From positions 1 to 27,033 of the IMG/VR virus record IMGVR_UViG_3300033153_003294: DNA of 27,033 bases. One strand, written 5' to 3'. The translations under genes were made by a program, and so were the position numbers. The notes below the pieces were generated by a model. It saw nothing but the letters and a program-made list of their open reading frames with translations, had not been told where the DNA came from and did no database searches. This stretch comes from a virus. Shown in pieces: positions 1 to 27,033 of the stretch (position 1 is the first letter of the stretch; every line of letters starts with the position of its first letter).

Positions 1-56
1 CGCAAGTTTTTGCGAGAGGTGTTTTTTAGATTAGGAGCACCAGTTTAATTTATTTC

Positions 57-85
57 TTGACATATCGTGCTCTCTCAGATCTAGT
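57..85 (+). promoter_or_regulatory. Possible promoter before small terminase gene
   Basis: A perfect TTGACA (57-62) is followed after 17 bases by TCTAGT (80-85), a 4-of-6 match to TATAAT. Transcription would begin around the ATG at 92, so an mRNA from here would have almost no leader; this fits the lack of a Shine-Dalgarno sequence before that ATG. In AT-rich DNA such matches also arise by chance, so this is a weak call. The rest of positions 1-91 shows only a 5-bp inverted repeat (CGCAA 1-5 / TTGCG 10-14) followed by TTTTTT at 22-27, which could be the edge of a terminator cut by the window start. Confidence 0.22.
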
Positions 86-91
86 AATCCT

Positions 92-445
92 ATGAATAAA
101 AAAAAGTTTGGTGCACCAAAAAAAGGCAAAATATTTAAAAAACATTGGGATATATTTCTTGATTCTATCACAGAGAGAGAAAACTTCCATAAAAGCCACC
201 TCAAACAACTTGAGATATTATGTCAACTATATGTAGATTATCACAAGTTGACAAAATTCGTTGAAGAAAACGGTTTCTCTTTTATTACTGTCGGTAGATA
301 CGGATCAACATCAAGACCTCATGTTGAGACTCAATTAATGACTAAAGTTTTAGCTGAAATCAGAGCATACTCAAAGTTACTTGGAATTATTTTAGTAAAA
401 GATGCTACAATTTCTGAAGATGAAAATGAAAGTGAATGGGATTAA
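92..445 (+). CDS. terS: Phage terminase small subunit, P27 family
   Basis: This 117-residue protein should bind phage DNA at the packaging start site and recruit the large terminase. A basic N-terminus (residues 3-17, rich in Lys and Gly) is followed by an all-helical body starting at HWDIF (about residue 18). A long helix (about 38-60) runs into the ENGFSF segment and a C-terminal helix around residues 80-100. This pattern and size fit the P27 small-terminase family. It lies directly upstream of, and overlaps, the large terminase gene, as is usual. There is no clear ribosome-binding site; an in-frame TAA just upstream (86-88) makes the ATG at 92 the only plausible start. Assigned from pattern and context, not from a database search. 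Confidence 0.8.
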   Translation: MNKKKFGAPKKGKIFKKHWDIFLDSITERENFHKSHLKQLEILCQLYVDYHKLTKFVEENGFSFITVGRYGSTSRPHVETQLMTKVLAEIRAYSKLLGIILVKDATISEDENESEWD

Positions 446-2099
446 ATATCCATACTGTAAACTAGCTTTTCAATATGCCGATGATATTTTAGATGGCAAA
501 ATACTCTCATGCTGGCAAGTTAAAGCTGCTTGCGAAAGATTCAAAAGAGATCTTGAAAACTATAAATTTATATTTGATTTTGATAAAGCTGAAAGAGTCT
601 GTAGATTAGTGCAAAAGTTTCCTCACATAAAAGGCCCACTTGCAGGAAAGCCAATGATCCTTGAGCCATGGCAATTATTTGTTTATGCTAATGTTTTTGG
701 TTTTATCTGGAAACACACAGGCTTTAGAAGGTTTACAAAAACATTTATACTGTGTGCTAGAAAGAATGGCAAAACAGCTCTTTCATCTCCTCTTGGATTA
801 TATATGCTATCACTTGATGGTGAAGATGGAGCAGAAGTTTATTCCTTGGCCAGCAAAAAAGATCAGGCGAGAATTGTTTTTGATTCTGCAAGAGAGCAAA
901 TAAAAAAAGCTGCAAGCTTTGCAAAAAAAACTGGAACAGTTTTATTCAGACATCATATAGAAAACGAAAAGACAGCATCAATTTATAAACCATTGGCAAG
1001 CGACTCAAACTCTCTTGATGGTTTAGGCCCTAATTGTGTTATTTTTGATGAAGTTCATAGTTTTAAGGATAGGAATCTTTATGGCGTTATGGAAACTGCT
1101 GTTGGTGCCAGAACACAGCCTATTCTTTGGTGTATTTCTACTGCTGGTTTTGATGATACTGGTATTTGTTACGAGCTTCAAACTGATTTAGAGAAAGTTT
1201 TAAAAAGAGATTATGAAGATGATTCTCAATTTGGCTTAGTTTATACAATAGATAAAGAAGATGATTTTAGAGATAAAAAAAACTGGATTAAAGCTAATCC
1301 TAATCTTGGTATTTCTTTAGGTGAAGAATACATTCAATCAATGGTGGATAAAGCAATTCGTCAACCTGGGAATAAAAATAATGTATTAACAAAGCATTTT
1401 AATGTTTGGTGTACGGCAAGCGAAAATCTTTTTGATATGCTTTCTTATGATGAGTGTAAAGATGAATCATTAAAAATTGAGGATTTTAAAGATGAAAAGT
1501 GTTTTGTTGGTATTGACCTTGCTTCTAAAGTTGACCTTACAGCTTTTGTTTATATTTTTAAACGTGATAATTTATTTTATATCTTTGCTGATACATTCCT
1601 TCCTGAAGCTGCAATCGCAAAAAGTAATAACGCTTCCTACAAAGGATGGGTGGATCAAGGATGGATTACAGCAACACCAGGACAAGCAATAAATTATACT
1701 AAACTAGAGAGTTATTTTTTAGAGCAAGATAAATCATACAGTATAAGCGATGCGTTATATGATCCTTGGAGTGCAAGCCAGTTTTCTCAAAACATGGAAA
1801 GTGAGAATGTTTCCATGACTGAATTTAAAATGAACGTAGGGAATGTTTCGGAACCATTAAAATTTCTTGATGCAATTATTAGAGAGAAAAAGATAAGACA
1901 CAATGGCAATCCAGTGTTGCGTTGGTGTTTTTCAAATGTTGTTGCAAAAGAAGATCACAATGAAAACATTTATTTCAGGAAATCCCATGAAAAATTCAAG
2001 ATAGATTTAGTTGTTGGTGGAACAATGGCCCTTGCTGGGTGGATACAGAATGAGGAAAAAGAATCCGTTTATGAGGGGAGAGGAATAATAGTTTTATAA
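402..2099 (+). CDS. terL: Phage terminase large subunit (ATPase-nuclease)
   Basis: This is the packaging motor: an N-terminal ATPase that pumps DNA into the prohead and a C-terminal RNase H-fold nuclease that cuts genome units. Visible motifs in the 565 residues are a Walker A variant ARKNGKT (119-125), hydrophobic Walker B VIFDE (213-217), and the coupling-type STAG at 246-249. Nuclease-domain acidic residues appear in GIDLASKVDLT (D372, D378), YDPW (D454) and KIDLVVGG (D535). Length and motif order fit the Terminase_1 (HK97/YmfN-like) group. The ATG at 402 overlaps the small terminase by 44 bases; ATGs at 420 and 426 are equally possible and leave the family core (from about residue 16) intact. 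No start has a strong ribosome-binding site, so translation is probably coupled to the upstream gene. Confidence 0.95.
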   Translation: MLQFLKMKMKVNGIKYPYCKLAFQYADDILDGKILSCWQVKAACERFKRDLENYKFIFDFDKAERVCRLVQKFPHIKGPLAGKPMILEPWQLFVYANVFGFIWKHTGFRRFTKTFILCARKNGKTALSSPLGLYMLSLDGEDGAEVYSLASKKDQARIVFDSAREQIKKAASFAKKTGTVLFRHHIENEKTASIYKPLASDSNSLDGLGPNCVIFDEVHSFKDRNLYGVMETAVGARTQPILWCISTAGFDDTGICYELQTDLEKVLKRDYEDDSQFGLVYTIDKEDDFRDKKNWIKANPNLGISLGEEYIQSMVDKAIRQPGNKNNVLTKHFNVWCTASENLFDMLSYDECKDESLKIEDFKDEKCFVGIDLASKVDLTAFVYIFKRDNLFYIFADTFLPEAAIAKSNNASYKGWVDQGWITATPGQAINYTKLESYFLEQDKSYSISDALYDPWSASQFSQNMESENVSMTEFKMNVGNVSEPLKFLDAIIREKKIRHNGNPVLRWCFSNVVAKEDHNENIYFRKSHEKFKIDLVVGGTMALAGWIQNEEKESVYEGRGIIVL

Positions 2100-2165
2100 A
2101 TTTCTTAAATTTCCGACTTTATTTTATATACTTTAACGGTTATGGTTATACCTAGGAGAAAATAT

Positions 2166-2885
2166 ATGAGCGATTTAATAAAAATAAGAAATAAAAACAT
2201 TGATAAAAAATTTGCTATTAAAATGAAAAGTAATGATGTAGCAGAAATTGTTATTTATGAAGATATTGGAAAAAGCGATTGGTTTTCCGATGCGTTATCA
2301 GCAAAAGATTTTGATGCTACCTTAAAAGATTTGCCAGCAAATGTTAACACTATTGAAGTAAGAATTAATTCTTATGGAGGAGATGTTTTTGATGGTATAA
2401 CTATTTATAATAGACTTAAAAAACATAAAGCAAAAAAAATTGTTTATATAGATGGTATTGCTGCTTCGATTGCCAGTGTAATAGCAATGGCAGGAGATGA
2501 AATAGTGATGGGCGAAGGCGCAGTGTTAATGATTCATTCAGCCTGGACAATAGCAATGGGCAATTCCAGAGATTTTTTGAATACTGCTGATAGGTTGGAT
2601 GAAATAGACGATCAAATTGTTGGTATTTATCAAAAGAAAACTGGCATGGATCGGAATGAACTTAAAGACATGATTCATGCTGAAACTTTTATCTATGCTG
2701 ATGAAGCTGTTGAAAAAGGTTTTGCAGATAAAAAAGATGAAGATATGACCGCCTCTATTGCTGCTTCAGCAAATAAAATGTGGATTAAAGGCAAGGTTGA
2801 CTTTGGAGCTGAAAGCAGAAATCATATTAAAAATAAAATAGACGGTTTTAAAAATAACTTAAAAGAAGTTTTAGCTCGTAACTAG
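2166..2885 (+). CDS. ClpP-like prohead maturation protease
   Basis: Serine protease of the ClpP/S49-like fold that removes the scaffold part of the capsid protein during head maturation. Counting from the ATG at 2166 (239 residues), the oxyanion segment NSYGGDVFDG lies at 69-78, the nucleophile region IDGIAASIAS at 95-104 with likely catalytic Ser101, and the His motif MIHSAW with His124. The acidic partner probably lies in the helix around residues 170-180. A start at 2142 is open in frame, but AGGAG at 2154-2158 is seven bases before the ATG at 2166, which decides the start. The gene sits between large terminase and major capsid gene. It looks like a separate protease with no fused scaffold domain; the capsid protein carries its own N-terminal delta-like region. 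Confidence 0.93.
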   Translation: MSDLIKIRNKNIDKKFAIKMKSNDVAEIVIYEDIGKSDWFSDALSAKDFDATLKDLPANVNTIEVRINSYGGDVFDGITIYNRLKKHKAKKIVYIDGIAASIASVIAMAGDEIVMGEGAVLMIHSAWTIAMGNSRDFLNTADRLDEIDDQIVGIYQKKTGMDRNELKDMIHAETFIYADEAVEKGFADKKDEDMTASIAASANKMWIKGKVDFGAESRNHIKNKIDGFKNNLKEVLARN

Positions 2886-2937
2886 CGCAGCTTAAATTAA
2901 TTAATCGTTAGTTCTATATTCAAAAAGGAGAAATATA

Positions 2938-4209
2938 ATGAACGAATTAGAAAAACTAAGAGCACGTTTAAGTGCAATCGTAACAGAGCTAGAAGTATTT
3001 GATGCAATCGAAAATTTTAGCGATGAGCAAATTGGAAGCATCAATACTTTAAATGAAGAATTTGAAGGAATCAGAAACAGAGTTGAAGCTTTAGAAAAAA
3101 TTGAAGCAATCAGAAATCATGCTTCTGCTTCTGCTGGCAGACAAGCCGCACCAGCTCCAAAAGCACCAGTTCCACACGTTCAAGTTATTAATAGATTTGA
3201 TAAAACTATGGGCTTTAAAAATCTTGGTGATTTTGCAATGGCTGTTGCAGATAAATCAAGAGGGAAAGTTGATGAAAGATTCAACAACTCAGTAGCTTAT
3301 GAAATGGTTTCAGAAGATGGAGGAGTTTTAATTCCTGGTGATTTCTTAACTGAAATTCAAACTAAAGTTCAAGGCGAAACTTCTTTATTAGCAAAAACTT
3401 CTGGTTTTACAACATCTGGTAATCATTTATCACTTCCAATTGATGAAAAAGAGCCTTGGAATGGTGGAATTAAAGTTTATTGGACAGGAGAAGGGAAAGC
3501 AATTACTCAAAGTAAGCAAGAGTTAGGCCAAGCAAGTTTTAAATTACATAAAGTTGCTGGTTTAGTTACTGCTACTGATGAGTTACTTGAAGATGCAACA
3601 GCTCTTGAAAGCTATATTAGAAGAAAAGCTCCAGAAGCTATGGTGCATGAGTTAAATGATGTAATTATGAATGGTGATGGTAATGCTAAACCAGCAGGAT
3701 TAATTGGTAGTGGCTTTACAATTGAAGTAGCAAAAGAAGTTGCTCAAGATGCTGATACTGTTAATTACAAAAACCTTGTTAAAATGGAAAGCAGATTGCT
3801 TCCAATGGCAAAAGGTGTATGGTATGCACATCCTCAGTGCAAAGAACAACTTAGACTTCTTAAAGATGATAATGGTAATTATATCTATGTTGCTGGTAGC
3901 GCATTTCAAAATGCAGCAGCACTACCATTTGATACATTACTTGGAAAACCAATTTATTATATGATGGGATCACAACCAGCATTAGGTGATTCTGGTGACA
4001 TCGTGTTAGCTGATTTAGATTATTATTATACTTTAATGAAAACATCAGGAATGAAACAAGACGTTTCAACTCATTTATATTTTGATAGAGATTTAACTGC
4101 GTTTAAATTTACTCAAAGAATAGATGGAAATTGTCCATTCAAGTCACCAGTAATGACTAAATATGGTAACTATGAAATGTCTGCTTTTGTTAAATTAGAA
4201 GCTAGATAA
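2938..4209 (+). CDS. Major capsid protein, HK97 fold
   Basis: The 423-residue protein has the standard HK97-type plan. Residues 1-62 form a charged coiled coil (delta or scaffold domain), then comes an Ala/Pro-rich linker (about 62-80). The capsid domain follows with the conserved SEDGGVLIP segment at 125-133, the E-loop region around 150-185 and the ATDELLEDA element at 212-220. The delta domain is expected to be cut off by the upstream ClpP-like protease; the exact cleavage site cannot be read. A strong AGGAG precedes the ATG. The next gene (4228) follows after 18 bases and the pair is closed by a hairpin terminator, suggesting both products are made in large amounts. Whether HK97-like crosslinking occurs cannot be judged here. 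Confidence 0.95.
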   Translation: MNELEKLRARLSAIVTELEVFDAIENFSDEQIGSINTLNEEFEGIRNRVEALEKIEAIRNHASASAGRQAAPAPKAPVPHVQVINRFDKTMGFKNLGDFAMAVADKSRGKVDERFNNSVAYEMVSEDGGVLIPGDFLTEIQTKVQGETSLLAKTSGFTTSGNHLSLPIDEKEPWNGGIKVYWTGEGKAITQSKQELGQASFKLHKVAGLVTATDELLEDATALESYIRRKAPEAMVHELNDVIMNGDGNAKPAGLIGSGFTIEVAKEVAQDADTVNYKNLVKMESRLLPMAKGVWYAHPQCKEQLRLLKDDNGNYIYVAGSAFQNAAALPFDTLLGKPIYYMMGSQPALGDSGDIVLADLDYYYTLMKTSGMKQDVSTHLYFDRDLTAFKFTQRIDGNCPFKSPVMTKYGNYEMSAFVKLEAR

Positions 4210-4227
4210 TTATAAGGAGATTATAAA

Positions 4228-4722
4228 ATGAATAAATTATTATGTGAATATGTAGGAATCAAAGAAGTTTCTGCTCCAGCAGATCTTAATGCTGCTGCTG
4301 TTGTTGGCAATAGAATTGATATGAGTAAAGGTTTTGGATATGCTGTAAAGCTTCACTTCGGTGACTCTACTGCTGCTGTTGTAACACCTAGTTTTCAACA
4401 ACATGATTCTGCTACTGGTGGAGTTTCTAAAGATTTAAATGTGCAAGTTAATTACTATCATAAAGCTGATGGAGAAACCTCTTTCACGAAAGTTGAAGTA
4501 AGACCTGATTCTCCTTTGGGAGCTTCTGTTGATCTTGCAGGAATTTTTGCTGATGCTGGTGGAATTGTTGTATTTGAATTTTTGCCAGAAATGTTAGATG
4601 TAAACAATGGGTTTAACTATCTTTCAGCAAATGTAGCTGACGCTACAGTAGCAAAAGTTATGGCAGGATCATATCTTATAAGTGATATGAAAAAAGAAGG
4701 TGCTTATTTAGAAGCTCTTTAA
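4228..4722 (+). CDS. Unrecognised capsid-linked protein, decoration candidate
   Basis: A 164-residue soluble protein with no signal peptide or membrane segment. I do not recognise the family. The composition (Ala, Val, Gly, Asp, alternating hydrophobic residues, for example VKLHFGD and GGIVVFEFL) suggests mostly beta structure with a helical C-terminal part. It starts with a good AAGGAG and lies between the major capsid gene and a strong terminator, so it is likely co-expressed at a similar level. In many siphoviruses this position holds a head decoration (cement) or head-stabilising protein, which is the inferred role. A scaffold is less likely because the capsid protein seems to carry its own delta domain. 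Confidence 0.6.
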   Translation: MNKLLCEYVGIKEVSAPADLNAAAVVGNRIDMSKGFGYAVKLHFGDSTAAVVTPSFQQHDSATGGVSKDLNVQVNYYHKADGETSFTKVEVRPDSPLGASVDLAGIFADAGGIVVFEFLPEMLDVNNGFNYLSANVADATVAKVMAGSYLISDMKKEGAYLEAL

Positions 4723-4738
4723 TTATTGACTATCTAAG

Positions 4739-4766
4739 CGGTCAGTTAGTTCTGGCCGTTTTTTTT
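4739..4766 (+). terminator. Rho-independent terminator after capsid genes
   Basis: CGGTCAG (4739-4745) pairs with CTGGCCG (4752-4758), seven pairs with one G-T wobble, around the loop TTAGTT, followed at once by eight T (4759-4766). The next gene starts only 17 bases after the T-run, so this is an internal terminator or a partial attenuator in the structural operon. Confidence 0.88.
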
Positions 4767-4782
4767 ATTTGGGGTAATTAAA

Positions 4783-5028
4783 ATGAAAAAAGTTAAATTA
4801 TATTTTCCAAGAGAAATGATTTATGGAAAAAGAGTTTTTGAAGGTGGAAAAGTTCACGAAATATCAGAAGAAGTTCCAGGGTTTATTGATAGATGGATTA
4901 AAAGAGGCTGCACAATAGCTATTAAAGAAGAAAAACCAACAAGAAGACCAAGAAACTCTAGGCAAGAAGAAAAGCCTATTGCAAAACCAGAAGAAAAAGA
5001 AGAAAATAAAGAAAAACTAAGCGAGTAA
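4783..5028 (+). CDS. Small hypothetical protein before portal
   Basis: An 81-residue protein. Residues 1-48 form a compact, mainly beta unit: a strand beginning VKLYF, then RVFEGGKVHEI, then DRWIKRGCTIA. This resembles the very small phage proteins with a G-K/V-x-E-V...W-x-x-R-G-x-A pattern often found among head genes. Residues 50-81 are an unstructured tail dominated by Glu, Lys, Arg and Pro. It starts 17 bases after a terminator, with a GGGGT-type ribosome site, and ends three bases before the portal gene, with which it must be co-translated. Function is not known; a minor head component is only an inference from position. Confidence 0.65.
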   Translation: MKKVKLYFPREMIYGKRVFEGGKVHEISEEVPGFIDRWIKRGCTIAIKEEKPTRRPRNSRQEEKPIAKPEEKEENKEKLSE

Positions 5029-5031
5029 TAA

Positions 5032-6333
5032 ATGGGTATTTTTTCATTTTTTTCCAACAAGAAGAAGTATAAAGAGAGTCAACCGCAGAATACAACTAAG
5101 TTGTATACTCAAACTGGTGGAACACTTATTTATGCTGATAGTGCCATGCAAGTTTCTGCGTTTTATCGTGGGGTTATTTATATTTCAACTCAACTTGCAA
5201 AATTGCCTTTCAACGTAAAAGATTCAAAAAATAATATCATGGATAATCACAGAATACAGAAGCTATTAAGAACAGCTCCGAATCCTGAGATGAATACATT
5301 CATGTTTAGATTGGTTATGAATCAATCAGCTCTTATCTATGGTAATGGTTATGCAGAAATCGAAAGAGATAATGCTGGTAGGATCATTGCTTTATGGCCT
5401 ATATCAACTAACCATATATACACAATGAGAGATGCAAACAACACACTGATTTATAGAATTGTTGGTGGTGGAATCGGTGGAACTGGAGATGCTTTTTTAA
5501 GAAAAGAAGATGTGTTTCATTTAAGAAATTTTCACACCAAAGATGGCATAACTGGATTAGGCTTAATTGATTATGCTTCAGAAGCTTTAGGGATTTCTAA
5601 AGGTGCTGATAAATTTGCTAATGCTTTATTTTCTAATGGTGGTTTACCAGCAGGAGTATTAACTGTTGATGGCAAACTATCACCAGAGGCATTAACGAGA
5701 ATAAAAGAATCATGGGAAGCTGCGCACTCAGGACGCAAAGTTGGAGGAACAGCAATATTAGAAGAAGGGTTAACATATTCTTCAATTTCACATGATCCAC
5801 AAGTTCTACAATTTTTAGAATCAAGAAAATTTTCTGTTTTAGAAATTGCTAGATTTTTAGGTTTACCACCTACTAAATTATTTGACACTGAAGCAGCAAC
5901 ATTTAATAATATTGAAAATGCCAACCTTGAAGTGGCAACTGATACATTAGATGCATGGGCCAGAAATTGGGAATGTGAAGCTGATGTTAAACTATTAAAA
6001 AATAGTTTGAATGGAATTAAAGCAGAAATTGATCTTCAAGCCGTATTCAGAGGCGACATGAAAACAAGATCTGAATATTTTGGTAAAATGATGCAAGTTG
6101 GAGCAATGACTCCTAACGAAATTAGAGAATCAGAGGGGAAATCTCCTTATGAAAGTGGTGATAGATATTATATTGCCACAAATAATTACACACCAGCAGA
6201 TAGAGTTGATGAAGTTGTAGATTCCCAAATAAAAGGGAAAGACAAAAGCAATGAAGATGATAAAGATAAAAAAGAAATTGAAACTGCTTTAAACAAAACA
6301 ACTATTGAATATTTGCAAAGAAGCATGAGCTAA
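5032..6333 (+). CDS. Portal protein, HK97 family
   Basis: The 433-residue product forms the dodecameric ring through which DNA enters and leaves the head. HK97-portal features are the basic N-terminus with FSFFSNKKK, the ADSAMQVSAFYRGVIYIS segment near residue 40, the LPFNV strand, and MNQSALIYGNGYAEIERD followed by ALWPIS. Further on are the clip/crown portion with GLPAGVL, and EIARFLGLPPTKLFD in the stem-to-wing region. The C-terminal 45 residues are highly charged and probably disordered. It begins three bases after the small upstream gene. Its place downstream of protease and capsid genes is the reverse of the common portal-protease-capsid order. Confidence 0.94.
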   Translation: MGIFSFFSNKKKYKESQPQNTTKLYTQTGGTLIYADSAMQVSAFYRGVIYISTQLAKLPFNVKDSKNNIMDNHRIQKLLRTAPNPEMNTFMFRLVMNQSALIYGNGYAEIERDNAGRIIALWPISTNHIYTMRDANNTLIYRIVGGGIGGTGDAFLRKEDVFHLRNFHTKDGITGLGLIDYASEALGISKGADKFANALFSNGGLPAGVLTVDGKLSPEALTRIKESWEAAHSGRKVGGTAILEEGLTYSSISHDPQVLQFLESRKFSVLEIARFLGLPPTKLFDTEAATFNNIENANLEVATDTLDAWARNWECEADVKLLKNSLNGIKAEIDLQAVFRGDMKTRSEYFGKMMQVGAMTPNEIRESEGKSPYESGDRYYIATNNYTPADRVDEVVDSQIKGKDKSNEDDKDKKEIETALNKTTIEYLQRSMS

Positions 6334-6365
6334 AACTAAACTCGTTTTAAGCGCAGTAGGTTTTA

Positions 6366-8321
6366 ATGGATAAGCTAACAATTCTGGCTGTAGTAGATGC
6401 AGTCGTTAATGAACACATAAATAATGGCTCTCTTAAAGGTTTAAGAGGTCAACGTGGCCAAAAGGGAAAGCCTGGTCAAGATTTTGATTTTTCTGAAAAT
6501 GAAATTGAAATTCTTAGTGCAATCTCAAATGCTGTATCCAATAATTCCGAAAAATTCAAATTAAAATTTTCTGATTTAACTGATGATGAGAAAGATTTTT
6601 TAAAATTAAAATTTGAAAATCTAACCTTAAAGCAAATTGAATCACTTAAAGGTGAAACTGGTAAGCATGGAAGAAATTTTCTTTTTTCTGATCATAAAGA
6701 TAGAATTTTCTCTAAAATAGAATCATTTGTTTCAGGAATAAAAGAAGATTTTAAACTAAGATTTTCAGATTTAACTGAAGATGAAAAAAAAGATTTAAAA
6801 GGTTTAGACGGTAAGCCTGGCAAAGATTTTTCCTATGAAGAAAATAAAGAATTAATTTATAATGATTTAAATAATATCGTATCTGATAAATCCGAAAAAT
6901 TAAAATTAAAATTTTCTGATTTAACTGAAGATGAAAAAGAAGGATTAAAAGGATCCAAAGGATCTAGAGGTCAACGTGGAAAGCCAGGTCAAAATTTTGA
7001 CTATGAAGAAAGCCATAAATCAATTTTAAATGATTTATCAAATATTGTTGAAGAAAAAACTGAATCATTTAAACTTAAATTTTCTGATTTAAGTGATGAA
7101 GAAAAAGAAGATTTAAAATTAAAATTTTCAGATTTATCTTCAGAAGAAACCTTAGAATTAAAAGGCGATAAAGGTGCGAGAGGTCAACGTGGAAAACAGG
7201 GTTTTCAAGGAGATCAAGGAGAAATTGGCTTAACTGGAAAAACTGGAGAAAAAGGTGATAGAGGACTTAGAGGCTCTATTGGCTTACAAGGTTTAGCTGG
7301 GCCTAATGGATTAAAAGGTGAAAGAGGCAGTGATGGAGAAGATGCTCCAATTGTTGTTGATATAGAAATTGAGCAAAAATCAAAAGAATATTTTAGTTTT
7401 GTTTTTTATTTTTCAAATGGTAAATCAATTGAAACAGATCAAATAAAAATACCATCAATAAGCATGATCTATCAGAGTTTTTCATCGGGTGGTGGATCAG
7501 GCGGTGGTGGTTTAGGTGCGCTTTTAATTAAGCAAGATGGAGTAGATATTGGAGAAGCACAAAAGCTGAATTTTGTTAATTCAATAGTTGAAGTTGACGG
7601 CACTGATCCTACTCAAATTAATGTAACACCAAATGAAGCTTGTATAGCTGTTGAAGAAGAAGATGCCGAAATACTTGGATGTGCAGATAGATTAAATTTT
7701 ATAAATGCAACTGTTGAAGTTGATGATATTGATCCAAAAAAAGTAAATATAGAAATTGATAATGGGAATTGTGTTGCGATTGAAGATGAAGGGTTAACAA
7801 TTACAGACTGTGCTAAGAAAATTAATTTCATTGGCGATAATGTTTTTGTTGTTCCAGAAGTTTCGATTGCTGATTGGCCAACACTTTCTGATGTAGACAA
7901 TATGGCAACGTATGGTGGTGATACTGGAACTGTTGAAGTTCATGTCACTGGCGATGCACAAAAGTTGAGCCGCATATTTGTTGCTGGTGAAAATATTTTT
8001 GTTAACGATATAATTAGATTAGGTTCCGATCAAAAAGCTTTCAAGGCTACAAATAATGGCACTTATGAAGATGCTCAAGCCATCGGGATAGCGATTGAAG
8101 ATGGAGTAGTTGATAGTAATGTTTCGGTGTTACTTTTTGGTGTTTATGAAAATGGAGCATTGGCTTTTAGTTTGAATAATCCATTCTTTCTTGGAGTTAA
8201 TGGAGTAATGACACAAAACCCTCCTGCTGATGTTGGAGAATTTGTTGTCGAGTTAGGGCAATCGTTAGGAACTGGTGCTGTTTTTATGGATGTTAAAAGA
8301 CCTATGGAGATTGTATCGTGA
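6366..8321 (+). CDS. Collagen-like fibre protein with modular repeats
   Basis: A 651-residue fibre protein, probably a homotrimer. Collagen-type Gly-X-Y runs begin at residues 25 (5 triplets), 96 (3), 146 (3), 196 (5) and 267 (20 triplets, to Gly324). Between the short runs lie charged helical segments containing LKFSDLTEDEK-type motifs (Ser69, Ser134, Ser184, Ser240, Ser255). A Gly/Ser hinge (374-384) leads to three related beta units (about 386-420, 426-464, 469-495) with KLNFVN-x-x-VEVD cores; two carry C-x12-C pairs (Cys426/439, Cys469/482). The end (about 535-651) is a beta domain shared with the next gene and the gene at 9271. TAGG precedes the ATG by five bases. Position between portal and connector genes suggests a head or neck fibre, an inference. 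Confidence 0.85.
   Translation: MDKLTILAVVDAVVNEHINNGSLKGLRGQRGQKGKPGQDFDFSENEIEILSAISNAVSNNSEKFKLKFSDLTDDEKDFLKLKFENLTLKQIESLKGETGKHGRNFLFSDHKDRIFSKIESFVSGIKEDFKLRFSDLTEDEKKDLKGLDGKPGKDFSYEENKELIYNDLNNIVSDKSEKLKLKFSDLTEDEKEGLKGSKGSRGQRGKPGQNFDYEESHKSILNDLSNIVEEKTESFKLKFSDLSDEEKEDLKLKFSDLSSEETLELKGDKGARGQRGKQGFQGDQGEIGLTGKTGEKGDRGLRGSIGLQGLAGPNGLKGERGSDGEDAPIVVDIEIEQKSKEYFSFVFYFSNGKSIETDQIKIPSISMIYQSFSSGGGSGGGGLGALLIKQDGVDIGEAQKLNFVNSIVEVDGTDPTQINVTPNEACIAVEEEDAEILGCADRLNFINATVEVDDIDPKKVNIEIDNGNCVAIEDEGLTITDCAKKINFIGDNVFVVPEVSIADWPTLSDVDNMATYGGDTGTVEVHVTGDAQKLSRIFVAGENIFVNDIIRLGSDQKAFKATNNGTYEDAQAIGIAIEDGVVDSNVSVLLFGVYENGALAFSLNNPFFLGVNGVMTQNPPADVGEFVVELGQSLGTGAVFMDVKRPMEIVS
6444..7192 (+). 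repeat. Nucleotide direct repeats in collagen-like gene
   Basis: AGAGGTCAACGTGG occurs identically three times (6444-6457, 6966-6979, 7179-7192), each at the start of a Gly-X-Y run. A longer near-identical repeat is seen at 6546-6594 and 6892-6940, with diverged copies near 6750 and 7064. The repeats code for the FSDLTEDEK-type helical motif. Near-identity at DNA level suggests recent module duplication or maintenance by recombination, so copy number may vary between relatives. Confidence 0.8.
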
Positions 8322-8755
8322 CATATAAATTAGTAGGTAGAAAGATAATAGGAGGCCAAGAGGTTTTAGTTGATCCTATTAAAACTGGTGGTGCCAATGC
8401 GGTCATTGCTGGTGTTTCTTGCCAATCTTCTGTTTTTGTTGGAGCTGCTGTTTACATGACTTCTGGTGGTGTTGCTACTAATGCGATTGCCACAAGCTTA
8501 ACCGAGTCAAATGTTATCGGGATAGTGGAAGCCAAGGCAACTTTAAATGAATGTACAATAAGAGTATCAGGAACAACAGAATCAATTTATTCAAGCCTTG
8601 ACGTTACAAAAGAATATTTTCTAAGTGACTCAGTAGCAGGAGAAATGATTACAATTATTCCAACGGCATCGGGCCATATCGTACTCAGATTAGGGCAGCC
8701 TTATTCTGAAGAACAACTATTATTTATGAAAGGCAACAGGGTGGTGAGAGCATGA
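8318..8755 (+). CDS. Single-domain fibre-type structural protein
   Basis: A 145-residue all-beta protein that consists of the same kind of domain as the C-terminus of the collagen-like fibre just upstream. Shared features are a metal- and signal-free strand pattern VFVGAAVYMTSGGVATNA, then NVIGIVEAK, the YFLSDSVAGEMI turn, and a final IVLRLGQPYSEEQLLF strand pair. It begins at a GTG (8318) overlapping the previous stop codon; TGGAGA at 8305-8310 supports this start. It may cap or cross-link the larger fibre, or be a free decoration protein; this is inference from domain sharing and adjacency. No transmembrane segment is seen. Confidence 0.7.
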   Translation: MTYKLVGRKIIGGQEVLVDPIKTGGANAVIAGVSCQSSVFVGAAVYMTSGGVATNAIATSLTESNVIGIVEAKATLNECTIRVSGTTESIYSSLDVTKEYFLSDSVAGEMITIIPTASGHIVLRLGQPYSEEQLLFMKGNRVVRA

Positions 8756-8952
8756 TTGAAACTATGGATATTTTTTATGCAGCTTTCTTATTAAAGAAAA
8801 TTGAACTACATAAAGTAGAAAAGACAAGTGGACATAAGGTTAAATATATTTTTAAAGCTGAAGATGATTTAGTGTTGAAATCAGAATATCTTGCCAGTGA
8901 ATATTATTCAATGAAACAAGAGATAGAAAAACTTAAAATACTAGGAAAATGA
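8752..8952 (+). CDS. Small hypothetical protein in fibre cassette
   Basis: A 66-residue protein overlapping the stop of the previous gene (ATGA) and ending one base before the next start, so it is translationally coupled on both sides. The N-terminal part holds a hydrophobic stretch (IFYAAFLLKKI, too short and interrupted for a confident membrane segment), the centre a beta-like VKYIFKAEDDLVLK, and the end a helix (EYYSMKQEIEKLKIL). The family is not recognised. Position between fibre genes would suit a small assembly factor, but nothing in the sequence proves it. Confidence 0.6.
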   Translation: MIETMDIFYAAFLLKKIELHKVEKTSGHKVKYIFKAEDDLVLKSEYLASEYYSMKQEIEKLKILGK

Positions 8953-8953
8953 A

Positions 8954-9274
8954 ATGAAAAAAATAGCTAAAGTAGTTAAGAAAAAAACAAAAAAAACCGT
9001 TAAAGAGGAAGTACCTTATTTAAGTGAAGCAGAAATGTTGAAAATTGAACTTCATAACGAAAGGGTTAGAAATTTAGAGCAATCTATAAAAATTAAAAAC
9101 TATGAAATAGAAGTTTCTCGGTTAATGGTGGAAAGAAATATCATAAATATGTTAAAAGAACTTGAAATAGTGAAGCTCAAAAGAACGAAATTTAATGAAG
9201 AAATAAGAAATAAATTCAACATTGAATCAGAAAAATTTGGATATGATCCAATTTCTGGGGAGCTTAAATTATGA
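8954..9274 (+). CDS. Coiled-coil hypothetical protein in fibre cassette
   Basis: A 106-residue protein: a very basic N-terminus (KKIAKVVKKKTKK), then an almost continuous heptad-rich helix from about residue 22 to 90 (LSEAEMLKIEL onward), and a short end FGYDPISGELKL. The general plan, a helix ending in a YDPxSGEL-type tail, recurs in small phage proteins of unknown function. AGGAAA precedes the ATG, and the stop overlaps the next start (ATGA). The N-terminal basic patch could contact nucleic acid or the acidic fibre proteins; the role is unknown. Confidence 0.6.
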   Translation: MKKIAKVVKKKTKKTVKEEVPYLSEAEMLKIELHNERVRNLEQSIKIKNYEIEVSRLMVERNIINMLKELEIVKLKRTKFNEEIRNKFNIESEKFGYDPISGELKL

Positions 9275-10635
9275 GTGAAAAATTTTTAATCGTTGGTGCC
9301 AACGGTGAGTATGAAGAAAAGACAGGTTACAATACTAGCGAATACACTTCTGCTGGTGGTGCTGGTAATGAAAATAAACCAGTAGTATTAGATGCTAGTG
9401 GTTTAATTGATTCTAGCATGATTGATGAAAGCGGTTATGACCATGACAATTTAGCTGGTGTTGCTGATTCAGTTGCGCATACTAAATTTTCATTGTTAGA
9501 TGGAACTAGAGATTATTCTGCAATTGTGAAGTATTCTTCACATCCTACGTTTACAGAAGACGCTCAAATTATTGATAAAAAATACGTTGATGATTTAGCA
9601 CTTGGTTATGACTGGCTTCAGTCAGTATTAACAAGGTTAGCTACACCTCCAGGTACTCCTGCTACAGGTGCACGTTATATGATTATAGCAACTGCAACTG
9701 GTGACTGGGCTGGAAAAGAAGACCAGATTGCTGAGTATGACGGTGCTGCGTGGGTTTATACGACTCCTGGTGCTGGTAATACAATCATAGTTGAAGATGT
9801 TCCAGGATCTCAATTTACTTATGATGGTGCAAACTGGATTGAGCAAAATTTTGAAAGTACAACTGTTGGAGATGGACTTCAGATTGCAGGAAATGAAATT
9901 TCTGTTGATCCTACTTTAGCTGGAGCTGGACTTGGTTATGCTGCTGGTATTATGAACGTAAATGTTGATGATTCTAGTGTTGAGATTGACACTGATACTC
10001 TTAGAGTAAAAGCTTTAGGAATCACTAACGGAATGTTAGCAGGATCAATTTCTGATGATAAATTAGTTGAAGATTATATTAAGACTTCTGAAGTTGACGA
10101 TGTATCTATTGAGTTTAATGCAAGTACACTTAACATAAAAGACGATGGAGTAAATGCTCTTAAAATTGATTGGGGCCTTGGAGCTAATCAAGTTAGTGCT
10201 GGAGATTTACCAATCGCAGATTCAGGAAACCATACTGCTGAAACTGATGTTGAAGGATCGTTGCAAGAATTATACGGACTTGTTGGAGAGCGTGGTGTTA
10301 CTGCTGTAAGTTCTGGCGTTTCAAAAGGTGATTTACTTTATGTAGATGGATCTAATTCTCTAGGTGTTTATTCAACAATAACAACTTTTCATAAAGCTGT
10401 TGGCCTTGCAAATGTTACTGCTGCAAACGGTGTTGATGTTAAATCATTAAGTAATGATACTGTATTGGCTGGAGTTTTAAGTTCAGCTACTCCTGGTGAC
10501 GTTTACTATTGGGATGGAACTAATCATGTTTCAACTATGCCTTCAACGGCTTCTAGTTATGTTATTCAAACTGGAGTTGCTTTAAGTGCAACAGATTTAT
10601 ATGTAGAAGTACGAGCAATTAAGAAAAATATTTAA
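9271..10635 (+). CDS. Fibre protein with DUF2793-like domain
   Basis: A 454-residue structural protein. After an N-terminal segment typical of tail or head fibres (KPVVLDASGLIDSSMI and ADSVAHTKFSLLDG), residues about 110-192 match the DUF2793 pattern. That pattern is a PPGTPATGARYMI core, a GDWAGKEDQIAEYDGAAW stretch, and a closing YDGANWIE. A beta-rich shaft follows, with repeated I-x-x-G-M-L-x-GSI-type phrases. NHTAETDVEGSLQELYG then leads to a C-terminal domain (about 340-454) of the same kind as in the genes at 6366 and 8318. GGGGAG at 9257-9262 supports the start. It is followed by a strong terminator, as are the capsid and tail-tube genes, which hints at high expression. The attachment site on the virion is not known. 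Confidence 0.78.
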   Translation: MSEKFLIVGANGEYEEKTGYNTSEYTSAGGAGNENKPVVLDASGLIDSSMIDESGYDHDNLAGVADSVAHTKFSLLDGTRDYSAIVKYSSHPTFTEDAQIIDKKYVDDLALGYDWLQSVLTRLATPPGTPATGARYMIIATATGDWAGKEDQIAEYDGAAWVYTTPGAGNTIIVEDVPGSQFTYDGANWIEQNFESTTVGDGLQIAGNEISVDPTLAGAGLGYAAGIMNVNVDDSSVEIDTDTLRVKALGITNGMLAGSISDDKLVEDYIKTSEVDDVSIEFNASTLNIKDDGVNALKIDWGLGANQVSAGDLPIADSGNHTAETDVEGSLQELYGLVGERGVTAVSSGVSKGDLLYVDGSNSLGVYSTITTFHKAVGLANVTAANGVDVKSLSNDTVLAGVLSSATPGDVYYWDGTNHVSTMPSTASSYVIQTGVALSATDLYVEVRAIKKNI

Positions 10636-10644
10636 TAATTAACT

Positions 10645-10674
10645 GAGAGGGTTTCGGCCCTCTCTCTTTTTTTT
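10645..10674 (+). terminator. Rho-independent terminator in fibre cassette
   Basis: GAGAGGG (10645-10651) and CCCTCTC (10658-10664) form a perfect seven-pair stem with loop TTTCGG; after TC comes a run of eight T (10667-10674). The next start codon is 13 bases after the run, so downstream genes need read-through, antitermination or a promoter inside the upstream gene. Confidence 0.88.
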
Positions 10675-10686
10675 AGGGAAAAAGCA

Positions 10687-10968
10687 ATGGGAAGAAATCC
10701 AAAATTTGCAGTACTAGAAATAGATGGAGATGAACTTGGAGGCCCTAGTGAATATATTCCTGAAGCAGAAGATATTAAATGGATTGCGTCAAGCAGCGAA
10801 ACACTTAAAGAGCATATAGATAATTTAGAAGTAGGAGAATCAGATCCTTATTTGTACGGAGTTTTAGATCGAGATATAACCATACCTAGTGACAAAGCAT
10901 TGATTATGGTTAATCCTAGATTAAAGAATTATACAATAAAAATAAAAGGTACATGGAGAATTGAATGA
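10687..10968 (+). CDS. Small fibre-like hypothetical protein
   Basis: A 93-residue protein beginning 13 bases after a terminator with an AGGGA ribosome site. Residues about 30-48 (IKWIASSSETLKEHIDNL) resemble the trimerisation helix phrase seen at domain borders in phage fibres. The last third (DITIPSDKALIMVNPRLKN, then IKIKGTWRIE) resembles the beta turn unit in which fibre proteins state a default value and a plotted strand pair. It could be a short fibre adaptor or a separated piece of a larger fibre. The stop overlaps the next start (ATGA), so it is coupled to the jelly-roll-like protein downstream. Function is inferred only from this resemblance. Confidence 0.62.
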   Translation: MGRNPKFAVLEIDGDELGGPSEYIPEAEDIKWIASSSETLKEHIDNLEVGESDPYLYGVLDRDITIPSDKALIMVNPRLKNYTIKIKGTWRIE

Positions 10969-11480
10969 GTATAGCAACTTACGACAACAGAACAACACAT
11001 CCCAATGCTCCCGATGCAGGAGAGATCAGCAGATATTTCCTTGCTGGAGTTCCTTACTATATGAAAGAAGATGGAATACCAGTTGCTATTGGTGTTAGTG
11101 TATTTGGTCAGAATTTTGGAATGATTGAAAGGACTGATCCTATCACTAATTCTACTTCTGAATATGTTACTTATTTGACTCTTAATCGAACTAATTGCCA
11201 AGTTGGTAAATATAGAATTGGTATGCAAATGACATGGAGAATGAATACTACTTCATATAATTTTATAGGTGCTTTATTTGTTGATGGAGTGGAAAAGAAA
11301 ATGTTTGAAATGGAATCAAAAGATTCTGGTAGTGATATTAGAAATCACAATAGTGCTTTTATGTACTGCGATGTTGAAATAGTAGGAGATAGAGTGATTG
11401 AACTAAAATTTATGTCTGAAAATTCCAGCTATGTAGCTACTTGCTATGGAGCTACATTAGAAGCATGGAGGGTATTGTAA
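10965..11480 (+). CDS. Jelly-roll-like fibre tip or binding protein
   Basis: A 171-residue beta-rich protein. The pattern GKYRIGMQMTWRMNTTSYNF, then IGALFVDGVEKK, a KDSGSD turn, and VEIVGDRVIELKFMSEN up to ATLEAWRVL resembles the TNF/C1q-type jelly-roll head found in phage receptor-binding and fibre proteins. In these proteins a strand-Trp-strand core is followed by a vertebrate-lectin-like ending in LExWRV. It is a small stand-alone unit coupled by ATGA to the 93-residue protein upstream; the two together could form an adaptor-plus-head pair. TGGAGAA precedes the ATG. A carbohydrate or protein ligand is plausible but not shown. Confidence 0.65.
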   Translation: MSIATYDNRTTHPNAPDAGEISRYFLAGVPYYMKEDGIPVAIGVSVFGQNFGMIERTDPITNSTSEYVTYLTLNRTNCQVGKYRIGMQMTWRMNTTSYNFIGALFVDGVEKKMFEMESKDSGSDIRNHNSAFMYCDVEIVGDRVIELKFMSENSSYVATCYGATLEAWRVL

Positions 11481-12001
11481 TGAATTATAATTACACAATG
11501 GCAACTACGGTCACACCAGTAGTTTTTGAAAATTATATAAATAAAAAGAAAGTAGAACTACATATAGATGGTGCAATAATAAATGGACTAAGTATAACTG
11601 TAGCCACAATTCAAGATTTAACACCTACTGAGCAAACAGCATTATATGATTATGTTATGGCATATACAGATTTTGACTTAAGCATAGTTAACTGCGACAT
11701 ATTAGAACAGGCCAAGAAATTTTCCAATGATCTAATGCACGAATACAGTGTAATGAATATGCAAAAAAAACATGAAGGATTATTAACTTCTATAGATCTG
11801 TATAATCAATTAAAAGAATTATCTGATGCGTATATAATGCAAGCTTTAATGTCAGGATCTTTGGAAGTAGTTTTAATGATGATTGATGGAGTGATAATAG
11901 ATGGTAATGTGTTAGTACCTAAGTTTATTCCCAACCATGTTCCTCAAGAGGATGTTGATATGATTAAATCTAGGATACTAGAATTTGTATCGAGCTTGTA
12001 A
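11480..12001 (+). CDS. Unrecognised helical protein of fibre cassette
   Basis: A 173-residue protein, read from the ATG at 11480 because GGAGGG (11467-11472) is seven bases upstream and the ATG overlaps the previous stop (TAATG); a longer in-frame start at 11441 lacks such support. The N-terminal third is beta-like (VELHIDGAIINGLSITV) and the rest helical, with AKKFSNDLMHEYSVMN, then LYNQLKELSDAYIMQALMSG and SLEVVLMMIDG. Proteins with a similar F-x-N-D-L-M-x-E-Y-x-V-x-N and TGSL-x-x-A/V pattern occur in structural regions of other phages, without known function to me. No catalytic motif is seen. Confidence 0.6.
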   Translation: MNYNYTMATTVTPVVFENYINKKKVELHIDGAIINGLSITVATIQDLTPTEQTALYDYVMAYTDFDLSIVNCDILEQAKKFSNDLMHEYSVMNMQKKHEGLLTSIDLYNQLKELSDAYIMQALMSGSLEVVLMMIDGVIIDGNVLVPKFIPNHVPQEDVDMIKSRILEFVSSL

Positions 12002-12002
12002 G

Positions 12003-12503
12003 ATGAAATTAACAACACTTTTTTCTAACCCTAAAAAAAGAACTTTTACTAATTATGGTATAAAGAAAGTATTAAAAACAAAATATGGCCATGTTGCCAC
12101 TCTAATAAAAGATAGCAGAACAGATCAGCTAATGGTATTTGAAGCAAGTCATGGAGAAGCGCATTTTATTAATTATGGCGATTGGCTTAAGCGTAATGAT
12201 ATAGTTATGCAATATGATAAAAATATAACTGATGAAGAATACAAAGATATAGTTTTTACTTTGAATCTATTACCACAAAGAGGATATGACTTTAAATCTA
12301 TTGCTGGAATATTAGTTGCCTTTGCTTTTGATTTAGATAGAAATATATTTGGAACAGGTAGAGATAAGATGTTTTGCTCAGAGCAAGTTGGTTTATTATT
12401 TTCCAAATGGTATAAAATAGAAAAGCCTTTGGATTTATTTAACCCAAAAGACTTGGAGCAATTAATTAAAAATAATATAGAAGATTTTATTAGAATAAGA
12501 TAA
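12003..12503 (+). CDS. Permuted papain-like cysteine hydrolase
   Basis: A 166-residue protein from the ATG at 12003 (a TTG at 11985 is open in frame but less likely). It has the order of motifs of circularly permuted NlpC/P60 (YiiX/LRAT-like) enzymes: His first, in YGHVATLIKD (His30), an acidic residue in VFEASHG (Glu47), and the nucleophile late, in KMFCSEQVG (Cys125). YGDWLKRND and GYDFKSIAGI are typical spacer elements. Such enzymes cut amide or ester bonds in peptidoglycan peptides or lipids; the real substrate is unknown. No signal peptide. Its location, between the fibre cassette and the connector gene, suggests a virion-associated or assembly hydrolase separate from the normal NlpC/P60 at 19639. 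Confidence 0.72.
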   Translation: MKLTTLFSNPKKRTFTNYGIKKVLKTKYGHVATLIKDSRTDQLMVFEASHGEAHFINYGDWLKRNDIVMQYDKNITDEEYKDIVFTLNLLPQRGYDFKSIAGILVAFAFDLDRNIFGTGRDKMFCSEQVGLLFSKWYKIEKPLDLFNPKDLEQLIKNNIEDFIRIR

Positions 12504-12513
12504 AGAGGTAGAT

Positions 12514-13200
12514 ATGTTAGTTTCACTTGCAGATATGAAAACTTATTTAGACATCACAAATGATGATTACAATGATTTCTTAACTTCACAAATTACAATA
12601 GTCAGTGATGCCATCGAGGGATATTGTGGAAGAAAAATTCTTTCAGCAGCCTATGTTCAAACATTTTATGGCCATGACTATAAAGATGATTTAAGTGCAA
12701 AAAAACTTTTAACTTATCATTATCCGATTCAATCTATTGGATCAATTAAAGAAATTGAGAAATTAAATGATGGATCTGAAAACGAAACAGCATTAACAAT
12801 AGATGAATTTTTACTTAACACAAGTAATGGAATGATTTTTAAAACAGAAATAAATGGAATTAGAAAATATTGGTTTACAGAGTATGGGTATAATTCAAGA
12901 GTTGTTATTCAATATACAGCAGGATTTAATTCTACTCCTCCAGTAATTGAGGATGTTGTTTATGCTCTTGTATCAGAAAGATATAGTAAAAAAATAAATG
13001 GCATGGATGTTAATTTTGGAAGCGATGTTCAAAGAGTTTCTATCCCTGGTGTTATGTCAATTGACTTTGATTACACTCTCCAAGCTAATGAAAGAAAAGC
13101 TCAATTTGGAATGATAATCGGTAACTATGCAAACGTGCTAGATGCTTATAAAAGTGAACGAAAAGTAATAGGCGAAATACGAGAAAATTATGTCGAATAA
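12514..13200 (+). CDS. Head-tail connector, gp6-like family
   Basis: A 228-residue protein that should form a ring beneath the portal. The N-terminal helical pair (LADMKTYLDITNDDYNDFLTSQI then VSDAIEGYCGRK) is the hallmark of gp6/gp15-type connectors, followed by a beta region (YHYPIQSIGSIKEI, VVIQYTAGF) and a C-terminal helical arm. It is longer than the usual connectors of about 100-190 residues, the extra length lying in the central beta section and C-terminus. AGAGG precedes the ATG. It opens the neck gene block that continues without gaps to 14765. Confidence 0.85.
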   Translation: MLVSLADMKTYLDITNDDYNDFLTSQITIVSDAIEGYCGRKILSAAYVQTFYGHDYKDDLSAKKLLTYHYPIQSIGSIKEIEKLNDGSENETALTIDEFLLNTSNGMIFKTEINGIRKYWFTEYGYNSRVVIQYTAGFNSTPPVIEDVVYALVSERYSKKINGMDVNFGSDVQRVSIPGVMSIDFDYTLQANERKAQFGMIIGNYANVLDAYKSERKVIGEIRENYVE

Positions 13201-13513
13201 ATTTATATCAGCATTTCATTTTATTTTAAACAATCAAGGTAGATCAGTTATTCTTGAAAGAAATAAAACTACTACTGCAACAATTATTGCAGCTCCATCG
13301 AATTATTTTAGAAATTTTAAAGCAATGGAAGAAATACAAGTTGAAGGTAGAGAATATGTTGTATCTAAAAAATCTCTAGATGATAGTTCTTTTGGTGAGC
13401 CAAGACGAGGCGACACTTTAGTTGATGAAGGCTTTGGGATTTATGCTGTTCAAGAGGTTAGAGAAATGGTTCTTTTTGGAAATATAGTTGGGTATCGTTT
13501 AAGGGTAGGATAA
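13190..13513 (+). CDS. Head-closure (stopper) protein candidate
   Basis: A 107-residue beta-rich protein, overlapping the connector gene by 11 bases. The fold outline, with RSVILERNKTTT, an EIQVEGREYVVSKKSL strand pair, RRGDTLVDEGFGIYAVQEVRE and a last strand GYRLRVG, fits small beta-barrel head-closure or adaptor proteins such as SPP1 gp16 or lambda FII-type proteins. Its position, second after the connector and before the gp10-like protein, matches that role in siphoviruses. The family is not named with certainty from the sequence alone. Confidence 0.68.
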   Translation: MSNKFISAFHFILNNQGRSVILERNKTTTATIIAAPSNYFRNFKAMEEIQVEGREYVVSKKSLDDSSFGEPRRGDTLVDEGFGIYAVQEVREMVLFGNIVGYRLRVG

Positions 13514-14319
13514 TGGTAGCAATAAGCATTTCAGTTTCAGAGTCAGGAAAGGGGGCTTCAAAATGGGATCTCGAATCTGATTTAACAGGAAAAGAAACGC
13601 TTAAAGACTTTTTGGATTTTACAAAAACAGCTCATGTTAAAATAGCTAAGACAGCATTAAAAGATGAACAAAGTAGAGGTTTTGATAAAAAAGCCAGAGT
13701 TAGAACTGATAATGTTTTTGAAAGAAACGAATATCAGGTTAGATATTTTGGAAAGATAGAATATTTTGCAAGAGTTGATATTTCTTTTGCATTAATAAAA
13801 ATGTATGAAGCTTTAATTGAAAGATCTCCTATTTCCACTGGCCAATATAGAAGTGCTAATCTTGTTTTTGTGAATGGGATTGAAGTTGCTAGAGGTGTTG
13901 GTGGGTTAAAAAGATACATAGTTATTAAATCTAAATCTGGAGGCTTCAAGCCAACAGATACAATTAGATTTGTAAATGCCATGCCTTATGCTAGAAGGTT
14001 AGAGCATAAAGGAATTAGGCGAGGAGTGCGTGGGAAATATGCCAACAAAAATCAAGCCGCTGGTGGACGTACAAGAAAATCAAGAACAACAGGTAATCCA
14101 ATCAAACAACCTAATGGAGCTTATTATTTAAGCTATAGAGTTTTTAGAAGCAAGTATAAGCAGATAGCTTCTTTTATGAGATTTTCATTTATGCCAAATG
14201 GCTCTAATGGGATTTATATTAAAGCTTCTGGTAAATTTAGGAATACATTTAAAAAAGATGGTAGACCTTATCTGTATCCTACAATAATATTAAAGTTATC
14301 TGGAGAAGGAATGGCATGA
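13513..14319 (+). CDS. Tail completion protein, HK97 gp10-like
   Basis: A 268-residue protein with a very basic central part (around residues 175-195, RRGVRGKYANKNQ and RTRKSRTTGNP). The region SPISTGQYRSANLVFVNG (about residues 111-128) corresponds to the SPVDTGxLRxS signature of the HK97 gp10 / neck-protein family, and NAMPYARRLEHKG to the family Y-A-xx-x-E-x-G motif. The C-terminal end YLYPTIILKLS contains the P-x-L-xP-A-like closing helix. The start overlaps the previous stop (TAATG) behind AGGGTAGG. It is longer than the usual 110-170 residues because of an N-terminal extension and an inserted basic loop. Confidence 0.8.
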   Translation: MVAISISVSESGKGASKWDLESDLTGKETLKDFLDFTKTAHVKIAKTALKDEQSRGFDKKARVRTDNVFERNEYQVRYFGKIEYFARVDISFALIKMYEALIERSPISTGQYRSANLVFVNGIEVARGVGGLKRYIVIKSKSGGFKPTDTIRFVNAMPYARRLEHKGIRRGVRGKYANKNQAAGGRTRKSRTTGNPIKQPNGAYYLSYRVFRSKYKQIASFMRFSFMPNGSNGIYIKASGKFRNTFKKDGRPYLYPTIILKLSGEGMA

Positions 14320-14765
14320 GTAGTAAATATGTAAGAGATCAATTCAATAATTTTATAGACACTAATTCAAGTGAGAATATAATTGACTTAACAGGTCAGT
14401 TTTTAACATTGAATGAAGTTGTTTCAAATGCTGGATTAGGAAGGAATGATGATTGGGTAGGTATCCAGTTTATCGGAGCTTCAGAGGAAATACATTCGAT
14501 AACAGCAACAAATAGTCAGGGCCGTTATCGAGAAATTGGATCGGTGTACCTACACATTGTTGCCAGGGTTTCAGATTCTACAACTGATGATATTATTAAT
14601 AGATCAGAAACTTTAAGAAATCTATTGAGAGGACGTAGAATTGAAGATATGATTATTGAAGGAGTTGCACCAGAAAATTTTGAAGCTGGAACAACTCTTG
14701 AATTAGATGCTGGTTATCAATCAGCATCAATTATTTTAAATTATTATAGGGATTTAAATTTATAA
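14316..14765 (+). CDS. Tail terminator protein
   Basis: A 149-residue protein in the position of lambda gpU or SPP1 gp17, directly before the tail tube gene. Features are an N-terminal helix, the WVGIQFIGASEEIHSI strand pair, the YREIGSVYLHIVARVSD strand, a helix with IINRSETLRNLLRGRRI, and a last strand SASIILNYYRDL. This is the ferredoxin-like layout of tail terminators, which form the ring that caps the tube and joins the neck. It overlaps the gp10-like gene by ATGA behind GAAGGAA. Assigned mainly on position and fold pattern. Confidence 0.75.
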   Translation: MSSKYVRDQFNNFIDTNSSENIIDLTGQFLTLNEVVSNAGLGRNDDWVGIQFIGASEEIHSITATNSQGRYREIGSVYLHIVARVSDSTTDDIINRSETLRNLLRGRRIEDMIIEGVAPENFEAGTTLELDAGYQSASIILNYYRDLNL

Positions 14766-14774
14766 GGAGTATTT

Positions 14775-15959
14775 ATGTCGAGCAGTAATTTAGTTAGATT
14801 AGCAGTAATAGAGGAAACAATTTATGGTGAAACGCCAGCAGCAGGAGACTTTGCAACAGCTAGATTTACGTCAGATTCACTTTCAGGAACACCAGAAACA
14901 ACAGAGAGTCAACAGATTAGAACTGATAGAATGTCAAGTGGTCAAGTCGTAACAGGCTTAACTGTTGGAGGTGATGTTAATACAGAACTTGCAAAAGAAG
15001 TAGTTATGGATAGTTTCTTTGCTTCAGCAATGTATAATAATTGGCAAACACCAGGATCAACTTCAGTAGATTTAACTATTGATGTTACAGCAAAAACAAT
15101 CACTAGAGCTGTTGGAGATTTTACAGTAAATTTAAAAATTGGAGATCTTTTAACATTAGGAAGTTTCGTTAACAGTGGGAACAATACTGAAGTTATGGTT
15201 ATTGAAGTTACTTCAGCAACAGTTATAAAATATGTTGGCTCAGAAGGAATGGTAGATGAAACTGGATCTGGAACAACTTATCAATTAAATGATTATCTTG
15301 ATATTGGCGCAACTAAGAAATCTTTTTCAATGGAAAAAACTTTCTTAGATTTAACTGACAAGGCAATTAATTATAAAGGAATGATCGCCTCTAATATGTC
15401 ATTGAGTGTAGCCCATGGAGAGATCATTAATACAACTTTTTCCTTTCAAGGGAATAATTATCAAGCTGTAAATGTTTCAGGTGATTTCCTAACTGATGGA
15501 CGAACTATAACAGCAGCGGCAACTTCAAATAGTTTAAATGGCTCAGTAGATATGCCATTTCTAATTAATAGCGCAGTTGGAACTTTAGAAGAATCAACCT
15601 TTTGTATTCAATCAATGGAAATGAGTTTAAATAATAATTTAACAGCTCAAAATTGTATTGGAGAAACAGCTCCAGTAGATTACTCAGAAGGAACAGCTCA
15701 AATTGAAATTTCTTTAACAGCTTATTTATCGAATGATAATTGGCCGTTACTGGCAAAGAAATTATCTCAAGAGCCATTTTCAATTGGTTTCACTGTTAAA
15801 AACAACGATGGCCATTATGGGTTCTTTTTCCCAGCAGTACAGGTTAGCTTTGAAGATCCTGCAAGTGCTGGTCAAAATCAAGATGTATTTTTAAATATGT
15901 CTGGAGTTGCTAAAGTTGGATCAAATTCAGAAAGTGCAGTTAGAATTTTTAAAGGATAA
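14775..15959 (+). CDS. Major tail tube protein
   Basis: A 394-residue protein building the tail tube. The start (NLVRLAVIEETIYGETPAAGDF, followed by ARFTSDSL, then TTESQQIRTDRM and TGLTVGGDVNTELA) is the signature of the Phage_tube_2 type of siphovirus tail tube proteins. Its middle has KKSFSMEKTF and FSFQGNNY, and the end is an IEISLTAYLSNDN and FTVKN beta section. The upstream AAGGAG is strong. A perfect eleven-pair terminator follows, consistent with very high expression relative to the downstream tail genes. Confidence 0.92.
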   Translation: MSSSNLVRLAVIEETIYGETPAAGDFATARFTSDSLSGTPETTESQQIRTDRMSSGQVVTGLTVGGDVNTELAKEVVMDSFFASAMYNNWQTPGSTSVDLTIDVTAKTITRAVGDFTVNLKIGDLLTLGSFVNSGNNTEVMVIEVTSATVIKYVGSEGMVDETGSGTTYQLNDYLDIGATKKSFSMEKTFLDLTDKAINYKGMIASNMSLSVAHGEIINTTFSFQGNNYQAVNVSGDFLTDGRTITAAATSNSLNGSVDMPFLINSAVGTLEESTFCIQSMEMSLNNNLTAQNCIGETAPVDYSEGTAQIEISLTAYLSNDNWPLLAKKLSQEPFSIGFTVKNNDGHYGFFFPAVQVSFEDPASAGQNQDVFLNMSGVAKVGSNSESAVRIFKG

Positions 15960-15984
15960 TATCTTTTAAAATACCTTTCCTAGC

Positions 15985-16015
15985 AAGCTCTACTTGAAAA
16001 AGTAGAGCTTTTTTT
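15985..16015 (+). terminator. Strong terminator after tail tube gene
   Basis: AAGCTCTACTT (15985-15995) and AAGTAGAGCTT (16000-16010) form a perfect eleven-pair stem closed by the GAAA tetraloop; T-run 16009-16015. The next gene starts 34 bases later at 16049. Confidence 0.93.
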
Positions 16016-16048
16016 ATATGCTTTCATCTAACAAAGGAAAGGTGATTT

Positions 16049-16447
16049 ATGAAAACTAATTTAGACAAGTATTTTAAAACTAATGCAAATTTTGAAAAAG
16101 ATGGAATCTGGTTTGAAATCTCAGAAGAAGTGGGATTTTTAATTAGAAGATTCGGTGGTAAAAACGCAGAGAAAGTTAAACTAGCTATTGCAAAATATCA
16201 CAAGCCTTATGCTAGGCAAATTGAAAAAGGCACACTTGATCCTGGCAAAGAAAACAAGATCATGGTTAGAGCTTTTGTTGAATCTTGCTTAGTCAACTGG
16301 AAAGGTATTGAGATTGATGGAGAAGCTACAGAATTTTCTATAGAAAAAGCTGTTGAGTTCTTTGTTGGATTACCTGACCTTGCAAGCGAGCTTGTTGCTT
16401 ATGCAAGCGATATAGATAATTACAAGGAAGAATTGGGAAACTCCTAA
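16049..16447 (+). CDS. Tail assembly chaperone G, 0-frame product
   Basis: A 132-residue protein in the place of lambda gpG, between tail tube and tape measure. It keeps the unassembled tape measure soluble and helps recruit tube subunits. The protein is small and acidic to neutral with VGFLIRRFGGKNAEKVKLAIAKY near the start, a segment typical of this chaperone family, and a C-terminal helical region. GGAAAGGTG precedes the ATG. Near the stop, codons 129-132 read TTG GGA AAC TCC TAA, which includes the slippery G GGA AAC, so a second, longer product is expected by -1 frameshift. Confidence 0.88.
   Translation: MKTNLDKYFKTNANFEKDGIWFEISEEVGFLIRRFGGKNAEKVKLAIAKYHKPYARQIEKGTLDPGKENKIMVRAFVESCLVNWKGIEIDGEATEFSIEKAVEFFVGLPDLASELVAYASDIDNYKEELGNS
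16435..16441 (+). other. Programmed -1 ribosomal frameshift site (GGGAAAC)
   Basis: GGGAAAC is a canonical X_XXY_YYZ heptamer in the correct phase (G GGA AAC, with GGA and AAC as codons 130 and 131) one codon before the 0-frame stop (TAA 16445-16447). After a -1 slip the reading frame stays open from 16441 to the TAA at 16771-16773. This is the expected arrangement for the lambda-type G/GT switch. Confidence 0.9.
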
Positions 16448-16773
16448 CACGATGGCTTCAATGGTATTTTACCTGGAGTGATCGGCTAGATTTCTATTAT
16501 GAGAGGCTCCAAAAAGGAGCCGTTAGATCTGAGAACATGGAGCCAGCAATAGGCCCTTTTTCAATCTATATTGAGTTTTATTTTGAGCTATCAACTTGTA
16601 GGTCAAATGTTACCTTATCTCCAATATCTTTTACGGATATACATAACTTTGCTACAATAAAAGAGATTGAAGATTTTGACGAGTTCCACTATTTAATGAG
16701 AACATTAGATAGTTGTTATTTAAAAATAAAAGAGAGAAAAGATGGTAGCTCAAACTCAAACAAGAGTAATTAA
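16441..16773 (+). CDS. Tail assembly chaperone T, -1 frame extension of G
   Basis: Not an independent gene: it is the -1 frame part of the G-T fusion. Reading from C16441 the frame gives 110 residues (Leu-Leu-Thr-Arg-Trp-Leu-Gln-Trp and so on) without a stop, for a fusion of about 241 residues. The segment beginning RWLQWYFTWSDRLDFYYERL has the aromatic-rich pattern of T domains, which bind tail-tube protein while G binds the tape measure. The ATG at 16537 lies inside and is in frame, but no ribosome site is visible before it, so a separate product is unlikely. The end overlaps the tape measure start by 32 bases, as is common in this block. Confidence 0.85.
   Translation, partial: LLTRWLQWYFTWSDRLDFYYERLQKGAVRSENMEPAIGPFSIYIEFYFELSTCRSNVTLSPISFTDIHNFATIKEIEDFDEFHYLMRTLDSCYLKIKERKDGSSNSNKSN
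16505..16521 (+). other. Hairpin inside T extension
   Basis: GGCTCC (16505-16510) and GGAGCC (16516-16521) form a perfect six-pair stem with an AAAAA loop; no T-run follows, so it is not a terminator. It is 63 bases beyond the slippery heptamer, far from the usual 5-9 bases for a stimulatory structure. Right after the hairpin GTTAG (16522-16526) could pair with CTAAC (16444-16448), two bases after the slippery site, which would bring the hairpin close; a five-base match here can be chance. Confidence 0.35.
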
Positions 16774-18862
16774 AGTAAAAGTTGAAACCAAAGGCGATGC
16801 TGATTTAAAAAGAATTGCTGCTGGAATGGGAAAACTTAATCGAGAAACTAAAAAGACTTCTGATGTTTTGGGTGGTTTTAGAAATGTTTTTGCTGGAGCT
16901 ATTGCAGGATTAGGGATTAGAGAAATAACTAGAGCCGCAGATCAGTTTCAGTTATTAGAAGATAGAATAAAAGCTTTTACAGGGAGCGCAGAAGTTGCTA
17001 ATAAAGTTTTTACTTTATTAAAAGACAGTGCTGCGCTAGTTAAGACTTCAGTAAATGCTATGGGCCAGACATTTAACAGAGTTGCTTTGGCTACTCAAGA
17101 ATTGGGCCTAACTAATGAGCAAATGATAGCAACAACAGTTGCTTTACAACAAACATTTAGATTGTCAGGTGCTACCATTGCTGAAGCAACTGGAGCTACA
17201 ATTCAATTAACTCAAGGTTTATCTTCAGGGCAATTAAGAGGTCAGGAACTTAGATCCGTTTTGGAATCAAATGTTATTTTTTCCACCATGCTTGCAAAAG
17301 AATTAGGAATAGCTAGAGGGCAATTAATTAAATTTGCTGAAAGTGGAAAGATAACTTCTGATGTTGTATTAAATGCTTTATCAAAAAACTTTGATGATTT
17401 AAATAAAAAAGCTGAAGCTCTTGGAACAACTTTTGAGCAATCAACAATTATCATGCTTGACGCTTTTAAGTTTAAATTAAATGAACTGAATAAATCTTTT
17501 GGGGTTTCCAGAGGTTTTGAAAATTTTTCAAAGGTGATTGTTAGCAATATAGGTGTTATCGGAGCTGCAATAGCAGGGCTAGTAAGCTTCGTTATAATTA
17601 GTGCTATCCCTAAGATGATCGCAGCTATGAACGCATTTGCTGCTGCAATGGCAAAAAACCCTATAGGGCTTATTCTCGTTGGAGTGTCAACAGCGATTGC
17701 ATTGATGGCTTATAACTGGGAAAAATCATTGCTTGTGATGGAAAAAACATGGGTTGTGTTTATGATGACAACACTTAAAAGCATTGATAGCTTTGTTGAC
17801 AAGTTTAGAACAGCAGCTCAATGGTTTGGTAAGTTAGCTGGAATTGACGTTGGAGTTTTTAAAGGAGATTACTCAGATGACATTGACAAGCTTGGAAATC
17901 TTTTAGCTGAAGTTAATTTAGAGATAATTAAACTTGATAAGAATAGTAAAAAAAATGAAGGGAAAGATTTATTTAAAGCTCTCTCTGTTTCACTTAAAGG
18001 ATTGGATCTTGATAAAGCTAAAACAATGGCAGGCCCATTTAAAACTCTTAATGCACAATTCAAAAAAGGGAAAATTAGTTTAGAAGAATATAACCAAGCT
18101 ATAAGGCAACTAAAAGTAGATGATTTAAATAAAAAATTTGAAGCAGGAACAATAAATCTATATCAGTACAATAAAGAATTAGAAAAATTAAATAAGACAA
18201 TGGCAAGAACTGGAACAATTTCTAGTGGAATTGCCAAGGGATTAAAAACAGTTTCAGAAGATGCTGGCAATGTAGCTATGCAAGTTGCTATGGGTGTTGA
18301 AAATGCTTTTGATAATTTAGAAGATATGCTTTTTGAATTTACTAAAAATGGAAAATTAGAATTTAAAAAATTCGCACAAGCAATTTTAGATGACTTAACT
18401 AGAATTATAATTAGAGCACAGATTGTAGCTCCGTTAGCTCAAGGCTTAGTTGGAGCAATGACTCCTGCTGCGGCCTCATCAACAGTTACACCTAATGCAA
18501 ACGGAAATGCTTTCAGCAATGGAAACATAGTTCCTTTTGCAAATGGTGGTGTAGTAAATTCTCCAACAGTATTCCCTTTTGCTAAAGGCATAGGACTAAT
18601 GGGAGAGGCTGGGCCTGAAGCAATTATGCCACTAAAACGTGGGCCTGATGGAAAATTAGGAGTCGAAGGTGGTGGAAGCAATGTTGTTGTTAATGTTATC
18701 AATAATTCAGGGAATGAAGTTGAGCAACGAGAAAGAACTGGAGCAAGTGGTGAAAAAATATTGGATGTGCTTATTTTAAGTAGCGTGAAAAAGAATATTG
18801 CTAAAGGTGAACTTGACTCAACATTAGGGCAAGTTTATGGATTAAGGCGTAGGGGTGCGTAA
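16742..18862 (+). CDS. Tape measure protein
   Basis: A 706-residue protein that sets tail length and helps DNA pass the host envelope. Residues about 55-260 carry the tape-measure N-terminal signature (ADQFQLLEDRIKAFTG, then ATQELGLTNEQMIATT and LSSGQLRGQELRSVLES). About 268-323 is a hydrophobic stretch containing AAIAGLVSFVIISAI and NPIGLILVGVSTAIAL, able to enter membranes. Helical, Lys-rich repeats follow, then the end typical of lambda-like tape measures (FANGGVVNSPTVFPFAKG, then GEAGPEAIMPL). With the usual 0.15 nm per residue it predicts a tail of about 100 nm, which is an estimate. It starts within the T extension, with a GAGAGA region upstream. Confidence 0.93.
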   Translation: MVAQTQTRVIKVKVETKGDADLKRIAAGMGKLNRETKKTSDVLGGFRNVFAGAIAGLGIREITRAADQFQLLEDRIKAFTGSAEVANKVFTLLKDSAALVKTSVNAMGQTFNRVALATQELGLTNEQMIATTVALQQTFRLSGATIAEATGATIQLTQGLSSGQLRGQELRSVLESNVIFSTMLAKELGIARGQLIKFAESGKITSDVVLNALSKNFDDLNKKAEALGTTFEQSTIIMLDAFKFKLNELNKSFGVSRGFENFSKVIVSNIGVIGAAIAGLVSFVIISAIPKMIAAMNAFAAAMAKNPIGLILVGVSTAIALMAYNWEKSLLVMEKTWVVFMMTTLKSIDSFVDKFRTAAQWFGKLAGIDVGVFKGDYSDDIDKLGNLLAEVNLEIIKLDKNSKKNEGKDLFKALSVSLKGLDLDKAKTMAGPFKTLNAQFKKGKISLEEYNQAIRQLKVDDLNKKFEAGTINLYQYNKELEKLNKTMARTGTISSGIAKGLKTVSEDAGNVAMQVAMGVENAFDNLEDMLFEFTKNGKLEFKKFAQAILDDLTRIIIRAQIVAPLAQGLVGAMTPAAASSTVTPNANGNAFSNGNIVPFANGGVVNSPTVFPFAKGIGLMGEAGPEAIMPLKRGPDGKLGVEGGGSNVVVNVINNSGNEVEQRERTGASGEKILDVLILSSVKKNIAKGELDSTLGQVYGLRRRGA

Positions 18863-19215
18863 TGGCAGAAATATTTCCAGCAGAGTTACAGGATAAATTT
18901 AACGAAGCTGGCTTTAAATTAGAATTAGGAAACACATCTATACAGTCAAGTGTTGACGTTGGTTTGCCAAAGGTAAGGCAAAGATACACTCAAGCAATAG
19001 ATGCTATGGCCGGAACAATAGAGCTAAACAGGACTGACTTTTCTATCCTTGATAGCTTCTATAAAATAACACTGTCAGGGGGTACAAAGACCTTCAGCTT
19101 CATGCACCCAATAACACAAATTCAATCTGAATTTAGATTCGTTAATCCTCCTTCTTTGTCTCCTCTCGGTGGTGATTATTTTAGAGTAAGTTTTAGTTGG
19201 ATTGAAATACCATGA
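18862..19215 (+). CDS. Minor tail protein, lambda gpM-like
   Basis: A 117-residue protein starting in the overlap with the tape measure stop (TAATG). A short N-terminal part, then GNTSIQSSVDVGLPKVRQRYTQA, AGTIELNRTDFSILDSFYK and FSFMHPITQIQSEFRFVNPPS are the features of gpM-like distal tail proteins, which form the first ring below the tube. Position directly after the tape measure fits that role. Confidence 0.75.
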   Translation: MAEIFPAELQDKFNEAGFKLELGNTSIQSSVDVGLPKVRQRYTQAIDAMAGTIELNRTDFSILDSFYKITLSGGTKTFSFMHPITQIQSEFRFVNPPSLSPLGGDYFRVSFSWIEIP

Positions 19216-19682
19216 GAAATTTATCCAATGCTTTGTTAGCAGAAATTTACGGCCAACAAAGTTCTGTTCCATTCTTGTTGTTATTAACAATTGAACATCC
19301 TACCAGTGGGAGTATTAGGCTGGTAAATAATACTGCTGATATAACAAGTAGAGGTAATGTTTTTTCTGCTTTTCCAATGAAGATAACCTTACCAACGGAT
19401 GATGGCAAAACAGAAAAAGAAGTTTCACTTGAACTAGACAATGTTTCACTTGAGTTAATAAGCGAACTAAGAACAGTGACTTCTCCAATGCCAGCGACAA
19501 TTGAAGCTGTATTATCAAATGATCCCGACTCAGTAGAAATTGAGTTAGGCGAATTAAAGATAGGTGACATTAGCTATGATTCTAAAAAGATCAGTGCTAG
19601 ATTATACTTAGATGATTTTTTAAATACAGGTTTATCAAGTGAAAAATACACACCGACATTATACCCTGGATTGTTTTCATAG
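19212..19682 (+). CDS. Tail tip protein, DUF1833
   Basis: A 156-residue protein overlapping the previous stop by ATGA. The DUF1833 pattern is visible: an N-terminal helix (SNALLAEIYGQQ), PFLLLLTIEHP, IRLVNNTADITSRGNVFSAFP, SLELDNVSLEL and a C-terminal LYPGLF. DUF1833 proteins lie between gpM- and gpK-like genes in many siphoviruses of Gram-negative bacteria, where they act in the lambda gpL position of the tail tip. No ribosome-binding site is seen, so coupled translation is likely. Confidence 0.8.
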   Translation: MRNLSNALLAEIYGQQSSVPFLLLLTIEHPTSGSIRLVNNTADITSRGNVFSAFPMKITLPTDDGKTEKEVSLELDNVSLELISELRTVTSPMPATIEAVLSNDPDSVEIELGELKIGDISYDSKKISARLYLDDFLNTGLSSEKYTPTLYPGLFS

Positions 19683-20037
19683 CTTAATCGGTTTATCTTA
19701 TTCGGCTTTTGATTGTTACGAGCTAGTCCAGCTTTTTTATAAGAAAGTTTTCTGCATAGAGCTTGACACTTTATATCAAGTAAAACCAAGTTCAACTGAA
19801 GCAAAAAATCTAGTTAAGTCTAATCTTGAAAATTTTAACAAGGTTACAAAACCACAATTTGGTGACATAATAATATTAAAAATATTAGGACTTCCAGTAC
19901 ACGTTGGGATCTATATTGACAATGAACGGTTTTTGCATACAAGAGAAAAAACTGGTAGCGTTTTAGAGCGAACTAATAATTGGAAAAAAAGAATTTTAGG
20001 ATATTATAGATGGCCAGAAATACAAGAATTAGATTAA
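19639..20037 (+). CDS. NlpC/P60 tail-tip peptidase, gpK-like
   Basis: A 132-residue (from GTG 19639) cysteine peptidase that would cut peptidoglycan peptide links when DNA is injected. The catalytic Cys is in FDCYELV (Cys26), the His in VHVGIYI (His88), and a third polar site is near His100 in RFLHTRE; FGDIIIL precedes the His as in the family. The family core begins at HSLIGLSY, so the first 13 residues may be untrue; the start is uncertain. CAGG (19627-19630) is eight bases before the GTG. The gene overlaps DUF1833 by 44 bases and the next gene by 28, a tight arrangement. The usual Mov34/JAB domain found in lambda gpK is absent here. Confidence 0.82.
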   Translation: MKNTHRHYTLDCFHSLIGLSYSAFDCYELVQLFYKKVFCIELDTLYQVKPSSTEAKNLVKSNLENFNKVTKPQFGDIIILKILGLPVHVGIYIDNERFLHTREKTGSVLERTNNWKKRILGYYRWPEIQELD

Positions 20038-23000
20038 ATCCTATATCGTCTAATGAGAAAATTGTTATCCATGATAGCGGTTTGAACCTCAAAGAAATAT
20101 TCGACATAGCACTTAAAAACGAAAAAATATCAGAGTCAGAAAACCATGAACAACACTTTAAAATATTTGTTGATGGTTATGAGATTGAAGAAGACTTTTG
20201 GAAATACACAAAACCAAAAGAGAAGACCGAAATCTTAATTGCTATCGTTTTAAAGGGTGGTGACTTCGGACAAATCGTAAGTCAAGTCGTAGTTGTTGCA
20301 GCGATAGCTGTTGCCTCCTTTTACACAGGCGGTGGTGCTTTGGGTGCACTAGCTGGTGCGGCGGCTGGAGTCGGTGCAAGCTTGTTAATGAATGAATTAA
20401 TTCCACCTCCAAGTAATGCCTTTGGGGCAATAGGTGGTGGGCTTGAATCTTATAGCGATTCACAAATGTTTTCAATTGGATCTCAATCTAATGTTCCAAG
20501 AAAATTTCAGACTGTTCCAAAAATTTATGGTAGGCATAGACACTTTCCAGTCGTTGCAGCAAATCCATATACATCTATTGAATCAGATAAAAATACTGGA
20601 GAGTTAGTTCAGTATCTTTATGGCATTTATGATTTTGGTTTAGGGCCTAATGTAATAGATACTTTAAAAATAGGTGACACTCCAATTAATGAGTTTAACG
20701 ATGTCCAATACAGATTAGTTGATCCAAATAAACCAGACACAGATGAAGGCTCATGGGATGAAGCTACTAATAAAACTTTTGAAATATATAAAGGTGATGT
20801 TAACCAAGTTTCAATTGGAGCTGCGCTAAATAAAAACGAGAATGAAGCTGGAGCAATAGTTGACGAGTACCAGGTAACAAGAAGCATTTCCGATAACACA
20901 AGAAGTGAAGACCAGGAAATAACGGTAACACTTGCCTTCCCTAAAGGACTAACAACTTTTGGCACTGATGGGAAACGAAGCACTCGAACAGTTGACGTTA
21001 GACTAGAGTTTGCTGAAGATGGAACAGAAGACTGGTATAAGTATGACGATTATAATCACGTTGATTCAGTTGAAGATCCAGATACTCCAACGATTGGTTT
21101 AGTAGCATTGCCAGAATCTTTTGAAGATTTTGATTTCATTAGAGAAGTTGATTATCACAGATATGAAAATCCGATGGATTTACCCTCTAGCTTTTTTTAC
21201 GATGGGAGTATCGCATCAAGATATAAGATCCAGTATAGAGGATATAAAAAAAACACCACTTCAAGAATACCAACAACTGAAGCCATTTCAATTGGTGGGC
21301 ATATCCATAGTGGGAAAAACTACATAGGAACAGTAACATCAACAGAAAGCAGATCAGGTGGTGGTTACTGGACGTACATAACTACTCCATTAGTCACAGA
21401 AGATGTTGCCTATAGAGTTACCTTGTATTTAAGAAATCCAGCACATCCACACAATTATCTAGCGTTGCCAAATAAGCAATATGGTTTTGTCAGTGGTGCT
21501 CAAACAGTTAAGCTTCAAGGCAATGGAGTCAAGGCACTTTCAGGCGAACAACAAACTCCACTATATGCTACTTTTAGATTCAATCCAAAAACGAAAGAAT
21601 CAGTTAAGCTGAGATTGACCAGGGTGAGAAGTTATGGTGGATACAGTTATCAGATAACAGAAGATTTAACATGGGTTTCTGCAACAGCAAGGTTTGATAA
21701 AAATCCGATAGACACTACCAAGCGACATACTTTTTTAGAATTAAAAATAAAAGCAACGGATCAATTAAACGGATCGATAAGAGATTTATCTGGAGTAGTT
21801 AATTCTGTCTTAGATGTTTATAATGGCAACACATGGGAAAAGGAAATAACAGGAAATCCAGCGTGGATTTTTTCTGATCTATTGACAGGCGAAATAAACA
21901 AAAACGCAATATCGAAAGATAGACTGGAGACAAATTCCATATTAGCATGGGCCAATTATGCTGACGAATATCCAACAGCACCCCCCAACATAGAAGATTA
22001 CGAACTAAAAAGATTTCAAGTAAACTATATTCTTGACTATGGGATAACACTACAAGAAGCATTGGCTCAAGTATCTCATGCTTGTCAAGCAAGTTTGAAT
22101 TTAGTTGATGGAAAGTACGGAGTTCTTTTAGATAAGAAACAAACAGTGCCAGTACAAGTGTTCACTCCAAGGAACTCCTGGGATTTTGCTTCAACTAGAA
22201 AATATGTCGAAATGCCAGATGCGCTTAAAGTAAGTTACGTTGACGAAGGCTCTAACTGGGAATTAAGAGAGAGAGTTGTTTACAATGATGGCTTTGATTC
22301 AAATTCAGCAGAAATTTTTGAAGACTTTAAATCTTTTGGAATAACCAATCAGGAACAAGCTTTCAGATATGGTCGTTATATGTTGGCCCAAGCGAAGCTA
22401 AGACAGGAAACGATTTCTTTGAGTGTTGATTTTGAACACTTGGTTTGCACTAGAGGTGATTTTGTTTTAGTTACTCAAGATGCAATGAGAGTCGGTGGAA
22501 CACCTTTTAGAGTAAAGGCAGTAAACGGAAATGAAGTAACGATTGACGCAAGCTTTGCTACAGAGCCAGCGACAAGCTATGGTTACACTTACAGATCAGT
22601 ACTTGATGGAATAGTAACTTCCACAATGACGATCACTTCTTCAACAACAGCAACATTGAATGGAACTATCCCACTGATTGGAGATTTAATAATTTGGGGA
22701 GAAGTCGATAAAATAACTTACGAATGTATTGTTAAGACAATAGCTCCTAACGATGACATGACAGCTCAACTTGCTTTAGTCGAAAAGAATAATGCAATCT
22801 TTGATGCTGAATCATCAGAAGATATTCCTGATTACGATCCACAAATATCAACAATTCAAGATTCAGACATTACACCTCCAGGAGAAGTTATAGATCTTGA
22901 AGTTATAGACAATAGTTTTGATTGTGATGGTGGTGGTTATGTTTATTATATTGATTTAACCTGGGGTGTACCAGATGGAACGATTTATGAAACTTTTGAA

Positions 23001-24275
23001 ATTTATGTTGATAAAGGCAAAGGTTTTGAATTAATAGATTATAGTAATCAAGTTGGATACCGATATGTTGCCAGTGAAGATTATCTTGGAGCTGAGCATA
23101 AGTTTAAAGTTTTAGCTGTCAGTGCGACAGGGTCTAAATTAAATCTTGGAGAAGTTTCTCATATTGAAGCCACTCCGTTATTGAAAACCATAGCTCCTAG
23201 CAATGTTAATGCTCTTTACATTAATGTTACAAATGAAACACTACAGTTAGACTGGGATCTTGTAACTGATTGTGATATTGATAGATACCTTGTTAGGTTT
23301 TCTCCAAGCTCGGAAGCATCGTGGGAAAGTTCTATCCCATTATTGAAAACAGATTCTAATACATCAATGGCAAGTTTCCAAGCCAGGACTGGATCTTATT
23401 TTGTTAAGGCCATAGATTGGAATGGAAACGAATCTATCAAAGCAGCTTCAGCAATTACATCAATTCCAAATTTATTTAATTTAAATATAATAGAAGAAAC
23501 AAACGATTTTCCAACATTCCCTGGTGTTTTAGACAGGGTAGTTGTTCAGGAAACTGAATTGATTCTTGGAGATAATGTTTCGGGTGCTGCTGGAGTACAG
23601 GAGTTTTACAGTGATGGCGAATATTCTTATTCTAACTTTCTTGATCTTGGCGACATATACACTGTTCGGCTACAATCTTTAATTGAAGCTGAAGGCTATA
23701 CCATTGGAGATCTGATGGTTTCATGGCCAACACTAGCTGAAGTTGACACGCTAAGTTCAGCAAAGGTTTCTGATTGGGATGTTGAAACGTATTATCGTGG
23801 TAGAGATTCAGCTATTACAATTTCCAATTGGGCAACACTTTCAGCTATCGATCCTATTTCTGCTGGAGAAACTGGAGCATGGACTGACTGGAGAAAATTC
23901 ACAATAGGTGATTTCACAGCAAGGATTTTTCAATTCAAACTAAGACTAGTATCGAATAAGTCTAGCGTTTCTCCTAGGGTTTTTGAAGCTAAAATTAGAG
24001 CTGATATGCCAGATAGAATGGTTAGTTTTGATAATATAGTTTCAAATGTTGGATCTCACACTGTTAACTATATTCCAGCTTTCAAAGGGCCTGGAATCAC
24101 ACCAGCAATTCAGATAACACAAGACAATGCACAAACTGGAGATTATTATAATATTAGCAATAAAACACTAGAAAGTTTCAATATTATTTTCTATGATAAT
24201 ACAAATACAGAAGTTTCTAGGCAGTTTGATGTTTTAGCGAAAGGTTACGGATTTAAACATACAAGCACAATTTAG
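20010..24275 (+). CDS. Tail tip / host specificity protein, gpI-gpJ-like fusion
   Basis: A 1421-residue protein forming the central tail hub. Residues 1-80 resemble the gpI-type beta-grasp (EKIVIHDSGLNLKEI, KIFVDGYEI), ending in a GGDFG turn. Residues 87-130 are strongly hydrophobic (SQVVVVAAIAVASFY then Gly/Ala-rich), a possible membrane-entering segment as in gpI. From about 160 follows the gpJ hub (NVPRKFQTVPKIYGRHRHFP, then YLYGIYDFGLGPN). Two fibronectin-III-like domains (about 951-1050 and 1055-1150) precede the C-terminal receptor-side region; FKGPGITPAIQITQDNA near 1365 is typical of gpJ-type ends. The start ATG overlaps the NlpC gene by 28 bases. Confidence 0.9.
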   Translation: MARNTRIRLNPISSNEKIVIHDSGLNLKEIFDIALKNEKISESENHEQHFKIFVDGYEIEEDFWKYTKPKEKTEILIAIVLKGGDFGQIVSQVVVVAAIAVASFYTGGGALGALAGAAAGVGASLLMNELIPPPSNAFGAIGGGLESYSDSQMFSIGSQSNVPRKFQTVPKIYGRHRHFPVVAANPYTSIESDKNTGELVQYLYGIYDFGLGPNVIDTLKIGDTPINEFNDVQYRLVDPNKPDTDEGSWDEATNKTFEIYKGDVNQVSIGAALNKNENEAGAIVDEYQVTRSISDNTRSEDQEITVTLAFPKGLTTFGTDGKRSTRTVDVRLEFAEDGTEDWYKYDDYNHVDSVEDPDTPTIGLVALPESFEDFDFIREVDYHRYENPMDLPSSFFYDGSIASRYKIQYRGYKKNTTSRIPTTEAISIGGHIHSGKNYIGTVTSTESRSGGGYWTYITTPLVTEDVAYRVTLYLRNPAHPHNYLALPNKQYGFVSGAQTVKLQGNGVKALSGEQQTPLYATFRFNPKTKESVKLRLTRVRSYGGYSYQITEDLTWVSATARFDKNPIDTTKRHTFLELKIKATDQLNGSIRDLSGVVNSVLDVYNGNTWEKEITGNPAWIFSDLLTGEINKNAISKDRLETNSILAWANYADEYPTAPPNIEDYELKRFQVNYILDYGITLQEALAQVSHACQASLNLVDGKYGVLLDKKQTVPVQVFTPRNSWDFASTRKYVEMPDALKVSYVDEGSNWELRERVVYNDGFDSNSAEIFEDFKSFGITNQEQAFRYGRYMLAQAKLRQETISLSVDFEHLVCTRGDFVLVTQDAMRVGGTPFRVKAVNGNEVTIDASFATEPATSYGYTYRSVLDGIVTSTMTITSSTTATLNGTIPLIGDLIIWGEVDKITYECIVKTIAPNDDMTAQLALVEKNNAIFDAESSEDIPDYDPQISTIQDSDITPPGEVIDLEVIDNSFDCDGGGYVYYIDLTWGVPDGTIYETFEIYVDKGKGFELIDYSNQVGYRYVASEDYLGAEHKFKVLAVSATGSKLNLGEVSHIEATPLLKTIAPSNVNALYINVTNETLQLDWDLVTDCDIDRYLVRFSPSSEASWESSIPLLKTDSNTSMASFQARTGSYFVKAIDWNGNESIKAASAITSIPNLFNLNIIEETNDFPTFPGVLDRVVVQETELILGDNVSGAAGVQEFYSDGEYSYSNFLDLGDIYTVRLQSLIEAEGYTIGDLMVSWPTLAEVDTLSSAKVSDWDVETYYRGRDSAITISNWATLSAIDPISAGETGAWTDWRKFTIGDFTARIFQFKLRLVSNKSSVSPRVFEAKIRADMPDRMVSFDNIVSNVGSHTVNYIPAFKGPGITPAIQITQDNAQTGDYYNISNKTLESFNIIFYDNTNTEVSRQFDVLAKGYGFKHTSTI

Positions 24276-24283
24276 AGGTTAGT

Positions 24284-24913
24284 TTGAAAGAAATTTGGAA
24301 AGATATTGCTGGTTATGAAAATGAGTATGCTATAAGCAATTATGGTAAGGTATTTTCTAAAAGAAGCAATATAAATCTAAAGCCACAAAAAATGACTAGT
24401 GGGTATTTATTCAATATTCTTTATAATAAAAATAAAAAAGTTTTTTCTCTCCATAGACTAGTTGCGAAAAGCTTTATTTCCAATAGCTTTAATAAGCCTC
24501 AAGTTAATCACATTGATGGCAATAGAAAAAATAATTTTGTTGGTAATTTGGAATGGGTTAATCAGTCAGAAAATGAAATGAATAAATACATTAGACAGCC
24601 AGAATTAAGAAAATTGTCAAAAGAAGATATTTTTAATATTATTGAATTATATAACAACAATGTTGCCACCAAAGAAATAACTGCTAAATACAATATAGAT
24701 AGAAATTTGTTTTGTGGAATATTAAACGGCAAATATTATGCAGATATTAAAAGAAATACAATCATGCCAAAAAGAAAAGATTTAATAAAAAAAGAAGAAA
24801 TATCTTTAATTTTAAAACATAGAAAAGATGGGAAATCCTATAGCAATATTGCCAAGGCAGTTGGTAGAGGTAAAACATCAATAGCAAGAATAATTAAAAA
24901 ATATAACTTATAG
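24284..24913 (+). CDS. HNH endonuclease with NUMOD4, homing type
   Basis: A 209-residue enzyme likely to be a free-standing homing endonuclease. Residues 2-45 carry NUMOD4 (EIWKDIAGYENEYAISNYGKV), then the HNH core: HRLVAKSF (His57), VNHIDGN (Asn75, His76, Asp78) and NNFVGNLEWV (Asn88). Residues about 111-150 (LSKEDIFNII onward) and 168-205 (YSNIAKAVGRGKTSI) form two helix-turn-helix DNA-binding units. Translation appears to begin at TTG 24284, with AGAGG (24274-24278) just ahead, eight bases after the stop of the tail tip gene. It is richer in Lys and Asn codons (AAA, AAT) than its neighbours, as expected for an inserted mobile gene. No intron boundary is seen, so it is not inside an intron. 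Confidence 0.9.
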   Translation: MKEIWKDIAGYENEYAISNYGKVFSKRSNINLKPQKMTSGYLFNILYNKNKKVFSLHRLVAKSFISNSFNKPQVNHIDGNRKNNFVGNLEWVNQSENEMNKYIRQPELRKLSKEDIFNIIELYNNNVATKEITAKYNIDRNLFCGILNGKYYADIKRNTIMPKRKDLIKKEEISLILKHRKDGKSYSNIAKAVGRGKTSIARIIKKYNL

Positions 24914-24921
24914 GAGTAAAC

Positions 24922-27033
24922 ATGGCAGGGAATATTTTTGACTCTATAAATCCCCTCACTACATCGGGAACACAATTAGCTACAATTTTAAACGATTTCA
25001 AAGATGCAGTGGCATCGGGTTTTTCAACAAGTGATGGTAATAGACCAGCGAATTTAAATGCTGGTGGATACTGGGTGGATATGCAAAACGATCCTATTTG
25101 GGTTTTTAGTATTTATGATGGAGCTGAAGATACTGTTCTTTTTGAAATTAATTCTACTACTAACTCAATTAGTTTTGGAACGACAGGCGACAAGCTTGAT
25201 ATTCAAAAGTCAAGTGATGACGCTTTAGGAGCTGCTTTAAATCTTTTAAAAAGGCGAGCAACTGGAGCTGGACAAACTCTTGATGGAGACACTATTGGAG
25301 AAGTAAACTTTGTAGGTTTCACTGATGCAACTGTTGAAGAAATAATGGCAAAAATTGAAGTTGTTGCAACTGACAATGTTACTGGATCAGAGCATGGATC
25401 AGAGCTTTCAATTTCTACAACTGCTGATGCTGGAGCTACACTAACAGAAAGAGTTAGAATCAAAGGCGATGGTAAAGTTGGATTTGGAACAAATGTTCCA
25501 GATGAAGTTGTTCATGTTGAAGGGAATATTAAATCAACATTAGTTGAAAATTCGGCAACAGGCCCTAAAAATATTTTAAATAAAAAAAGAACTACTGGAA
25601 GTGGTCAGGTTTTAAATGCTGATGAAATTGGATCTAGTAAATTTACTGGAACCGATGAAGCTGGTGCTGAAATTGATATGGGATTAATCCAAGTTAAAGC
25701 AACTGAAGATTCACAGTCAACTCAGCATGGATCAGAAGTTTCTATACAAACAGTTAAGACAGGCGAGACAGCTTTAGCAGATAGAATTAAAGTTGATGGC
25801 TTAGGAGATACAGACATTTCTGGAAACTTGGATGTGCAGGGAACTGGAACTTCTACTATCGCTGGTGACTTAGAGGTTACAGGAGATGTTAGTTTTTCTG
25901 GAACTTCTGATGTCACTATTCCTGGTAACTTAAATGTTGATGGTGTTGGAGAGTCAAGCTTTGATGGTAACTTAACTGTTGCTGGAGATTTGACTATTAA
26001 TGGGACAACAACAACTGTTAATACTGACACTTTAGATGTTGAAGATGCAAACGTAACAATAAATAAAAATGGAACTGAAGCAACTGCTGATGCTCAGGAT
26101 GCTGGTATAACTGTTGAAATGAGTGATGCGACTAATGCACAAGTTGGATATGATTCAACTACGACAAGTAAATTTAAAGCTGGAGAAGTTGGAAGTGAAA
26201 GTGAAATAGCTACACTTGCTCATGTTCAAACTTTAACAAATAAAACTTTAACAAGTCCAGATATAAATGGTGGAACAGTTGATGGAGCTACCTTAACAGG
26301 AAACTCAAATGTTGATCCTACTAGAATGGACGTTAAAAAAGATTCAACGGTTAACCTGGAAACCTACGCTGCAACAGCAACAGAAGGCCAGATAGTTTAT
26401 TCAGATGATGAAAAGAAATATTTTGGTATTGCTGAAAATGAATTAAAAGGGATGGGAGGAGGAGTTGGATCTCCAAGTCTTTATCAATTTATTGATGCTG
26501 ATGATATTGCAGTTTCTAAATTTGATACAACTGGATTAACAAATGTAACAGTTGTTGTTGATACAGTAACTTTTTTAAGTGGTAAAAAATCTTTTAAAGT
26601 AACTCAAGTTGCTGGTGGTGTAGGAGAGAAATTTTTCTTACCACAAAAAACTTTACCTAAAAGAGCAAGAGATGCACAAACTAGTTTGTTTAGATTTGTA
26701 CATAACTATGATGGCGACACAGGCGACTATAGGTGGTTTCCTTATGATGTTACAAATGATGAAGAAATAAAAGCAGAATTATTCATAGATAAAAATAAAA
26801 CAAAACAAGGTTTGATATTTGACATACCAGCTACTTGTTTAATCGTAGCAATGGGATGTGAATGTATGGTAGAAAACACCAGCTCAACATTTCATTTTGA
26901 TGATACTGAATTGGATGATAAGCCTTTTGGTGAAGCTTGCTTGCAGGAAGAAAATGTGTTTGGATTTAAAGTTGATTCTGCTGGAAGCATAGACGAAACT
27001 AAAGAATATATCCAGTCAGTGGTGCGCAATTCA
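24922..27033 (+). CDS. Tail fibre protein, C-terminus beyond window
   Basis: The frame is open from the ATG at 24922 (TAGGAG upstream) to the window end: 704 codons, no stop. The N-terminus (NIFDSINPLTTSGTQLATIL, then ILNDFKDAVASGF) looks like an attachment region. Two related beta units begin at residues about 110 (RRATGAGQTLDGDTIGEV) and 221 (KRTTGSGQVLNADEIGSS), each with HGSE and a DRIKVDG or ERVRIKGDG end. Residues about 299-380 are short G-N/D-L-x-V repeats, leading to INGTTTTVNTDTLDVEDANV, and TLTNKTLTSPDING follows near 437; these are known phage fibre phrases that form a shaft. From about 510 a new domain (LYQFIDADDIAV...) begins, with a Cys-rich section (TCLIV, CECMV, EACLQ). Confidence 0.88.
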   Translation, partial: MAGNIFDSINPLTTSGTQLATILNDFKDAVASGFSTSDGNRPANLNAGGYWVDMQNDPIWVFSIYDGAEDTVLFEINSTTNSISFGTTGDKLDIQKSSDDALGAALNLLKRRATGAGQTLDGDTIGEVNFVGFTDATVEEIMAKIEVVATDNVTGSEHGSELSISTTADAGATLTERVRIKGDGKVGFGTNVPDEVVHVEGNIKSTLVENSATGPKNILNKKRTTGSGQVLNADEIGSSKFTGTDEAGAEIDMGLIQVKATEDSQSTQHGSEVSIQTVKTGETALADRIKVDGLGDTDISGNLDVQGTGTSTIAGDLEVTGDVSFSGTSDVTIPGNLNVDGVGESSFDGNLTVAGDLTINGTTTTVNTDTLDVEDANVTINKNGTEATADAQDAGITVEMSDATNAQVGYDSTTTSKFKAGEVGSESEIATLAHVQTLTNKTLTSPDINGGTVDGATLTGNSNVDPTRMDVKKDSTVNLETYAATATEGQIVYSDDEKKYFGIAENELKGMGGGVGSPSLYQFIDADDIAVSKFDTTGLTNVTVVVDTVTFLSGKKSFKVTQVAGGVGEKFFLPQKTLPKRARDAQTSLFRFVHNYDGDTGDYRWFPYDVTNDEEIKAELFIDKNKTKQGLIFDIPATCLIVAMGCECMVENTSSTFHFDDTELDDKPFGEACLQEENVFGFKVDSAGSIDETKEYIQSVVRNS

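Follow-up and report, generated by a model that had tools for sequence, protein, structure and literature searches.

Why should a tailed virus carry a set of fibre-like genes between its portal gene and its head–tail adaptor gene, far from its tail fibre? The question is raised by the window studied here, the whole 27,033-nucleotide stretch of IMG/VR record IMGVR_UViG_3300033153_003294. A preliminary description had claimed a fibre cassette between portal and connector, and the matches of the two flanking genes to phrog_12 and phrog_442 bear this out for positions 6366-12503 (Table 1). The gap between them spans 6,180 bp and is filled with same-strand ORFs, mostly overlapping, and tightly so across the cassette. 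Nine ORFs (F1–F9) were found instead of the eight announced, the addition being F3, a small gene with homologues. The adaptor of the window gave no match in a homology search against a solved adaptor.

Table 1. Features of the portal-to-adaptor locus and the distal fibre gene (window coordinates)
Feature	Coordinates	Strand	Description	Basis or remark
Portal protein	5032..6333	+	Left cassette border	phrog_12, E 1e-102
F1	6366..8321	+	651 aa, fibre stalk	Pfam Collagen 1.6e-11; clade alignment; gp82 bead match
F2	8318..8755	+	145 aa, stand-alone bead protein of clade-specific type, predicted N-terminal β-hairpin	AF2, family profile, tree
F3	8752..8952	+	66 aa, small protein, directly after bead gene in several relatives	7 homologues by HMM
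F4	8954..9274	+	106 aa, Lys/Glu-rich	6 homologues
F5	9271..10635	+	454 aa, docking segment, DUF2793 and C-terminal bead-like domain	Pfam, profile comparisons
Intrinsic terminator	10645..10664	+	Strong, 8-bp stem and T-tract, between F5 and F6	
F6	10687..10968	+	93 aa, without family match	Sequence only
F7	10965..11480	+	171 aa	1 homologue, in cassette of L016
F8	11480..12001	+	173 aa, without family match	ATG 11480, listed as TTG 11441
F9	12003..12503	+	166 aa, permuted papain-like (YiiX/C92-like) hydrolase	Better start ATG 12003
Head–tail adaptor	12514..13200	+	Right cassette border	phrog_442, E 3.7e-19
Distal fibre gene	24922..27033	+	Separate, outside the cassette, open at contig end	Homologue after J in 7/7 clade records

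The separate distal fibre gene, also announced earlier, was confirmed. It stands directly behind J, both in the window and in each of the seven relatives that could be read past J. The cassette constitutes a separate fibre system, distinct from this J/distal-fibre set.

The comparison covered 37 relatives with sequence past the portal, some of them near-duplicates. In every one the cassette lies between portal and adaptor and a collagen-type gene (F1 or its equivalent) adjoins the portal; such conservation of position and first gene is more than chance. Cassette size ranges from 2.3 to 6.7 kb (2–9 genes), with a conserved proximal part and a variable distal part whose genes often lack detectable homologues. 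The head order of the clade is protease-MCP-g5-g6-portal-cassette-adaptor, whereas outgroups show portal-protease-MCP; the clade portal has moved downstream of the capsid gene. The earlier claim that the cassette interrupts the usual order was therefore half right: it does lie at the portal/adaptor junction, but the entire head module of the clade is permuted. The portal is 46-69% identical across 14 clade relatives. No isolate relative was found, the best portal identity among cultured phages being 34%, and the host search returned one genome-collection match, a 16-kb all-phage contig, possibly mis-binned, in a Candidatus Dependentiae MAG.

F1 is a collagen-like fibre protein (PF01391, 44.3 bits against a cut-off of 27.2). 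In the clade alignment its N-terminus is a hydrophobic segment of ~20 residues. Collagen triplets then alternate with LKFSDLT-type repeats, residues 267–326 forming a run of 20 triplets, and the protein also carries a conserved DAPxIxDI..FSDGxxIETN domain. The C-terminus (residues ~510–651) is a bead resembling the C-terminal domain (gp82C) of gp82, the neck-fibre anchor of Anabaena myophage A-1(L). This protein (PDB 8keg) is its sole credible PDB match (E 3e-6), at about 30 bits, whereas 500 shuffles reached at most 6.8 bits; a four-sequence profile gave 2.5e-13 in a 27-protein set. F1 thus ends, like the A-1(L) anchor protein, in a gp82C bead. The gp82N domain, which binds the neck ring protein gp5, is absent from F1, as residues 1–380 score below zero against gp82. 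The anchor site is consequently not inherited from the A-1(L) precedent. A scan with the F1 alignment was unsuccessful, the alignment having no conserved stretch.

The bead recurs downstream. F2 was modelled by AF2 with a pLDDT of 86 and predicted hairpin strands at 7-11/14-18. For the bead family profile, gp82 is again the sole credible PDB match (6.5e-13), and a profile restricted to type C, that of F2, reaches gp81-type beads at ~1e-6 (27-protein set). In the tree F2 forms a related but clade-specific bead type (support 100/99); gp81-type beads proper occur in clade relatives L010, L019, L027 and L097, and the window has none. A tblastn search with F2 alone gave no matches. PDB fold matches had suggested a capsid decoration protein, a reading that was demoted, since the sequence profile leads to a neck fibre and the BFVD matches lead to C-terminal parts of fibres. 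F4, the gene just ahead of the adaptor in L029, where the cassette is smallest, is probably a coiled coil, a call made from its sequence only.

F5 combines several of these features. Residues 122–189 match DUF2793 (PF10983; 4.3e-14, 52.6 bits against a cut-off of 27), its N-terminal docking segment is common to gp81-type beads including A-1(L) gp81, and its C-terminus aligns with the bead profile (hhalign 92%, E 5e-7). The F5 profile matches Flavobacterium phage 11b gp32 at 2.9e-15 and A-1(L) gp81 at 5.2e-10 (27-protein set). DUF2793 does not occupy the N-terminus, as it would in an RcGTA-type tail fibre attaching to the tail hub (megatron); it is internal, and the N-terminus reads as a bead-docking segment. 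F5 is a probable distal fibre or tip protein.

A terminator found only in the window, among the loci scanned, separates F5 from F6. F6 is, by its sequence, a probable small fibre-tip component. The jelly-roll part of the earlier account was not confirmed: for F6, F7 and F8 no Pfam family passes its cut-off, while F7, tried as a jelly-roll or other known fold, has PDB matches at chance level only. The start of F8 was moved to its ATG because GGAGGG lies upstream. None of F3–F9 matches the A-1(L) tip protein gp80; the tip is variable, and F5–F8 stand here in its place. The hydrolase assignment, like the fibre assignments of F1 and F5, was upheld. F9 is the last gene before the adaptor in several relatives, and its His36, Tyr101 and Cys131 (numbered from TTG 11985) are invariant in 9 homologues. 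Its AF2 model (pLDDT 81) matches PDB 3kw0 (E 1.5e-6) and YiiX 2if6 (E 7.7e-5), sharing with them the YiiX/C92 fold and the permuted order, His then Cys. In contrast to these enzymes, the third (acidic) position varies between homologues, and identity is about 15%. Against Pfam C92 the score of 18 bits is below the cut-off of 27, so F9 is a remote member at best.

The proposed check of whether the cassette is gained or lost as a unit gave a negative answer: F1 is always present and the distal part is exchanged. A 2.6-kb block of tip genes plus hydrolase is almost identical in three relatives whose flanks are only 60-78% identical; it is swapped between related phages as a block. An assembly artefact was rejected, as the left junction occurs in contigs of different metagenomes (L003 and L005), although the right junction, seen in L006 alone, may be a chimera. 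Tail genes recombine separately from the cassette.

With moderate confidence, we interpret the cassette as encoding an extra virion appendage, a bead-chain fibre like that of A-1(L) on a collagen stalk, probably mounted at the neck and serving adhesion. We infer the following assembly. F1 would trimerise to give a stalk of collagen and coil, fastened to the virion through the conserved N-terminal segment of F1; the likeliest site is the portal–adaptor neck. The C-terminal bead of F1 would take up F2 through the N-terminal hairpin of the latter, and F5, which carries a docking segment of the same kind, would extend DUF2793 and a further bead outwards. F6–F8 may be tip or accessory parts. The hydrolase F9 may target peptide or amide bonds of the envelope, or may process the fibre. 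Contact of such a fibre with host or surface glycans could be reversible and precede engagement of the tail tip with its J and distal fibre. The passage of tip and hydrolase between phages fits adhesion.

Our analysis makes neck or head mounting likely. Gene position is no proof of it, given that in A-1(L) the neck-fibre genes are distant from the head genes (PMC10966104). Several observations weigh against the neck: F1 lacks a gp82N-like domain, bead homologues occur in tail-region genes of Acidovorax phage AP1 and MMDA13, DUF2793 is found in the RcGTA tail fibre (PMC8265664), and F2 on its own matches PDB folds only weakly, the best of them being capsid decoration proteins.

Some of these observations would also fit ordinary side fibres of the tail tip whose genes lie outside the tail region. 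Fibre genes may occupy ectopic positions, the bead of MMDA13 is fused to a tail protein, and the RcGTA tail fibre contains DUF2793. However, a fibre gene of its own stands directly behind J in every relative that could be read that far, and the cassette keeps its place in 37/37 loci while the tail genes recombine independently; we regard this explanation as unlikely. About equally doubtful is the idea of an old association in which the portal ring itself would serve as anchor for the collagen stalk. Outgroups with another gene order (L048, L050, L079, L115, L122-L125) have a collagen-like gene directly after the portal, and L059 and L091 show an in-frame fusion of collagen to the C-terminus of the portal, in one case with an HTH-like domain behind it. 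If true, collagen triple helices would have a recurrent platform at the portal vertex, with twelve subunits giving four trimers.

Somewhat less probable still is a fibre that decorates the capsid surface, for which SPP1 gp12 and phi29 gp8.5 are precedents (PMC7602432). The bead fold does resemble cement or decoration proteins of T1, Pam3, TW1, YSD1 and lambda (gpD), all at E >= 0.03; 2 of 15 bead family members match Pfam Phage_cement_2 (best 1.7e-4), and there is a weak match to the phrog_122 head decoration family (0.077). Yet by sequence the specific homologue is a bead of a neck fibre, placed at the distal end of its anchor and no capsid binder, the matches in BFVD are chiefly to C-terminal domains within large proteins of fibre-like type, and the genes adjoin portal and adaptor, not the MCP. 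A cargo slot for assorted fibre-like genes without a joint function would suit the variable content and block exchange but is very improbable, since F1 occurs in every member, the ORFs overlap tightly, and the recurring beads, docking segments and gene order correspond to those of a fibre known to self-assemble.

Of all phage parts, neck fibres belong to those least understood, and solved examples are few. Here a bead-chain kit with a collagen stalk is a fixed locus across a whole uncultivated siphophage clade, and cultured phages of Pseudomonas, Acidovorax, Flavobacterium and roseobacters carry the kit in their fibre operons as well. The bead profile and docking hairpin offer a sequence handle for finding such fibres. 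The bead-chain reading predicts self-assembly of F1, F2 and F5, neck mounting, and host contact through a swappable tip.

The closest known system is A-1(L), with five ~100-nm neck fibres, each made of a gp82 anchor, ~14 gp81 beads and a gp80 tip that did not bind its host (PDB 8KEG; PMC10966104). Shared with the cassette are homologous beads (gp82C with the F1 C-terminus, gp81-type beads with F2 and F5), the order anchor, bead, tip, and N-terminal docking segments, in F2 a predicted hairpin. In contrast to A-1(L), the cassette has a collagen/coil stalk in place of gp82N, lies between portal and adaptor in a phage with a siphophage-type tail, includes an additional DUF2793 protein and a hydrolase, and in the window lacks a gp81-type bead proper. 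Cultured Pseudomonas phage KPP25, Acidovorax phage AP1 and ACP17 follow the same operon plan of collagen-plus-bead anchor (ORF086 in KPP25), bead and tip; ORF086, 083 and 082 of KPP25 are annotated as structural proteins, and the L097 cassette has the KPP25 gene order. In Flavobacterium phage 11b, bead and fibre genes stand among the connector genes. These operons share gp81-type beads and PLVL..DG..ELP-type tip proteins, but their collagen stretches are short and form no long stalk, and they mostly occupy other genome positions. Alteromonas siphophage R7M provides a positional parallel: ORF28, directly upstream of the head-completion adaptor, has the second-highest share of the virion proteome and was proposed by its authors to form head–tail whiskers (PMC8265664). 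This PKD/Ig-like protein of 1154 aa is non-homologous, without bead or collagen, and a homology search against the beads found none. Finally, whereas SPP1 gp12 (on hexamers) and phi29 gp8.5 are single small proteins that bind the capsid shell, they too are trimeric appendages of the head, collagen-like or coiled-coil, to which a helping role in host contact is ascribed.

The locus is real, conserved and devoted to an extra fibre. The window, a 27-kb virus contig, carries a siphophage structural module with every gene on the + strand. Genes for terS, TerL, a ClpP-type protease, MCP and two small proteins (g5 and g6) are followed by the portal, the cassette, the adaptor and the neck genes. The tail part then comprises, in order, a major-tail-type protein, chaperones, the tape measure, J, an HNH gene and the distal fibre. 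The preliminary description had placed a fibre block between portal and connector, and nine same-strand ORFs (F1-F9), their ends mostly overlapping or nearly touching, indeed fill the 6,180 bp between portal and adaptor. A Pfam search of F6-F8 gave no family above the cut-off.

Features of the cassette and its surroundings in the window
Feature	Position	Strand	Content
Terminator	4736-4761		strong, intrinsic
Portal	5032-6333	+	
F1	6366-8321	+	collagen-like
F2	8318-8755	+	145-aa bead domain
F3, F4		+	small proteins
F5	9271-10635	+	carries DUF2793
Terminator	10645-10664		strong, intrinsic; after F5
F8	starts 11480 (preferred codon)	+	
F9	12003 (preferred start codon)-12503	+	permuted papain-like fold
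Adaptor	starts 12514	+	
Terminator	15985-16010		strong, intrinsic
HNH endonuclease	24284-24913	+	between J and distal fibre

Among the loci scanned, the terminator after F5 occurs in the window only. The strong terminators that follow g5 and the major tail protein are present again in many relatives; such recurrence suggests a stepwise lowering of expression downstream of abundant proteins. Homologues of the HNH gene in related loci (L002, L003, L005-L008) are located between terS and TerL. These placements point to mobile HNH genes that move inside the structural module.

Relatives were collected via the portal, the clade being defined by a portal identity of at least about 46%. Its order, protease-MCP-g5-g6-portal-cassette-adaptor, differs from that of the outgroups (TerL-portal-protease-MCP). 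Therefore the initial description of an interrupted usual order is only partly apt: the cassette is a constant part of the clade's order, and the portal itself has relocated. The F1/collagen protein directly follows the portal in 37 of 37 loci having an ORF there, some of which are near-duplicates. The complete portal-adaptor intervals (n=19) span 2.25-6.65 kb with 2-8 genes, and the smallest cassette (L029) holds F1, one bead protein and an F4-type protein, nothing else. Thus the block is never lost while its distal contents vary. In locus L129 (3899-5159) the portal is split into two overlapping frames, a frameshift or assembly error, and is followed by a 578-aa collagen protein.

F1 is built as fibres usually are, its base being fixed and its end variable. 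In the clade alignment, all members share a short N-terminal hydrophobic segment (MxxxxLLALIxxxV), followed in nearly all by RGPRG-type collagen. In the middle, collagen alternates with LKFSDLT-type repeats before a DGxDAPxIxDI...FSDGxxIETN domain. The C-terminus is divergent: about half of the members end in a bead, and several lack this part.

Portal and collagen are linked in further loci as well. In the outgroup phages L048, L050, L079/L114, L115 and L122-L125 (order TerL-portal-protease-MCP), a collagen-like gene lies directly 3' of the portal, often overlapping it; that of L050 ends in an HTH-like segment. Two portals (L059:1685-3772 and L091:3251-4948) carry an in-frame C-terminal collagen domain. 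The L059 fusion matches Pfam portal at about 2e-92 and Collagen at 1e-26, and its end is HTH-like (HTH_23 at 0.0014, below cut-off). Such a fusion is topologically odd, since a portal normally has its C-terminus facing the head interior. A third portal (L075:1375-2946) has a C-terminal tail, LAALIPEV..RGPRGQRGPRG..TDGAVIEE, resembling a miniature F1 (LLALI...RGPRG...SDG.IET).

Whether the block is gained or lost as a unit, a question raised by the preliminary description, receives a divided answer: movement is confined to the distal half, and the stalk remains in place. L003 and L005, from different metagenomes, have heads about 65-75% identical, and are about 97-100% identical from within a 160-aa docking gene (about 9822 in L008 coordinates) to the end of the L005 sequence. 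Compared with L003, L006 and L008 switch in the same way and stay this similar up to the adaptor start (about 12460), past which L006 falls to 60-78% identity with L008/L003. These switches indicate that a single block of about 2.6 kb, comprising tip genes plus hydrolase, was transferred as a whole and that the base was left behind; the right-hand junction is documented by one contig.

The hydrolase F9 falls below cut-off against Pfam C92. Its predicted model matches 3kw0 (E 1.5e-6) and YiiX, and His36, Tyr101 and Cys131 (numbered from TTG 11985) are kept in nine homologues. F9 may act in envelope cleavage or fibre processing.

The F2-type bead domain (about 140 aa) is found again at the C-terminal end of F1 and in one or two genes that encode it alone. 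The window copy matched almost nothing in Pfam and PHROGs. In the PDB a 15-member bead profile matched one protein, cyanophage A-1(L) gp82 (E 6.5e-13), which the window F1 C-terminus alone also retrieves (E 3e-6); this pair scores 29.8 bits, and 500 shuffles reach at most 6.8. A-1(L) bears five fibres on its neck, each about 100 nm, in which gp82N sits on the neck ring gp5, gp82C forms the first bead, gp81 contributes about 14 trimers joined head-to-tail via N-terminal hairpins, and gp80 is the tip; gp82, gp81 and gp80 self-assemble (PMC10966104). In the bead tree, gp81-type beads of four clade members stand beside those of A-1(L), KPP25 and 11b, and window F2 lies within a clade-specific type. 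The F1 bead has gp82C as best sequence match, with weak deep tree placement. The F5 N-terminus corresponds to the docking segment of gp81-type beads (27-protein set; profile 5.2e-10 to gp81, 2.9e-15 to 11b gp32), and its C-terminal domain resembles a bead (hhalign 92%, E 5e-7). The locus is best read as encoding a collagen-stalked fibre related to the bead-chain neck fibre of A-1(L).

Mounting on the neck is somewhat favoured. The site stays inferred because the A-1(L) neck-binding domain, sought by sequence in F1, is absent. The neck is supported by the A-1(L) homology, by the location of the cassette between portal and adaptor, by the existence of a separate fibre after J (in 7 of 7 relatives read beyond J) and by the siphophage R7M. 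R7M has visible head-tail whiskers; its ORF28, directly upstream of the head-completion adaptor and second-highest in the virion proteome, was proposed as the whisker (PMC8265664), and is not homologous to the beads. The homologue of the distal fibre gene that follows J consists of two ORFs in the genome of L002 (L106:657-3771) and of a single long gene in L003, L004 and L008. Attachment to the tail would agree with the presence of DUF2793 in the tail fibre of RcGTA (PMC8265664) and with beads encoded among tail genes in other phages, and has that separate fibre after J to accommodate. Attachment to the capsid draws on weak fold matches to cement proteins, a Phage_cement_2 match in 2 of 15 bead members and the precedents SPP1 gp12 and phi29 gp8.5 (PMC7602432), set against the neck-fibre homology.

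Cultured phages possess the same kit. KPP25, Acidovorax AP1 and ACP17 encode an anchor with short collagen and a terminal bead, then a gp81-type bead and tip proteins; the annotation of KPP25 lists ORF086, ORF083 and ORF082 as structural proteins. In the clade member L097 the genes are ordered as in KPP25, and the 70-aa PLVI protein is among them. L097 is a 16-kb contig from a Candidatus Dependentiae MAG, possibly mis-binned, and provides the clade's only host hint. Bead and tip are present in DSS3phi2, FoX4 and 11b, the last with a bead and one fibre gene among its connector genes. Bead domains accompany tail genes in AP1 and MMDA13, so the kit can be mounted at more than one place. The bead-chain kind of fibre is already known from A-1(L); the variant described here is new.
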